Shown: in pieces, positions 1-64,000 of the stretch | Numbering within the stretch: the stretch's first letter is position 1 | Layout of the letters: each line of letters begins with the position of its first letter | Source of the DNA: an uncultured Pirellulaceae bacterium | GTDB taxonomy: Bacteria; Planctomycetota; Planctomycetia; Pirellulales; Pirellulaceae | Length of the DNA: 64,000 nt | Direction: 5' to 3' | Assembly (NCBI GenBank): GCA_938036435.1 | Contig: CALHPU010000059.1 | Coordinates: 1-64,000 of the forward strand | Translations under genes and position numbers: made by a program | The notes under the pieces: generated by a model | The model's database searches: none | The model's input: the letters and a program-made list of their open reading frames with translations, nothing else | Told to the model about the DNA's origin: nothing

Positions 1-123
1 GCCAGTAAAAGAGCACGCTACCGTCCCAAAGGAGAACGCCCCAAAACGGGACTCCCGATAATAAAAAGTATTGGAGCCAAAGAAAAGCAACTGCTCCAAC
101 GCCTGCTCAAAACTGCAGCATAA
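1..123 (+). CDS. 3' end of an unidentified gene (partial)
   Basis: Frame 1 is open from the first base for 40 codons and ends in TAA at 121-123. The visible tail is strongly basic (ASKRARYRPKGERPKTG, then an LLQRLLKTAA end). Such basic C-termini occur in transposases and other DNA-binding proteins, but nothing here is diagnostic. It lies 50 bases upstream of a TIR-bordered repeat, which fits a mobile neighbourhood. It could also be a chance open frame, because only 40 codons are visible and the start is outside the window. Confidence 0.35.
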   Translation, partial: ASKRARYRPKGERPKTGLPIIKSIGAKEKQLLQRLLKTAA

Positions 124-172
124 AGTCGTTCACGGCGTTGCCCAGGGGGAGGGTGGCATGCTCCGTTGCGAT

Positions 173-344
173 TTTTGAAGTTTTACTAATGAGAGCCCGG
201 TGCACGAGCGACTGGATATTTTGGAGGATTTGCGGATTCCTCGCTGGCGCGTCGGGCTTGTATTGCAACGCTTCGCAATTTCAGATTTACGTGAGTTTTG
301 TCAAATAGAATGTGAAATTTGCTCTTAAATGGGCAACTTCAAAA
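173..344 (+). repeat. 172-bp TIR-bordered dispersed repeat, copy A
   Basis: First of three copies of an intergenic element (others at 11937-12108 and, inverted, 61530-61700). It starts TTTTGAAGTTTTAC and ends GGGCAACTTCAAAA, so its ends are imperfect inverted repeats; copy B has a perfect 14-bp pair. The left half contains a long internal inverted repeat (AGCCCG ... CGGGCT), and the right half carries the conserved block AATAGAATGTGAAATTTGCT. The string TGCGAT occurs immediately left (167-172) and two bases right (347-352) of the copy, a possible target-site duplication. There is no reading frame inside, so it resembles a non-autonomous MITE. Confidence 0.8.
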
Positions 345-382
345 AATGCGATTTGGAGGCAGCGCAGTTGGATCTACTCGCG

Positions 383-515
383 CTGCATACCAAAACTCGC
401 GCTGCAGGCCAGCACTCGTTCTGCAGGCCAGCACTCGTTCTGCAAGTTAGCACTCGTTCTGCAAGTTAGCACTTGAGTCGCAAATTTGCATTCACGTTGC
501 AAGTTGGTACTCGGC
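383..515. repeat. Seven tandem 19-bp repeats
   Basis: Seven consecutive 19-bp units begin at 383, 402, 421, 440, 459, 478 and 497. Units 2 and 3 are identical (CTGCAGGCCAGCACTCGTT). Unit 4 differs in three or four positions (CTGCAAGTTAGCACTCGTT), and the outer units are more diverged, a usual pattern for an ageing tandem array. The period is not a multiple of three and there is no open frame, so it is non-coding. It lies between repeat copy A and the 3' end of the response-regulator gene. Confidence 0.85.
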
Positions 516-611
516 CAAGAGCGGCCAAGCTACCGCAGAATGTATTGAGTTATCAAAACGGCAAACCCAAAAACGATTTTGCACCAACGACTCGTTGGTT
601 TTGCCAGAAGA

Positions 612-1118
612 CTAATTTGCGAAACTGCTCGTGTTGATCGGCGATGGATAGACGACCGAATCAAATGGTGCGTGAGGAGCGGCCAGTGACTGAGCCTCGT
701 GTTGTTTTTCGATGTGGCTGTTGACCAAGTGTGGCATCCACAATGACCGGTCGGCAATCTCTAATAGTAACTCGATGTCTAACGGCTTTTTTACGTGGTA
801 AGAGCCGGTAGAATCATAGCGGCGGAGGATGACGTCCGGTGTCTGGTGGCTGGACATGAACATCGCGGCTACCTCGGCACATTCGGCAATTGAGCGGATC
901 GCCGACATGATCTCCAGTCCCGTATGCTGATCGACAAGGCAGTCGCAGATGACAAGATCGATGGTCTTTTCGGCGTTGGCTGCCATCCAGATCGCCCCGG
1001 CGATATCTTCGGCCGTTGAGATATTGTATCCATGGGTGGTCAGCGCCGTTGCCGCGATCGCGCGCGTTTGGTGGTCTGCATCAACGATAAGCACTGATGG
1101 TGTCAGCTTCGATGACAT
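612..1118 (-). CDS. Single-domain response regulator (receiver domain)
   Basis: The protein has 168 residues from ATG at 1118; a TTG 45 bases upstream would only add an unstructured leader. It shows the receiver fold: an N-terminal VLIVDAD acidic pocket, the phosphoacceptor Asp in LVICDCLV, a Ser switch residue in MFMSS and the conserved Lys in HVKKPLD. No DNA-binding or enzymatic output domain follows. The last 40 or so residues are polar and look disordered. It is therefore a CheY/Spo0F-like phosphorelay protein or a diverged receiver. No histidine kinase is adjacent, so the partner is unknown. The family call is firm and the pathway unknown. Confidence 0.85.
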   Translation of the reverse strand: MSSKLTPSVLIVDADHQTRAIAATALTTHGYNISTAEDIAGAIWMAANAEKTIDLVICDCLVDQHTGLEIMSAIRSIAECAEVAAMFMSSHQTPDVILRRYDSTGSYHVKKPLDIELLLEIADRSLWMPHLVNSHIEKQHEAQSLAAPHAPFDSVVYPSPINTSSFAN

Positions 1119-1698
1119 GATATTACGCCTTGGACAAAGCTGCCAAATCCATTCGGCAGACAACGTGAACCAGTTCCTAACTGGCTTTTGACCGATCAGA
1201 GGGCACTTCCCGATGACGAATCAATCAGTTGAAGTTGGTCGACCGGAGACCGAGAGCCTCTATGGAGTATCGGTTTAGAGGTGACCGAAATTTGCCCTTG
1301 ATAGCATGCAAGCGGCTATTGGTTAATTTGTTCGATCGGCTGAAGCGGTTGTGTCAAATATTCCGTGATCCTCAAGGTTGACCGCATCAGCCAACATCGC
1401 TCAACCATTGGCGATTAACTTTTCGGCACAACGCAAACCGCTAGCGACTTTGTTGGCTTGATCAGCCAATTCACTTGACTTTGGCGAAGAAACACGACGA
1501 TACACGGGAAAGCTGTTCGGCAAAGCGATTGCACTTTGTCCCACAGTTGCAAGAGTTAGCTCGACGTGTTCATCGCGTTAAACAACCGAGTGATTTCTTC
1601 ATTGCAAAATTAGTGGTCGGTTTGATAGCCGACAGGCTTGTCACATCAGCCAAGGCTTGATGCAGCAGCATATATATCCAACTCACTGGGAGAAGAAA
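1119..1698. other. 580-bp gap upstream of the Gly/Cys-rich gene
   Basis: Divergent intergenic space between the response regulator and the secreted protein gene. Short open frames here are overlapping and lack homology-like features. Promoters for both genes must lie here, but I see no box pair good enough to call. A strong ribosome binding site (GGGAGAAG) ends the gap just before the ATG at 1699. Confidence 0.6.
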
Positions 1699-2463
1699 AT
1701 GAAGTTCAAAATGATTGCTGCGATTGTTGCAGTTGTTGCTGTCGCTGGGTTTTCCAGCGTTCAGGCTCAAGACTGTGGTTGCGGCGGATACGGCGCTTAC
1801 TCCGGAGTCGTCGAGGGTGGTTGCGGTGGCTATGGTTCCTTCGGGGAAGTCGGCTACGGGCCTTCAAATTGTTATCGCGGAATCAGTTCAGCAGGCGCGG
1901 CATCGCTATGGTCCGGATACTGCACAGAAGATTGCTCTTACAAAGGCCCAACTCGCAATGGCCTTTTAAGTCGTTGTAAGCTTCGCCACGGTGGTGGCGG
2001 ATGCGGACTTGGCGGCGGATGTGGAATCGGCGGTGGCGTCGGCGGCGGATGCTTTGGTTACCCGGGCGGCGGATGCGGGTGCGGAACTCCATCTTGCGGC
2101 GGCGGTTGCTCAACGCCATCTTGTGCCAGTGCAGTACGAGGAGGCCATTTCGGCGGAGGCGGATGTGGCCTTAAGCAGAAATTGTCTGCCAAGCGTGGCT
2201 GCGGTTTGCGCGGCGGATGTCTTTCTGGCGGTTGCGGTGGCGGCGGCAAGTTGTTGGGGCGATGCAAATCTCGCCACCAACCTTCTTCATGTGGCTGTGA
2301 TGCCCCTGTTAGCGAGTGCTCTTCATGCCTGAGCGGTGCTTGCGATGGCTGTGGAGACTGCGGTGGATACTTCGACGCAGCGGTTGGTTACGATTACGGT
2401 AACGCCGGTATGCAAAGCTACGTCGGCGGAAGTCTGACTAGCGCTTGCGGTTGTGGTGGCTAG
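1699..2463 (+). CDS. Secreted Gly/Cys-rich structural-type protein
   Basis: The 254-residue protein starts at ATG 1699, preceded by GGGAGAAG; upstream in-frame starts would only add a tail before the signal peptide. MKFKMIAAIVAVVAVAGFSS followed by VQAQ is a clear Sec signal peptide with cleavage after AQA. The mature chain is dominated by Gly and Cys in short runs (CGCGG, GGGCG, GGCGG), with basic patches (LLSRCKLRH, LLGRCKSRH) repeated about 120 residues apart, and it ends SACGCGG. Planctomycete envelopes are known to be rich in Cys proteins, so a cross-linked wall or matrix role is an inference. An intrinsic terminator follows 46 bases after the stop, so it is a single-gene transcript. The same CGCGG motif recurs in the secreted protein at 27565. 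Confidence 0.8.
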   Translation: MKFKMIAAIVAVVAVAGFSSVQAQDCGCGGYGAYSGVVEGGCGGYGSFGEVGYGPSNCYRGISSAGAASLWSGYCTEDCSYKGPTRNGLLSRCKLRHGGGGCGLGGGCGIGGGVGGGCFGYPGGGCGCGTPSCGGGCSTPSCASAVRGGHFGGGGCGLKQKLSAKRGCGLRGGCLSGGCGGGGKLLGRCKSRHQPSSCGCDAPVSECSSCLSGACDGCGDCGGYFDAAVGYDYGNAGMQSYVGGSLTSACGCGG

Positions 2464-2508
2464 GCTCAGTCGGGACGCCCCAAGATGCGTAATGAGTGAA
2501 ACATGCGA

Positions 2509-2537
2509 AGCCCGCGTCATTGAGACGCGGGCTTTTT
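2509..2537 (+). terminator. Intrinsic terminator of the Gly/Cys-rich gene
   Basis: A perfect 10-bp GC-rich stem (AGCCCGCGTC / GACGCGGGCT) with a 5-base loop is followed by a short T run. It lies 45 bases after the stop at 2463. Confidence 0.9.
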
Positions 2538-2666
2538 GCTTAGATTGACACGGAGTTTCTGTATCCGAAGTCGCAACACTTTGGATCGCCTGAGAGCAAG
2601 TTTTCCAATCTCCGGCGAGATCGGATAGCAGAGGCGGCCGGTGATCGTTGAGTACACGGTAACGCG

Positions 2667-3359
2667 TTAACGATGGTGCTGCATGCGCGACATTTTTACA
2701 TGAGCTTGAGCTTCAACGAGGATCTTAGCAATTCGCTCTTGCACCAATGCTGATAAATCTGCATCGCTGAGCGACTCGTATTGTTCGTAGGGAATCGGGT
2801 CACCAAAGACAACTTGGATATTTCCCAATCGGGGAAATTTCGCTTGGCGAGGATAGACCTGCCATGCACCGTCCAATGCAATCGGCAACAGAGGAGATTT
2901 TGTTCTCCGGGCCAGCGTGCAAAAGCCTCCTTTGATTGGTTGCAATCTTCCATCGGGGCTTCGTGAACCTTCGGGGAAGATGAGAACCCTCTCCTTCTTT
3001 TTCAACCGCTTAAGTGTTTCCTTGATGCCACCGATCGCATTGGAATCCCGTTGAATGGGAATACAGTCATTCCAACGAAGAAACCAGCCCAGCGGCAGAA
3101 ACTCAAACAGCGATTGTTTCGCCAGATAGTTGATGGGTTTGGGGCTGATCGCGCCAACAATCATTGGGTCGATGTTGCTTTGGTGATTGGCCAATAGTAT
3201 CAACGGGCCATCGGCGGGGAAGTTTTCCAAACGGTGAACACGCACTCGCCAAAGAATCAGAAACGGTATCCGAAAACACCAACGCACAAAACCTTGGCTA
3301 AAATCAATGACGGGCCCACGTCGGGAAGAGTTCGGCGTGTTTGAGCTTGGACGGGACAT
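2667..3359 (-). CDS. plsC: 1-acyl-sn-glycerol-3-phosphate acyltransferase
   Basis: It would transfer an acyl group to lysophosphatidate in phospholipid synthesis at the inner membrane. From ATG 3359 it has 230 residues, the normal size for the family. The acyltransferase HX4D motif is NHQSNID (His59, Asp64), and motif III is FPEGSRS (Glu130). A hydrophobic stretch at about residues 24-38 (FVRWCFRIPFLILW) would anchor it to the membrane. The frame stays open upstream to 3548, but that part reads as low-quality sequence, so I choose 3359; no strong ribosome site decides this. It is divergent from the formyltransferase gene. The family call is firm and the exact acyl substrate unknown. Confidence 0.88.
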   Translation of the reverse strand: MSRPSSNTPNSSRRGPVIDFSQGFVRWCFRIPFLILWRVRVHRLENFPADGPLILLANHQSNIDPMIVGAISPKPINYLAKQSLFEFLPLGWFLRWNDCIPIQRDSNAIGGIKETLKRLKKKERVLIFPEGSRSPDGRLQPIKGGFCTLARRTKSPLLPIALDGAWQVYPRQAKFPRLGNIQVVFGDPIPYEQYESLSDADLSALVQERIAKILVEAQAHVKMSRMQHHR

Positions 3360-3571
3360 TGATTTCAGTAGGGCAGGGGATGTTTTATGGGCCGAAGCAA
3401 CCGAGCCGCAGAGGGCACTGGCAGACCGATAGCAATTTGAGACAATAGGATTCAGCTGAGGTTGAGAGATTGAAGTCCAACGGGTGTGCGTTTTGTCGGA
3501 AAGTGGACCCATTCTACCAGCGGCACCTCGAGGGTCCAACGAGATCACTACTATAGTCGGACGGGCGCATT

Positions 3572-4633
3572 TTGAATATCAAAGATACGATCATCGAAGA
3601 CACTTTTGCCGAAGGGTTTTCCATGCGATTCACTCGCATGATCGTAACCGCCGCGACAGCGCGTTGGGTAGACGCGGCAGTCAGCGCTTTTACAGGCTAT
3701 GGCACGTCGGTGATTCAGTGCGATGCCGAAGTCGGTTTGGAGCGTTTGCTGGATCCCTCGGAAACATTCGACGGCAGGCCCGGTGCGGCGATGTTGGCGT
3801 TCGGTTTTTCTACTGAAGTTTTAGCGAAAGCCATCGCAAAACGTTCCGGTCAGTGCTTGATGACGTGTGCGACGACTGCGGTTTTCGATGGTTACCCTCA
3901 GCAGCAGTTCATCGAGGACCAGCAGCGGTTGTTGGCACAGCAGAAGGAAATCGACGACCAAAAAAGTTCGGAGGTTGTCGCGGCGAAAGATTCAGAGACG
4001 ATTCCAACGGAGGACGCGCTGCATAGTGCTGCTGCTTCGGTGCAAAAGATCGTACCTCAGAAGAGAATACCTGTCGGCAGCCACTTGCGGTTTTTTGGCG
4101 ATGGGTATCAGAAAAGCAAAATGCTAGGTGATCGCAGGTTTTGGCGGATTCCGGTGATGGATGGAGAGTTTATTGTTGAGCAAGACGTGGGCGTTGGCAA
4201 AGGTGTTGCGGGCGGGAATTTTCTGATCCAGTCGGTTGATCAAATGGCTGGACTGGAGGCTGCCGAGCGCGCCGTCGATGCGATCGCGGGGCTGAGTAAA
4301 GTAATCACACCGTTTCCTGGTGGTGTTGTCCGTAGCGGCAGCAAAGTAGGTTCGCGTTACAAGGGCATGGTCGCTAGTACGTCTCACTCGTATTGTCCCA
4401 CGTTGCGTGGCCGCGTTGCGTCTCAGATTCACCCCAATGCCTCTTGTGTTTATGAGATTGTGATCGACGGAACCGATTTTGAGTCGGTAGCGGAGGCGAT
4501 TCGCGTGGGGGTATATGCCGCTGTTGGCGAGGGAATTGTTGCTGTTGGGGCGGGAAACTACGGCGGTAAATTGGGAAAGCACCAGTTCCACCTGCATCAG
4601 ATTTTGGAAGAAGATGCAGAACAAACGGGTTAG
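3572..4633 (+). CDS. fhcD: Formylmethanofuran:tetrahydromethanopterin formyltransferase (Ftr/FhcD)
   Basis: It transfers the formyl group between H4MPT and methanofuran (or analogues) in the archaeal-type C1 pathway, which some planctomycetes and methylotrophic proteobacteria carry. Family blocks seen are IEDTFAEGFSMR at the N-terminus, TGYGTSVI, PGAAMLAFGFST, GQCLMTCATTAVFDG, RFFGDGYQ, RRFWRIPVMDGEFIVE, GVAGGNFL, PFPGGVVRSGSKVGSRYK and GNYGGKLGKHQFHLHQ. The start is TTG 3572, because the conserved IEDTFAE block lies before the first internal ATG. It has 353 residues against about 300 usual. The excess is a Gln/Glu/Lys-rich insert of roughly 50 residues between VFDGYP and SHLRFFGDGYQ. No other H4MPT/methanofuran gene is in the window. 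Confidence 0.93.
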   Translation: MNIKDTIIEDTFAEGFSMRFTRMIVTAATARWVDAAVSAFTGYGTSVIQCDAEVGLERLLDPSETFDGRPGAAMLAFGFSTEVLAKAIAKRSGQCLMTCATTAVFDGYPQQQFIEDQQRLLAQQKEIDDQKSSEVVAAKDSETIPTEDALHSAAASVQKIVPQKRIPVGSHLRFFGDGYQKSKMLGDRRFWRIPVMDGEFIVEQDVGVGKGVAGGNFLIQSVDQMAGLEAAERAVDAIAGLSKVITPFPGGVVRSGSKVGSRYKGMVASTSHSYCPTLRGRVASQIHPNASCVYEIVIDGTDFESVAEAIRVGVYAAVGEGIVAVGAGNYGGKLGKHQFHLHQILEEDAEQTG

Positions 4634-4948
4634 TCACGTTGGGTTGGCGACTAAATCGGCAATGATTTTTCGGGAATGAGTCCGGATATCGTGGGCCGTG
4701 TGGTTTCTGGGGTGGACCTCAAAAGCGGTATATTAGGCCCTCTTTGAGACGATTCACGTTACAAGCCACAGAAACGTAAGTTTTTACTGCTACTTTGCTT
4801 GCGGGCGATTAATATTATGTTGGAAATTCCAATTGAAATTGACCGTCTGGTCCTCAGCAAAAATCATGGGGGCAGACTTAGCAAAGGTGCGATAAACTGG
4901 TTAAGACCACCTGTTCATCTACCTATGACATACCGGAGATAAAATCGA
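4634..4948. other. 315-bp leader region of the DUF1598 gene
   Basis: Non-coding. TTGACC at 4839-4844 followed at 17 bases by AATCAT is a weak sigma-70-like candidate. A GGAG ribosome site precedes the ATG at 4949. No repeat was recognised. Confidence 0.4.
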
Positions 4949-6328
4949 ATGCTCGGGCGAATCCCATTTTTGGCAGCTCTAATGTTCCTAGCGGCCGTAG
5001 CTCTGTCGACTCAACCTATCCATGCGCAGAACGGCGGAGACGATGACCTTTCTGATGCCGCCGGTGGTGTAAGAATCGATGCGGAAGGTTTTTTGACAGC
5101 TCGCGCCAAAGTTGACCCAAGCGGTGAGCTAACGATGCGTCGGTTCAAAGAAGCCAAAGCCAATGTCGATCAAGAACTGCAGAAGCCAAGTAAGCTCCGG
5201 AAGGTGTCTCTTATTCGACTTGAGAAGCAAGTGAGAGAATTGCTGGACGCCGGCAAACCGATTCCAGACGACATGCAGTATCTTGCCGGACTGACGCGTA
5301 TCACTCACGTGTTCTACTATCCCGAAAATAAGGATATCGTTATCGCGGGTCCTGCTGAAGGTTACTTCCGGGCCGGTAATGATCACGTTGTTGGCATGAG
5401 CACTGGCCGCGCTGTTTTGCAACTTCAAGATTTGATTGTTGCTCTGCGGGCTTTCAATCCAGAAAACAAGACGCGCGTCATTTCAGTATCGATCGATCCT
5501 ACTGAGCAAGGTCTGCGAAATTTGAATAATGCCAAACGACGCACCGGAGCGGTCAACGCCAACCAAGCGATGGACGTCGCTCGGTTCTACCGAGATGCAC
5601 TTGGTTATCAGGAAATCACCATCAAGGGTGTTTCACCGAAAACGCACTTCGCACAGGTCCTTGCCGAAGCGGACTATAACATGAAGTTGATCGGCATTGG
5701 CCTTGAGCGACCACAGGTTGGCATCACTAGCTTCATTGAGGAAGCGACAACACGTTCTGCGGCAACGATGCAGCGTTGGTTCTTCCAGCCCAACTACAAT
5801 TCGGTCACTGTGGCTGAGGATTCGATGGCGATGGAATTGACTGGCTCAGGCGTGCAATTGCTTGGCGAGAATGAGACTGTATCCAAACAAGGCAAACGTA
5901 CGAGAACTGGGAAGCTGAACAAAGCCAGCCAGAAATTTACCGCTTCGTTCACTAAGGCTTACGACAAACTGGCCGAAGTGAGCCCGATTTATGGCGAGTT
6001 GAGGAACCTGATGGATTTGTCAATCGCGGCGGCCTTTATTCAGAAAATGGGACTTTACGAGAAGGCTGATTGGTCGATGGATTCTTTCGGCGATGAGTCA
6101 ATTGTTTCGGTCGAGCGCTTCCGGGCACCACAGAAAGTGGACGCCGTGTTGAACGCGGTCTGGCGCGGCAGTTCATTGTTGCCTGCGATAGCTGGTGGAG
6201 TCACCATTCAACCGCGCGTTAGTCTGAACTCCGATCGGGTGACGATTGACACCGAGGGCAAAATCAACGGAGTTAAATCTTCGATTGAGTTTGACAATTT
6301 AGCGGACGGCCAATGGTGGTGGGATTAA
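4949..6328 (+). CDS. Secreted planctomycete DUF1598 protein
   Basis: The 459-residue protein has a Sec signal peptide (PFLAALMFLAAVALS, cleavage near IHAQ). The central block, with YLAGLTRITHVFYYP and DIVIAGPAEGY, is the signature I associate with DUF1598, a domain found almost only in planctomycetes and of unknown function. It is followed by SVSIDPTEQGL and by GIGLERPQVGI, also typical of the family. The C-terminal region (VSPIYGELRNLMDLSIAAAFI) is helical. No catalytic motif is recognisable. The GGAG ribosome site and the terminator right after the stop indicate a single-gene unit. The family call is confident and the function unknown. Confidence 0.85.
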   Translation: MLGRIPFLAALMFLAAVALSTQPIHAQNGGDDDLSDAAGGVRIDAEGFLTARAKVDPSGELTMRRFKEAKANVDQELQKPSKLRKVSLIRLEKQVRELLDAGKPIPDDMQYLAGLTRITHVFYYPENKDIVIAGPAEGYFRAGNDHVVGMSTGRAVLQLQDLIVALRAFNPENKTRVISVSIDPTEQGLRNLNNAKRRTGAVNANQAMDVARFYRDALGYQEITIKGVSPKTHFAQVLAEADYNMKLIGIGLERPQVGITSFIEEATTRSAATMQRWFFQPNYNSVTVAEDSMAMELTGSGVQLLGENETVSKQGKRTRTGKLNKASQKFTASFTKAYDKLAEVSPIYGELRNLMDLSIAAAFIQKMGLYEKADWSMDSFGDESIVSVERFRAPQKVDAVLNAVWRGSSLLPAIAGGVTIQPRVSLNSDRVTIDTEGKINGVKSSIEFDNLADGQWWWD

Positions 6329-6354
6329 TTGGCTCACTAGTGTGAAAAGTAATC

Positions 6355-6383
6355 AAGGGCGGCTGAGAGGCTGCCCTTTTTTT
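6355..6383 (+). terminator. Intrinsic terminator of the DUF1598 gene
   Basis: The 9-bp stem AAGGGCGGC / GCTGCCCTT (one G-U pair) has a 6-base loop and runs into seven T residues, 27 bases after the stop. Confidence 0.9.
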
Positions 6384-6525
6384 GGTTCGTCCGAGGACTT
6401 GCTGGTTCAAGATCGCCCAAGCGATTGCCGCTTTAAATGAATCCCACTATAACGCTTGGCCACCCGGAAGGAGCTTTCTTTCTGAAAAGGGCTCTTCCCG
6501 GATTTAAATGGCTGCCTTGGAAATC

Positions 6526-6646
6526 GTAGTGGGATTCGCCAGAATTCCAACCGGCTCTTCTTAAAGGAATTCTGGCGAATCCCACTACATCCATTTGAAA
6601 TGGCTTATTCAACAAGAACTTCGTGCCACTAAGTTCTGGGAAGAAC
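6526..6646. repeat. GATTCGCCAGAATTC palindrome family, copy 1
   Basis: A perfect 23-bp inverted repeat (6526-6548 against 6566-6588, core GGGATTCGCCAGAATTCC) has a 17-base loop. It is followed by about 60 bases, to 6646, that are nearly identical to those at copy 2 (12357-12474). The conserved unit is therefore larger than the hairpin. A half-stem fragment (GAATCCCACTAT) lies upstream near 6440. TTCTGAAAAGGGCTCTT occurs both upstream (about 6480) and downstream (about 6649). The rest of the 6384-6823 gap holds no gene. The hairpin has no T run and is not a classic terminator. Confidence 0.88.
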
Positions 6647-6823
6647 CTTCTGAAAAGGGCTCTTTGAATGGGCAATTGATTTGGTTGGATTTCATTGGCC
6701 CAGTTATGCGATATAATCTCAAAGCGGCGTGAAATTCTTTTTGCGTTGGCTGGTAAGTCCTTCAACTATTCAAATCACAGATTTCCCATCGATACGCGCG
6801 TGTCATTTCGCTCCACGATCAGA

Positions 6824-7849
6824 ATGTCGGCCTACCCCGGTTACGGGTTTCAGTTGCCTGACGGGCGTTGGAGCGTAGGGGTTTCGGGGGTGGCTTGGAA
6901 GTCGCCGGTTGTGCTTAATCGACGTCAGAAAATGTTGATCAATATGCTCGGCGGAGTCATGCAGGCCACCGAGCAGGAGATGGCCAGCGAGTTGTTTCGC
7001 GCACGCGTGACACCGTTTATGACGAAGTGTAAACCTCGGCCGCGCATCTTGGTCAACGTTGGGACTCATCAATTCGAATTTGAAAAAAGAGCCAAACGCT
7101 CTGGTAGATTCGAGCAAAGGTTTTTACTTGATGACGACCAAGTCCAATCGTTGCCGGGGGCTGAAACTGGCACAATTGAATATAGTATCTCCGTTGCAGG
7201 CGACAAATTTTCGATAGGAGAGAAGAACGAATTGTCTGCGTCGGGACATATCTGCCTTATTCCGAGAACTGGAATCAGCATCGTCTCGGATATCGATGAC
7301 ACTATCAAACACACTTGCGTTGGCAACCGCCATGAGTTGCTGCACAACACGTTTGTTCGTGAGTTTCGTTCGGTGCCTGAGATGGCTGAGGTCTATCAGC
7401 ACTGGGCAGCGTTGGGAAGTAGTTTCCACTACGTGTCAGCGAGCCCGTGGCAGATGTTTGAATCGCTTAACCAGTGGCGGATGCATGAGCAGTTTCCCAT
7501 GGGGACGGTGCACCTGCGGAATTTTCGGCTGCGCGATCAGTTGTTAAAGAAGGTGATTCTGCATCGCAAGGGGAAACGGTCGGCGATTCAAAAGCTGATC
7601 CGTACCTTGCCGCGTCGAAGGTATATTTTGATTGGTGATTCCGGTGAAAAGGATCCGGAGATCTACCGTAAAATTTCTCGGAAGTTCCCTAGTAACATTG
7701 TGGGTTTGTTTATCCGCGAGCTTCCAGAGCATCCGATTGCCCCAGAACGTTGGCAGAAGATCTGTGACGATGTCCCTGGCGCTATTTGCGAACGTTTTAC
7801 CGCCGGTAAAGAGTTGCAAGAAAAAGTGGCTTGCCTGTTTGAATCTTGA
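6824..7849 (+). CDS. App1-type phosphatidate phosphatase (DUF2183)
   Basis: This HAD-like enzyme family dephosphorylates phosphatidic acid to diacylglycerol in characterised members. The catalytic motif DxDxT/V appears as SDIDDTIK (Asp156, Asp158). Downstream are the family blocks FHYVSASPWQ and LIGDSGEKDPEIY. The N-terminal third (YPGYGF, GRWSVGVSGVAWK) is the beta-rich App1 segment. The length from ATG 6824 is 341 residues. The frame is open back to TTG 6695, and a strand just upstream (RVSFRSTIRM) could belong to the fold, so the true start may be earlier; no ribosome site decides it. It precedes the acyltransferase/ligase gene, which fits a lipid-turnover role. Confidence 0.82.
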   Translation: MSAYPGYGFQLPDGRWSVGVSGVAWKSPVVLNRRQKMLINMLGGVMQATEQEMASELFRARVTPFMTKCKPRPRILVNVGTHQFEFEKRAKRSGRFEQRFLLDDDQVQSLPGAETGTIEYSISVAGDKFSIGEKNELSASGHICLIPRTGISIVSDIDDTIKHTCVGNRHELLHNTFVREFRSVPEMAEVYQHWAALGSSFHYVSASPWQMFESLNQWRMHEQFPMGTVHLRNFRLRDQLLKKVILHRKGKRSAIQKLIRTLPRRRYILIGDSGEKDPEIYRKISRKFPSNIVGLFIRELPEHPIAPERWQKICDDVPGAICERFTAGKELQEKVACLFES

Positions 7850-7997
7850 AACGGGGCCGACATTGTTGTCCGCAAACGCTATGCTATGTGAGTCCAATGA
7901 TAGGCGATTCGATATCATTGGCGCTTTATCACTTCCTTCTGTCGATTGATCGCACCGACTGATCGGGCAGGTTGAAAACTCACTCAGGACTGCTCCC

Positions 7998-10900
7998 TTG
8001 GCTTCCATTGCTACCGATTCACAGGAACAAAAACGTTCGGGCATCTGGACCCCCAGCTTTCAAAGTCTTCTTTGGACCAATTGGCTTACAGCGATAAACG
8101 ACAATGCGTTTCGATGGTTCGTCATCGGTGCCGGGAAAACGTATGTGACGCCCGGCAATGAAGGGCAGATTTTGATGCTGGGAACGATCCTGTTTGTTGT
8201 TCCCTATTTGTTACTGGCGGCTCCAGCGGGGTGGCTGGCCGATCGATACAGTAAGCGCAATGTCATCGTATCCTGCAAGGTGCTCGAGATTGTCGTGATG
8301 GTGATCGGCATCTGCTCGCTGTTGCTGGGCAGTTTGCAATTGCTGATGGTGACCGTGTTTTTGATGGGAGCCCAGAGCGCGTTGTTCTCTCCGGCCAAGA
8401 TTGGAACGATCCCGGAGCTGTTGGACGAATCAGAAATTTCTACCGGCAACGGCATCTTCAACCTCGCGACGCTCTCAGCGGTAATCATAGGTATGGGCAT
8501 CGGCGGATGGCTGGCCGATATGGCGGGCGATCGAGGCCAATCCAATATATGGCTCACAGGTGCGACGCTGATCGGTATCGCGGTTGCGGGCACCGTGATC
8601 AGTTTCGCGATTCGCTCGCAGGGGGCGGCCAAGCCTGACGCAAAATTTCCCACGAACCTTCCCGCGCGTACCTTCGCGGATCTTTATAGCCTGTTCTCGA
8701 TGGGGCGCCTTTTTCGTGTCGCGCTTGGTAGCCTATTTTTCTATGCCATCGCCAGTTTTGCTCAATTGAACATTGATACGTTCGCCGCCGAAAGTGGCAG
8801 CATCAACGAGACAGAGAAACTCCCGCTGTTAATTTCACTGGTTATGGGACTTGGCTTTGGCAGTTTGCTGGCTGGAATTATTTCCGGCGGCAAGATTGAG
8901 CTGGGATTGGTTCCTTGGGGTGCATTGGGAATGTGCATTTTCGGTTTGCTGTTGTTTTTTGTGCCTGCGGACTTCATCGGTGAGTCTATCGGGCTGAATT
9001 TTGTACTGGCCTGCGCTCTGCTGGCGGGGCTGGGGATTAGCGCGGGATTCTTTGATGTTCCATTGGCGTCATATTTGCAACACAACAGCCCACCCGATAG
9101 ACGTGGTGCCGTTCTATCGGCGTCAAATTTTATGACGTTTACTGGCATCGCCCTGATGGCAGTGTTGTACGCAGCGCTGACATTTGGAAACAACGCCGGT
9201 TCATTAAGCAAACTTTCGTCTGGTCTGTATCGCCCGTCGGTTTCCGCCGCTGAGGGTGCTTTGATTCAGGAGAAGGTGGGTCAGTACAGAGTGGCTGTAG
9301 CCGAAGAACTGTCGGGGGCAGACAAATCGGCCGGAGGTAAAATTAAAGTCAAAGCCGACGGTTTTCTGCAGGCGTTGCCGGAATCACTTCATAGTACTGC
9401 ATTTTCAAAAATGATCAGTAGCGAGATCGAATTGCGTAAAGAGGCCAATCTTCAAACGTCGATGGCCAACTTTAACAGCACCGATCGATTTTCTAGCTCT
9501 CAACAGCGACACATTCGAAAGATCCTTCAGCAATCGGGTAAGCTGCCGTTGTTTAGCTCCCGCAGCGTGTTTTTGATCATGGGACTTATGACCATCCCGG
9601 TTGTTCTTTATTCCATCTACCGGCTCTCGCGGGAGATGGTCAGGATGGCTTGGTTGGTGATGTTGCGTGTTGTTTATAAGATACGGATCACTGGTTTAGA
9701 AAATGTGCCAAAATCAGGTGCCGCAGTATTGGTCCCCAATCACTCGTCTTGGCTCGACGCGGTGATCTTTCGTGTCTTTCCACCGCGTCCGGTTCGAATT
9801 ATTGCTTGGGCCGGTAATTTCAAAAGTGGCGTGATGAAGAAGTGGGCCGATTTTTGCGGCGTCATTCTGATGGCTGGCGGCCCGAAATCGATACGCAACG
9901 CGTTCAAAGTCGCGCGCGAGGCACTGGACGAGGGGGAAATGCTGGGGGTGTTTGCCGAAGGAGGTATCTCGCGGTCGAACCAAGTCCGCAGCTTCAAACC
10001 GGGACTGTTGAAGATACTTGACGACCGGAAAGTGCCCATCGTCCCAGTGTATTTTGACGAATTGTGGGGTAGTATTTTTAGCTACTCCGAAGGCAAAGCG
10101 TTCACGAAATTCCCTCGAACGTTTCGTCGCCCCGTGTCCATCCATTTTGGCAAACCGGTCCAGCCGCATCCGGAAACGATGCATGAGATTCAAAAATCCG
10201 TCCAAAGATTGAGCGCCATAGCCGTGAACAATTACGCAAGTGAAATCACTCCACCGATTATTGAATTTGTTTACTCTTGTAAGCGGCAGAAGAAGAAATC
10301 AAAGATCGCGGATTCTTTGGGGTCCGAAGAGACCGGAGGGATGTTGCTGACTCGCGCGCTGGTCTTGCGACGTCTGCTCCGCCGTGAGGTTTTCTCGTCG
10401 GAGGAAACGAACGTCGGCATATTGATCCCGCCCACCGTCGGAGGTGCGATTGTCAATCTAACGCTGGGCCTCGATAAAAAAGTTGCCGTCAACCTGAATT
10501 ATTCTTTATCCGAAGATCTAATCAATCACTGCATCAAAGAAGCGGGAATCAAACACGTGCTGACCACGCGGAAGGTCGCCGAAAAACTAAAGTTTAATCT
10601 CGACGCAGAAGTGGTCTTCTTGGACGATCTCAAGGAGAAGGTCACCACGGCAGACAAGGCGGTCTCGTGGTTCGAGGCCTTTGTCATGCCGGGTTCCCTT
10701 TTGGTTCGGAAGCTTGGGTTGCTAACGCTTACGCCTGATGATGTGATGACGATTGTGTTCACGTCAGGCTCAACGGGCGTTCCCAAAGGCGTCATGCTGA
10801 GCCATCAGAATGTTTATTTTGATGTTCGCGGTTTCGAGAAGGCAGCTGGTTTCAGGAACAATGCCGATACTATCGTTGGGGTGTTGCCGTTCTTTCATTC

Positions 10901-11846
10901 ATTCGGCTATACCATTACGCTTTGGGCACCGATGATGTGCGATATACGCGGCGTGTATCATTTGAATCCGCTGGACGCGAAACAGATTGGCAAACTGACC
11001 AAGCGTTATGAAGGCACGATCTTGATGGCGACGCCGACGTTTTTGAGGAGCTACATGCGACGTTGTACGCCGGAGCAATTTGCTACGCTGGACGCCGTGG
11101 TGACTGGTGCCGAAAGACTGCCTCCAGAATTGGCGACTCAGTACGAGGAGAAATTTGGTGTGATGCCCGTTGAGGGCTATGGCGTAACGGAATTGTCTCC
11201 TGCCGTGGCGGCTAATATTCCCGCCTCCCGACAGACGGGGAAGTTTCAGGTGGATGCGAAGCCGGGTACCGTTGGGCGGCCGATCGCCAATGTGGCTGCG
11301 AAGGTGTGTGATCTGGATTCGGGAGAGGAACTGCCACCGAACGAATCCGGAATGCTATGGGTTACAGGGCCGATCGTGATGAAAGGCTACTTGAACAATC
11401 CCGAAGCCACCAAAGAAGTGATCGTCGACGGTTGGTATAAGACAGGTGACGTGGCGTTGATCGACGAAGACGGTTTCATCAAGATCACCGGCCGGATAAG
11501 CCGGTTTTCGAAGATTGGCGGCGAAATGGTGCCGCACTTGAAAATTGAAGAGTTGCTTTCGGAATATCTTGATACCACTCCAAATGATGATGAAGACGAC
11601 CACTTGGCTGTCGCCGTCACAGCGGTGCCCTGCAATAAAAAAGGTGAGCGATTGATTGTGCTCTATACGCGGAACCACAAAACGGTGGATGAGATGACGA
11701 GCGTTCTCAAGGCCGCCGGTTTGCCGAACGTGTTTATTCCTTCGGCTGACAGTTACTTTCGTGTCGATGCGTTGCCGATTCTTGGTACGGGGAAAATCGA
11801 TCTGAAGGGAATTAAGGACAAAGCGTTAGAGCTCGCGTGCGATTGA
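7998..11846 (+). CDS. aas: Trifunctional MFS / PlsC acyltransferase / AMP-dependent ligase (Aas type)
   Basis: The 1282-residue fusion is likely to flip, reacylate and activate acyl chains for lysophospholipid recycling. Residues 1 to about 410 form an LplT-like MFS transporter with about a dozen hydrophobic helices (start TNWLTAINDNAFRWF). A membrane segment near 525 leads into the acyltransferase, with NHSSWLD (His582, Asp587) and FAEGG (Glu654). About 770-1282 is an adenylate-forming ligase with TSGSTGVPKG (from Thr922), YGVTELSP and KTGDVALIDEDGF. The start is TTG 7998, because the first helix is needed and no ATG precedes it; CAGGA lies 10 bases upstream. E. coli Aas holds only the last two domains and LplT the first, so the triple fusion unites the whole pathway. 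Confidence 0.93.
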   Translation: MASIATDSQEQKRSGIWTPSFQSLLWTNWLTAINDNAFRWFVIGAGKTYVTPGNEGQILMLGTILFVVPYLLLAAPAGWLADRYSKRNVIVSCKVLEIVVMVIGICSLLLGSLQLLMVTVFLMGAQSALFSPAKIGTIPELLDESEISTGNGIFNLATLSAVIIGMGIGGWLADMAGDRGQSNIWLTGATLIGIAVAGTVISFAIRSQGAAKPDAKFPTNLPARTFADLYSLFSMGRLFRVALGSLFFYAIASFAQLNIDTFAAESGSINETEKLPLLISLVMGLGFGSLLAGIISGGKIELGLVPWGALGMCIFGLLLFFVPADFIGESIGLNFVLACALLAGLGISAGFFDVPLASYLQHNSPPDRRGAVLSASNFMTFTGIALMAVLYAALTFGNNAGSLSKLSSGLYRPSVSAAEGALIQEKVGQYRVAVAEELSGADKSAGGKIKVKADGFLQALPESLHSTAFSKMISSEIELRKEANLQTSMANFNSTDRFSSSQQRHIRKILQQSGKLPLFSSRSVFLIMGLMTIPVVLYSIYRLSREMVRMAWLVMLRVVYKIRITGLENVPKSGAAVLVPNHSSWLDAVIFRVFPPRPVRIIAWAGNFKSGVMKKWADFCGVILMAGGPKSIRNAFKVAREALDEGEMLGVFAEGGISRSNQVRSFKPGLLKILDDRKVPIVPVYFDELWGSIFSYSEGKAFTKFPRTFRRPVSIHFGKPVQPHPETMHEIQKSVQRLSAIAVNNYASEITPPIIEFVYSCKRQKKKSKIADSLGSEETGGMLLTRALVLRRLLRREVFSSEETNVGILIPPTVGGAIVNLTLGLDKKVAVNLNYSLSEDLINHCIKEAGIKHVLTTRKVAEKLKFNLDAEVVFLDDLKEKVTTADKAVSWFEAFVMPGSLLVRKLGLLTLTPDDVMTIVFTSGSTGVPKGVMLSHQNVYFDVRGFEKAAGFRNNADTIVGVLPFFHSFGYTITLWAPMMCDIRGVYHLNPLDAKQIGKLTKRYEGTILMATPTFLRSYMRRCTPEQFATLDAVVTGAERLPPELATQYEEKFGVMPVEGYGVTELSPAVAANIPASRQTGKFQVDAKPGTVGRPIANVAAKVCDLDSGEELPPNESGMLWVTGPIVMKGYLNNPEATKEVIVDGWYKTGDVALIDEDGFIKITGRISRFSKIGGEMVPHLKIEELLSEYLDTTPNDDEDDHLAVAVTAVPCNKKGERLIVLYTRNHKTVDEMTSVLKAAGLPNVFIPSADSYFRVDALPILGTGKIDLKGIKDKALELACD

Positions 11847-11936
11847 CCGGTGCTCCCCATGTGGCGGCGCGCGAGGCGGAATACACCAAACTTAATGTAC
11901 TAACCTTATGCACTTGTTTAACGCCTGAGGCCTAGG

Positions 11937-12108
11937 TTTTGAAGTTGCACTAACACAAGCCCGATGCGCAAGCGAGCGGATATTTCCGAGGATTTTTGAA
12001 GTCCTCGCTTACGTGTCGGGCTTGTATTGAAACCCTTCGCGATTTCAAATTTACGTGCGTTTTGTCGAATAGAATGTGAAATTTGCTTTCAAATGTGCAA
12101 CTTCAAAA
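11937..12108 (+). repeat. 172-bp TIR-bordered dispersed repeat, copy B
   Basis: The best-preserved copy. It has perfect 14-bp terminal inverted repeats, TTTTGAAGTTGCAC at 11937-11950 and GTGCAACTTCAAAA at 12095-12108. Its length is exactly that of copy A. Just inside the left end, ACAAGCCCGA pairs with TCGGGCTTGT across about 60 bases, extended by AAGCGAG / CTCGCTT, so the left half can fold into a long hairpin. The right half holds the conserved AGAATGTGAAATTTGCT. It contains no reading frame, and I see no clear target duplication. The unique sequence on either side (11847-11936 and 12109-12356) holds no gene. Confidence 0.9.
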
Positions 12109-12356
12109 GAACTGGGGCCGGCGTATGAACTGTCGGAGCCGCGTGCCCCTCACACTCAATGGGGCTTGTGAACGACAATGTTAGGTGAACGACAATGGTA
12201 ACAGAGAAGGTGATTTGGATCGGCCTGTGCAGGTGGATTCCGAGAGAACCGAGTGCTGTCAATTTTTCGTTGGGAGTTCCAACCTGGTGTAAAACTTAAG
12301 AATCTAATGAACGCATTGCGACGACAATTTGCCCAATGCCTGTGGCTTTATAGTCG

Positions 12357-12474
12357 GTGGGATTCGCCAGAATTCCAACCGGCTCTTCTTAAAGGAATTC
12401 TGGCGAATCCCACTACATCCATTTGAAATGGCGAATTCAACAAGAACTTCGTGCCACTAAGTTCTGGGAAGAAC
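12357..12474. repeat. GATTCGCCAGAATTC palindrome family, copy 2
   Basis: Nearly identical to copy 1 over about 118 bases: the same stem, the same 17-base loop and the same downstream segment (ATTCAACAAGAACTTCGTGC and on to GTTCTGGGAAGAAC). The identity breaks sharply at both ends (left at GGTGGGATTC, right after GAAGAAC), as expected for a mobile or gene-converted unit. It sits about 190 bases upstream of the DUF389 gene. In the following stretch, TATACT at 12579-12584 is a possible -10 box without a convincing -35. Confidence 0.88.
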
Positions 12475-12665
12475 TTTTTTCTGAGGCCGGAGGACAGAAG
12501 TGAACAAGGATTTTTGCTCAATAGTCGAACCCGCCCTCATGCAGTGGTGCCCAATGTCACAGAGAAATTAGATTTTGTTATACTAGCATCGGGTAAGTCG
12601 CGATGTGGTACTGTATCTTCTCGACAACCTAAACGGTTGAAACTTTCACTTCCTTATGAGTCATC

Positions 12666-14420
12666 ATGTCGGTCGCTGTCTATATTAACAAAGCCAGTGA
12701 GGCACACGCGCTGGTTTCTTGGGGCATACGCTTCGCTCATGCTGATTCTACCAGTCTATTGATCGTTGTCCCGCGACGGCAGAAGCAAGACGTTGCAAAA
12801 TTCGACTCGCTACTTCTAGAGGAGCGCGACCAAAACGCTGTTTTCGAAGCCGTATTTAGCGCGATCGAAACTCACTCAACCGACCATTTCGTGCTCAAAG
12901 AAAAAGTTGCTGCAGGGTATTCTGATCTTGAGCGCGTTCTAATTGAAACGCGCGAGATCGTGGCGACCAACCCGGAAGATGCCTTCGTGCAGAATGTTGC
13001 GACCATGGACATCAAGACATTGATCTTACCAGCGGTCGAAGACATTCAAACGTCATCCGAAACTGCCGGCTGGGCACAGCAGCTTTACGAGACCGCGCCT
13101 TGCGAGACCATGATGGTTCGTGGAGCGCCGCCGGAAAATGAACTCAACGTTTTGGTAGTTGCCAATAAAGACAGCGGCGCCGACGTTGCACTCAGCCGCG
13201 CTGTAACACTTGCATCTTCGTCAGCAACGGCTCTAACTGTTGACGAAAAAAGCGGGGCGCAACAGGCAGCCGGAAAGGTGGACTTTTTGTTCGTGCGTCC
13301 CGACGACGACGAAGTGGCTTATCAGGTTGCGGAGCTACACACGAAAAAGATTTTGTCCAAGGCCGGTTCGAAATGTAAAAACGTTGAGCCCGAAATCGTG
13401 TTGGCCGATAATTTGATGGAGGTGATGACGGACCGCTGTGACGATCGGGTAGATTTGATTCTGTTGGGTACCCGTCATCTTAAGACCATCCGCAGCCTGT
13501 TTCGTCAGACCTCATCAGGTGCCGTCTCCGAAGACTCGCAGTGCCGCAAACGAGCGATGGCCGTTATCCGCCCAGCCGTTCCGCTTGGGAATCGTTTCAG
13601 TCAAAAAATACAAATGGCGATTCGGGGTGTTGTACCTCAACTGGAAAAGGAAAGCCGAATCAGACTGGTGGATCGATTACAGGAAGGTTCCAGTTTCAAT
13701 TTTGATTTTGCGTCACTGATTGCACTTTCGACGATCATTGCCGCATTTGGATTGCTGGACGACTCTGCAGCGGTCGTGATTGGTGCGATGCTGGTCGCGC
13801 CTTTGATGACGCCACTGGTCGGGATTGGATTCGCCTTGATTCAGGGCAACGAGCGTCTAATGAGAACAGCGCTTAAGTCTGTGGTGTTAGGCTTTGCGGT
13901 AGCCTTTCTGATCGCGGCAGTATTGGGTTTCTTGACTTACTTCTTAACCACCATCGCCATCAGTGGTGAGATGGCGGCGCGAGATGAACCTTCTCTTCTC
14001 GATCTGTTAGTCGCGCTTTTCAGTGGGGTTGCGGCGGCGTACGCGATGAGCCGCCCAAATTTGCTATCGGCTCTGCCTGGTGTGGCGATCGCCGCAGCGT
14101 TGGTGCCGCCGATTGCAACGGCCGGCATGTCACTAACGATGGGAGACTCTACCCTTGGCGGTGGAGCGCTGCTGCTGTTCTTTACAAACATTGTGGCGAT
14201 TGTCTTGGGGACGGCAGTTACCTTCTGGGCTGTCGGCATCGACACGCGACTTGTAAAATCCGACGACGGAACTCGGCGGCGACCTCGGGTTTGGGCGCGG
14301 TATTGGTTTCTGGGCTTTGTTATCCTTTCGATTGCTCTGGCCGTTTGGATGGAGTACACCCATTCCAAGACGCTGATAGAGCGAGGAATAGATTGGTGGA
14401 AGCAGAACACGCCGCGATGA
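12666..14420 (+). CDS. DUF389 membrane protein with N-terminal USP-like region
   Basis: The 584-residue protein has a cytoplasmic N-terminal half (1 to about 320) reading like two diverged universal-stress-type alpha/beta units (INKASEAHALVSWGIRFA; ELNVLVVANKDSGADVALSRA; DLILLGTRHL). It is followed by a DUF389 membrane domain with FDFASLIALSTIIAAFGL, DDSAAVVIGAMLVAPLMTPL, a glycine/proline-rich helix GVAIAAALVPPIA and further helices to the C-terminus. The family is membrane-bound and of unknown transport function. The USP-DUF389 arrangement suggests nucleotide or stress sensing, which is inference. ATG 12666 lacks a strong ribosome site. It is convergent with the DUF11-type gene. Confidence 0.85.
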   Translation: MSVAVYINKASEAHALVSWGIRFAHADSTSLLIVVPRRQKQDVAKFDSLLLEERDQNAVFEAVFSAIETHSTDHFVLKEKVAAGYSDLERVLIETREIVATNPEDAFVQNVATMDIKTLILPAVEDIQTSSETAGWAQQLYETAPCETMMVRGAPPENELNVLVVANKDSGADVALSRAVTLASSSATALTVDEKSGAQQAAGKVDFLFVRPDDDEVAYQVAELHTKKILSKAGSKCKNVEPEIVLADNLMEVMTDRCDDRVDLILLGTRHLKTIRSLFRQTSSGAVSEDSQCRKRAMAVIRPAVPLGNRFSQKIQMAIRGVVPQLEKESRIRLVDRLQEGSSFNFDFASLIALSTIIAAFGLLDDSAAVVIGAMLVAPLMTPLVGIGFALIQGNERLMRTALKSVVLGFAVAFLIAAVLGFLTYFLTTIAISGEMAARDEPSLLDLLVALFSGVAAAYAMSRPNLLSALPGVAIAAALVPPIATAGMSLTMGDSTLGGGALLLFFTNIVAIVLGTAVTFWAVGIDTRLVKSDDGTRRRPRVWARYWFLGFVILSIALAVWMEYTHSKTLIERGIDWWKQNTPR

Positions 14421-14448
14421 CCCAAGAAAGTCATCGCCATTGTAAAAT

Positions 14449-14569
14449 TAGAGGAGGTTTCAAAAACAGATTTATGTTCCTTCGTAATGGGATTCGCCAG
14501 AATTCCATCTAGACTCTAGACCGTTCGGACTTCTGGCGAAGTCCAGTACCGGTTTCGAAATGCCCTCTA
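14449..14569. repeat. GATTCGCCAGAATTC palindrome family, copy 3 (nested)
   Basis: The inner inverted repeat at 14484-14506 (GGGATTCGCCAGAATTCC) pairs imperfectly with 14527-14549 (GGACTTCTGGCGAAGTCC). Further out, TAGAGGAGGTTTC at 14449-14461 matches the complement of GAAATGCCCTCTA at 14557-14569 at 10 of 13 positions, giving a nested element of 121 bp. It fills the space between two convergent genes, where it might act as a bidirectional terminator, but there is no T run. Confidence 0.75.
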
Positions 14570-14583
14570 GTAAGATTTATCGT

Positions 14584-17505
14584 TCAGGGTGCGACGCTGA
14601 TGAAATCGCTGGCCTGAGAATCACCTTCCAAACCCCTCGCCGCGGCGCCGACTTCGACAACAGGGCGACCTCCTTGGGTGCCGTTTACGCGAATTGCGAA
14701 AGACAGTGTATCGCCCGGTCGCATGCTGCGGCGCAATCCAAAGTCGTACACGTTACCGTTAGAGTTTTCGATCACAAGATTGTTATCCAGCGATTGATAA
14801 TCCTTAAACTGCAGTCCCGGCGGTACTAGGAACGAAACGGCAACGTCTTGTAACTCGCGCCTGCCCCGATTAGTCACCGAAAATTCGATAATGCCGTCTT
14901 CAGGCAATGCTTCGTTGGAGTTTCTGCTGCGAATTGCAGAAGTTACTGTCTTGACTTGAACGTCCAGTACCTCGCTGGCCAATAAGGAATCATCACGTGG
15001 GATCCCCACCACTCCACGATTAGGTTGAACGATCGCATTGGGATCATCACGTAGTGGATTGTCGGCGTCTACCCCACGACCGTCATCCAAATCAAATTGG
15101 GGATCACCATTGGGCGTGACACGCGGTGAGGCCCCGGGGCCAACGGTGCCCGGACGAATCGGTCCGACGTCAGGGTCTGCAAAACCCGGCCCTACGCCAT
15201 CAGAATTGGAATTGGGTTCGATTCTAATATCAAAACTGCGAGTGGCATTAATGTTAGAGGTGGAGGTCATCGCAAATTCAGACGTCGCATTACCGTCTGG
15301 ACTTAGACCAACATACTCAACCTCAAGAAGCTTCTCCTCGCCGGGTTCGATACTGCCGATTGCAAACGCGTACTCGTTGTCAGAGATGCGAGTAAACTGA
15401 AACTCATCCGTTGCTCGGACGGCCTCAAGTGAGTCAGAAAACCTATTGGTCAGCACGACCGAATCAATAGGCGTGTTACCAGTGTTCACGATTCGCGCGT
15501 TAACCTGAGCTGTTTCACCGACGGTGATCGGTGACTGGCCTTCCACGGACAACAGGGCATCCGGTAGAGTCGCGTTAGAAGCGTCAAGGCACTTTCCAGC
15601 CTCAAAGGCCTCGCCGCCACTGGTGGTGACGTTTAATTTTATGCATTGGGTGCCGGGCTGTTGCACGTTGAAGGCTAGGCTAACCTCACGCTTTTGACCA
15701 AAGTTAAGTTCCCTGATGCGAGTAACCACCGGGTTGGTCCGTCCGTCGGCGTAAAGCCCCGGATCGTAGGCAACCTGTAGCTCGATATCTTCGATCGGTT
15801 CGTCGCATTGGTTTTCAACGATAAACTTATAGACGACATCGTCTCCAACTCGCGCTGCGCTAGGACCATCGATCATCAAAGCCAAACACGGAGCACTGAT
15901 CTCTGTTTGAGAACAGGCTTCAGTACGCAAGCGGTCCGAATCAGATGCAACCTCGAAACACAAACCGGCGTTGCCTCGACGGTTGGATTTGAGCTGAACG
16001 TCGATGATTTTAGGCGGACTGCCCGGAGCGATATCGCCAAGTTGCCATTCCAATTGCCGACCAAATTCGACGGGCTTTGGCGTGCTGGAGATAAACTCAA
16101 GGCTGTCGTCAAGGTCTTTGGTGCGCACCACCACTCCACGAGCAACCTGATCGCCGGGATTAGTGACTGCGACGCGGTAATTGAATGGTTGGTCTTGATC
16201 AGCCGCTTTGGGGCCGACGGCGCGGATGGTCAGCGCCGGAGCGCTCCATGTCACCGTGGTCAGACCACTTTCAACAACCAGTTCTGGTTCATTGCCAAAA
16301 CCGGGCCGCACGATGTCGACACGCACTTGAGTGACGCCGGGTTCGAATTGGCCGGCCGGTTGACGGATCTGAGCAATCCCCTGCCCTTGTTCGTCAGTCG
16401 TTGCTAAAGCAGTATTGGATCCTGCAGGAGCGAACTCGGCAGGTGCTCCACCAACAATTGTGTATTTGATTTTCCAATCCTTGACGCCTTTGCCATCGGT
16501 CGATCGGTTGACGACCGTCGTCAGCGGGTAGACTGTCCCCGCGGTTGCTTTTGATGGTGTCGGAGTGGCCCACAATGCGTCAACCCATTGAATGACTGTC
16601 GTAGCGCGACGTCGGTCCCAGCCTTCGGCCTTGGGTGCAACTCCAGTGACGTAAGTGGTACCCGCGGAAGCCGACGATACACTGACGAAGGTCTGCCCTT
16701 TGGCCAATTCGATATCGTCACAAGGCGTCGGTGTGCCGCGCGTGAGCACCGTACGTTTCAAACCTGTTCTTCCCCAAGCGTACTGGCCGTCGAATTTTTT
16801 TGCTTCCGGTGATACGAGTCGGTTGAACGTCGAGTGATGCATGCCGCCAACCTCGATCAGTTGCCCTACGCTATCGTTGGACAGCATCCACTCAAGGGGT
16901 TGGTTGGTGGCCAAGTAGCCGTCGCCGCCGCAGATTCCGGTGATCACAACCACCTCGCTGCCAACCGGTGCAATAATTCTTGCGGGAGACATCAAAATTT
17001 CGCCTTGTTGACCGGCCGTTTTTCGTTCGTCCATATTCGGAACGAAATGCTTCTTGCTCTGCCTTTGATCTTCCGCACACTCACTGCCGCCGCATAGGGG
17101 GGCGCGGCGAGGCTGAGTAAACGCGGGACCAGATCGGCCAATGTTTCGGGGCGTGGATACATTTCCAAACGGATTGAGCCGAGCCGGAGGACGCGGTACA
17201 GGACCGTTTGGGAAACCGTTTCCAAAACGTCCTTGAGGAAAAACTCCCGGCCCAACCGTTCCCTGTCTGAGGGGATTTGTCAGCGTGTTTTGCGCTGCTG
17301 AGTTGGGGGTGAGGAGCTGTGTGCTGGTGTTGGGCAAGAAAATACGGTTGCCCGACGGATCGATTGCCGGAAGTCGAATCTGTGCCGACGCCGAATTGCA
17401 AAATAGGAAAAACATCAAACCAGACATGCAAATGACGATTGCTGACTTAATCAGCAACCACCTCTCGTGCGTCGTCGGTGGTAGGCTATAGTTTGAGGAA
17501 TTCAT
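14584..17505 (-). CDS. Large exported DUF11-type repeat protein
   Basis: The 973-residue protein starts at ATG 17505. An N-terminal hydrophobic stretch (LLIKSAIVICMSGLMFFLF, ending SASA) is a signal peptide. A Pro/Asn-rich linker follows. Several Ig-like beta domains of the DUF11/CARDB type come next, each with the pattern of a positive clause (VTNPGDQVARGVVVRTKDL; IENQ/VENQCDEPIEDIEL; IVNTGNTPIDSVVLTNRF; VTNRGRRELQDVAVSFLVP). The DUF11 repeat is common in giant surface proteins of bacteria and archaea and is not enzymatic. The C-terminal quarter is a low-complexity Pro/Asp/Gly spacer before the last repeat. No sorting motif is visible at the end. It probably acts in the envelope or on the surface. 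Confidence 0.82.
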   Translation of the reverse strand: MNSSNYSLPPTTHERWLLIKSAIVICMSGLMFFLFCNSASAQIRLPAIDPSGNRIFLPNTSTQLLTPNSAAQNTLTNPLRQGTVGPGVFPQGRFGNGFPNGPVPRPPARLNPFGNVSTPRNIGRSGPAFTQPRRAPLCGGSECAEDQRQSKKHFVPNMDERKTAGQQGEILMSPARIIAPVGSEVVVITGICGGDGYLATNQPLEWMLSNDSVGQLIEVGGMHHSTFNRLVSPEAKKFDGQYAWGRTGLKRTVLTRGTPTPCDDIELAKGQTFVSVSSASAGTTYVTGVAPKAEGWDRRRATTVIQWVDALWATPTPSKATAGTVYPLTTVVNRSTDGKGVKDWKIKYTIVGGAPAEFAPAGSNTALATTDEQGQGIAQIRQPAGQFEPGVTQVRVDIVRPGFGNEPELVVESGLTTVTWSAPALTIRAVGPKAADQDQPFNYRVAVTNPGDQVARGVVVRTKDLDDSLEFISSTPKPVEFGRQLEWQLGDIAPGSPPKIIDVQLKSNRRGNAGLCFEVASDSDRLRTEACSQTEISAPCLALMIDGPSAARVGDDVVYKFIVENQCDEPIEDIELQVAYDPGLYADGRTNPVVTRIRELNFGQKREVSLAFNVQQPGTQCIKLNVTTSGGEAFEAGKCLDASNATLPDALLSVEGQSPITVGETAQVNARIVNTGNTPIDSVVLTNRFSDSLEAVRATDEFQFTRISDNEYAFAIGSIEPGEEKLLEVEYVGLSPDGNATSEFAMTSTSNINATRSFDIRIEPNSNSDGVGPGFADPDVGPIRPGTVGPGASPRVTPNGDPQFDLDDGRGVDADNPLRDDPNAIVQPNRGVVGIPRDDSLLASEVLDVQVKTVTSAIRSRNSNEALPEDGIIEFSVTNRGRRELQDVAVSFLVPPGLQFKDYQSLDNNLVIENSNGNVYDFGLRRSMRPGDTLSFAIRVNGTQGGRPVVEVGAAARGLEGDSQASDFISVAP

Positions 17506-17703
17506 AACGTGCGATCCGTGCGTTTTTCCGAGAATACGGCGTGTAAGGGTAGCACGCCGTTAAGCCTCGGGTCGCTGGTCCGCGGAATTCGTACTCAATG
17601 AATATGATAAAGCGCGTCAGAGAAACCGATCGCCCCGGTCAGGTAAAAACTTCTCGTTATTCGGGCGTTGCCCACTGACGTACTGAAACTTTGGAGCTAA
17701 CAG

Positions 17704-18486
17704 ATGAGATCAATTGTTACCACGCTTTCTTTCACCGTTGTTTTCTTCTGCGGTGCAGTAAGCCATTTCTCCGCGATTGCACAAGATGCAGCTGTAGTTG
17801 CAGCGGCCAACAGCGCCGGGATAACAGCTCCGCCAGGGACCGACGACATGCAGAGCCTGTTCAATGGGACCGATCTAGCCGGTTGGGAGGGAGACGAGCG
17901 GCTGTGGTCGGTCACCGACGGAGTGATTCGCGGCGAAACGACGGTTGATAAACCAAGCAAAGGTAATACCTTCCTGATCTGGAAAGACGAAGTCGCTGAT
18001 TTTGAGTTGCGGTTAAGCTTCCGAGTTTCGTCGGTCAATAATTCCGGAATTCAGTACCGGTCAGCGCACATCACCGATCCCGCCAAAAAGCCACGCAATG
18101 ACTATGTTCTGCGCGGCTACCAACATGAGATTCGCAACTCGGGCGACTTACCGAATGTGGCGGGATTCATCTACGACGAAGGGGGCAAACGTAAACGCAT
18201 GTGCCTTGTAGGTGATAAAGCCATTTGGCAAGACGGAAAAAAAGTCATCCAGTCCACTTTGATAAGTCCAGAGGACTTTAAGAAACTGTTTCGAGTCGAC
18301 CAATGGAATGACGTGATCATCATTGCCAAAGGAAATCGAATCCAGCATTACCTTAACGGTAGACTCATTCTTGATTTCACGGACTCTGATGCCCAAGCGA
18401 CCTTAAAGGGGAGACTTGGATTGCAGTTGCACGGCGGGAAACCGATGTGGGCGGAGTACAAACAGATTCGCTTGAAGAAACTGTAG
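17704..18486 (+). CDS. Exported DUF1080 (3-keto-disaccharide hydrolase type) protein
   Basis: The 260-residue protein starts at ATG 17704 with GGAG upstream. A signal peptide is visible (VTTLSFTVVFFCGAVSHFSA). The mature part is one DUF1080 concanavalin-like domain with the hallmark LFNGTDLAGWEG, then WSVTDGVIRGETT, FELRLSFRVSSVNNSGIQYR, WNDVIIIAKGNRIQHYLNG and GRLGLQLHGG. The family is greatly expanded in planctomycetes and linked to glycan or 3-keto-sugar breakdown; the substrate here is unknown. It is divergent from the DUF11-type gene across 198 bases and convergent with the thioredoxin gene. Confidence 0.92.
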   Translation: MRSIVTTLSFTVVFFCGAVSHFSAIAQDAAVVAAANSAGITAPPGTDDMQSLFNGTDLAGWEGDERLWSVTDGVIRGETTVDKPSKGNTFLIWKDEVADFELRLSFRVSSVNNSGIQYRSAHITDPAKKPRNDYVLRGYQHEIRNSGDLPNVAGFIYDEGGKRKRMCLVGDKAIWQDGKKVIQSTLISPEDFKKLFRVDQWNDVIIIAKGNRIQHYLNGRLILDFTDSDAQATLKGRLGLQLHGGKPMWAEYKQIRLKKL

Positions 18487-18665
18487 GCCTTTAGCTATTG
18501 GTGAAACGTGAGGCGAAACCCATCGCCAATTGACTTAAAACGATTCCCTCACTGAAGACGATTTTGGGCAGGTTCAACCCTCGCTCATGATGCGGTGTCA
18601 GCGGACAGGAGTGCCCGTTGCTACTTTTGCCGCAATTGATCTCCGTCCGAAGAACTTCTACGGTC

Positions 18666-20414
18666 CTACCGGAATTTAGAAGCATTCCCTTGACCCGCCT
18701 CGTCTACTCGACTGGCTGCGTAGACCGCTTTGCGGACCGATCGCATGTAACGCTGAGGGCTAGTTTGGAACTTCTCACGGTTAGCGGCGGTTGCGAACAG
18801 TACAATCTGCTGGTGCTCATCCTTCTCCATGAACACACCATTTTCTTCCAATCCGTCGACGAAATTACCCGTGTCATGGAATGCAACCGGATCGTAGGCC
18901 GCTAAGACTGGACTGTAGTGGTCTGGCCTTTCTTGAAAGCGGCGATAGTTTTCTTCGGAGCTAAACAAGTAGGTTCGGTCGCGGTGGACGATTCCCCATC
19001 GCTCATCTCCGTCAACCCATTTACCTTCCAGCACCAACGCGACAGGACACTTGCCTTGTAAGCAGAATTCGGATTGGACTTTACCCGAGGAAGAATGGTC
19101 CGCATTCTTTTCAGCGGCAGGTTGATGATCCTGCGTCAAAGGATCTTCAAGCGCTTCCATGTTGGGAACAATCAATTTTGCAATGGCATGAGATGTTTCA
19201 CGCTTGAGCGTCGCTTGTGTCGCGTAAGCACTCTCAACAGAATGTCCAGCGATACGATCCTCGCGGCGAGGAACGATACGAACCTCATTGGTTGGTTTTG
19301 GCGCGGAACTTTCAGTCTTGATCCTAGCGATCGATCGCCCACTGTTGATTGCAGTTTTAATCTTTCGTCCGGTCCGGGCGTCAACCATGTCGGAAACTGA
19401 AAGCTGCGGAATGACCGACGAAGGCTTTAGGCTGTCTGAACCAAAATCTACCTTCGTCGCGAGAAAGTTCTCATTCATCACGCGAACTGGTTTAACGTAG
19501 GTGGGCGCAGTTGGGATTGCAATCTGTGCCCGTTCTTTAGCGAGAAAAGCCTGCCGCTCGATATTTTCATATGCGCGCGACTCGAGTTGTGACGACATTG
19601 GATTGGTTACCACCTTATTGGCTGGTAACGCAGTGGGCATCGCAGATTGCTCTGTTCGGCTAGCTGGAATATCGACAAATCGATTTTCTGGCGTCTCCTC
19701 CGAATCCTTCCTTTGGCTCCGCTGTTGCATCTCGCTGAAGAGAGATTTTAGCTGGGGATTAAGACCGGTTTGGGTTTTGCCTTTTCTTCCACGCTTTTGA
19801 AAAGTCATTTGATCGCCATAGTTTGACCTGGCCCCCAAGCCCATGGCCTCTTTAGAAACACCAACGGAGGCAACTTCTGGAGCGTCGACTCCGAAGTTTC
19901 CACGCTGTGTGTTTGGAAGACTCATCGGGTCAAATTTCCGTTTCAGTTCGGCAAGTTTTGCCAACGCACCGCTTTTGGGTGCTGCGATTGGTGCGCGGGT
20001 GGAGTCCAACATTTGGATAAAGTTCCGCGCGTCGGTCGGGCTGCTTCGTTTCGCGACAACCTCTCCTTGGTGAGTCAAGAAGACGTCAAACGGAATTGCT
20101 TTAACGCCTAGTTCGGCCGCAAGTTCTCGATTCTCGTCGATGTCAACCAAAACAGGAACAACAGACTGGTGTATCGCGCGGGCAACCGTTGGATTAGAGA
20201 AAACGAATCGCTTTTGCGTTTGGCAAGGACCGCACCAGTCAGCGGTGAAATGCAACAGCACCAGCTTGTTCTCATTGGCGGCTTGGTTGGCGGCCTGTTG
20301 AGGATTTGATTGCCAGAGTACCTTTTCTTGAGCAACGGCGATTTGCGGCTGTGCCAGATTGGCGGCGCAGATGGTAGCGCAAAGCAAAATCGCGAATCGA
20401 GTCAGCGTTCTCAT
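18666..20414 (-). CDS. Exported thioredoxin-domain protein with YHS-like C-terminus
   Basis: The 582-residue protein has a signal peptide ending near AVAQ (about residue 29). The thioredoxin domain has an intact WCGPC active site (Cys61, Cys64) and a cis-Pro segment KAIPFDVFL. A long polar region without recognisable fold spans about 160-450. Two short alpha/beta modules follow: CLQGKCPVALVLEGKWVDGD with LFSSEENYRRFQERPDHY, and YDPVAFHDTGNFVDG with LFATAANREKFQTSPQRY. These fit the YHS pattern (a Phe/Tyr-rich metal-binding-like domain often paired with redox proteins). The likely role is disulfide or metal chemistry in the periplasm, which is inference. The gene stands alone, convergent with DUF1080. 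Confidence 0.85.
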   Translation of the reverse strand: MRTLTRFAILLCATICAANLAQPQIAVAQEKVLWQSNPQQAANQAANENKLVLLHFTADWCGPCQTQKRFVFSNPTVARAIHQSVVPVLVDIDENRELAAELGVKAIPFDVFLTHQGEVVAKRSSPTDARNFIQMLDSTRAPIAAPKSGALAKLAELKRKFDPMSLPNTQRGNFGVDAPEVASVGVSKEAMGLGARSNYGDQMTFQKRGRKGKTQTGLNPQLKSLFSEMQQRSQRKDSEETPENRFVDIPASRTEQSAMPTALPANKVVTNPMSSQLESRAYENIERQAFLAKERAQIAIPTAPTYVKPVRVMNENFLATKVDFGSDSLKPSSVIPQLSVSDMVDARTGRKIKTAINSGRSIARIKTESSAPKPTNEVRIVPRREDRIAGHSVESAYATQATLKRETSHAIAKLIVPNMEALEDPLTQDHQPAAEKNADHSSSGKVQSEFCLQGKCPVALVLEGKWVDGDERWGIVHRDRTYLFSSEENYRRFQERPDHYSPVLAAYDPVAFHDTGNFVDGLEENGVFMEKDEHQQIVLFATAANREKFQTSPQRYMRSVRKAVYAASRVDEAGQGNASKFR

Positions 20415-21513
20415 ACCGTCACCGTTTTCGAGAGACCTAAGTTTGTCGTGGCGGGAAAGTGAGCTTTTTTCAATGCCTACCTGCCCATGAGCAAAACGTA
20501 AACAGCGACAATTCGCCGTATTTCGTCAATGATCGACACTGGCAGAGTTAAGGCTTAGCTAAAGTCTACCGATCATCCGGTTTTTTCTTATTCGGGCAGC
20601 TTATATGCCTGGTGCCTTTCTGCGGTATTGCGGATCGCTCACTGAAAAAGAAAACAACACGCTATGCCTGTTGGGCGATAAAACACGGTTTTTCACGGAA
20701 AATCGTCGCTGGCAAGATGCCGCTGTAAAACTTCAAAATAGTCAAATTAAGCTTGACACGCTGCCTTCTGTAGACAAAACTTGCGTGCAGATTGAACAAA
20801 CTTGGCTGTCGGAATTTTCACCAAACGAAAGTCGCGTGAGAACAGCTATGATCCGGCACATCGACCAGGTTACTTCCATGGACTTGGAGTATCTTTTTAT
20901 TCCTTCCCCATCAGGACGCTTACTCAAGGGCAACTCATTTGTCTTGATTATGCTCTGGTGATTTTGATTGGAATTGATTGTTCAAAGCACTGCTTGGCGG
21001 CTATTGCCGGTATGAGAAACAGCAGGCTCAAACAGTCGCATACCTAGTCGTTGTGGTCTTGATTGATCAATCGTTTACGACCCATTTGTCTGTTGAGACA
21101 TCCATTTTTGTTGATGATGGTGTTTGGCAGGCATCAAATTTCATTCATTGAAGAATTTGAGAACTCGAAATCGCCGACCTTCGTACCGGTGATTCCCTAT
21201 TCAACCTTGTTGAAGTTGGTTTGTCAGCGCTCGTACGTTCGACAAATTTGAAAGCTTGAATTCTTTGCTTCACTTTAGTTACTGGTTTTCGCATCGATCG
21301 ATAGTGAAACGCTGTACTGCAGCAACCTTCGCGACCCCCGGTCCGTCGTTTGTTCGATAGAGGTAAGACTTGCCTTACGGAATTCGACCCAACGGCCCCG
21401 GTTTCTGACGATTTGTGCCAGAGAATAACACGACATTTCATGAAGCTTGCTTTTGACGGCAAGTATCTACAACACCCTGCATATCTCTCTAAAGATCAGG
21501 ATCCCGATAAATT
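20415..21513. other. 1.1-kb gap upstream of rho
   Basis: No supportable gene. A 118-codon frame at 20605-20961 has no recognisable feature, no ribosome site and an abrupt end. Rho genes in other bacteria are often autoregulated through a leader, so part of this may be a rho 5' UTR. I see no strong intrinsic terminator or riboswitch signature. ACCG-ATCATC-CGGT followed by T6 near 20568-20587 is a short 4-bp stem only. Confidence 0.5.
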
Positions 21514-23091
<1,578 letters not shown>

Positions 23092-23109
23092 ATCGTGTCC
23101 AAAGTTACT

Positions 23110-23140
23110 GGGTTCACGTTGATACGTGAACCCTTTTTTT
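23110..23140 (+). terminator. Intrinsic terminator of rho
   Basis: A perfect 10-bp stem GGGTTCACGT / ACGTGAACCC with a TGAT loop is followed by seven T residues, 18 bases after the stop. Confidence 0.95.
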
Positions 23141-23185
23141 GTACCTAGAGCTTGCTCTTTGCTGATAAAATCTAGGATCCGTCAC

Positions 23186-23863
23186 ATGGCTTTTTCCGAC
23201 CTTTTCAAATTCGGCAGCTATAACCTTTTCCCAGATTCGTATGCGGTCGACCGAGAGACTCTCTATCAATTGTTCAAGCCGACGCTATCGCAACAATTAT
23301 CCCAGTCCAAGACTGTTTTTCTCGCGGTGCACTTTCCCGCCGAGTTCTTTGTGGTGCAGGACTTGCTTTCGCAATGGGCATTCGAATATGAATTGATTAC
23401 TCGCCCACTTGATCATCAATGGTTCCAAGAGAATAAAGCAAACGTTTCCGTTAAGGCCACTCATCTTTATTTGTCATTAGCGGAATTCCTAATCGACACT
23501 GAATTCTCTGGAGACGAATCTTGGAATACTCCGTTGGCCTTGATGATGCTTGACCGCCACCCTTTGTTATCCCAAGACGAAGCAGTCGCCCGATTTGCTG
23601 ATCGGTTTCCTGGCAGAGCTGAAATTGGTTACTTCTTGTCTTTCGAGGATGAAGTAGTGACCCGTTTGATCGACAAACGCATGTTGGACCTGCTGTTGCA
23701 AATGGGAGCGAACGATCACGGCCTGATCGCCAGTTCGATGTTGTCTCGGCGTTTGAGGAAGATGCAAAAGAAGGCGGCCGAGACACATCATGCGCCAGAG
23801 CAACCGGCCGATTCGGTACGCCAGTGGTATGAAATCAACGCGCGGGACGAAAAAACGCAATAG
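23186..23863 (+). CDS. Protein of unknown function
   Basis: The 225-residue protein starts at ATG 23186 with AGGATC about 7 bases upstream; an upstream in-frame start would run through the rho terminator and is rejected. The N-terminus FSDLFKFGSYNLFPDSYAVD leads to mixed alpha/beta sequence (TVFLAVHFPAEFFVVQDLL). A predicted helical C-terminal half ends in charged, low-complexity sequence (RRLRKMQKKAAETHH). There is no signal peptide, membrane segment or catalytic motif I can name. It lies between rho and the convergent hslU. I do not recognise the family. Confidence 0.7.
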   Translation: MAFSDLFKFGSYNLFPDSYAVDRETLYQLFKPTLSQQLSQSKTVFLAVHFPAEFFVVQDLLSQWAFEYELITRPLDHQWFQENKANVSVKATHLYLSLAEFLIDTEFSGDESWNTPLALMMLDRHPLLSQDEAVARFADRFPGRAEIGYFLSFEDEVVTRLIDKRMLDLLLQMGANDHGLIASSMLSRRLRKMQKKAAETHHAPEQPADSVRQWYEINARDEKTQ

Positions 23864-23897
23864 TCCGGTTTGCCAAAGCGCCGAACAACGGGGCCGA

Positions 23898-25313
23898 CTA
23901 GAGAATGTATCGGCTAAGGTCCTGATCGGTAACAATATCGCCAAGGCGTTGCTGCACGTAGGCGGCATTAATGCTGACGCTGTCTTTATTCATGTCCGGC
24001 GCTTCGAAGCTAAGCTCCTCCAGTAGTCGCTCGAGAATCGTGTAGAGCCGTCGGGCTCCGATATTCATCGTCTCCTCGTTAACTTGGCAGGCGACGCTGG
24101 CCAGTTCCTCGATCCCGTCCTCGGTAAAGTCCAATGTGACTCCTTCGGTGGCCAGCAATTCCGCGTACTGTCTGGTCAGGCTGTTTTTTGGCTCGGTAAG
24201 GATCCGAACAAAATCTTCCTTTGTAAGATCATTAAGCTCAACGCGGATGGGAAAACGCCCCTGCAACTCGGGCATTAGTTCACTGGGTTGATTACGATGA
24301 AATGCTCCGGCGGCGATAAACAGAATGTGGTCGGTCTTGATGTAGCCGTGTTTGGTTTGGACGGTGGTTCCTTCAACGATCGGCAGTAGATCGCGCTGTA
24401 CGCCTTGGCGAGACACGTCCCCGGACTTCCCCTCTGAAGCAACAACTTTGTCTATTTCGTCGAGAAAGATGATGCCGTAGTTCTGCGCGAAGTCGATCGC
24501 CTTGCTGTTGATCTTGTCCTCGTCAATCAACGCGTCGCATTGTTGCTCAAAAATAATCTTTCGTGCCTCTGATACTGGAACCTCGCGGCGGGTCCTATTG
24601 GCAGGTATGATTTTTTCGAGCATTCCCTGAAAATCAACATCCATCTGTTCTATGTTCATGCCGCCCATCATCACCGGCGTCGCTTTGTGCTCCACGGTAA
24701 CCTCGACCGCCCGCGATTCGAGCTTCCGGTCGTTGAGCATGGCTTCCATCTTTGATCTTGTCCGATGCCAAGATTCTTTAGAGTCCTCGCCATCTAAGTT
24801 GCATGCCTTTACCGAGTCCTCATCGTCTTGGAGCATTGCATTGAGCGATGAATTCGAAGACACCGGTGGCGGGCAGAGCAAATCAAGAAGTTTTTCATTG
24901 GTTTTCTTGTCCGCCTGCTTCCGCACGTTTTCACGTTCTACCTCGCGTACCAGTGAAATCGAATTGTCTAACAGCTCGCGGATCATCGATTCTACGTCGC
25001 GCCCGTAGTACCCAACCTCGGTGTACTTGGTGGCTTCGACTTTGATGAACGGTGCATTGGTCAGTTTCGCCAGCCGACGAGCGATCTCGGTTTTTCCAAC
25101 GCCAGTAGAACCGATCATCATTATATTTTTGGGAGATATCTCGGCCTGCATCTCGCGCGGCAGCTGTTGCCGACGCCAGCGGTTTCGGATGGCGATAGCG
25201 ACAGCCCGTTTTGCGTCGGATTGACCAACAATATAGCGATCCAGCTCAACGACGATCTCAGACGGTTTTAGTGGGGTGACGATGTTGTCATCCTGTGGTT
25301 TGTTGTCGCTCAT
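23898..25313 (-). CDS. hslU: ATP-dependent protease ATPase subunit HslU
   Basis: HslU unfolds substrates for the HslV protease (HslUV/ClpYQ). It has 471 residues from ATG 25313; a GTG two codons earlier is possible. Walker A is GSTGVGKTE (Lys74), the pore loop lies in EATKYTEVGYYGRDVES, Walker B is IIFLDEIDK, and sensor/arginine elements are GRFPIRVEL and GARRLYTILE. The inserted I-domain between about 110 and 240 is present. The C-terminus SRYIL is the conserved tail that docks into HslV. It lies 86 bases downstream of hslV in the same direction, so the two form an operon with the protease gene first. Confidence 0.97.
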   Translation of the reverse strand: MSDNKPQDDNIVTPLKPSEIVVELDRYIVGQSDAKRAVAIAIRNRWRRQQLPREMQAEISPKNIMMIGSTGVGKTEIARRLAKLTNAPFIKVEATKYTEVGYYGRDVESMIRELLDNSISLVREVERENVRKQADKKTNEKLLDLLCPPPVSSNSSLNAMLQDDEDSVKACNLDGEDSKESWHRTRSKMEAMLNDRKLESRAVEVTVEHKATPVMMGGMNIEQMDVDFQGMLEKIIPANRTRREVPVSEARKIIFEQQCDALIDEDKINSKAIDFAQNYGIIFLDEIDKVVASEGKSGDVSRQGVQRDLLPIVEGTTVQTKHGYIKTDHILFIAAGAFHRNQPSELMPELQGRFPIRVELNDLTKEDFVRILTEPKNSLTRQYAELLATEGVTLDFTEDGIEELASVACQVNEETMNIGARRLYTILERLLEELSFEAPDMNKDSVSINAAYVQQRLGDIVTDQDLSRYIL

Positions 25314-25399
25314 TGGCACTTACGATAGGAGGGAGCTAATGCCGGGATCGATCAGCAGCAAAAGCAGTTGCAAATAAAACCGGCGGTTGATGGCGTGGT

Positions 25400-25933
25400 T
25401 TAACCAAGTGTTTCGACAATGATGTTCGTGTTGGTATAGATGTCAATCTCACCGGCAATGGTCAAAGACTTTCTGACTATTTCTTCGGCCGATAGTTCAC
25501 TGTTTTGAACCAGAGCGCGAGCTGCGGCGATCGCATAATTTCCTCCTGAACCAATACCGATGATTCCGTCTGTAGGTTGAATGACATCTCCCGTCCCACT
25601 GACCAGCAGTGTGTGCGTGCCGTCGGTGACCGTTAACAGGGCCTCCAGCTGGCGAAGCGCTTTGTCCATCCGCCATTGTTTGGCCAATTCGGTCGCGGCG
25701 CGCACGATGTTCTTTGGTGAATCTTTCAGCTGAGCCTCAAAACGTTCCATGAGGGCAAATGCGTCGGCGCTACTGCCGGCGAAGCCCACCAATATTTTAC
25801 CGCCTAATAATTTGCGGATCTTCATGGCGTCGGCTTTCATCACAGCTGTGCCGAGGGTCACTTGCCCGTCACCGCCCATGGCGACCGAGTCGCCTTTTTG
25901 AACAGTTAGAATCGTTGTTGCGTGAATTTTCAT
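25400..25933 (-). CDS. hslV: ATP-dependent protease catalytic subunit HslV
   Basis: The 177-residue threonine peptidase of the proteasome beta fold is exposed after removal of a short propeptide. The N-terminus MKIHATTIL places the catalytic Thr at residue 6, as in Gram-positive and other HslV with an HATT start. Family blocks are [44 protein letters not shown] and [11 protein letters not shown]-like [16 protein letters not shown]. It is the first gene of the hslVU operon and divergent from the methyltransferase gene. It is complete, with nothing unusual. Confidence 0.97.
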
Positions 25934-26286
25934 TTTTGTACCGAGAGAAGTTTGAAACGGCGGTCATCATCTTGCCCGAAAATGGCAAGAAACTCTAGTG
26001 GCAACAAAAGTGTGATTTTCGATAGCCGCCGCCGTTCGAACTTGTTAAAGCGAATACCGCGGAATTAGTTAGTGCGCAATCGAGAGACTTGGGTAAAGTG
26101 GCATGGCGTTTGCCTTCTCTCAAGTAGCTGGATGACAAGCTCAGTATTTGGGCGACCTGCCATCCGCCAAACGATGCATTTTTGCATCGATCTCACCGAA
26201 TTGATTCAAAAATTCAACACGAGAGTTTCGCGTTAAAAATGTTGACTCGTTCGGATAACAGAAGTTCAACATGGATTTGAGCCAAT
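25934..26286. other. 353-bp divergent gap (hslV / methyltransferase)
   Basis: Non-coding. It should hold the promoters of the hslVU operon and of the methyltransferase gene. I see no heat-shock element, repeat or strong hairpin. Confidence 0.5.
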
Positions 26287-27144
26287 ATGAGTAACACGCT
26301 TTCGATCGAGACCGCACAGAGCACTGACTGGAAGAAAATACTGAAGAAACGCTTTGGGGATTTCGTCGCGTTAACGTTTCCGCACCGTACGCGCGATCTG
26401 TTCGCCAATCCAGTTTCGCAACCTACAGGAGTCAGGGACAGGGCGATCATGGCTCATTTAAAGAGCCGGGCAATTGCATTAGACCAGCAAGAGTTTTTTG
26501 AGAAATTACACGCCGATTTCTGGAGCGGTGAAGGAGGCGCAGTTTTTGCTCAGAACTGCGACCACCGGTTCGAGGACGTATTTCTCGCAAAACAAAAAGT
26601 TGATTTTGAAGCTCTCAAGAAAGTCTGGAGTGCAATGCAAGCGAGGCACATTGTTGAATTTGGTTGTTGCTCCGGATTAGTTTTGGACTACCTAACGCGG
26701 AATCTTCCAGTTGTAGATTCCGCTGTTGGAATTGAGCTCAATGCTGCTCAAGTAAGAATGAATCAGGCTTCGGACAGATTTGATTCGCGCGTCAAATTCG
26801 AACACGCCGACGGGGCTCAGTGGCTGCTTGGCAAAGGGCAGCCAAAATCGCTGTTTGTCTCAAACGGCGGAGTGTTGGAGTATTTTCGACGCGAGCGACT
26901 CGATCAAATGATGCAGCACATATCTATCAACCTCCCGGGAAGCCTAGTCTTTTCGGTTGAGCCGGTAGCGGCAGATCACGACTGGGCGCGGAACAAGGGT
27001 TCCGTCCCGTTTGGCGACGAGCTGTCTTTTTCCCATAACTATCGTGACCTGTTTGAGTCCAATGGTTTTAGGGTCGCACATGAACGCCGATTCGAATTCG
27101 ATACTTGGCAGATGGTTGCGATTATTGCCACGGTCAGAGCGTGA
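26287..27144 (+). CDS. Class I SAM-dependent methyltransferase-like protein
   Basis: The 285-residue protein has a Rossmann motif I as IVEFGCCSGLVLDYL, an acidic end of strand 2 in VGIELNAAQV and motif II/III-like LFVSNGGVLEYF. The N-terminal ~120 residues are helical and could bind the acceptor. The Gly-rich loop reads GCCSG rather than GxGxG, a tolerable variation. Substrate unknown. It is a single gene between two intergenic spaces, with a hairpin about 110 bases after the stop that may be its terminator. Confidence 0.75.
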   Translation: MSNTLSIETAQSTDWKKILKKRFGDFVALTFPHRTRDLFANPVSQPTGVRDRAIMAHLKSRAIALDQQEFFEKLHADFWSGEGGAVFAQNCDHRFEDVFLAKQKVDFEALKKVWSAMQARHIVEFGCCSGLVLDYLTRNLPVVDSAVGIELNAAQVRMNQASDRFDSRVKFEHADGAQWLLGKGQPKSLFVSNGGVLEYFRRERLDQMMQHISINLPGSLVFSVEPVAADHDWARNKGSVPFGDELSFSHNYRDLFESNGFRVAHERRFEFDTWQMVAIIATVRA

Positions 27145-27254
27145 CCCAAAATACAAAAATGCCATGCAAAACAGGAGAAGTTGGGAGAAAGTATTGATTT
27201 TTAGTCGGTCGGAGAGCTTGGTTGATCGGATTCACCGAAGTCGCGACGTTTTGG

Positions 27255-27286
27255 CCTTAATCCCTGAGGATTAAGGGGCTTTTGTT
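27255..27286 (+). terminator. Possible terminator downstream of the methyltransferase gene
   Basis: A perfect 9-bp stem CCTTAATCC / GGATTAAGG with a CTGA loop is followed by GGCTTTTGTT. The T run is short and offset by four bases, so termination may be inefficient. Confidence 0.5.
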
Positions 27287-27288
27287 AC

Positions 27289-27318
27289 TTGACAGCCTTT
27301 TTCACGTCGTTACCCTAT
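27289..27318 (+). promoter_or_regulatory. Candidate sigma-70 promoter for the secreted repeat protein
   Basis: Consensus TTGACA at 27289-27294 is followed after 16 bases by TACCCT (27311-27316). It lies just after a terminator-like hairpin and about 250 bases before the ATG at 27565, implying a long leader. The -10 match is partial. Confidence 0.35.
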
Positions 27319-27564
27319 CTCGTTCACTGGGGAATCGGATACGGTGAGTCGGATATGCTTTTTCGCGGGGCTCGGTCGAGCCTAATCATTGCAGCATCAG
27401 TGCTGAAGTTGCAGTCGTCCTATAGGTTGACATTCAACATTGCCTAGAACTACCAGTGAAATTTGAGTTCAAATATTCGCAGTGACCTGTTGGACCCGTC
27501 GCAGGAAACGCGCTTAACAATTTTTGGCGGTGTTAAATCATCGAAACTAGATCGAGGAGATGTT

Positions 27565-28161
27565 ATGAAAAAGTTAGTAGCTTTCGCAGTAGCTGCAGTT
27601 GTTGCCACCGGATCAACCGCGGTCATGGCACAATGCCAGTCTTGCCAGCAGTCTCAAGTATTCGCACAACCTGTTTACAGTGCTCCAATCCAGAGCGCTC
27701 CTGTCTACAGTGCGCCAGTCTATTCCGCACCAATTCAGTCTGAAGCCGTTTACAGCGCACCAATGGCTTACGAATCAGCGCCAGTTTCTTACGGTTCTGC
27801 ACCAATGGCCTACGAATCAGCTCCGGTTGCTTCGTCAGCATGTGGTTGCGGCGGCGCAATTGTTGATGGCGGTATGGCTGTCGATGGTGGCATGAGTTAC
27901 GACAGTGGCATGAGCTACGGCGGTGAGCAAACATTGACTGTTGGTTCTGTAATCAATGGCGAAACTGTTGTTAGCGTCGGTGAATCGGTTGTTACGAGCA
28001 CTTCTGAAGATTCCACCGGTGAAGGTATGGGCATGGAAGGTTCTGGCAGCAAGAACACAATCGAAGGCGCAGTCGAGCCAACATCTGACGGCGGCGAAGT
28101 TGTGGCTCCTCCAACAGAGGGCGAAGGAGAGGTTACTCCACCGGCTCCCGACGAAGCTTAA
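27565..28161 (+). CDS. Secreted repeat protein with CGCGG motif
   Basis: The 198-residue protein starts at ATG 27565, placed by GAGGAGA five bases upstream; a TTG at 27463 is rejected because it precedes the signal peptide by 34 residues. The signal peptide is MKKLVAFAVAAVVATGSTA, cleaved near VMAQ. The mature chain begins CQSCQQ and then repeats a YSAP(I/V)QS / AYESAPV unit about ten times. It passes through ACGCGG and a GGMSYDSGMSYGG block, and ends in an acidic Gly/Pro/Glu tail. There is no catalytic domain. The composition suggests an extracellular or envelope structural protein. It shares the ACGCGG motif and single-gene layout with the protein at 1699. Confidence 0.8.
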   Translation: MKKLVAFAVAAVVATGSTAVMAQCQSCQQSQVFAQPVYSAPIQSAPVYSAPVYSAPIQSEAVYSAPMAYESAPVSYGSAPMAYESAPVASSACGCGGAIVDGGMAVDGGMSYDSGMSYGGEQTLTVGSVINGETVVSVGESVVTSTSEDSTGEGMGMEGSGSKNTIEGAVEPTSDGGEVVAPPTEGEGEVTPPAPDEA

Positions 28162-28211
28162 TTAGCGCGGTGAGGCCAAGGACGAAGTTCCTCAATTTGG
28201 TCAAACAAGCC

Positions 28212-28246
28212 AAAGCCACTGATTCTTATGAGTCAGTGGCTTTTTC
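28212..28246 (+). terminator. Intrinsic terminator of the secreted repeat protein gene
   Basis: A perfect 11-bp stem AAAGCCACTGA / TCAGTGGCTTT with a 10-base loop, running into T residues, about 50 bases after the stop. Confidence 0.92.
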
Positions 28247-28448
28247 TATGCTATCAACGAGAACCAGAGAGGTCCCTGAAAAAATTCGTCAAGTTTTTTT
28301 TCAGGTTGACCTAACGTGTCACGGCCACCGCCTATCTTTACTGTAGTTCATTCAAGTGAACTTCGACACGAGCGAGAGACTCGAAGCAAAAAGGACTTGG
28401 CGGAGAGAGGATTTACCAACCGCCACGTTATAGTTAAAAAGGCCAACC

Positions 28449-28691
28449 ATGACCGCACTTCATTCCGCAGTCGCAAAAAAGAACAGAAGCGATCAATTTG
28501 TCGCGATGGTAGTTGAGCCTACCGAAGATTTTCAACCGAGCAATTGGCAAGACACGCCTCGCGCTTACCGCATCGTTGAATTGGCTGGAAACAAAAAGCA
28601 TCGAGGAGACGCCGACGCTTGGAGATTCCTCTTCAACCGCAACGCGATAAAGAACGGCAAAGTCAACCGCTGGGCGATCTGGGTATCTTGA
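28449..28691 (+). CDS. Small protein of unknown function
   Basis: The 80-codon frame starts at ATG 28449. Its composition is protein-like: a polar start, then DQFVAMVVEPTEDFQP, RAYRIVELAGNKKHRGDADAW and an aromatic C-terminus NRWAIWVS. It has an independent terminator-like hairpin after the stop and a 200-base non-coding leader that includes an AT-rich hairpin (28275-28305). There is no recognisable motif, no signal peptide and only a weak ribosome site. It is probably real on balance, but unconfirmed. Confidence 0.5.
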   Translation: MTALHSAVAKKNRSDQFVAMVVEPTEDFQPSNWQDTPRAYRIVELAGNKKHRGDADAWRFLFNRNAIKNGKVNRWAIWVS

Positions 28692-28762
28692 ACAAATCTT
28701 GAACCACAAACACAAGGCGAATGATTCCGTCGTCATCCACCTCTCAGCCGCCTCACGGTGTC

Positions 28763-28786
28763 CAATCCCGACAAGCGGGATTGTTT
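28763..28786 (+). terminator. Weak terminator-like hairpin after the small gene
   Basis: An 8-bp stem CAATCCCG / CGGGATTG with an ACAAG loop, followed by only a short T run (TTTGC). It lies between the small gene and the convergent sulfatase gene. Confidence 0.4.
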
Positions 28787-28813
28787 GCTCTCAATCCCAA
28801 TGACGGCAATCGT

Positions 28814-30994
28814 CTAATTGACCCGAATGTCGGCTCGGAATGTTTCTCGCTGAAAGAACTTCCCTGATACAGCTCGCAAAAAGATTCGATAAGATCCAGT
28901 TGGCAAATTCAACCTCGCTTGCCAGCGATTGTTGGGAAGCAAATCTGCATCCAGCCGAGCATACTCGTCTTGAAATGTCGTGCCGTTAAAGTACTTCCCG
29001 GTCTGTCTATCAAAGATAGCGATTCGAACGGTCGTGTCTGGAAAAGCCCCCATGAATCCATTGATCTGCTGGGTTTTGTATCGAAATGTCTTTCCATTAA
29101 GCGTTGGATTGAATCTGGCAAACATTGAACTACCACGAATGACATTACTGGACCAAACCGCGGGACCCACTCTGCCGCTGTCATCGACTGCGCGTACCCA
29201 GCTTTGAAGATAATCAATATCGTTGGTTGTCTCCGAGAACAACTCGATCGTCTCTTGCCAGTCATTTACATTATTTCCTGGATCGGCTCCCGGTATAGTG
29301 ATTTGCGCAGGATCATCCTGCCAAGAATTACCGTTGAAAAACTTTCCTGTGCGGAAGCTTTTGATCGTCAACAGCGAGGCGACAGCTGCCGAGTCGTCTT
29401 CCATGAAGCCCGCGAAGTTGATCGCATCTGTAACGTCGGCTCCTCTTTCAGGGCTGGTCATCGTAATCGTAGGAGTAACGTCTTGCTTGCGGAAGTTCCG
29501 CAGCGAGGACGCCAGCTGAGCCTTTACGTTAGAGCTCAATGAATCAAACTGGTTCTCTAACTGAAACGGATCTGCTTCGAGGTCGTAGTACTCGCGCTGC
29601 CCGTTTGACCACGCCACGTAGATCTCGTCGTAATAGCGTTCAGCGGTGTAGACGATTGGAAATCGCATTCCGATCAGATACTTATCTGCCCAATTTTCGA
29701 TCATGATCGACCGCTGCCAGCCGGCTTCATCGCTGCTGCTTGGACGACCAATCAGACTCGCGAATGACTTTCCATCGACGCTATTAGGAATGGTTACTCC
29801 TGCAAGCTGCAAAATAGTAGGACAGATGTCTAAATGAGCGATTAGGTGATTGCCAAATTGTTGACTGCGGACACCCGGGCCAGATGCCATCAAGGGCACA
29901 TTGGTGCTGCGGTGAAATGGATCTTTTTTGGCGTACATGCGATGGTGACCCAACTGATAGCCGTTGTCGCTGGTAAGGATGATGAAGGTGTTGTCCATCT
30001 TCCCGGCGTCTTCGATCCGGTCGAAGATCGCCTTCAGCTGATCATCGACACTCTTCATTGATCTCAGACGAGATTTATAGACCAGTTCATATAACGCTCT
30101 TTCACTTCTACGCAGTGGGCTTCGCTGAAGGTGTTCTGGTTTGTCGCTGAAATCGGCTTCGTCGAAGTCGGGATCATTGACTGGTTGCCGAACGTCGTCG
30201 GCGTAATTTAAGTATCTCTGTTCTACCATGCGCGTGACATCCGGGTCGTCGGGAGTGTGCGGCGCAAACGGTGCTAACGAGAGTAGGAATGGCTGCGAGG
30301 GGCGGCTTCTGAAATGGGTGTCAAGTGCTGCGATGGCGTGATCGCGATCAACGTGAGCGACATAAGTGTCTTCGCCGGTCAGATACCCACGAGCCCTTGG
30401 CACGCCAATGTTCGTAAATTTTGCTGTATTGAAAAACTTAAGTCCCCTGCTGATGCTAACATCATCCCACCCGGGAGGGACCGTGTTCTGAAATCCGTCA
30501 TGATGGAATTTGCCGACATGCATCGTGCGGTAGCCAGCTCTTTTCATCCACACACCCAATTCGTTTTCGTCATGGCCATTAGAGATGAACTGCTGGTAGC
30601 CTCCCGCGAAGCCGTTGCTAATTGAGTGCATTGCCGCACCAGTTTTGCAACCATTGTTGAAGGCATATTGGCCCGTAAACAAAGCCGCCCGACTCGGTGC
30701 GCAAAACGGTGTGGTCGAATGAGCGTTGGTGAAAACCGTAGAACGCCTGGCTAAAGCTGCCAACGTTGGATAGTGAGCATCCAAATTGCCTTGTGACAGT
30801 ATCTCTGCGTCGGCGTCGTCGAGATTGACCAGGACGATATTGGGCTTGTTGGATTGAAGAGCACTTGCGTTGGCAGGTAAAAGGACTGCAAAAGCAACGA
30901 ACAACAATGCAATTAAAAAGGTTTTCCGCCACAGTTCGCGCACTGGAGATTGGGCGCGAGAGAGAACGGGAGTGTGTGAGTTGTAAAATTGCAT
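28814..30994 (-). CDS. Exported sulfatase (Cys-type, FGly-dependent)
   Basis: The 726-residue protein starts at ATG 30994. A hydrophobic N-terminal segment (TFLIALLFVAFAVLLPA, ending NASA) is a signal peptide. The sulfatase signature is CAPSR with the Cys to be converted to formylglycine at residue 98. Metal ligands are Asp59-Asp60 in VNLDDADAE and TSDNGYQLGHH. The first ~470 residues are the alkaline-phosphatase-like catalytic domain. The C-terminal ~250 residues are beta-rich (TITMTSPERGADV; two modules with GKFFNG/GKYFNG) and may bind carbohydrate or matrix. Planctomycetes carry many sulfatases for algal sulfated polysaccharides; the substrate is not predictable here. No anaerobic or aerobic FGly maturase is adjacent. 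Confidence 0.93.
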   Translation of the reverse strand: MQFYNSHTPVLSRAQSPVRELWRKTFLIALLFVAFAVLLPANASALQSNKPNIVLVNLDDADAEILSQGNLDAHYPTLAALARRSTVFTNAHSTTPFCAPSRAALFTGQYAFNNGCKTGAAMHSISNGFAGGYQQFISNGHDENELGVWMKRAGYRTMHVGKFHHDGFQNTVPPGWDDVSISRGLKFFNTAKFTNIGVPRARGYLTGEDTYVAHVDRDHAIAALDTHFRSRPSQPFLLSLAPFAPHTPDDPDVTRMVEQRYLNYADDVRQPVNDPDFDEADFSDKPEHLQRSPLRRSERALYELVYKSRLRSMKSVDDQLKAIFDRIEDAGKMDNTFIILTSDNGYQLGHHRMYAKKDPFHRSTNVPLMASGPGVRSQQFGNHLIAHLDICPTILQLAGVTIPNSVDGKSFASLIGRPSSSDEAGWQRSIMIENWADKYLIGMRFPIVYTAERYYDEIYVAWSNGQREYYDLEADPFQLENQFDSLSSNVKAQLASSLRNFRKQDVTPTITMTSPERGADVTDAINFAGFMEDDSAAVASLLTIKSFRTGKFFNGNSWQDDPAQITIPGADPGNNVNDWQETIELFSETTNDIDYLQSWVRAVDDSGRVGPAVWSSNVIRGSSMFARFNPTLNGKTFRYKTQQINGFMGAFPDTTVRIAIFDRQTGKYFNGTTFQDEYARLDADLLPNNRWQARLNLPTGSYRIFLRAVSGKFFQRETFRADIRVN

Positions 30995-31889
30995 CTTTGG
31001 ACTGCCTCGCTTTATTTCAAAAAGTCTCGGAGTTCAAGTGCGGCCGAGTCTACATCAGACACAAGCATGTACTTGAGAGATTCCAAGAAAAAGCAGTCCG
31101 TCGCTTAATTATCCTGTACGTCGTATTGGCTAGTTAAACTTACTCGCGCACTCGCATTGAACGAGTCGTAGCAGCCTTTCCGACCAGAGTCTTTCGGTTA
31201 TCAAAAAAAGGCCATCAAAAAAGGCCATCAAAAAAATTGTCTGTAACTCTTGTGGAGGCAGCCAAATCAAAAGATCGTTCTGCCATCAACGCGAGTGATA
31301 CGTGAATCAATAGGTCACCGTTCACGGCATTAGCTACCAAGCGTACGTTCGCTGACAGTTTCGAGTCGAAGGAATCATAAAGTGTGACGATTGTGCCGAA
31401 GCCAACGGTCTTAAGGATTAGCCCTTACGTCGCATTTACTGGCTGGCAAGCGGAAATAAACAGAACGCCAGAACAGTTTTTGGGGAAGTTGGTGCTTTGT
31501 CCAGATTTGGAATAAGAATTTAGATAAAGGCGAAATGGCGCGAGCCCTCCGATCCCCACCGGTAATCACTTGCTATTAATACCCGACGGCTTGCTCCGTT
31601 ACGCTTAAAGAGCGAACCGGCAACCCGAAAATTGAATCGGGATGAAGCAATAGTTCTCGATCGGGCATTGATAGGCTGATCCTTTCTAAGCAGCAGTTGC
31701 TCTCTTTGAGTGCACGTTTCTCGCGCATCAATAGTTAATAGAGGCTTACCTAATCTGCCAGCTGTCATGGCGATCCGACCAAACTTCCGCTTTTCTGGGC
31801 TTTTAGGAAGCCAAGTGTTAATTCTTCAATCACTGGTACGAAGTTTGCTTCAACGGTCAGTACATCTTTGGTGGTCAATGGTGGAAGTG
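30995..31889. other. About 0.9-kb gap with a triple repeat and an orphan terminator at its end
   Basis: No supportable gene. At 31200-31239 the block ATCAAAAAAGGCC occurs twice and a third, diverged time. Short frames near 31520-31768 have no protein-like features. The gap ends in a strong + strand terminator (31890-31927) with no gene upstream on that strand, which suggests an unrecognised transcript. Confidence 0.5.
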
Positions 31890-31927
31890 GGAGGGTCGCA
31901 ACTTAGTTGTGACTCTCCTTCTTTTTT
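31890..31927 (+). terminator. Orphan intrinsic terminator
   Basis: A 13-bp stem GGAGGGTCGCAAC / GTTGTGACTCTCC (two G-U pairs) with a TTA loop is followed by TTCTTTTTT. The nearest upstream gene on this strand ends at 28691, so it likely terminates a non-coding transcript. It lies 66 bases before the PSP1-type gene and could also act as an attenuator. Confidence 0.8.
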
Positions 31928-31992
31928 GGACTTTAAGAATCTGTTAAGATCAATCGTTCCCCCTTTTTTTCCCTCGCTAAAATTCTCTCCTC

Positions 31993-32565
31993 GTGGGCAC
32001 TCTCCATTTTGTAAAAACTGGTCTTATGGGCGTCCTTGGTACATTCGAGGCCGTCGATTTTCGCACGTACAGACGCGACCAGCGCGTCATCTGTCGAACA
32101 CGCCGAGGGTTAGAATGGGGGACGGTGGTCTGTGACATCGGCCATCAAAATTCAGCGGACGGCGAAATTGCATCCGACTGGTCGCTCAACTGCGACGGTG
32201 ACTTGCTTCGGACGACGACACCGGACGACGAGATGATCCTTGAGCGTCTTGATCGTTTTCGCGATCGCGCCTTTGAAGCCTGTCGAGAATTGCTCGTCCA
32301 ACGTAATCTAAAAGTAACGCTTGTAGATGTGGAGCACCTGTTCGACGGCGAGTCGCTGTTTTTCTATTTCCTTGGCGAGACCGACGCGCGGATCGAAACG
32401 CTTACCGAAGAGCTGGCAGAAGCTTACGATCGGAAAGTGAAATTTAAGAAGTTCGCCGAATCACTTTCCCAAGGGTGCGGTCCCACATGCGGAACCGAAG
32501 AAAGCAGTTGCAAATCATCCGGCTGCGGTTCGTGTGCGCTTTCAGGATCATGCGCCATAAAATAA
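31993..32565 (+). CDS. PSP1-domain (RicT/YaaT-like) protein with Cys-rich tail
   Basis: The 190-residue protein shows the PSP1 C-terminal fold: RVICRTRRGLEWGTVV, then LKVTLVDVEHLFDGESLFFYFLGE and ELAEAYDRKVKFKKF. B. subtilis RicT (YaaT) belongs to this family and acts with RicA/RicF, binding iron-sulfur clusters. The last ~30 residues have eight Cys (GCGPTCGT, SSCKSSGCGSC, SGSCAIK) and are very different from the CGRPLCC-type motif of RicT, though metal binding is plausible. I take GTG 31993, because GLMGVLGTF resembles the family N-terminus; ATG 32026 is an alternative. It is convergent with kdsD. The exact role is unknown. Confidence 0.75.
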   Translation: MGTLHFVKTGLMGVLGTFEAVDFRTYRRDQRVICRTRRGLEWGTVVCDIGHQNSADGEIASDWSLNCDGDLLRTTTPDDEMILERLDRFRDRAFEACRELLVQRNLKVTLVDVEHLFDGESLFFYFLGETDARIETLTEELAEAYDRKVKFKKFAESLSQGCGPTCGTEESSCKSSGCGSCALSGSCAIK

Positions 32566-32616
32566 ATCTATGCGAGTGCTACTGCTGTCAGGAGTGGACG
32601 GTTTCAGCCGTCGGTT

Positions 32617-33636
32617 CTACGCCAGTCCCGCTTTAATCAGGTCGTGCAGGTGTACGACGCCGACCAAGCTTCCTTTGTCGATCACAGGGAGCACAGTGAT
32701 TTGACGATCTTCCATCATGCGAAGCCCAACGGCCGCCAATTGATTGCTGTTGATCTTCAACGGCTCCTGAGTCATCACCGTCGCTGCGGCCGAGTCCATC
32801 AGTTCCTCAATGCTGCCCTTCCACGATTGGAAACAACGTCGTAAGTCACCATCGGTCAGCACTCCTGCCACCTGAGCGAGATCATCGGTCAAAAACAAAC
32901 AGCCCAACTTGTGCTGGCTAACCAGCGCGATGGCATCTCGCAACGTCGCTGATTGATCGGTGACTGGAATCGCAGGAGCGGTGTGCATCACATCGCTTAC
33001 CTTCAGCAAAAGTTTCTTCCCAAGCGTACCTCCCGGGTGATATTGCGCAAACTCCTCCGCGGTAAACCCGCGTTGCTCCATTACAGCGATAGCTAAGGCG
33101 TCGGTCACAGCCAGCATTAACGTCGTGCTGCATGTGGGAACCAGCGCAAGTTTGTCGGCCTCACGTGAGACTTGGCAGTCGATTACGAAATTGCTGTGGC
33201 ATGCAAGCGTTGAATTTAAGTCTCCAGTCAACGCAACGACGGGAACGCCACTGCGACGCATGAACTCGATCAGCTTCAAAATCTCTTCGGTCTCTCCGCT
33301 GTTGGACATCGCCACAAGAACATCTTGATCGGATACAACCCCAAGATCACCGTGGACTGCCTCCGACGGATGAAGAAAGATCGCCGGAGCACCAGTGCTA
33401 CAGAGAGTGGCGGCAGCCTTTCGCGCGACGAAACCTGTTTTGCCCAAGCCAGTCAACAAGATTCGTCCACGGCATGAGACTAGAACATTGACGATTTGAT
33501 CGCAATCATCGGCCAGACGTGCGCTGGCGGCTTCAATCATCGAGGCTTCCAACTGCAGTATCTCTGCCATTCTTTCACGCACAGAACCATTGCCGGAAAG
33601 GGATGATTTAGGTTGGCGGTGTGGATCAGATGCCAT
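32617..33636 (-). CDS. kdsD: Arabinose-5-phosphate isomerase (SIS + two CBS domains)
   Basis: It converts D-ribulose 5-phosphate to D-arabinose 5-phosphate, the first step of Kdo synthesis for lipopolysaccharide. The 339-residue protein has an N-terminal SIS domain (RILLTGLGKTGFVARKAAATL; HPSEAVHGDLG with the catalytic-region His; MSNSGETEEIL; TCSTTLMLAVTDALA). A short linker (EEFAQYHPGGTLGKKLL) leads to two CBS domains (VSDVMHTAPAIPV; VMTQEPLKINSNQLA, HLHDLIKAG). The length and order match KdsD/KpsF. ATG 33636 is used. It supports a Gram-negative-type outer membrane with Kdo. The stand-alone gene is in a normal position. Confidence 0.93.
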   Translation of the reverse strand: MASDPHRQPKSSLSGNGSVRERMAEILQLEASMIEAASARLADDCDQIVNVLVSCRGRILLTGLGKTGFVARKAAATLCSTGAPAIFLHPSEAVHGDLGVVSDQDVLVAMSNSGETEEILKLIEFMRRSGVPVVALTGDLNSTLACHSNFVIDCQVSREADKLALVPTCSTTLMLAVTDALAIAVMEQRGFTAEEFAQYHPGGTLGKKLLLKVSDVMHTAPAIPVTDQSATLRDAIALVSQHKLGCLFLTDDLAQVAGVLTDGDLRRCFQSWKGSIEELMDSAAATVMTQEPLKINSNQLAAVGLRMMEDRQITVLPVIDKGSLVGVVHLHDLIKAGLA

Positions 33637-33839
33637 CTGGATCTTTCAGAAGTCGATTGACCATGTATAACAGCCAATTGTAGTCACTGCACTAGCGTTT
33701 CTAGCGTGCCATCTTGTATATCGTAGTCGTTAGGCTTGCATAGACAGCCCCGTGTACTGCCACAGCGGCAATGTGTACCGGCAGCAACGATTATGAGCCG
33801 TCTTCTCTTTTTCGTTGAAAGGCACCACGCGAACGCCGA

Positions 33840-33962
33840 AAGTAGGTGTGCAAGGCGGCTCTGCTCCGCTGTACCCAAATAGTTTCGTGTACCGTCGTGG
33901 CAATCAGTTACGGAGTACACACTCAAACACGATCAGCACCAAAAAGCTGGTCGTGTTTTTTT
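33840..33962 (+). ncRNA. Candidate structured RNA ending in an intrinsic terminator
   Basis: In the 467-bp gap between kdsD and the next gene, the + strand shows serial hairpins. The first is imperfect, at about 33844-33876 (GGTGTGCAAGGCGG with CCGCTGTACCC). The second is a 9-bp bulged stem GTGTACCGT (33887-33895) / ACGGAGTACAC (33910-33920). The third is the terminator at 33926-33962. No gene on this strand precedes it. I could not match it to SRP, 6S, tmRNA or RNase P signatures. The rest of the gap (33637-33839) shows nothing recognisable. Confidence 0.3.
33926..33962 (+). terminator. Orphan intrinsic terminator
   Basis: A 12-bp stem AACACGATCAGC / GCTGGTCGTGTT with one G-U pair and an 8-base loop (ACCAAAAA), followed by seven T residues. 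Confidence 0.88.
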
Positions 33963-33993
33963 GTGCGCTACTGATGGTTCGTCAGATCCAATT

Positions 33994-34073
33994 GGCCAAG
34001 TCCTAATGCGCCAGGCCAATTTCTAATGCGCCAGGCCAATTTCTAATGCTCCAGGCCAAGTCCTAATGCTCCA
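33994..34073. repeat. Four tandem 20-bp repeats
   Basis: Four units begin at 33994, 34014, 34034 and 34054. Units 1 and 2 are GGCCAAGTCCTAATGCGCCA and GGCCAATTTCTAATGCGCCA; units 3 and 4 repeat the same alternation with GCTCCA ends. The differences fall only at two positions (AGTC/ATTT and GCG/GCT). The array lies between the orphan terminator and the 3' end of the next gene. Confidence 0.9.
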
Positions 34074-34103
34074 GAACACTTGGAAACAACTCGCTAAAAC
34101 GGG

Positions 34104-34643
34104 TTAAGCCGCTTTGCTTTGGACCTGCGATTTTTGGATCGCTTTCTCAATTTTTAATCGGCTAAGTTCCTTGAACGCGCCATCGGCTTTGGTTTGAACC
34201 AGCACCAGCGAGCTGGCGTGCAGCATTCTTGGCAGGAAAGATTTAACGTCAGAAAACTGTTCTCGGTCAAACCCTGCTGAAATAAGTATCAGGTCCGTTC
34301 GCAGATGCGAATTGGCGATACGTGGTAACGCTGATCCCATATCGCCGGGGACTAACTGAGTTTTTGCGTCGATCGGTTTAAGCCGGCGGTGCATTTCAAT
34401 CAACTTCAACGGTTCAGCCGACTCTCTTGCATCAAACAAATCGACACCCGTATATCGCACTTTCTCACCGGAGAATTTTTGGGCGACTGCGATCAGTTTT
34501 TCACATCGAGTGCCGTCGCCAAGCCCTACTTCAATGATGGAACGTATTTGGCGCTGTTTGATCAGCTTATATATCGCCCGGTCTGCAACTGGTTTGTCCA
34601 ACCAAGTCAACTTGAGAAAGCGAAAAGAAGAGATAGGCTTCAC
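34104..34643 (-). CDS. Small SAM-binding-fold protein
   Basis: The 179-residue protein starts at GTG 34643, chosen because AGAGGA lies 7-8 bases upstream; the TTG at 34670 lacks a ribosome site. Motif I is IIEVGLGDGTRCEKL and the acidic residue after strand 2 is in YTGVDLFDARE. An acidic pair in GDMGSALPRI and a hydrophobic strand (LILISAG) complete a Rossmann methyltransferase fold. The C-terminus is helical and basic. No acceptor domain is present. Substrate unknown. Confidence 0.72.
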   Translation of the reverse strand: MKPISSFRFLKLTWLDKPVADRAIYKLIKQRQIRSIIEVGLGDGTRCEKLIAVAQKFSGEKVRYTGVDLFDARESAEPLKLIEMHRRLKPIDAKTQLVPGDMGSALPRIANSHLRTDLILISAGFDREQFSDVKSFLPRMLHASSLVLVQTKADGAFKELSRLKIEKAIQKSQVQSKAA

Positions 34644-35170
34644 GGGATAGTCCTCTATCGGTGGTGGCAAGCAAACAGACAGTCAGCTCTCGGAGTCTCG
34701 AGGCAAACTACCTGATCTCTTTGATCGGTCGCATAACCGGCAAAATTGACTCTATCGGTGAGCGGCAAGTTTACTTTGCTACGCTAGGCTGCATGCCCCA
34801 GCCCGTTAAGTTTACGTAACCGTTATATCTTGACCATTAGGTGAGGTCGATTGAATATTAACCGCTTTCTCAAACCCATCTTGCTCCGCCAAACGTACAG
34901 TTCGCGGCAGTCGCGCTTGATCCAGATGGATCGGCTCCCCAGACAGTGACTGCCTAGAACGAAACGGCCCGATTGCCTGCAAGTTTTCGCTTGCAGGCAT
35001 GAAGGCTAGTTTTCGCTTCCAAACTTTCGCTGTCAGACCTGATTGCAAGTTTGCTCTACGCGCCCAATGGATCTTGGCGCTTCCCCAACCACGATGGTTT
35101 AGCCCACGACTATCGGTTTTTATCGTTGTCATATGAAGGGCTGACTGTCCCGTGCTGCGCGCGAAACAAC
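34644..35170. other. 527-bp divergent gap with a strong hairpin
   Basis: Non-coding. A perfect 9-bp stem GCCTGCAAG / CTTGCAGGC with loop TTTTCG sits at 34975-34998 without a T run. The short motif TTTTCGCTT then recurs at about 35010, followed by TTTCGC near 35026. The promoters of the divergent genes must be here; none is convincing. Confidence 0.5.
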
Positions 35171-37876
35171 ATGTCATCCAAATCAAACGAAAACAATCGC
35201 AACAACGTTAATCGGATCGGACGTTTTGAAGAGTTCGAAAGCCGCATCGTGATGTCGGCTCAAGCCGTTGCCAGCGTTCTGCCTGATGCCGATGTAAACA
35301 CAGTTGGCCAACAAAGCACCACCGAACCAGCCGCGATTGTCTCCTCGGCAATCACACAAGCTAACGATATCTCACCAACCACCGCAGCCGCTCAACTTGC
35401 TCAACAATACGGATTGGACGGAACCGGGCAAACCATCGCCGTGATCGATACCGGCATCGCGTTTGACCATGTTGCACTTGGAGGCGGTTTTGGCGAAGGC
35501 CATCGAGTCGTTGGCGGATACGACTTCGCCGAAGACGATGCAAATCCTTACGACGATGGCCCCACTGGATTTCACGGTACAAGTGTCGCTGGAATCATCG
35601 GCAGCACCGATCTCGAATACATGGGGCTCGCGCCGGGAGCGGATTTGGTCGCCTTACGCGTCTTCGATGATGCGGGACGAAACGAATTGGAGTGGGTTGA
35701 ACAAGCACTTCAGTGGGTCCACGACAATCAGTTCAGTTTTGAAAACCCCATCACCACTGTCAACCTGTCGCTGGGGACCACTCCGGACGAAACCTATCAG
35801 ATGATTCTCGAAGATGAGCTCGCTCAGTTGAAGGAAGACGGAATCTTCATCAGCGTGGCAGCAGGAAATCACTTTGATGAAGCGTCGAGTTCTGAATTAG
35901 CCTATCCGGCAAGTAGTTCGTCCGTTGTGCCGGTATCCAGCCATACTTCCACTGGCGAGTTCAGTGATTTTAGCCAGCGAGCCCCACATGTCTTGACCGC
36001 ACCGGGGCAAAGCATCGTTAGCACGGTTCCAGAACACTTGTTTTTTGGGACCAGATCTGATCCTTTTGTTGGTTCGTCGGGGACCAGTTTTTCTGCGCCG
36101 TACGTGGCGGGGGCAAGTGCTCTTTTGCGACAGGCCAATGAGATCGCCGGTGTAGAGAACATCGACCAAGACTTAATCTATGAGCAACTACGAAGCACTG
36201 CCGATCAGGTTTTCGATTCCGTCACCAACGCAACCTACTCCCATGTCAATTTGCAAGCGGCGATCGAATCGATTCTTAATGGATCTGAAGAAGGCCAGTC
36301 ATCGAACGTGCAGTCGGCCGGTGACCAAGATTCTGCAGCTCCCGAGAATTCGCTTGAAGCCATTGAAGAGTCGCTCGTTTCGTTAACCAATGGAGTTTTG
36401 AACATTGAAGGTTCGAGCGTTGATGACGTGGTGTCTCTGGCTGTCGACGACACAAACAATTCTCTGACGGTTAATCTCAACGGTCGTTCTTCAACTTTCG
36501 CACTGCCTAACGTGAGACAGATCAATTACTCGGGCAACGGTGGCAACGACGATCTTACAGTCACCTTAGGAGACTCAGACGATACCGTCACAATCAAGCA
36601 GCGCAAGGTCGAGGTTCTGAATCAGCTGTTTCAGATTGCCGCCAGCGACGTCTCAAAAGCCAACATCAACAACGGTACTGGCAGCGACACTTTGAAAGTA
36701 GAAGGTAGCGCAGGCGACGATGATCTTACAGTCTCCGTACAACGGGTGAGATTTTCCAATGCGAACTTCGAGGCAACCAGTGGTCATTTTGAGAGGGTCA
36801 ACGCCAATGCCGGTGCGGGTAACGACTCCGTTGAACTTCACGGCACCGCAGGAAGCGACACATTTGCCGAATACAATCAAACAAGCTGGCTAAAGAGTGA
36901 CGTCCATCGAGTCCTGACCGAAGGTTTTGAATCGGTGCGTGTCGATGGTGGCGGTGGAGCCGACCAAGCAAACTTGAGCGCCACCGAATTAGCTGAGCGA
37001 TTTGAGGTCAACCAATCTGACGCGACGGTGATCCAAGGAAATCGTCAGATCGACATCAACGCGTTTCGCAGGATCAACGTTATTGGAGCCGGATCGGGAG
37101 ACACTGTCTCACTCTCAGGATCTTCAGGGGACGACATCCTCTACAGCAAAGACGGATCGGCATCGTTGGTTGGAGAGGGCTTTCTGACCTACGTGAGTTC
37201 GTTTGCGAACTTAAGCGTTGACGCCGGTGCCGGAAACGATATCGCCTATCTGGCTGGCAGCAACGGCGATGACCACTTTGACTTTCAACAAGAAAAGGCC
37301 ACCTTGCAAAGTGATGGGCACTCCGTCAACACTGAGGGATTCGACTTGACGGTCGCTCGATCGACTGGAGGCCACGACACGGCATCATTTACAGGAACCA
37401 GCAGAAGAGATCACTTCTACGCAGATAACACTTTTGCAGAAGCGTCGGGAGACGGGTTAGCGGTCGGTCGTACGATAGGTTTCGACGAAGTCTCCATTGA
37501 TGGAGGCGATGGCAATGATGTGGTAACACTCAGAGGCAGTAACAACGATGACTCGCTAACAATCGGATCGGAAGACATTGAATTCGAAACCACACTGCAA
37601 ATGCTCCGCTTGACGAATGTAGAACGGAGCCATTTTCACGGAGGTGACGGGAACGATACCGTCAAAATCGCGGAAGTTCAAAATTTAGACTTGATTCAAT
37701 CACTTGGGGATGGCGCCCAAGCGGTTCTGAAGAACCACACCGCAACGTTTTTTGAGTTCGAGGAATTGGAAGCCAACGCCGTCGATGATGCTATCGCCGC
37801 TTACGACCTAGAAAAAGTCGACTTCCGCTTCAACCTAAGCGGGAAATGGTACGACTTGGACGAGCTTGGTAATTAG
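35171..37876 (+). CDS. Exported subtilisin-like serine protease with RTX-like repeats
   Basis: The 901-residue protein starts at ATG 35171; the in-frame extension to 35051 is rejected because the conserved leader begins at the ATG. It starts with GRFEEFESRIVMSAQ, a leader resembling the planctomycete LEPR-XLL type, in place of an ordinary signal peptide. The S8 domain follows: Asp93 in VIDTG, His135 in FHGTSVAG and Ser306 in GTSFSAPYVAG, with NLSLG and SVAAGNH supporting. Residues ~420-880 hold about six diverged repeats with GGNDD, GAGNDS, GAGNDI, GGDGNDVVTL and GGDGNDT motifs, like calcium-binding RTX strands with beta extensions. It is likely secreted or surface-bound. It is convergent with the SH3 protein, 33 bases apart. 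Confidence 0.9.
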   Translation: MSSKSNENNRNNVNRIGRFEEFESRIVMSAQAVASVLPDADVNTVGQQSTTEPAAIVSSAITQANDISPTTAAAQLAQQYGLDGTGQTIAVIDTGIAFDHVALGGGFGEGHRVVGGYDFAEDDANPYDDGPTGFHGTSVAGIIGSTDLEYMGLAPGADLVALRVFDDAGRNELEWVEQALQWVHDNQFSFENPITTVNLSLGTTPDETYQMILEDELAQLKEDGIFISVAAGNHFDEASSSELAYPASSSSVVPVSSHTSTGEFSDFSQRAPHVLTAPGQSIVSTVPEHLFFGTRSDPFVGSSGTSFSAPYVAGASALLRQANEIAGVENIDQDLIYEQLRSTADQVFDSVTNATYSHVNLQAAIESILNGSEEGQSSNVQSAGDQDSAAPENSLEAIEESLVSLTNGVLNIEGSSVDDVVSLAVDDTNNSLTVNLNGRSSTFALPNVRQINYSGNGGNDDLTVTLGDSDDTVTIKQRKVEVLNQLFQIAASDVSKANINNGTGSDTLKVEGSAGDDDLTVSVQRVRFSNANFEATSGHFERVNANAGAGNDSVELHGTAGSDTFAEYNQTSWLKSDVHRVLTEGFESVRVDGGGGADQANLSATELAERFEVNQSDATVIQGNRQIDINAFRRINVIGAGSGDTVSLSGSSGDDILYSKDGSASLVGEGFLTYVSSFANLSVDAGAGNDIAYLAGSNGDDHFDFQQEKATLQSDGHSVNTEGFDLTVARSTGGHDTASFTGTSRRDHFYADNTFAEASGDGLAVGRTIGFDEVSIDGGDGNDVVTLRGSNNDDSLTIGSEDIEFETTLQMLRLTNVERSHFHGGDGNDTVKIAEVQNLDLIQSLGDGAQAVLKNHTATFFEFEELEANAVDDAIAAYDLEKVDFRFNLSGKWYDLDELGN

Positions 37877-37909
37877 TCGACACTGAATTTGCCAACGCCG
37901 AAAATCCAG

Positions 37910-39976
37910 CTATCGCCGAATTAGTTCGCTGACCGCATCGACCGTGACATGGCTCAATTTGAGCACATTGTTGTACCCTTGCCGTCCGTTAACGCCGACC
38001 TTGGACTTCAAATAGCGATTGAGATTAAGTCCCGGGCTAGAGGCAATGTGGTGTGTGATCTTTCCCTCGTCGTTGACAAGCACATAAACAGGCCGGTTGT
38101 TGCGGTCTTCGCTGACCAACTCTGTTAGCCATCCGTGCGCGTCATAAAGCGTGCCCGCTTCAACTGTGGTGTCAACGCCGGTCCCGACAGGACCTTGGAT
38201 GCCCGCACTAATTCTTGAGGAACTGCCGAACGTTGAAGAGCCAACGGTTCCGCCCTGCTGTCCAAACCGGCTTAATCGATCGCGTGCTGCGGCAAGCCCG
38301 CCAACACCCACAGGTGTCGATGGTCCGCGACGTAGTGACGGTGAAAGGCTGGTGCCAAACGTTTCACCAGTTGACTGAAACGATTTGGCGTAACCGCTGC
38401 GAACTTTTTTGCAGTTCTTTACTTTATCGAGAATACGTTGAGCTTGAAGGCGCTCGACGGGGTTGTTGGTTTGTGCGTAAATCCGCTCAACGGTCAACTC
38501 AAGATCAGACAACTGCCACTCGTTGGGCCGCTTCAGCATTTCGTTGGTGAGTGCTATCTCTAACTGGGATAACTGTGGCGAGAGTTTACTGAACATCGCA
38601 CTTCCGACGACGATTGTATCTGCGCCCATATCGTAATCAGCATCAGTTCGTTGATTGTTGTGCAAATCGTTCTCACGCTCCCATTGAAGATCCAACGACA
38701 CATCGTGAGACAATTCAGCATTTCTGCTGCTACTGGTCTGCCAAGGCGTTGCGGGCGTTGACGTATCTTTCAAACTGCTACCGCTGGAGGCAGGTGTGCG
38801 TGTTAAAAGTGAATCCGGGGAGTTGAGCTGACGCGCGCTATTAGAGAATCGATCTCCAACACTCTGAACACCTGATTTCAGGCTATTAGCAGCAGCTTTC
38901 CATTGACGTGGAGCAGCCAATTCTGGCAGTGGACTTTGAAATGTCGCTTGCGCAACTTTATTTTGTTCTCGATTGAGCCGATCGATATTCGATTCGGCAT
39001 GCTTGAGCGCTGGAGAACCTCCGGCGGCATCGCTTGGATCAACCGATTTACTGCGCGCGGTTTTTCCGATCGGTCGAAAATGAAAATCGATGACAGTTTC
39101 ATCTCTTGTTGGTACGGCAGCGTCCTTAAGTTTCGGAGGTCGCGGCGCGGCGTAGCGATCTTTCTTCCTCGAACTACCGTTCAATTCCGACCGGTACACG
39201 AAACCAGAAGGGTCCCGCGCGTTGGATTTCTCCTTGGTTTTTGTTTTTGGCCGAGGAATTTGATCTCCAAACGAAGCGGCTTTCTGAACATAGTCGTCAT
39301 CGATATCGACTTCGGTAAACGCATTGCGTGCCTTCTTTTGATCAACGACGATGTTGCGGTCGTCGGGCAAACTTCGACTCGCCGCACTTGGTATCTTCAG
39401 ATCGGCCATCCGTACCCAGCGAAACTCTCCGGCGGGCGGCGATATCTGGTACCAAACGGTTGAATGGCCGTCAGGACTGGGCCAACTCGCTTCGCCAATG
39501 ATCTCCACTTCTTCGTCAGTTCGAAGTTTCACTTGCCATAACGGTTTATCGACACTGCCAAGCCGAGTTCCCACCCAAGCTTGCACTTGGTCTTGAACTA
39601 GTACTCCAACGCCATCCTCAAGTTCCTCGACGGCTGCCTCGGGGAGCAGGCTGAAGCTTCCCGCGGGCGGTTGAATAGCACACCAACCATTAGGATCGTG
39701 ACGGTATACGACGACGACCTCACCTGAGGATAATTCGTCAGTCGCGTAGTGAACTTCGTCGGGACCGGAATAGACAGGCGCATTGTGCGCGCTAACGATT
39801 GCTTGATAGGGAAAATCAACGGCGCGAAATCTGGACGGCGAATTCGGATCGTCACGGCTAATCTGACCGTACGCGATTGGAGCCAACAACAGTAACACGA
39901 GCAATGGTGTAAGCAATCCACGCAGATTGGATTGGAGTCTTGCGAGGTTGCAAAGAAATTTTAAGGTATAGGTCAT
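37910..39976 (-). CDS. Exported SH3-domain protein
   Basis: The 688-residue protein starts at ATG 39976, with AGGAC about 11 bases upstream; in-frame ATGs at 40000 and 40018 are alternatives. The signal peptide is LLTPLLVLLLLAPIAYGQ. An SH3-like module follows (AHNAPVYSGPDEVHYATDEL, VVYRHDPNGWCAIQPP), then a second one (VQAWVGTRLGSV, EVEIIGEASWPSP, WYQISPPAGEFRWV). The middle (about 230-500) is polar and Ser/Pro-rich, probably disordered. A helical region near 510-560 and a C-terminal beta/alpha module (LYDAHGWLTELV, YVLVNDEGKITHHI) end the protein. Bacterial SH3 domains often bind peptidoglycan or peptides, so a wall role is plausible. No enzyme domain was recognised. Confidence 0.78.
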   Translation of the reverse strand: MTYTLKFLCNLARLQSNLRGLLTPLLVLLLLAPIAYGQISRDDPNSPSRFRAVDFPYQAIVSAHNAPVYSGPDEVHYATDELSSGEVVVVYRHDPNGWCAIQPPAGSFSLLPEAAVEELEDGVGVLVQDQVQAWVGTRLGSVDKPLWQVKLRTDEEVEIIGEASWPSPDGHSTVWYQISPPAGEFRWVRMADLKIPSAASRSLPDDRNIVVDQKKARNAFTEVDIDDDYVQKAASFGDQIPRPKTKTKEKSNARDPSGFVYRSELNGSSRKKDRYAAPRPPKLKDAAVPTRDETVIDFHFRPIGKTARSKSVDPSDAAGGSPALKHAESNIDRLNREQNKVAQATFQSPLPELAAPRQWKAAANSLKSGVQSVGDRFSNSARQLNSPDSLLTRTPASSGSSLKDTSTPATPWQTSSSRNAELSHDVSLDLQWERENDLHNNQRTDADYDMGADTIVVGSAMFSKLSPQLSQLEIALTNEMLKRPNEWQLSDLELTVERIYAQTNNPVERLQAQRILDKVKNCKKVRSGYAKSFQSTGETFGTSLSPSLRRGPSTPVGVGGLAAARDRLSRFGQQGGTVGSSTFGSSSRISAGIQGPVGTGVDTTVEAGTLYDAHGWLTELVSEDRNNRPVYVLVNDEGKITHHIASSPGLNLNRYLKSKVGVNGRQGYNNVLKLSHVTVDAVSELIRR

Positions 39977-40758
39977 GACAGAATCGTCCTTGATTCTCAT
40001 GGCAGGATGGGGATTCAAACTGGCTGTCGGTCCAGAATAAATAGGATGCTTATGCTTGCAATTGTATCCTCAACCGTCATTTTGACTCAAGACGAATCGG
40101 CAAGGCCGGTTTCATAGGAAAAACGCCGGTTTTGAGCCATTCCATTGGACGTTTGAGGGTACGTGGCATTCCTCGGTCTCTCAAATGACCGAGTGCTTTT
40201 CCCCAACCGCACCAAATCAAAGACCTCTGAATCAACTTTTATGAAATTGGCCTGCGGTGGAGGCCGCCAATTGGGTGCGTCAGATTCTGCTCTGCCGTTC
40301 AAAGTTGAGATTAGTATCGCCTCGGGTGGCCCAAGTTTCCTGCTTGTGAATCCTAAACGATTTTACCTTGGCAAGCATGATGCTTTTCCTGCTTTTAAAC
40401 TGCGATGGAATACCAGTTGCACGAATCCGAATTGGTTAAAAGCGCGGTTTTTGACCAAACGCTCAAAGGACCAGTACGTGAAAAAGGGGTGGAACCCCCT
40501 AAAGAAGCATGGTGAGGTGCAATTCAAGGATTGGGCAACCGAATTCTTTTGCCTTTCACCTCACCTATCACTAAAATAACGTGTGCCCGCTGGAATAGAT
40601 TTTCCCGTTGGGTTAAAAAACGTCTATCCAGTGATTTGTAAAAGCAAATGCAAGCCAGAGACACGGCTCCCTAACATTTCAGAGCTGACCGAACACTGGT
40701 TCATTGAGCGAACTTTTTTTCCTCAATCGATAGCGGTAGAATTCAAAAGGAGAGTTCG
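39977..40758. other. 782-bp divergent gap
   Basis: A 138-codon frame at 40163-40579 begins within a hairpin (CTCGGTC at 40172 / GACCGAG at 40187) and has no recognisable family, so I do not call it. The gap must contain the promoters of the SH3 gene and of the receiver-HATPase gene. The latter has a very strong ribosome site (AAGGAGAG) at its end. Confidence 0.5.
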
Positions 40759-41637
40759 ATGGCTTCTGTAATGATTGTAGACGACACGGCAGTGGATCGC
40801 CGACTCGCCGGCGGACTGCTGGAGACGGCACCGAATGTAGACGTCGTCTATGCCGAAAATGGACGCGACGCGTTAGACAAAATCGGGGCATCGGTTCCTG
40901 ATTTAGTGGTCACCGATTTACAAATGCCCGATCTCGATGGCCTCGAACTCGTGACCGAGATAAGCACGAGCTACCCGGATCTTCCTGTCATTCTGATGAC
41001 GGCACACGGTAGCGAATCGATTGCGGCCCAGGCCTTGGCCAACGGAGCCAGCAGTTTTGTGCCCAAGGCTGATCTGGCTGAAAATCTTGTTGAGACGGTT
41101 CGGCACATTTTGGCAATGGCCGAAACTGAAAGTAGCTATCAGAAATTAGTCCAGTGCACGACCAAGTCCGATTTTGAATTCAATTTGGACAATGATCCCG
41201 AAATCATCGCGCCTTTGACTGACATGGTTCAGCAGATTGCCATGGCGCAAGGTGTGCTGTCGAACCAACACAGAATCCAGATGGGGGTCGCATTTGAAAA
41301 TGCACTCACCAACGCAATGTTCCGAGGGAATCTGGAACTCAGCCGCGAACAATTCCCGGTGGTCAGTAATCTGTTTGTCGGTCAACGCGCCGTCGATGAG
41401 CAATTCAAGGACCGGAAGGTCTATGTTCGTACGTTGATTACTCCGGAGTCGGTGAAATTCACGATCCGAGATCAAGGTCCGGGATTCGATACCTCAACGG
41501 TTCCAGTTGTCGACGACCCAGAAAGTTACAAGGACGGCGTCGGTCGCGGCTTGGTTTTGATCCAAGCCTTCATGGACGAGGTGTCTTTTAGTGAGACCGG
41601 CAACGAGATCACCATGACAAAGTTTCGCTCTGCTTAG
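40759..41637 (+). CDS. Receiver domain fused to RsbW/SpoIIAB-like HATPase
   Basis: The 292-residue protein starts at ATG 40759, with AGGAGAG 5-6 bases upstream. The receiver domain has VMIVDDT, the phosphoacceptor Asp53 (VTDLQMPD), Thr81 (LMTAHG) and Lys103 (FVPKADL). The C-terminal GHKL ATPase has the N-box FENALTNAM (Glu180, Asn181), the G1 box DQGPGFD (Asp238) and the G2-like GVGRGLVLIQAFMDEV. This ATPase is of the anti-sigma / serine-kinase type rather than a histidine kinase, since there is no H-box. It is therefore a phosphorylation-controlled switch, possibly on an anti-anti-sigma factor. No STAS protein or sigma factor is next to it, so the partner is unknown. Confidence 0.9.
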   Translation: MASVMIVDDTAVDRRLAGGLLETAPNVDVVYAENGRDALDKIGASVPDLVVTDLQMPDLDGLELVTEISTSYPDLPVILMTAHGSESIAAQALANGASSFVPKADLAENLVETVRHILAMAETESSYQKLVQCTTKSDFEFNLDNDPEIIAPLTDMVQQIAMAQGVLSNQHRIQMGVAFENALTNAMFRGNLELSREQFPVVSNLFVGQRAVDEQFKDRKVYVRTLITPESVKFTIRDQGPGFDTSTVPVVDDPESYKDGVGRGLVLIQAFMDEVSFSETGNEITMTKFRSA

Positions 41638-41675
41638 GGTAGGCAGGTCACCGTGAGACTGTGACTTTCGACAGA

Positions 41676-41721
41676 CGCTTTTCTCCGCGAAAGAAGCGCT
41701 ACCTTCGTGGAGCGAAAGGCG
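41676..41721. repeat. Imperfect palindrome between convergent genes
   Basis: CGCTTTTCTCCGCGAAAG at 41676-41693 pairs imperfectly with CTTCGTGGAGCGAAAGGCG at 41703-41721, with a short AAGCGCTAC-type loop. It lies between the convergent receiver-HATPase and helical-repeat genes. There is no T run, so it may be a repeat rather than a terminator. Confidence 0.55.
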
Positions 41722-41776
41722 ACTAAGGATAGAATTACAGCCTCGCTTCGAAAACAGCTCGCTTTAATCATTCGAA

Positions 41777-42907
41777 TTAGTTAGCTTTAGCTGCCATCTG
41801 GCCAAAGAACTTTGACACGGCCCAGCCGAGTTCTTTTGGATTGGACTCACCGTCTTTAAGCTGAAGCTTCTTGATCAATTCGAGAGTCGACTGGCTTTTT
41901 AATTCGACCGCTCCATTTTGATCCAGCGGCTCACCAGCGACTTTCATTTTCCACGTAATTCGATCTTGGCACAGCTGTCGGCATTCGTCTTTACGGGTTT
42001 GAAATAAATCCGTTTCCAGCAAACGCCAACCATCTTCATCGCCGACGGCAAGTTTCGAACACGAGGGTAGCGCCGACGCCAAAGCACTATTCTTTAACCT
42101 AAGTGTCCGATGTGCGGTGCGTGCGACCTTGTCTGCCATTGCAGCGACCACTTGGTCACCGTCAAACATCCGCCGCACCACGCCTTCGGTTAACTTCAGC
42201 GACAAGGCATCAAGCTTTGCCAAACGCATGCAGCACTTCAATGCTGCGCGACGAAAACGCTGATCAGAATCAATAAGAAAATGAAAGATGGCATCTTCAA
42301 ATCGATTGCACTGGCTCGGAAATTCTGCCAGCGACTCAATCGACCGGCAGACGCGCCGATACTTCGTGTGCCGTGCGTTTTCTAGCAGGAAGTCGACACC
42401 GAACGTTTGAACTTGTTCTGATTTCTGCACGCCGACACTGATTGCCGCCGCCTCTCTGACGACCTCGTCAACGTCGCTGATCGCAATCTCCAGCAAACGA
42501 CACAAGCATAACACCCGTTGGCTTTGATGATTGTGTCCCCACGGTAGAGCGACACTGTCAGCATCTCCCAGCAGCAAGCTATAGCTTTCCACGGTTCCTT
42601 CGCGCACCAGCCGATGGTCATCGCCAAGTCCCAAATTGATCAGCTCGATCGATTTTTGACGCGCGAAATCTGGCAACCCGTCAAAAGCTTCCATCAATTT
42701 CGCTAAAAGCGACACCGTTCTCTGGCGTACGACAACGTCATGAGCGGCGAGCGATTCTTCAAATTGACTGAAGACCTTCTTCAGCGCACGCTCGGGAGCA
42801 TCGCGCAGACCAGATTCGAACTTGTGGTCCGCCTCTTTTCTGGCTTCAGCGTTGAGATTGTAGATGGCTCGGTGCAACTGCCCGGTAATCAAAGAAATTT
42901 CTCTCAT
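41777..42907 (-). CDS. HEAT-like helical repeat protein of unknown function
   Basis: The 376-residue protein starts at ATG 42907. The sequence is almost entirely alpha-helical with HEAT-like pairs (VVRQRTVSLLAKLMEAFDGL; LVREGTVESYSLLLGD; EVVREAAAISVGVQK; RFRRAALKCCMRLAKLDAL). There is no signal peptide or membrane segment, so it is probably cytoplasmic and likely to bind a protein. The final ~60 residues are charged and less repetitive (LELIKKLQLKDGES). I do not recognise the family. It is divergent from ffh across 226 bases. Confidence 0.7.
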   Translation of the reverse strand: MREISLITGQLHRAIYNLNAEARKEADHKFESGLRDAPERALKKVFSQFEESLAAHDVVVRQRTVSLLAKLMEAFDGLPDFARQKSIELINLGLGDDHRLVREGTVESYSLLLGDADSVALPWGHNHQSQRVLCLCRLLEIAISDVDEVVREAAAISVGVQKSEQVQTFGVDFLLENARHTKYRRVCRSIESLAEFPSQCNRFEDAIFHFLIDSDQRFRRAALKCCMRLAKLDALSLKLTEGVVRRMFDGDQVVAAMADKVARTAHRTLRLKNSALASALPSCSKLAVGDEDGWRLLETDLFQTRKDECRQLCQDRITWKMKVAGEPLDQNGAVELKSQSTLELIKKLQLKDGESNPKELGWAVSKFFGQMAAKAN

Positions 42908-43133
42908 CGCAAAAGCATAACGTCTGCGCGGCGGTTGTTGGTATTAAGATTGCCATTTTTTGTGTTCGGTTGACTGTTCGTACGACCAAAATTCGGATTG
43001 TAGTTATCAGGGAATTAGTGCCCATCTCACCGCCACTGCCACCTTCAAAATTTCTGGGCTTGATGTAGAATCTCGGATTCGTTTTCAGCGGCAATTTTCC
43101 TTACAAAATCCAGTGATCCACCCGGTCTAAAGC

Positions 43134-44618
43134 ATGTTCGATTCACTACAAGACGGCCTCAAAGGCGCTTTCAAGTCACTTCGCGGTAAAGGGAAGATGA
43201 CTGAAAGCAACATGCGCGACGGCCTGAAGATGGTTGAACAGTCGCTGCTGGACGCCGACGTCAGTATTGATGTCGTGAAAAGCTTCATGGCCAGTGTCAC
43301 CGAAAAGGCACTTGGCGAGAAAGTCCTTCTCGCACTCGACCCCAGCGAGCAGGTCGTCGGCATCGTCAATGAACAGTTGATCGAACTGCTGGGCCCAGTT
43401 GATGAGCAACTGACTTTCCACAAAGACGTCAACATCATCATGATGTGTGGCTTGCAAGGTTCCGGAAAGACAACCACCTGTGGAAAGCTAGCCAAACTTC
43501 TGCAACAGCAGAAAATCGAACCTTTGCTGGTAGCCGCCGACCTGCAACGCCCAGCCGCGATCGACCAGTTGCATGTGATCGGTGATTCATTGGGGGTACC
43601 GGTCTACAGCGAGAAAGGCGAACAGGATCCGGTAAAAGTCTGTCGAAACGCCGTCGCCAAAGCGAAAGCAGAAAACCGGAAGGTCGTGATTCTTGATACG
43701 GCCGGTCGATTGGCGATCGACGAAGAGTTGATGGAACAACTAAAGACGATCGACCGTGACGTGCAACCGGACCAAGTGATGTTGGTCGTCGACGGCATGA
43801 CCGGTCAGGACGCTGTTCGCAGTGCTGGTGCATTCCACGAAGCGTTGGAACTTAACGGCGTCATCATGACGAAGCTCGATGGCGACGCGCGTGGTGGAGC
43901 GTTACTGTCGGTCAAACATGTTACTGGTGTGCCGATTCGCTTTATCGGAACCGGTGAGCATCTGGATAATCTGGAGGTCTTCCGTCCTGAGGGAATGGCC
44001 AGCCGGATTTTAGGCATGGGCGACATGCTGGCGTTAGTCGACGAAGCGAATAAGCTGGTCGACGAACAAGAACAGATCCGCATGCAGGAAGCGCTGGAGA
44101 AGGGGCAGTTTACGCTCAACGATTTCCGCAGCCACATGCAGAAGATGGCCAAGCCGGGTTTGATGCAGAAGATGATGGGGCTGATGCCTGGGATGCCAAG
44201 CATGGGCGACATCTCCAAGATGATGAACCAGGCTGACACTGCCAACCAAATGAAACGCATGGTCGGCGTGATTGATTCAATGACACCTGCAGAACGAGTT
44301 GATCCTTCGGTAATTGACGTCCGCCGCAAGCAGCGTATCGCCCAAGGTGCGGGCGTCGAGGTCAAAACGATCAGCGAATTGCTGAAGAACTTTGGAATGA
44401 TGAAAAATGTCATGACGGGCATGGCCGGTATGGGGGCGACCGAAAAAATGCAGGAGATGCAAAAACTCCAAGCCGGAGCGATGAATCCCAACGGCATGCC
44501 CAAAATGAAAAAGTCCACCGGCAAGCGTTTGACACCTAAAGAGCTGAAGAAACGCAAGAAGGAACGAGAGAAGCAGCTCAAAGAGATGCGGAAAAAGAAA
44601 CGCTCCGGCGGTTCCTAG
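43134..44618 (+). CDS. ffh: Signal recognition particle protein Ffh (SRP54)
   Basis: It binds signal peptides of nascent chains and, with FtsY and SRP RNA, targets them to the membrane. Its 494 residues compare with about 450 usual. The N domain spans residues 1-85. The G domain has the P-loop GLQGSGKTT (Lys112), DTAGRLAID, TKLDGDARGG and GTGEHLDNLEVF. The Met-rich M domain follows from ~300 (MQKMMGLMPGMPSMGDISKM, MTPAERVDP, RKQRIAQGAGV). The extra length is a strongly basic C-terminal tail of about 40 residues (GKRLTPKELKKRKKER). The tail may strengthen RNA or ribosome contact. No SRP RNA gene was seen nearby. It is convergent with smc. Confidence 0.97.
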   Translation: MFDSLQDGLKGAFKSLRGKGKMTESNMRDGLKMVEQSLLDADVSIDVVKSFMASVTEKALGEKVLLALDPSEQVVGIVNEQLIELLGPVDEQLTFHKDVNIIMMCGLQGSGKTTTCGKLAKLLQQQKIEPLLVAADLQRPAAIDQLHVIGDSLGVPVYSEKGEQDPVKVCRNAVAKAKAENRKVVILDTAGRLAIDEELMEQLKTIDRDVQPDQVMLVVDGMTGQDAVRSAGAFHEALELNGVIMTKLDGDARGGALLSVKHVTGVPIRFIGTGEHLDNLEVFRPEGMASRILGMGDMLALVDEANKLVDEQEQIRMQEALEKGQFTLNDFRSHMQKMAKPGLMQKMMGLMPGMPSMGDISKMMNQADTANQMKRMVGVIDSMTPAERVDPSVIDVRRKQRIAQGAGVEVKTISELLKNFGMMKNVMTGMAGMGATEKMQEMQKLQAGAMNPNGMPKMKKSTGKRLTPKELKKRKKEREKQLKEMRKKKRSGGS

Positions 44619-44694
44619 TAGTTGGACGCGAGTTGATTTTCGGGTGCCTTGCTTCACGCCATACTGAGAAGTGCAGCGAGCAAACAGCTACGGG

Positions 44695-44788
44695 CATGCT
44701 TACGCGATCGATTGGTCAGCGTTTATTCTAGCGTGAGCATGTTTCCAATCGTACGCTTGAATCAACAAACTGAGATCGCGTAAACATG
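44695..44788. repeat. Nested inverted repeat between ffh and smc
   Basis: CATGCTTACGCGATC at 44695-44709 is an inverted copy of GATCGCGTAAACATG at 44774-44788 (14 of 15 match). Inside, CGATTGG at about 44708 pairs with CCAATCG at about 44745. The unit lies between the convergent ffh and smc genes. There is no T run; it is possibly a bidirectional transcription barrier. Confidence 0.65.
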
Positions 44789-44913
44789 GCACCCTAGGCT
44801 TGTCCGTTTTCTATAGTTGGACGACTTTCCAAGACGTTTCCTCTATGCTCACGACTCGGAGAGTCGAGACACAATGAGGTATTTCGCTGGGCGACACACG
44901 ACCGCTAATTCTT

Positions 44914-47900
44914 TTAGGCGGCGTCTTCGTTCTCGCTGCGCTTGAGTGCTTCGTCGGAAATTTCGCCATCTTCGCTGACGTCTTCAAAACGAACGCTGAC
45001 TCGTTTTGACACGCCCGACTCTTGCATCGTGATCCCATAGAGCGTTGTGGCCGCGGTCATCGTCTTTTTTGAGTGTGTCACGATCACAAACTTCGTCCAT
45101 CCAAGAAAACTCTTCAACACATCGATAAACCGGCCGATGTTGGCCTCGTCAAACGGAGCATCAACTTCGTCCAGCACACAAAACGGACTGGGGCGGAATT
45201 GAAAGATGGCCATCAACAAACTGACGGCAGTCAATGCTTTCTCACCGCCACTTAATAACGAATTGTTGAACTGCGGCTTGCCGGGTGGCGTCGCGATAAT
45301 CTCCACCCCCGCCTCCAACGGATCCACCCCCTCTTCCAAAATAATGTCCGCTTGACCGCCGCCAAAAGTCTGCCGGAAAAGTTTTTGGAAATTCTGTCGA
45401 ATCGCTTCTAACGTTTCTACAAACAATTTTCGGCTGTCTGCATTGATTCGAACGATGATCTTTTCGAGCGTCTCCTTGGCCTTCACCAAATCCTGATACT
45501 GTCCATCCATCTTCAGATAGCGCGACTCAAGGTCTTCCAGCTCCGAGAGGGCGTCGAGATTTACCGAGCCAATGTGACCAATTTTCTTCCGTAGCTCAGC
45601 GATCTCCTTATCGATCGAGTCTCGTTGAAGTTGATCTTCTGCGGACAATGACAGTTCTATATCAGCCGCCGAAATCTCAATCCCGTAGTCTTCCTCAAGT
45701 CGGTCGGCCAATTGCTGCTGTTGCATCGTCAACTGCTCGATCTGCAGTTTGACTTGGTGAGCCTTATCTTGAGCCAGCCGTAACGCGTCACGTTTAGCGG
45801 TCAGCTCCAAATTCATCTCGCGCCGCTTGGTGTCGATCTCGGATCGTTCCTTGATTAATCCTTCTATCGCGTCAGAGGCCGCTTCATTTTCCTGCTTGAG
45901 ATCTTCCAGCGTTTTTTGGGCCGCTTCGATTGCCTCTTTGGCTGCTTTTTCTGCTTCGGAGTCGGATTGGATTTGAGCAGCGATCTGCACTAACAGCAGT
46001 TCCTGCTCGCGTTTTTCATCGGTTGCCTGTGCCTTTCGGTGGGCAAGATCATCCAGTTGCTGCTCCCATTTGGCCAATTGGACTTTGGCGGCCGTAGATT
46101 TGCGTTCGGTTTCGGCTCGCTTCTTTTGAGCTTCTTTCGCAGATGATTCGTCGGAGCTAATAAGCTGAGTGATCGAAGCAATCTGTAGCTCTTGCGAACT
46201 AAACTGTCCCCGGTCAGTCTCCACTTTCGATTTCGTAGCCGCCAACTGACTAACGGCAGATTCGTTTTCAGCTTGTGAAGCAGCAAGACTTGCCCGAGTC
46301 TGCTTTAACTGCTTTTCGATCATCGCCGACTGGGACTGAAAATCAGACAGCTTCCTTGCCAGTTCTGAATTTTCACCAATCATGCTTTGAACTTGCTGAT
46401 CGGCTTCGTCACGACGCTTGGTCAGATCGGAAGTCTCCGTGCGGACCTCGTTGATCTCGTCCTCTAGTTTTACCAGTGCACGTTTCAGCGCCCGCAATTC
46501 ACTGCGTCTGGAGACGATTCCAACCGACCCTGTTTTTGGGCCCACAACAACGGTGCCGTCGGCCTCAACAATTTCCCCGTCCAGCGTCACGAACCGAGAG
46601 TGCTTTCCAGCACCGGCCTGAAGTTTTAATGCCTGCTCAAGTCGTTTGACAATCCACGTCCCGCCGAGCATCTTTTCGATAAAGCTGACATAAGGCTTGT
46701 CCACTTGGACCAGTCGATCGGCGCGGCCGATGACACCATCGGAACCACTCAGATTTATTTCCGGATCCGCACCGAGGGATGTTGGATCGTCTAATTGAAT
46801 TAGACCCACTCGCCCGTGCACCTTGAGTTTCTCTTGGGCCAAGAGATCGATCATCTTTCGGCCATCGACGACCAAGTATTGTGCCTTGTCGCCGAGAGCC
46901 ACATCAACGATTCCCGCATGTTGGACGTTTACGGACACTAAATCGGCAACCAAACCGACGATCTCATTGAGGTGACCAGCCGAAGATGTCTTGGATTCTT
47001 TCAGCAGATCTTGTGCTCCCGCATTGACTCCGGCGAGCGAATTTTCCAGTTCCTCAATCACTTCGGAACGCTGGGTCATTCCTGAAAGCTGGTTGGTCAG
47101 TTCGCCCAAACGTTCTTTGCGCGATTCAACTTGCTCTTTAAGTTGCTCGAACTTCTCTCGCGCTTCTTTTAGATCGTCATCACGCGTTTCTTCTTCCTTT
47201 CGCAGACGCTCGGTTTCGGTGGCGATCTGCTTCAGCTCCCCTTCACTTTGCTTTTGTTCGATTTCAAGACGCTTGACCTCGCTGGCCGATTTCTCTTGGA
47301 GCGCGGTGAAACTCTCGATCTGTGACTCGCTGGAACTGACCAACCGACCAATTTCACCCAGCACCTGCATCAACGCCGTGTACTGTTGCCGACGACTCTG
47401 GTTCTGTTCTTGAAACGATGATAGGTTTTGGTCAAGCGTCGAGAGTTCTGTTTCGTAAGATTTCAGAGCGCTGGAAACGTCGCTAAATTTCAATTCGGCA
47501 TCTTCCAGTTCCTTGGTCGATTTATCAATCCTCGAGGTGAGAAGCTTTGTCTTCTCCTCGGCTGCGGTATGTTGAGCCTTATACTGTGGCGACCGAGCTT
47601 CAAAATCTGCGATGCGCGATTGGTTGAGTTCTAGCTGTGATTTTGTCTGAGCTATCTTTTCACGAATCTCGGCCGACGCATCCTGTTGAGCTTGAACTTT
47701 TGAGGCACTGTCGCTGTATTGCGATTCGATGGTTTTAAGTTCTTCAGCTTGGGCTTCAGTTGCTTTCTCCAAACTCTCAATTTCGCCTTGAAGTGTTTTG
47801 GCCTTGGTTTGGGAAGAGTCGAGTTTTTCCGAATACTCCCTCCAGTCCTTCATCCCCACAAACGTTCGCAGCTCCTGCAAACGTTCGGAGTGTTCCTTGT

Positions 47901-48549
47901 ATCGCGCGGCTTTGGAGGCTTGAGCTTTTACGCTGCGATAGCGGCTGCCGACCTCTTCGACGATGTCGGACAATCGGATCAGATTGGCTTCCACGCGCGC
48001 CAGACGACGCTCGGCCTCAACTTTTTTCGCTTTAAAACGACTGATGCCAGCGGCTTCCTCAAAAATCGCCCGTCGATCTTTGGCGTTAGTTTGCAGCAAT
48101 CGTTCTACTTTACCCTGTTCGATCAGGCTGTAAGCATCGGTGCCAACGCCGGTGCCGCGAAAGAGACTGCGAATGTCCTTGAGCCGACTCGTCTTGCCAT
48201 TGATCAGGTACTCCGTCTCGCCGCTGCGGTAGACGCGTCGGCTAACGTGAACCTCGTCGGCATCGTACTCAAAAATGCGGTTCTGGTTTTCAAGAATGAT
48301 GGTCGCCTGCGCTGCATTGGCTGGACGACGTCCGCTCGCACCGCCGCTACCCTTGAAGATGACATCAGACATCTCCTTACCACGCAGGCTCTTGGCGCTT
48401 TGTTCGCCCAGTACCCATTTAATCGCGTCAACGATGTTTGATTTGCCGGAACCATTGGGACCGACAACCACCGTGATGCCAGCAGGAAACTCAAATCGAG
48501 TTTTCTCGGCAAAGCTCTTAAAGCCACTGACTTCAAGTGCTTTGAGCAT
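44914..48549 (-). CDS. smc: Chromosome segregation ATPase SMC
   Basis: It is the core of bacterial condensin, loaded by ParB and ScpAB. The length of 1211 residues is normal. Walker A is GPNGSGKSN (Lys36), followed by AIKWVLGEQSAKSLRG. Long coiled coils follow (about 170-500 and 680-1020), with a hinge near 520-650 (DLVSVNVQHAGIVDVALG). The signature motif is LLSGGEKALTAVSLLMAIF and Walker B is FCVLDEVDAPFDEANI. The D-loop/His switch region is VIVTHSKKTM. It is complete, with no sign of truncation. ScpA and ScpB are not in this window. It is transcribed away from the FlgI-like gene region. Confidence 0.97.
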   Translation of the reverse strand: MLKALEVSGFKSFAEKTRFEFPAGITVVVGPNGSGKSNIVDAIKWVLGEQSAKSLRGKEMSDVIFKGSGGASGRRPANAAQATIILENQNRIFEYDADEVHVSRRVYRSGETEYLINGKTSRLKDIRSLFRGTGVGTDAYSLIEQGKVERLLQTNAKDRRAIFEEAAGISRFKAKKVEAERRLARVEANLIRLSDIVEEVGSRYRSVKAQASKAARYKEHSERLQELRTFVGMKDWREYSEKLDSSQTKAKTLQGEIESLEKATEAQAEELKTIESQYSDSASKVQAQQDASAEIREKIAQTKSQLELNQSRIADFEARSPQYKAQHTAAEEKTKLLTSRIDKSTKELEDAELKFSDVSSALKSYETELSTLDQNLSSFQEQNQSRRQQYTALMQVLGEIGRLVSSSESQIESFTALQEKSASEVKRLEIEQKQSEGELKQIATETERLRKEEETRDDDLKEAREKFEQLKEQVESRKERLGELTNQLSGMTQRSEVIEELENSLAGVNAGAQDLLKESKTSSAGHLNEIVGLVADLVSVNVQHAGIVDVALGDKAQYLVVDGRKMIDLLAQEKLKVHGRVGLIQLDDPTSLGADPEINLSGSDGVIGRADRLVQVDKPYVSFIEKMLGGTWIVKRLEQALKLQAGAGKHSRFVTLDGEIVEADGTVVVGPKTGSVGIVSRRSELRALKRALVKLEDEINEVRTETSDLTKRRDEADQQVQSMIGENSELARKLSDFQSQSAMIEKQLKQTRASLAASQAENESAVSQLAATKSKVETDRGQFSSQELQIASITQLISSDESSAKEAQKKRAETERKSTAAKVQLAKWEQQLDDLAHRKAQATDEKREQELLLVQIAAQIQSDSEAEKAAKEAIEAAQKTLEDLKQENEAASDAIEGLIKERSEIDTKRREMNLELTAKRDALRLAQDKAHQVKLQIEQLTMQQQQLADRLEEDYGIEISAADIELSLSAEDQLQRDSIDKEIAELRKKIGHIGSVNLDALSELEDLESRYLKMDGQYQDLVKAKETLEKIIVRINADSRKLFVETLEAIRQNFQKLFRQTFGGGQADIILEEGVDPLEAGVEIIATPPGKPQFNNSLLSGGEKALTAVSLLMAIFQFRPSPFCVLDEVDAPFDEANIGRFIDVLKSFLGWTKFVIVTHSKKTMTAATTLYGITMQESGVSKRVSVRFEDVSEDGEISDEALKRSENEDAA

Positions 48550-48797
48550 GCGATGACTCCGTGAGGTGGTAAAAATTTATCAGTGGCAAGGCGCGGCACT
48601 GATTTGGGTTAAGGGCAGATCGATTTTAGATCGGACAAATGATGTCAAAGCGGATCGGTGCGAGTCGTCCGGTGAATCACTTGCCGGAAGGCATGCGCTT
48701 TTCCGCTGACAAATTTTCTAAATGAACAGTTGATTTGCCATGGTTAAAGGACGGGCTTGCTTTCAATTGCCCCGCCGCACCGTTGGCAGGCGTTGGG

Positions 48798-50696
48798 TTA
48801 CTCTCTAACTCGTGACCACCACGAGGCTGGTTTAACGGACGCATCTTTGATCGCTTGAGCACTGTTTTCGACTCCCGCCTTAAAACGACTTCGCAGCTTT
48901 TCACCGGGCAGCTTTGATGGATTCGGCAGTCTCTTGGGTATGGTGATTCTGTCGGCCATTTTTTGCGGCATCCGGTCGGCAGTCGATTCTCCGGAGTTCG
49001 AGTGGGTGACGGCTTCGCTCGGTGCTTGACTTTGATAGACTCGGCCAACCTTAGGCGTGGCACCAACGACCAATCTTCCACTGAGAGTTCCTTCTTTCAT
49101 CGCCAAACGAGCCATCTTCAGCAGCGTCTCGTAACCGTAGCCAGCCTGCGCGACGGTCTGGATCACGTCACTGACTCGATCACTGCAAGTCGCTCGGAAC
49201 GAATCGTCCGAATGATAGGTTGCGATCGAGACGGTGCCGTCCGATTTCGATTTTACCGTAAGCCCGCTTTCCACGTATAAGAATTTATCGCCGAACGTCT
49301 GAGAGTCATTAAACACAACGATTTCCGCAATGTCAGATCGGGAAAAGTGCAGCAGCGGAGGGGCTTGGTTGTCTACCACGCACAGCTTAAAGTCGTGACT
49401 CATCCACTGGCCAGCCACCAAAGGTGATCGAGGATTTCGTTTTCGAATTGCCCGAAAGGCTCCGTAGCGCGTCTCAGCACTTTGCTCATTCAAAAGGTTC
49501 GCCAGCGCGACATCGGCGGCGGCAGATTCAAGTGTTGTTAGAGCGACCAACGCCTGCCATCGAAAGGCTGGTTCCATTCGTGCAGCGGTCTCAAGAACGT
49601 CGACGCCATCATTCATCCCCTGATAGGCCAGCGATTGGGCGGCGGCGAAACGCACTTGCAGATCGCTGTTGGAAAGCGCCCGTTTTAGCGTTGGCAAAGC
49701 CTGCTTGCCCATGGCTTCCAGACGAATCGCAGACAGCCCCGCAGTCAACGGGTTGTGCAGTGAAGCTTCCAGCGCGTCCATTCGATTGGCTTTGAGGTGT
49801 GCTGGTTCGTCGTAGGCCATATTTGAAATTATCTGAGCGAATCGACCGACGTTGTGGCGATACTGGCTTGGAATTTTAAGCTCAATGACTTGATCTGTTT
49901 TCGAATTTGCGACGCCCTCAAGTCCCGATGAGGTTGATATCGTGAAGCGCTCATTGATGGCTGCTGAGATAAAAGTCGAGGTGCGAATCGATTTTGAGCC
50001 GGTTCGGATCAGCAACGCTAGGTCGCGATCGACTTTAGATGTGCCGCCTCCAAGAACGAGTCCTGATAGTTGGTTGGACGCATCAGCGCGTGTCTCGAAA
50101 GCTGAATGGGTCAACACGCGTCCTTTGCCAAGTGCCTGCAAGTGACCTTCTTTTACCGTACCGCCAAGTTGCTTGGTGGTTCTCAATCGCATTTTTTGGA
50201 TGTAGCCGCCCTCAAGCGAAGTGGCGTCGGTTCCATTGAGCGGAAAAATTTCGAGGTCGAATCGATCACCTTTGCGAACGCCCGCTGGTAGAAGTCCTTT
50301 GACTAGGACCATTTCCGTGTTCTTACTTTGTAATAATTCTTCTGCGGGCACCGGCGTCTCGATCGTCTCAAGATCACGCAGCAGTCGCTTGCGTAGTTCG
50401 CCTGGTTTTGCGGCGCTGCCGGTGCCGTTAAGGTTGCTGACCAGCGCGATGCCTTCGATCTTTTGCGGGGTCAAGCCAGCCATCTTGCAAATACGAGCAA
50501 CGTATTTCGTTTCAGAAGTGTTTTCTGTTTCGGTGGTTTGCAGAAGGCCACCTTCGCGACTTTGACCACGGCTTACGAGATTCTGACAGCCTCCTAGGAC
50601 GATAATACACATCATTGCAATGATGCAATTGGTGATCCGGCGCTTAGTCGTTTGGCGAAGTGCGCGTGGGAACGGTTTAATTTTTATCGAGCCCAT
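48798..50696 (-). CDS. FlgI-like lipoprotein with inserted HEAT repeats
   Basis: The 632-residue protein starts at ATG 50696, with GGAAGG 8 bases upstream. CIIVLGGC (Cys37) is a lipobox, so it is likely a lipoprotein. Residues ~65-270 resemble the flagellar P-ring protein FlgI (YVARICKMAGLTPQKIEGIA, LVSNLNGTGSAAKPGELRK, NTEMVLVKGLLPAGVRKGDR). At ~315-420 several HEAT-like helices follow (LEAMGKQALPTLKRALSNS, VRFAAAQSLAYQG). After them, RVSDVIQTVAQAGYGYETLL and LARLAMK-like LARLAMKEGTLSGRLVV match the C-terminal FlgI helices. So the HEAT block seems inserted in a FlgI fold. There are no flagellar genes nearby. It may be a non-flagellar envelope ring-like or scaffold protein; this is inference. 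Confidence 0.7.
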   Translation of the reverse strand: MGSIKIKPFPRALRQTTKRRITNCIIAMMCIIVLGGCQNLVSRGQSREGGLLQTTETENTSETKYVARICKMAGLTPQKIEGIALVSNLNGTGSAAKPGELRKRLLRDLETIETPVPAEELLQSKNTEMVLVKGLLPAGVRKGDRFDLEIFPLNGTDATSLEGGYIQKMRLRTTKQLGGTVKEGHLQALGKGRVLTHSAFETRADASNQLSGLVLGGGTSKVDRDLALLIRTGSKSIRTSTFISAAINERFTISTSSGLEGVANSKTDQVIELKIPSQYRHNVGRFAQIISNMAYDEPAHLKANRMDALEASLHNPLTAGLSAIRLEAMGKQALPTLKRALSNSDLQVRFAAAQSLAYQGMNDGVDVLETAARMEPAFRWQALVALTTLESAAADVALANLLNEQSAETRYGAFRAIRKRNPRSPLVAGQWMSHDFKLCVVDNQAPPLLHFSRSDIAEIVVFNDSQTFGDKFLYVESGLTVKSKSDGTVSIATYHSDDSFRATCSDRVSDVIQTVAQAGYGYETLLKMARLAMKEGTLSGRLVVGATPKVGRVYQSQAPSEAVTHSNSGESTADRMPQKMADRITIPKRLPNPSKLPGEKLRSRFKAGVENSAQAIKDASVKPASWWSRVRE

Positions 50697-50931
50697 CGTT
50701 CAGCCTTCCTTGGCAAGAATCGGGAGTTGGACGGTATTGGTTCTCTATGCCACTGACATTATCGCGACAGCGCACACTTGTACGCGCGAATGCTCGTCTG
50801 CGATTGTGGAGACTAAAACTCCGCGGGTTTGCTGTCAATCCATGTTCCGCTAGCAGAGTGCGATTGAGAGAGGATTGCGATCACTTTGGGTGGCGTAAGC
50901 TTCCAGCGTGCGAATACTTCGCGAATTAATG

Positions 50932-50956
50932 GTGGCAAGCAGGATGCTTGCCCCAC
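50932..50956. repeat. Intergenic hairpin GTGGCAAGCA-TGCTTGCC
   Basis: A perfect 8-bp stem GGCAAGCA / TGCTTGCC with a GGA loop, extended by GTG / CAC with a bulge, at the start of the mgtE-side gap. It resembles the short palindromes often scattered in planctomycete genomes, but I see only one copy here. Confidence 0.5.
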
Positions 50957-50976
50957 GTTAAGCTTGGAGCAAAGTA

Positions 50977-52350
50977 CTAACTGGGTAGGCCCACCAACAG
51001 CGCCGCGACGGTCATGTAGATCACGATGCCAAGGATATCGACGATCCCAGCCACGAAAGGGTTGCTCATCATGGCGGGGTCAAGGCCCAATCTCTCGAAC
51101 ACCAGTGGCAGGATCGAACCGGTTAATGTCCCAGTCACCACGACCAAAACCAAGGTGACCGGCACGACGAGAACCCCGAGACGACCAATCTCTGGGTCGT
51201 TGGGAATAAAGAAATATGAGGTCAGCAGCCCTAAGACGGCTAACCCCAAGCCTAACAGCAGCCCCATTAACAGCTCCCGCATGATGACCTTGAACCAATC
51301 AGACAGCTGAATGTGTCCGCGCGACAACGCCGTAATGATCAGCGTCGCGGACTGGCTTCCTGAGTTTCCACCGCTGCTAATGATCAGAGGGATAAACGGA
51401 ACCAGCCAATAAAGCACTTTCAAACGATCCTCGTACTGCTCGAGCGCTATGGCGGTCAGTAACGCGCAAAAGAACAGGATCGCCATCCAAATTCCACGCT
51501 TCCAGCTGAGCGTTAGGACGGATGTACGCAGGTAGCTTTCATCAAGCGGTTCGACGGCACCGCTTCGGTGAGCATCTTCGGTGGCTTCTTCTTGAAGTAC
51601 GTCGATAATATCATCGTGCGTAATGATGCCCAGTAAACGCTGGCTTTTATCGATAACCGGAATTGCCAATACGTTCATGTGAGCGACCTTATCCGCGACC
51701 TCTTCTTGATCCTCCATCACTAAAGCGGTCACCAAATCGGTTTCCATAATGTCGCTGATCAGTGTGTCGGGGGTCTTGATTCCCGACAGTAGCTGCCTAG
51801 CAGAAACTACGCCGCGTAGCCGCTCCTCGGCATCCACGATGTACAGATAAAAGATCGTTTCGTACTCGTCGCTTTGACGCGCGATCTCATCAAGTGCTTC
51901 GCGAATCGTGAGGTCCTTGCTCAGCTTCGCCATTTCGGTGGTCATCACAGCACCGGCGGTACCCTCGGGGTATTGGCTCAGCCGTTGAATATCACGCCGC
52001 TCTTCAACGGGCAGCAAATCCAAAATCTTCTGCCGCAAGGCATCGTCTAGGTCTTGCAGAAGGTCGACTCGGTCGTCCGACGGAAGGTGAGCCACCAGTT
52101 CTGCGGCCTGCTGTACGCGATCGGTCTCAAGAAGCGTGCGTTTACGATCCTCGCCGAAGTAAGCAAATATATCGGCTACATTTTCGGGTGTGCTATTCTC
52201 AAGCACCCTCCAGACTTCATCATCGCTCAAGCCTTCCATAAACGAGGCGGTGCGAGATGGGTGCATCGCCACGCAGAAATCGGATAACTCGGCGACGTTG
52301 TTGTCGGCCAGCATCTCGCGCAGTTCGGGAAGAAAGAGAGTGTTGATCAT
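50977..52350 (-). CDS. mgtE: Magnesium transporter MgtE
   Basis: Mg2+ channel/transporter of the inner membrane, 457 residues, typical length. The N-terminal MgtE_N helical domain (about 1-135, with LAHLPSDDRVDLLQDLDD-type sequence) is followed by two CBS domains (about 140-260; MTTEMAKLSKDLTIREAL, VMEDQEEVADKVAHMNVLAIPVIDK, GIITHDDIIDVL). Five membrane helices follow from ~290, with the pore-type motif PLIISSGGNSGSQSATLI and a C-terminal GIVDILGIVIYMTVAALL. The CBS and N domains normally close the channel when cytosolic Mg2+ is high. ATG 52350 is used. It is downstream of ispG, 125 bases away in the same direction. Confidence 0.96.
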   Translation of the reverse strand: MINTLFLPELREMLADNNVAELSDFCVAMHPSRTASFMEGLSDDEVWRVLENSTPENVADIFAYFGEDRKRTLLETDRVQQAAELVAHLPSDDRVDLLQDLDDALRQKILDLLPVEERRDIQRLSQYPEGTAGAVMTTEMAKLSKDLTIREALDEIARQSDEYETIFYLYIVDAEERLRGVVSARQLLSGIKTPDTLISDIMETDLVTALVMEDQEEVADKVAHMNVLAIPVIDKSQRLLGIITHDDIIDVLQEEATEDAHRSGAVEPLDESYLRTSVLTLSWKRGIWMAILFFCALLTAIALEQYEDRLKVLYWLVPFIPLIISSGGNSGSQSATLIITALSRGHIQLSDWFKVIMRELLMGLLLGLGLAVLGLLTSYFFIPNDPEIGRLGVLVVPVTLVLVVVTGTLTGSILPLVFERLGLDPAMMSNPFVAGIVDILGIVIYMTVAALLVGLPS

Positions 52351-52475
52351 GGTCTTCAGCAGACACGCGTCGTCGCGCGTGGTTCGGAGGCATCTCTTGG
52401 GAGTTCGTTTCTTCTCGCCGCATCAAGGCTGGGGATTGCACTGTTGCGACGCAAACCCTTCTGGCATTTTCGCAG

Positions 52476-53609
52476 TTACTGGGCGATCAGTTTATCAAGT
52501 TCACTTTTGAGCTTTGGTAGAATTTCATCGTAAGGAAATGCACCCAAGGATTCCGTTCCTTTTTTCAGGTTGACGACTTTGGGGCCGCACCACAGGCCGA
52601 GATCGGCATCATCGGTCTCGCCCGGTCCATTGACTCGGCATCCCATTACCGCAATCGTGATAGCGTGGTCTTTCGCATATTGAGTCATCTCTTTGACTTG
52701 TTGGGCCAATTCGACGAAGGCCTCGTTCTCCACACGCGAGCAACTTGGGCAAGAGATGATGTTTAGTGCTTCCGGATTGAAGTTTACCACCGACCTAACT
52801 CGACCAGCATAAATATCATCGATAATCGAGCGGCCCGCCTCGATCTCTTCGCCTTTGCGTGCATTGGGTAGCGTCAGCGAGACGCGCACCGTGTCACCGA
52901 TGCCTTTTGCGACCAGCTGTTCGAAAGCGATACGCGTCTTGATCACTCCCTCGGGCGGCATGCCAGCTTCGGTCACGCCCAAGTGCAAAGGTATATCCGG
53001 ACGTGCCGCCGCAAAAAGCGTGTTGACTTCAACGACTTTGGCTGGATCAGAATCTTTCAAGCTGACGCAATAACGAGTGAAGTCAATCGAGTCCAAGAAT
53101 TCGCAATGCTCCAAGGCGCTTTGGAGCATCGGAGAGATCGAGTCCTCGGCGTCGTAAAGATCTTTTTTCGCAGGATCCATGCTGCCGCAGTTGACGCCAA
53201 CGCGCACCGCACAGTCATTGCCTTTTGCGATGTCGGCGATAAAGCGTACTTTCTCTTGCCATGTTTTTTCTGTTTCGTGGTGATAGAGATGCCCCGGGTT
53301 GTAGCGGATCTTGTCCACGTGCGGCGCGACGATTTCTGCGAGGCGATAATTCTCCTGCAGGTCCACCGAAAGATTGGCTGTGGTTTGCTTGCGGATTTCA
53401 GCCAGCGCAGCGGCGTCTTTTTTACTGTCGACTGCAATTCGCACCACGTCAGCGCCCGCGTTGTGCATCAAATCGACAAGCGCGACGGTCGCATCAATAT
53501 CGGTTGTTTTTGTCGCCGTCATGGATTGAACGGCGATAGGGTTACCGTCACCGATGGTGATCGAGCCAATTTTGACGCCGCGAGTCGGGTTACGCTTGAT
53601 TTCTGGCAC
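52476..53609 (-). CDS. ispG: 4-hydroxy-3-methylbut-2-enyl diphosphate synthase IspG (GcpE)
   Basis: It makes HMBPP from ME-cPP in the MEP isoprenoid pathway, using a [4Fe-4S] cluster. Its 377 residues are close to the short bacterial form (about 370). The TIM-barrel N-terminal part has [27 protein letters not shown] and IRYNPGHL. The cluster ligands are in ISCPSCSR and the third Cys is in GCRVNGPGE, both intact. The start is GTG 53609, in agreement with the family N-terminus; only a weak AAGAAA precedes it. It is the first of two genes with mgtE, same strand, 125-base gap. Confidence 0.97.
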
Positions 53610-53850
53610 TGAATTTCTTGGGAACTGTACTTTATGAATGACGTTGGACTTTCACCATTTTGATTCAATTGCCCCCGTTCAACAATAAGGCTGCCTGAAA
53701 TTCGAGCCGAAAACGACTGCCGTTTTTCGAGTTCGAGGACGCGTGCGATTTTAAATTTGGCGGATAAGCCGATGGAGGAAACTGTCTTTGGCAAAATAGT
53801 CGATGAACTGTGAATCATCAATGAAAGACGCTTCGGCCAAAGCAGTGTCG

Positions 53851-53981
53851 CTAGTGGTCTGTCAACATTTAATTTTAGGGTAGCTGGATTCGCCAGAATT
53901 CAGTTCAGCAGTATAAAACCGAAGTCTGGCGACTCCGGCTACGATGACACACTCTAACTTCCATCCCTGACAAACCACTAG
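53851..53981. repeat. GATTCGCCAGAATTC palindrome family, copy 4, inside a TIR-bordered unit
   Basis: The inner hairpin at 53880-53901 (GGATTCGCCAGAATTC) pairs with 53921-53942 (GAAGTCTGGCGACTCC). The outer ends CTAGTGGTCTGTCA (53851-53864) and TGACAAACCACTAG (53968-53981) are inverted repeats matching at 13 of 14 positions, with TA at each border as in Tc1/IS630-type insertions. The TAG of the CoA-binding gene (complement of 53978-53980) lies inside the right end, so the element appears to supply this gene's stop. The rest of the 53610-53850 gap shows nothing. Confidence 0.85.
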
Positions 53982-54364
53982 TCAATCTCCACCAGCAAGC
54001 AAGGGCCTCCGGCGATAACACTGATTCCGTTGGCTTCGCACTGGTCAATGGCTGCGGCGCTCTCTGCACCAGGCTGCATCCAGACGTGCGAAATCCCCAG
54101 AGATAACGCAGCGCTAACGACTTGCTCGGTGATTGAAGGAGGCGTCACGATTGAAATGCCGTGGACCGTTTCAGGTAGGTCTCCCAAAGACTTATAAGCA
54201 ACCAAACCTTCCACTTCGGAGGCCTTCGGGTTGATCGGATAGACGGCGTAACCTTTGTCCATGTAACAACGTAGGACTTTGTTGCCAAACTTCTTCCGGT
54301 CTGCTGAAGCACCAACGACCGCAAACGTTTTGCCTGCCAAAAATTTGGCTATCCGATCCCGCAT
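53978..54364 (-). CDS. CoA-binding domain protein (YccU type)
   Basis: The 128-residue protein is a single CoA_binding_2 Rossmann domain: FAVVGASADRKKFGNKV, GYAVYPINPKA, ISIVTPPSITEQVV and HVWMQPGAESAAAID. The family binds CoA or nucleotides; its cell role is unknown. It starts at ATG 54364, 31 bases after the zinc-ribbon gene in the same direction, so they are likely cotranscribed. The stop codon lies within the right end of a repeat, which may have altered the last residues (LLVEID). Confidence 0.88.
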   Translation of the reverse strand: MRDRIAKFLAGKTFAVVGASADRKKFGNKVLRCYMDKGYAVYPINPKASEVEGLVAYKSLGDLPETVHGISIVTPPSITEQVVSAALSLGISHVWMQPGAESAAAIDQCEANGISVIAGGPCLLVEID

Positions 54365-54395
54365 TGACTTGGTCTTTCCTGCAATAGCTCGATGA

Positions 54396-55421
54396 CTAGC
54401 GGACCAGATCGGGATCTAGCGTAGGCAGAGGTAACCCATCATCTTCGAAGTCGCTATCGAAACTATCTTCGTCGGCACCGGAGCCAAAGAGCATCGACGA
54501 CGACTCACCCGCTGGCGGCGCAAACCCGCTGCGTGGTTGATCAGCGAGGTTCTCGCTTCGCATCGCGTCGGGAATCATAGCAGGCGAAATACTCTCGAAT
54601 GTGCTGGCCATTCCAAACGGATCGACGCCTAACACCCACAATAGCGCAAGATAAGCCAGTGGGGCTGCAATCACGCCGCCCGCCAAAAATTTGAGGATGT
54701 CTGTCAAGCCGAATTCAACTTCGTCATCCATCTCACTCGAACGGCGTACGCGTGAGCTTTTTCGAGGACGAGGCATTGGAGTCAGCTTCGGCGCTGGAGT
54801 CGGTTTTACTGTTGTGCCCGAGGCCGAAGAATCGCTTGCAGCCACGCCGCTGTTTGCGGTCGCTGCACCTTTGACCGAAGCAACGCTGGTCGGATTAGGG
54901 TTGTTCTTAGGACGCGCAGATTGTCCAGCGCCCGATCTGTTGTTAGTGGAGCTACGTCGATCGGAGTTATTTCCACTCGAAGAGCCTTCGGTCGAGTTGC
55001 TTACCTGGCCGTTTTTGGCAACTTCATTGTTGCTTCCAGACCGAGATCGGGAAGAAGATCCAGAACTGCGAGAAGAAGACCCTCTGGAGCCGCCGCGGCG
55101 TTTTCGGTTGCGGCGACTGGCACCATTATAAAGCTGGCTGGGAACTTCGAATTTTTCTCGAGTTTTTGGCTTACTGTCGTCATAGACACGTTGACGATCA
55201 GCAACATAGTCAGGCTCGTTAGCTGTGCCCTTCTCTTTCTGGTCAGCAATAATCTCGGCCTCTGGAACGACAGAGGCCAATAGGTCCCGTACACGTATCT
55301 GATTCTGACAGTGCGGGCATTTAGCGACCGACGCAACGTCTGTAACCACAGGAATCTGCATCAGCTTTTGGCAGGCCGGACAGTTACCTAGGATCTTCTG
55401 ATTGTCAGTTCCATGGTTCAT
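54396..55421 (-). CDS. Zinc-ribbon, Ser/Arg-rich membrane protein
   Basis: The 341-residue protein starts at ATG 55421; a TTG four codons earlier is possible. The N-terminus has two CPxC knuckles (NCPACQK and KCPHCQNQ), a zinc ribbon. Residues ~95-230 are extreme low complexity, rich in Ser, Arg, Gly, Asn and Pro (RGSSSRSSGSSSRSRSGSNN). One membrane helix follows at about 250-270 (FLAGGVIAAPLAYLALLWVLG), then an acidic C-terminal tail (DEDSFDSDFEDDG). The layout (cytosolic ribbon, disordered linker, one helix, acidic tail) recurs in planctomycete proteins of unknown function. Confidence 0.72.
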   Translation of the reverse strand: MNHGTDNQKILGNCPACQKLMQIPVVTDVASVAKCPHCQNQIRVRDLLASVVPEAEIIADQKEKGTANEPDYVADRQRVYDDSKPKTREKFEVPSQLYNGASRRNRKRRGGSRGSSSRSSGSSSRSRSGSNNEVAKNGQVSNSTEGSSSGNNSDRRSSTNNRSGAGQSARPKNNPNPTSVASVKGAATANSGVAASDSSASGTTVKPTPAPKLTPMPRPRKSSRVRRSSEMDDEVEFGLTDILKFLAGGVIAAPLAYLALLWVLGVDPFGMASTFESISPAMIPDAMRSENLADQPRSGFAPPAGESSSMLFGSGADEDSFDSDFEDDGLPLPTLDPDLVR

Positions 55422-55618
55422 TGAAATGCTCAATTACGATCTCGCTACTTTCGATCACTACACGGTATACCGACAGGTTGTTCTTGAGAAGGTGTTACCA
55501 TGCCGGGACGCTTCGAGGAAAAGTCAATTTAGGTAAAGTTTTTTCTGAGTTTCAGTGTCACAAAAGTTTGATTTTTATCAACGTCAGTACACTGACAGGT
55601 TGGCGGCGAAACCAGGAG

Positions 55619-58600
55619 TTACAGTTGAATGTCTGAAACCGGTCGCGGAGAGTAAATCGCCGGTTCGTCAATGCCGTCCCCGTTGAAGTCTCCAACAATA
55701 GGTTTGTCGCCTAAGCCTCCCAATTCAAATGTTTTGTCAGTTGCATCTAACTCGCGATTGCCATTGGTATCAATCAACCACTTTCCACTGCGGTAGACCG
55801 CTATTTCTTCAACACCGTCGCCGTTGAAGTCACCGACAAGAGGTATATCACCGGTGGTTCCAAAGTTAAACGCCTCATCGTCCGCGCCAAAACGTCCGTC
55901 TCCGTTAACATCGATATCCCAGTGGCCGTCTTGGAATTTGCCAATTGAACGAATTCCATTTCCGTTCCAGTCACCGGTCACCGGTGTGATCTCACCGTCC
56001 TCAACACCGAAAACGTGATCGACCACATCAGAGCGTTGTTTGCCGTAGCTGGTCAGTTTCATAGTGCGCGCCCCGTTTGTTGCGTCGCTATCTGCCGGCG
56101 GCACATTTTTAGCCCGCGTAAATGGCGAATTCGCAGGATTCGGTAGCCCCGGATCTTGCTCGATCGCTTCGAGGTCCTTTTCCCAAATCGGCCCAAAGAT
56201 TCCAATGTCGTCCTTGCCGTCTCCATCCCAGTCACCGACGACGGGACGGTCCTCGGCGTCTCCTAGTTTCGCCAACAGATCATCTTGATCCCAACGTCCA
56301 TTGTGATTGATGTCAATCAACCAATATCCTGCGCGGAAGACCGCGATTTCGTCGGACCCATCTCCGTCGAAGTCACCCGCCAATGGCGTGCCATCAAGCA
56401 TGCCGAAGATGTTCGTTTGCGACTTTCTTGTAATCTCAAAATCCTCAGACATTTCTGTAAACGTCCAAATGGCTTCTCCCATCTCGAACCGATCCCACTC
56501 GTCCGAGCCGATGAAGCCGACTTGTTGCCAGATCGAATCATCGTTGCCGTCGCCGCTGGTTGCGCGTGGCAGTCCACCGTTTACGACGCTCAGATGCCAA
56601 GTGTATTCTTCGCCGGGGTTAGTGGCGTTGGCTTGCGTCTGGAAAGATGCTCCGCGCGAGGTTCCGATAAATGTCGTGAAGGCGCTAGCTTCCGATCCGC
56701 CCAATCCACCGATTCCCGTTACTCCTGGTCGTGGTGTGACTGGGTTTGGCGGGATGGCTGGCGTCTGCGGAATCGCTGGCTGAATAGGATCAGGCGTTTC
56801 AGGCGGCGGCAGCAACGTCACCGAGACTTCGGTAAAGTTGTTTTGTAAAGACACGCCTCCGTTGTCGACAGAAATACCAACGACCGAATCCATCAGCTGA
56901 ACATCCGAGAACACAGAAGTCAGCGGAGCAATGGCCGTCTCGGCATCTCCATCGTTGTTAAATGTAAATCCGGTTGTTGTACCGGGGACATCATTGGCGT
57001 CCTCAAATCCCTCTGGCTGAACCTCTAGCACAACGTAGCTGCCGGCCTCCAGACCTTGGAACCAGTATTCACCGTCTGCGTTAGTCTCAACGAATACCGG
57101 GGCGTCCGGATTTGACGCATCGATGTGGTCATAAAATTCAGGTAGCACTTCGCTGATCGTGACAGGGCGAGGAGCAATCTCGCCTTCTGGGCCAGCGGTG
57201 GGATCAATAAAGTAGTACAGTTCAACACGAACTCCGGCAATCGGCGTGTCAACGCCTTGCTGAAACACGCTGTCTCGTTGGTCACGGAACCCTTCAGGTA
57301 GTTGCCCATCTGCGGTTTCAAACGCTGGTCCGTCTTCAAACACGCGCCCATGAATCTCAGCTGCCTCATGTTCGCAGAAGTTGTACTGAGTCACGTTCTG
57401 GCCTGACTCAACAACAATGTTGGAAATCAGATTTGTCGATGCTGTTCCGTCACCGTCTCCGACTCTCTCTCCACCAGTGAAGAAGTCGTCCGGTTGAATT
57501 TGGCGGACGGAGTAAGTCCCCGGCACCAAGCCTCCGAAACTGTACGCACCGTTCTCGTCAGTGACAGTTGTGGCGATGACATTACCATCGGCATCTAACA
57601 GTTCGAGAGTCGTTCCTGCGATCGGACGATCTGACGGTGACGTGCCAAATTCGCAATCGCCATCATTGTCAACGTGTACGAAACCAGAGATCTCGGCGAG
57701 GAGCAGTTCACCGAAATTGTATTCTTCGCCCTCATCGCCAGGGCCTAAGGTGATAACACAGAATTCGTCGTTGTCGTGTTGTTCACCATTGGTAACACCA
57801 TCCACTTGGCCGACGGTGTCTATTCCATCATCGAAACCATCAGGTTGCTGTTCCCGAAGCTTATATTCGCCAGGCGGTAGGTCTTCGAAACAATACTCAC
57901 CGTTCTCATCGGTGATTGCGGTCTGAACAAGGTTCCCATCGACATCGAACAATTCGATGACGACGCCAGCGATACCTTCTTCGCCTTCATCCTGGACGCC
58001 GTTATTATTCCGGTCGTGGTAAACGGTTCCCTTGATCGATGCTAAATCGTGTTCGCAGAAGTTATAGTTTACCGCTTCGTCACCGGAGTTTAGCGTAATA
58101 CCGTCGAAGCGGTCGTTGGATGAAGTCCCAACGGTCTGGCCATCGATGGTTCCCAGCACATCGCCTCCATCGGAGAAGGCGTTTGGCTGAACTTCGACCA
58201 CCGAATAAGTTCCGGGCGCTAGGGTGTCGAATTCGTATTTTCCATTGGCATCAGTGACGGTTTCGGCAACCAGTTCATTGCTCTGGTCAAACAATTGAAT
58301 TGTGACGCCGGCGATTGGCTCGAAATTAGGATCGTCCGGAGAGAGCTTCGCCTGACCGGGCGTGTCGACGCTGACATAGCCACTTATCGATGCGTGCTGT
58401 AATTCTCCAAAATTATATTCTTGCCCGTGGTCGTCTGCACAAAGCTCGATTTGTGTAAACCGATCGTTGCTGCGGACGCCATTGACTACACCGTCAACGG
58501 TACCCGTAGAGTCTTTTCCATCAACGAAAGACGCTAATGGGTCTTGCCCAGGCGGGTAGTTGTTGATTTCCACAACTTCGTAGATGCCCGGTGGTAGGGA

Positions 58601-59968
58601 ATCTACCCAGTAGGCGCCATTTTCGTCAGTTGTGGTGAAGACCGGCTCCATGTCGGCAAACGGATCGTTAGTGACACCGTCTTTGGCTCCTACACGCGTC
58701 ACCTGAATCAGTACGTCAGCGATCCCTTGCTCGTTAGCATCAAATACACCATCGTTGTTTTCGTCATGCCAGACGTTACCGTGGATCGAGGCTGGGCGAA
58801 CTTCTTTGAAATCGTATCCGGTCGCCTCAGTGCCTCCGAGTGGAATCTCGATTTCACTAATGACATTGCTATTTCCCGAAGCGTCCTCGGTTACCTCACC
58901 GCCTTCGCTACCGGCGTGAGCTCCAACATCGAGAAAACCATCGGGCTGATTCTGCACCAATTGGTACGTCCCGGGCAATAGTCCAAGCTCTGCTGCGAAT
59001 TCGTAGTTTCCATTAGCGTCAGTCAGTGTCGAAGCGACCGTCTCATACTCTCCGGTATCCTCGTTGAGCAACTGCAAGTCGATCGACACGTTGCTCAGCC
59101 CCTCTTCGGAACCGTCGTGAACGCAGTCTAGATCTTCATCGTGGAACACGGTTCCGGAAATGCTAATCGGTTTCTCGATTAACTCATAGGCATCGACGGC
59201 ACCGGCTGTTCGGTCGGCTTGGCCAGTTTCGTTGTCGCGTTCGAGATCGATCGCAGTACCGACCAGACTCTCTCCCTCGGCAAAGAGCGTGTTGTATTCA
59301 TCGTAGAAGATGCCTTCTTGTTGGCGTTGGATAAATCCGCCTTCGAGTTCTTCATCTGCAGCAACTTCCAAACCTTCGAAAGTGAAATTCTCGTCGACAA
59401 ACGTAGCGGTGAACTGGCTTGACTCGAATTCAACACCCGAAGCAATCCGGTCGTTCCGCACGCCCTCAACTTCGTCGACATCGATGGTGAACGCGAAAAT
59501 GTCTCCGGCCGTGAAATTGTCAACATCAACAGTCAACGTCAGGCCGTCTTCAGAAACGGAGAACCCTTGCACGTCGTCAGCACTAACACCAGAACTGTTA
59601 GCAGCATCAAACTGAAATTCATGAAATCCGCCGGTGCCCGGCAAGCTGCCGTCGTTGTCAAAAAACACATCACCGTCGCTGAGTACACCGTTAAGGTCTT
59701 GGTCGCCGTTGATGACGAACTGGGACAGCTGCGTTGTTTCGGCTCCGCCTTGAAAAGTGACTTCGAAATGATCAGGCGTTATGTCTTGGCCTGCGTCACC
59801 TTCTAGATAGGTCACGCCCGCAATCACAGGATCGGCCGAGAGCACTTTACGCTCTTCCATCACCTCAAAACGACAGCGTCTAAGCGTGGCCTTCTTGATT
59901 GCCTCATCGGCGCGTCGATCCTTATCGTTGCCAAGAATCTTTTTTGAGATTTTATTGATCAAGCCCAA
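55619..59968 (-). CDS. Giant SdrD-like surface protein with Ca-binding repeats
   Basis: The 1449-residue protein starts at ATG 59968. The leader RRCRFEVMEERKVLSADP is of the LEPR-XLL type, as in the subtilase at 35171. A region of ~230 residues follows. Then come six SdrD_B/Cna_B-like Ig domains of ~120 residues (at about 268, 391, 526, 639, 756 and 868), each with a VxHDxNxDG-like start (VFHDEDLDC, VWHDENNDG, VYHDRNNNG) and an YxFxxLxPGxY-type end. The C-terminal ~260 residues carry about five FG-GAP/VCBS-like repeats with DxDxDG motifs (GDFDGDGSDEI, GDWDGDGKDDI, GDFNGDGVEEI). It is likely extracellular and stiffened by Ca2+. It lies 121 bases after the WD40 gene, probably cotranscribed. Confidence 0.92.
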   Translation of the reverse strand: MGLINKISKKILGNDKDRRADEAIKKATLRRCRFEVMEERKVLSADPVIAGVTYLEGDAGQDITPDHFEVTFQGGAETTQLSQFVINGDQDLNGVLSDGDVFFDNDGSLPGTGGFHEFQFDAANSSGVSADDVQGFSVSEDGLTLTVDVDNFTAGDIFAFTIDVDEVEGVRNDRIASGVEFESSQFTATFVDENFTFEGLEVAADEELEGGFIQRQQEGIFYDEYNTLFAEGESLVGTAIDLERDNETGQADRTAGAVDAYELIEKPISISGTVFHDEDLDCVHDGSEEGLSNVSIDLQLLNEDTGEYETVASTLTDANGNYEFAAELGLLPGTYQLVQNQPDGFLDVGAHAGSEGGEVTEDASGNSNVISEIEIPLGGTEATGYDFKEVRPASIHGNVWHDENNDGVFDANEQGIADVLIQVTRVGAKDGVTNDPFADMEPVFTTTDENGAYWVDSLPPGIYEVVEINNYPPGQDPLASFVDGKDSTGTVDGVVNGVRSNDRFTQIELCADDHGQEYNFGELQHASISGYVSVDTPGQAKLSPDDPNFEPIAGVTIQLFDQSNELVAETVTDANGKYEFDTLAPGTYSVVEVQPNAFSDGGDVLGTIDGQTVGTSSNDRFDGITLNSGDEAVNYNFCEHDLASIKGTVYHDRNNNGVQDEGEEGIAGVVIELFDVDGNLVQTAITDENGEYCFEDLPPGEYKLREQQPDGFDDGIDTVGQVDGVTNGEQHDNDEFCVITLGPGDEGEEYNFGELLLAEISGFVHVDNDGDCEFGTSPSDRPIAGTTLELLDADGNVIATTVTDENGAYSFGGLVPGTYSVRQIQPDDFFTGGERVGDGDGTASTNLISNIVVESGQNVTQYNFCEHEAAEIHGRVFEDGPAFETADGQLPEGFRDQRDSVFQQGVDTPIAGVRVELYYFIDPTAGPEGEIAPRPVTISEVLPEFYDHIDASNPDAPVFVETNADGEYWFQGLEAGSYVVLEVQPEGFEDANDVPGTTTGFTFNNDGDAETAIAPLTSVFSDVQLMDSVVGISVDNGGVSLQNNFTEVSVTLLPPPETPDPIQPAIPQTPAIPPNPVTPRPGVTGIGGLGGSEASAFTTFIGTSRGASFQTQANATNPGEEYTWHLSVVNGGLPRATSGDGNDDSIWQQVGFIGSDEWDRFEMGEAIWTFTEMSEDFEITRKSQTNIFGMLDGTPLAGDFDGDGSDEIAVFRAGYWLIDINHNGRWDQDDLLAKLGDAEDRPVVGDWDGDGKDDIGIFGPIWEKDLEAIEQDPGLPNPANSPFTRAKNVPPADSDATNGARTMKLTSYGKQRSDVVDHVFGVEDGEITPVTGDWNGNGIRSIGKFQDGHWDIDVNGDGRFGADDEAFNFGTTGDIPLVGDFNGDGVEEIAVYRSGKWLIDTNGNRELDATDKTFELGGLGDKPIVGDFNGDGIDEPAIYSPRPVSDIQL

Positions 59969-60089
59969 CGGTCTTCCTCCAAAAGCTAAACGCGAGGTTT
60001 AGTTGTCTATTCTTTACTGTGAAAAGTTTGGCCACCGATTGGGCGGTCCAGTTTTACAAACACACGTTTGCGATATCCCATCAGTGTTT

Positions 60090-61178
60090 CTATTTAAAAA
60101 GTCCGCGCCAGCCATCGGAATTGCGAGTCTGACGGTACTGAATATTAGGCTGCGTGTTGGTGGACTTGACGATTGTGTCCAGTTCCGGTTTCCAGATCCT
60201 GAACGTCGTATCAAATCCGCCGGAGACTAAAATCCCGTCGGTTGCGGTCAAGCAAGAAACCGTTCCGGTATGCCCTTGGAGTACGCCCATCGCCGACATG
60301 TCAGACAGACTCCACAATGTGATCAGGTTATTGCTGCCGGATGTGGCAAAGAAATCGTTGCCTAACAGTTGTGCGGCGAAAAGTTTTCCCGACTGACGAG
60401 GGAGTCGAATCGCTGCATCAGGCAACTTCGGGTCGGTCAGGCAAATGTGCTGGTCGTCGGCGACGCTGAGGAGTTTTCGGTCCTCGGTGAATCGGATGCT
60501 GCGAACTCTCTGGCGGTGATTCTTGAATGTTGCAAGCTGTGATTGCGTTTGCGTTTCCCAGACCTTAATCGTTCCGCAACGACCGGCAGCGGCAATCCAA
60601 GTTCCGTCTTTGGAGAATGCCACAGTGTGGTTGTCGTTACAAGCACAACCCATTTCACCAATCTTCTGACCGCTGTTGGTGGCGAAGATTCTCAACTTCT
60701 GGTCGAATCCGACGGTAGCAATTTTCGAACCGTCTTGCGAATAGGCGATGTCAATGATCGCGGCGGGATGCTTCTTGTCAACAACTGGAGTTTCAAGGTC
60801 GTCGATGTTGGCAATCAATAGACGTCGATCATTGCCTGCCGTCGCTAAGTGACTGCCGTCGGGAGAAAATTTGGCGGCGCGAACCCAGTCCGTATGCTGT
60901 CGCGTTTGGTGGGTAAATTGTCGCTTCGCAATGTCATAGAGGAAAATGAAATGGTCGTCACCCACCACCGCGATGAGATCGCCATCTGCACGCACATCGA
61001 TACCGGTTACGACTGGATTGCGTCGCGATCGAGTATGAGGCTGAGTTTCAACCACGTCACATCGCCAGTTCAACCGCGCTAGATCCGCCGCAGCAGTGAG
61101 AGCAAAGGAGCGCTGAGGTAGAGCGAGTTGCGCAAAGCCGAGTGCAGCGCTTCCCAGAAAAAGTCGACGTCGAATCAT
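60090..61178 (-). CDS. Tat-exported WD40-repeat protein
   Basis: The 362-residue protein starts at ATG 61178, decided by AGGAGG seven bases upstream; the preceding TTG is out. The N-terminus IRRRLFLGSAALGFAQLALP fits a twin-arginine signal. Seven or so WD40 blades follow, each with a GHxx..WD-like pattern in diverged form (DWVRAAKFSPDGSHLATAGND, IDIAYSQDGSKIATVGFDQKLRIF, VRSIRFTEDRKLLSVADDQH, GHTGTVSCLTATDGILVSGGFD, IWKPE). It probably forms a beta-propeller in the periplasm. It precedes the SdrD-like giant in the same direction with a 121-base gap. The ligand is unknown. Confidence 0.87.
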   Translation of the reverse strand: MIRRRLFLGSAALGFAQLALPQRSFALTAAADLARLNWRCDVVETQPHTRSRRNPVVTGIDVRADGDLIAVVGDDHFIFLYDIAKRQFTHQTRQHTDWVRAAKFSPDGSHLATAGNDRRLLIANIDDLETPVVDKKHPAAIIDIAYSQDGSKIATVGFDQKLRIFATNSGQKIGEMGCACNDNHTVAFSKDGTWIAAAGRCGTIKVWETQTQSQLATFKNHRQRVRSIRFTEDRKLLSVADDQHICLTDPKLPDAAIRLPRQSGKLFAAQLLGNDFFATSGSNNLITLWSLSDMSAMGVLQGHTGTVSCLTATDGILVSGGFDTTFRIWKPELDTIVKSTNTQPNIQYRQTRNSDGWRGLFK

Positions 61179-61347
61179 CAAAGTTCCTCCTGAACATTTG
61201 GCAGCCGATTGCTACAACGCGCACAACAGCTACAGAAATCCTTCGTCACTTATCGGAGGCAACCGGCAACCCGCGCCAACGAATTATGCTCGGCGGAGAT
61301 GAATCAATCGCTGACAGCGTGCTGTGCTAGCGAGAAAGCGATAGCGT

Positions 61348-61369
61348 CTTGCGGGCTAAACCCCGCAAG
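61348..61369. repeat. Intergenic hairpin CTTGCGGG-CCCGCAAG
   Basis: A perfect 8-bp GC-rich stem with a CTAAAC loop in the gap between the WD40 gene and transketolase. There is no T run on either strand. The sequence 61179-61529 holds nothing else recognised. Confidence 0.6.
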
Positions 61370-61529
61370 TCCATCAGCTGCAGAAATGGTCTCCGCTGCA
61401 TGCGCTTAAGACTTGGCATGCTTAGTTCAACAAGATCATGAATTCACGTTCATGCAGAAGTTCATCGTTCATCTGCTTTTTGAGCAGCTAATGAGCGGCT
61501 AAATCTTCTGCGTTGCCTTAGGCCAGTGT

Positions 61530-61700
61530 TTTGATGTCGCACATTTGGGAGCAAATTTCACATTCTATTCGACAAAACGCTCGTTAATCTGAAATCGCGG
61601 AGTGCTCCAATACGAGCTCGACGCGCCAGCGAGGAATCCGGAAATCCGCAAAAATATCCGCTCGCTCGCGCTTCGGGCTTGTATTTGTGCAAGTTCAAAA
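61530..61700 (-). repeat. 172-bp TIR-bordered dispersed repeat, copy C (inverted)
   Basis: Inverted copy of the element at 173-344 and 11937-12108. The left end TTTTGATGTCGCAC and the right end GTGCAAGTTCAAAA are imperfect inverted repeats. The block AGCAAATTTC...ATTCTATTCGACAAAACGC is the complement of the conserved right half of copies A and B, and GAGCTCGAC / GCGCGAGC pairs reproduce the internal hairpin. Just outside, at 61701-61740, CGCGCGTGTCGGTCTTGTATTTGTG partly repeats the last 35 bases, a tandem fragment. It lies between the WD40 gene's 5' side and the 3' end of transketolase. Confidence 0.85.
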
Positions 61701-61744
61701 CGCGCGTGTCGGTCTTGTATTTGTGCAGCTTGTAGAGGCCGGTG

Positions 61745-63784
61745 TTAGCCCTTCACAGCCGCGACGATTGCTTTTTCCGTGATACCGAAGTGCTCGTAAA
61801 GCTCTTCGAATGGAGCAGATCCACCAAACGAACTCATACCGATAAACTTGCCGCCGCTGCCAAGGTATTTCTCCCATCCCATTTTTATACCGGCTTCGAC
61901 CGCAACACGATTGGTGACCGAAGAGGGCAAGACAGATTCTCGATACTCTTCGGACTGATCGTCAAACAGCTTCCAACATGGAACACTCACAACGCGCGTT
62001 TTCACGCCTTGCTCTTCCAGTTGCTTGGCCGCTTCAACGCAAAGGACAACTTCGCTGCCGGTGCCCATGACAATCGCGTCTGGAGTTCCGTCGGTGTCTT
62101 TGAGAATGTAAGCACCCTTGAGCACGCCGTCGGCAGATCCGTAAACCGAGCGGTCGAACGTCGGCATGTTCTGGCGTGAAAGCACAATCACTGTTGGACG
62201 AGCCTTATCTTCCAATGCCGCTTGGTAGCATTTAGAGACTTCATTCGCGTCGCCGGGACGCATTACCAACACCCCCGGAATCGAACGACATGCAGCCATG
62301 TGCTCGACCGGTTGGTGGGTTGGACCGTCTTCGCCAAGCCCAATCGAATCGTGGGTCATGATGTAGAACACCGGCTGATGCATGATACTACTCAATCGCA
62401 GGCTTGGACGCAGATAATCGGTGAACACAAAAAACGTTGCACCATAAGCGCGGATGCCTGAAAGAGACATGCCGTTGCAGATCGCTGCCATCACGTGTTC
62501 GCGAATTCCGAAATGGAAATTCTTCCCTGAGTAGTCATCGGCACCGAAATGACCGGCAGCAGGATCATCGTTGTTAGATTTGTTAGACCCAGCGAGATCA
62601 GCCGATCCGCCAATGAACCAAGGAATCGCTTTGCAGACTTCTTGCAGGACCTTTCCAGAGCTGGCACGAGTGGCCATTCCTTTTTCATCAGCGTCAAATA
62701 CAGGCAGGGCGTCTTGCCAACCGGCCGGCAATGTATCGGTTTGAATGCCTTCGAGTTCCGCAGCTTCTTTAGCGAACTCTTTTTTGTAGGCTTCAAATTT
62801 CTCGCTCCATGAGGCGTACGCTGATTCGCCACGGGCACCAAGGTTACTGCGGAAGTCTTCGTAGACTTCGCCGGGCACGTGGAACTTTTCCGCGGTCCAA
62901 CCGTAGTTCTCTTTGGCCAGTTTGATTTCATCTTCCCCAAGAGGCGATCCATGAGCCCCCGAGGTGTCTTGCTTGTTAGGAGCACCGAAACCAATGATAC
63001 TTTTGACGATGATCAGCGTCGGACGATCATCTGTCGCTTGGAATTTCTTGTAGGCGGCCGATAGAGCGGCCAAATCGTTGGCGTCGGTTACGGTGATCAC
63101 CTGCCAACCGAGTGCTTCAAAACGCCCGGCGACGTCTTCGCTGAATGCTAGTTCAGTGCGACCTTCGATTGTGATTTCGTTATCGTCGTAGATCCAGCAA
63201 AGATTCGAAAGCTTCAGATGTCCGGCCAGCGATGCCGCTTCACAGCCAATCCCTTCCATCACATCACCATCGCTGCAGACGACATAGGTGTCGAAGTCAA
63301 ACAATTCGTAGCCCGGCCGATTATAAGTCGCCCCCAGCCATTTGGCAGCAATCGCAGTACCGACGCTGTTGCCCAACCCCTGCCCCAAAGGTCCGGTCGT
63401 CGTTTCGATGCCGGCGGCGTAACCGTATTCAGGATGCCCTGCACAGGGGCTGTGCATTTGGCGAAAATTTTTGATGTCGTCGATCGTAATCGACTTTCCT
63501 TGAGTCAGATTGCCAGCTTTGTCGGTTTTGGCAACTTCAGCGAGGTGCAGCACCGAGTAAAGCAACATCGATGCGTGGCCGCAGGAGAGGATGAAACGAT
63601 CGCGGCCCATCCAGTTGGGTTGAGCCGGATTATAGTTCATGTGGTGGTTCCACAGTTGGTACGTCAGCGGCGCGAGAGCCATCGGAGTGCCCGGGTGGCC
63701 ACTATTGGCTGCTTGGACGGCGTCCATTGATAGCGTGCGGATGGTATTGACGGCAGCTTGTTGAGTGTCGAGGGTTGTTGACAT
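61745..63784 (-). CDS. tkt: Transketolase
   Basis: TPP-dependent transfer of two-carbon units between sugar phosphates in the pentose phosphate pathway. It has 679 residues from ATG 63784, chosen because AAGGAAAA lies about 8 bases upstream; the frame extends to 63853 without need. Conserved features are NSGHPGTPMALAP (His30), SCGHASML, GDVMEGIGCEAASLAGH (TPP/Mg site), YDDNEITIEG, IIGFGAPNKQDTSGAHG, GGSADLAGSN, GIREHVMAAICNG and DSIGLGEDGPTHQPVE. The stop at 61745 is 45 bases from repeat copy C. No other pathway gene is adjacent. The assignment is certain at the family level. Confidence 0.97.
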   Translation of the reverse strand: MSTTLDTQQAAVNTIRTLSMDAVQAANSGHPGTPMALAPLTYQLWNHHMNYNPAQPNWMGRDRFILSCGHASMLLYSVLHLAEVAKTDKAGNLTQGKSITIDDIKNFRQMHSPCAGHPEYGYAAGIETTTGPLGQGLGNSVGTAIAAKWLGATYNRPGYELFDFDTYVVCSDGDVMEGIGCEAASLAGHLKLSNLCWIYDDNEITIEGRTELAFSEDVAGRFEALGWQVITVTDANDLAALSAAYKKFQATDDRPTLIIVKSIIGFGAPNKQDTSGAHGSPLGEDEIKLAKENYGWTAEKFHVPGEVYEDFRSNLGARGESAYASWSEKFEAYKKEFAKEAAELEGIQTDTLPAGWQDALPVFDADEKGMATRASSGKVLQEVCKAIPWFIGGSADLAGSNKSNNDDPAAGHFGADDYSGKNFHFGIREHVMAAICNGMSLSGIRAYGATFFVFTDYLRPSLRLSSIMHQPVFYIMTHDSIGLGEDGPTHQPVEHMAACRSIPGVLVMRPGDANEVSKCYQAALEDKARPTVIVLSRQNMPTFDRSVYGSADGVLKGAYILKDTDGTPDAIVMGTGSEVVLCVEAAKQLEEQGVKTRVVSVPCWKLFDDQSEEYRESVLPSSVTNRVAVEAGIKMGWEKYLGSGGKFIGMSSFGGSAPFEELYEHFGITEKAIVAAVKG

Positions 63785-64000
63785 AATTCGGTTTTCCTTT
63801 ATCAGTATTTTTAGCTCGGAGACGTTCTGAGACCGAGCTTCATCATTTGGCAAAAGTCGCTGGAGGTTACCGTGTAGAGCTCGAAGCTCAAACGCAGGTG
63901 ACGTCCGCGCGATTGGCGTCTGTTTAGATTCAGTCCTTTTTTGACGAATTTATCGTGACAGGATAGACTATTAAACGGTCGATTTCCATGGGGCTGTGTT

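Follow-up and report, generated by a model that had tools for sequence, protein, structure and literature searches.

MITEs, REPINs with their RAYTs and REP-targeting insertion sequences are known, but separately (PMC1525189, PMC3733652 and PMC6006769, as far as the accessible text of each goes). The spread of REPs is not well understood and is usually put down to RAYTs. RUP, NEMIS, Bcr1, ERIC, YPAL, Nezha and EFAR are MITEs of bacterial insertion sequences according to the accessible part of PMC3733652. The element described here, which occurs three times in the window (the whole 64-kb stretch of DNA that was analysed), shares with the bacterial MITEs of that source a size within 70-300 bp, the lack of coding capacity, terminal inverted repeats (TIRs), multiple copies and the potential for mobilisation by TIR-recognising transposases. 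Its TIRs measure 14 bp against the 15-30 bp given there, and, unlike those MITEs, it has an interior formed by a REP pair that varies by species and it is found inserted mostly in REPs.

In the accessible text of PMC1525189, ISPsy8, ISPa11, ISPpu9/10, ISRm22 and ISRm19 target REPs, and, as in the present element, there is one fixed insertion point in the REP; the direct repeats, where stated in that text, are 3, none, 2 and 6 bp, compared with 8 bp here, and no REP-carrying MITE is described in it. Among REP/RAYT systems, the class 3 TnpA-Y1 of Planctomycetes has the foot CnGA, and class 3 systems resemble the present element in the inverted REP pair and in having a RAYT-like gene between copies of the same REP (PMC6006769, accessible text). 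The nearest report, within the accessible text of PMC3733652, is that of P. putida TIRs in which degenerate GTAG-1 REPs are joined to other stem-loops; in these and in the TIRtrons/TIRYTs, REP units are joined to inverted repeats in hundreds of copies, as here. Those TIRs flank tyrosine transposase genes, whereas the ends in our case correspond to those of an insertion sequence of the DDE type that duplicates its target. We found neither a MITE with a REPIN interior nor one end pair around several REP families described in the literature searched, to which subscription journals contributed little. A second, unrelated transposition system seems to carry REP pairs and also to aim at REPs; if this is true, two small-repeat families belong to one system, which offers a testable way for REPs to disperse and for intergenic repeat clusters to build up.

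Three copies of the repeat in the window

The first-pass annotation had reported a 172-bp repeat with bordering inverted repeats at three positions. All three copies were confirmed, each exactly 172 bp long; the coordinates of copies A and B stood as given, and the start of copy C moved from 61530 to 61529. The features are as follows.

165..172, + strand: left 8-bp repeat of copy A, probable target duplication, GTTGCGAT; 6/8 identical to 345-352
173..344, + strand: putative MITE copy A, 172 bp; TIR 173-186, REPIN 188-267, right segment 268-330, TIR 331-344
345..352, + strand: right 8-bp repeat of copy A, probable target duplication, AATGCGAT
11937..12108, + strand: putative MITE copy B, 172 bp; TIR 11937-11950, REPIN 11952-12031, right segment 12032-12094, TIR 12095-12108
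61529..61700, - strand: putative MITE copy C, 172 bp; left TIR 61687-61700, REPIN 61606-61685, right segment 61543-61605, right TIR 61529-61542
61701..61736, - strand: decayed first 36 bp of an apparent older copy; 78% identity with element positions 1-36 over a 36-nt flank, broken off at position 36

Copies A and C were 83% and 84% identical to copy B, respectively (blastn). The perfect 14-bp end pair claimed for copy B is present, and in B only; copy A ends in TTTTGAAGTTTTAC on the left and GGGCAACTTCAAAA on the right, and copy C in TTTTGAACTTGCAC and GTGCGACATCAAAA. The internal inverted repeat and the fixed block AGAATGTGAAATTTGCT were likewise found in 3/3 window copies, and the TGCGAT seen on both sides of copy A proved to be the last six bases of the 8-bp flanking repeat. 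The flanks of copy B match at 5/8 positions, and so do those of copy C, which has no clear target duplication. Copy C looks as if it was inserted in the REP arm of an older copy (locus L028), of which nothing beyond these 36 bp was seen. Five REP-arm matches (≤ 3 mismatches) occur in the window, all of them within copies A, B and C. Beside copy B lies a gene (7998-11846) whose 1282-aa product combines an MFS, an acyltransferase and an AMP-binding domain; beside copy C lies a transketolase gene (61745-63853), with its stop codon 44 bp from the copy.

Copy number, ends and age in the source genome

The source genome (G000) is a 4.57-Mb draft of 176 contigs and 89.75% completeness, and the genomes compared with it are mostly drafts too. 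The repeat occurs in G000 far beyond chance. Copy B had at least 53 matches by blastn, a lower bound because 40 of 133 candidates were scored, and the 14-bp end (≤ 1 mismatch) was present at 160 sites, compared with 4 for a reversed-pattern control. The lengths of 62 elements from G000 ranged from 107 to 280 bp, with 39 at exactly 172 bp; variation in length and loss of the 14-bp ends had been named beforehand as signs against a mobile unit, and of these the first was seen in part (23/62 elements differ from 172 bp) while the ends were kept. A reading frame had been said to be lacking, and indeed no closed frame above 46 aa was present in 39/39 full-length copies; open stretches of 48-57 codons cross these copies in varying frames. 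The repeat is short, apparently without coding capacity, multi-copy and bordered by conserved terminal inverted repeats, as a MITE should be.

In the 39 full-length (172-bp) copies, which had been selected through their ends, the TIRs had the highest mean column conservation (96%), followed by the REP arms (92-93%), the spacer (91%) and the right segment (84%). Pairwise identity had a median of 82.6% and reached 95.9% in the best pair; with this degree of conservation, the G000 copies look old.

Several copies depart from the common layout. A minimal 107-bp copy (L137:1001-1107, G000:C121) has the REPIN and both ends but no right segment. In another (L133:1003-1238, G000:C93) the spacer is expanded to about nine tandem CCGGATTC-like units, and copies at L127, L153 and L159 bear extra REP arms in tandem.

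The first-pass annotation had offered a structured intergenic RNA as the other way to read this layout. Such a reading, in which a conserved regulatory RNA or terminator-like intergenic element is kept in many copies for its function, would fit the very stable fold of copy B (z -7.2 vs shuffles) and the absence of any frame ≥ 150 aa over the three window copies, but we hold it to be most unlikely. No Rfam match was found in the window at the gathering threshold, and over the 39 copies the covariation of the stem pairs (outer stem plus REPIN) was 0.059, no higher than the 0.061 of shuffled alignments, with 385/500 shuffles reaching the score; there is thus no sign of selection on the hairpin beyond its palindromic ancestor. 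Furthermore, interiors are unlike between species, and copies are nested in one another at fixed sites, as set out below.

An 8-bp duplication at the ends

To return to the MITE reading, the flanks were compared in 131 elements, which came from sequence stretches of four genomes in the genus: 62 from G000, 56 from G015, 9 from G003 and 4 from G011, the last three being represented by those stretches and not by their whole genomes. Elements were included when both ends had ≤ 3 mismatches, the length was 85-420 bp and ≥ 12 bp of flank was available, and all others were left out. The n bases to the left were then compared with the n bases to the right, with randomly paired flanks as control. Direct identity at n = 8 was 0.684 compared with 0.452 in shuffled pairs (z 12.3); the only other raised value was at n = 9 (0.156 vs 0.132, z 2.9), and z lay between -3.3 and 0.4 for n = 4 to 7 and 10 to 12. 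When the test was repeated with the 77 elements that have distinct flanks, from which two L011 entries of a tandem array shortened by the pairing rule were left out, identity at n = 8 was 0.638 vs 0.414 (z 10.3), with nothing at n = 7 or 9.

At least 6 of the 8 bases matched in 78/131 elements, and all 8 in 29/131. By genome, the ≥ 6/8 class comprised 27/62 elements in G000 (shuffled mean 8.3), 42/56 in G015 (shuffled mean 18.4), 7/9 in G003 and 2/4 in G011; a clear duplication is missing in 35/62 G000 elements. We read the 8-bp flank repeat as a target duplication that is worn in many G000 copies.

Some copies have inverted flanks, in the order left arm, element, right arm, which suggested insertion into an extruded hairpin stem. 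This class was not above shuffled pairings (7/62 vs a mean of 8.5 in G000 and 4/56 vs 16.5 in G015), and hairpin-stem insertion was therefore dropped. Recombination between copies in the two arms may account for inverted flanks.

Insertion into REP palindromes and nesting of copies

With the duplication counted once, the pre-insertion consensus was CCTCG-CTTACGCG-TCGGG in G015 (42 sites), CCCTCG-CTnACGCG-TCGGG in G003 (7 sites) and CTCG-CTTGCGCn-TCGGG in G000 (27 sites), which corresponds in sequence to an arm of a REP-like palindrome. At least one flank lay in a REP-like arm at that very point (≤ 3 mismatches) in 116/131 elements, and both flanks did in 88/131. The REP patterns for this count were written after the flanks had been seen, and the same patterns scored only 142 (one flank) and 11 (both flanks) of 15,152 random control positions in the same loci, away from the ends. 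By genome, a REP-like flank was present in 48/62 elements of G000, 55/56 of G015, 9/9 of G003 and 4/4 of G011, and was missing in 14/62 elements of G000.

A flank resembling another window-type copy was found in 28/131 elements. In 26 of these 28 nested cases, the break in the outer copy falls at positions 29/36 or 72/79 of the element, which are the two REP-arm sites; the two exceptions, L011 and L029, break elsewhere. Both flanks are kept with 8 bases doubled at L013, L023, L118 and L145, as well as around a T3-type element in L210, so that an uninterrupted copy serves as the empty site. Judged by these junctions, the element inserts mostly into REP palindromes, the REPs of its own copies included.

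A complete insertion sequence that shares the target and, nearly, the ends

A full-length insertion sequence with the same ends had been proposed as a check, and a complete one was found in another genus, with an end that is one base off. It lies at L326:123-1627 (genome G384, genus g43), is 1,505 bp long and has one 474-aa frame. Its TIRs are identical at 25/25 positions and start with TTTTGAAGTTGCGC, which differs by one base from the MITE end, and CGCGTCAG is duplicated on both sides (8/8) within the REP GGTAACCCGACGCGTCAGCGAGG. The protein matched DDE_Tnp_1 with 63 bits (cut-off 23), a domain that it shares with the IS4/IS701 families; under the curated NCBIfam cut-offs it scored 87 of 150 bits for IS701 and 59 of 115 bits for IS4, and we therefore call it IS4/IS701-like only. 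It also has the motif YSLRWQIELFFKELK, which, by a motif rule, we take to be YREK-like as in IS4/IS701.

The exact 14-mer was found with further relatives. Contigs of G303 run out 50-142 bp into a multi-copy element that bears it; eight such ends are 100% identical and 8/8 follow a REP-like arm (by eye). With this end as query, 3/240 genomes of the family matched, all from one genus. Six ends of a relative of the L326 insertion sequence in G390 also follow a REP-like arm (by eye). In G072, a genome from a different family of the same order, there is a relative, apparently truncated, that carries the exact 14-mer and a REP-like flank; identity with the N-terminus of the transposase is 58% over 92 residues. 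It speaks against the MITE reading that the exact 14-mer is borne by the G303 ends, whose body is unseen, and by the G072 relative, but not by the complete insertion sequence.

The transposase was detected in 0/28 genomes of the window's genus at E ≤ 1e-10; because the same search missed G303, where ends of the insertion sequence do occur, and matched 2/11 genomes, this negative is weak. In G000, reading by eye behind 95/95 exact 14-mer sites and 5/65 one-mismatch sites showed no transposase of an insertion sequence; five of the exact sites, in four loci (L134, L136, L152 and L156), have 25-95 bp left before the contig end, and L160 has 54 bp. Ends without a near partner in G015, where most of the 82 exact sites were fetched, showed none either (by eye). 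Viral contigs had no transposase match, solved structures had no match at E ≤ 0.1, and plasmids had two distant transposases (23-25% identity over about half of the query), one of them annotated as IS701 family.

Fixed 14-bp ends, an 8-bp duplication and a full insertion sequence of another genus, nearly identical in its ends and alike in its target, support the MITE reading of the first-pass annotation, and the repeat is therefore best read as a MITE moved in trans. That annotation had not recognised the REPIN in the inner hairpin, the REP as target or the change of interior from species to species. We consider it very probable that the element belongs to the MITEs of an IS4/IS701-like family of insertion sequences, with a REPIN as its interior.

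A REPIN interior and a RAYT-like gene

The hairpin at element positions 16-95 consists of two inverted REPs, ATACAAGCCCGAnGCGCnAGCGAG, with a spacer between them. Two inverted REPs with a short spacer are what make a REPIN, and the inner hairpin of the MITE qualifies as one. In G000, arms of this same REP (28 nt, 100% inverted) also stand on either side of a 165-aa Y1_Tnp gene at L052, and a rearranged 172-bp unit lies directly upstream of it. Its protein scored 27.7 bits for Pfam Y1_Tnp (cut-off 23) and 21.5 bits for the NCBIfam RAYT model NF047646, below the cut-off of 80, and is therefore called RAYT-like. With its motifs NHVH, FWT and YVLEAQ, which give NHVH, WT and Y----Q, and a REP arm that includes CCGA, it comes close to the class 3 TnpA-Y1 of Planctomycetes with a CnGA foot (PMC6006769, accessible text). 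Nine of its ten named relatives are from planctomycete MAGs, and the tenth is named only as bacterium, which points indirectly to a planctomycete as the source of the window.

Exact REP arms numbered 129 in G000 (control 0). Among the 100 of them that were listed, 73 lie in an element or ≤ 160 bp from its listed ends and 27 do not; this placing of REP arms in or beside a TIR-bordered element differs from the REP/RAYT systems in the accessible text of PMC6006769. Of the fetched loci among the 27, L369-L373 resemble decayed elements (by eye), and L368 and L375 look like stand-alone REPINs without 14-bp ends but with about the same outer boundary (by eye). Two REP clusters are of another form. 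Directly 3' of the RAYT-like gene (L052:1821-1955, G000:C13) there are about eight tandem 18-bp units, GACGCGCAATACAAGCCC, each a piece of a REP arm, and at L367:729-4695 (G000:C145) ten REP arms (≤ 2 mismatches) in one orientation form three clusters, mostly 40-46 bp apart inside the clusters.

If the whole 172-bp unit were a REPIN-type element moved by a RAYT alone, with the 14-bp ends merely part of its hairpin, a RAYT-like gene that has this REP on both sides and the rearranged unit directly upstream would be expected company, and so would REP arms that are better conserved than the right segment (92-93% vs 84% over 39 copies), a difference that the MITE reading alone does not require. We nevertheless regard this as very unlikely. 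The duplication is sharp at 8 bp, and DDE transposases leave sharp target duplications; in addition, the TIRs are the best conserved part (96%), unlike palindrome pairs stand behind the same ends, and REPINs also exist without these ends (L368 and L375).

Nor do we favour the view that the ends belong to the target, a dispersed 28-bp palindrome TTTTGAAGTTGCAC/GTGCAACTTCAAAA at whose centre REPINs inserted repeatedly. The REPINs begin right behind the 14-bp end, and the stand-alone REPINs share about the same boundary, as this would predict; it is nonetheless very improbable, since a full insertion sequence bears such ends and the 8-bp duplication sits outside them. An empty 28-bp palindrome, which would be the ancestral target, was found in none of the 382 sequences examined, nor was there any facing end pair ≤ 66 bp apart (≤ 2 mismatches) in them, all exact G000 14-mer sites included.

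On the MITE reading, a DDE transposase supplied in trans would recognise the TTTTGAAGTTGCAC ends and place the element, through a cut staggered by 8 bp, at a single position of a REP palindrome stem. The target would be CCTCG-CTNRCGCN-TCGGG, of which the middle 8 bases would be duplicated. Between the ends, a REPIN would have replaced nearly all of the insertion sequence, and this REPIN, as two inverted REP copies, would have a RAYT-type HUH transposase as its own mobiliser. We infer that the copies in the genome of the window owe their movement, whether excised or copied, to a transposase of this line, and that the REPINs came in as complete cassettes, through capture or through insertion.

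The same ends around different interiors in other species

The exact 14-mer was present in 9/28 genomes of the genus and numerous in four of them, with 95 sites in G000, 82 in G015, 18 in G003 and 9 in G011. In the wider order it was found in 23/296 sampled genomes, 19 of which had one or two sites; the reversed pattern also occurred as single sites in 13/296, so that single 14-mer sites prove nothing and may be chance. Several sites were read in G303, G275 and G161, which belong to the same family as the window's genome. The DNA pattern of the element was found in none of the named genomes searched, and viral contigs had no match to the window-type left end.

Quite different inverted palindrome pairs lie between these ends in G015 and G003, again at the same REP target, in elements mostly 230-262 bp long, and further interior kinds stand behind these ends in G303 and G161. 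The interior labels came from loose motifs: G003 elements labelled T2 or T3 are one G003 type by eye, and G015 elements labelled T1 at L194 and L217 are T4-like. A T3-like palindrome flanks a RAYT-like gene in G015 (L256, 52-nt arms, 92%) and a T4-like palindrome flanks one in G000 (L048, 54-nt arms, 80%), while the T2-labelled elements matched only the T3-like REP at L256. No RAYT-like gene flanked by the G003-type palindrome was present among the 19 Y1_Tnp loci compared, a set that most Y1_Tnp loci of G015 and G003 fall outside. The remaining interior kinds are called REPs by their shape alone.

As a tentative extension, the ends may form a modular REPIN shuttle, in which the same 14-bp ends took up at least five kinds of palindrome pair across several genera and REPs are spread both by RAYTs and by a DDE transposase. 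Window-type copies would then bring their own landing site with them, giving self-nesting arrays that spare genes. This is quite possible, but we would not yet rely on it.

A second end type was seen in G015 at L192, L210, L227, L236 and L247. It reads TTTTGATGTTGCGC or is one base off, stands beside REP-like arms, and borders window-type interiors and, at L192, a TTTCGCTCCGCGAAA palindrome.
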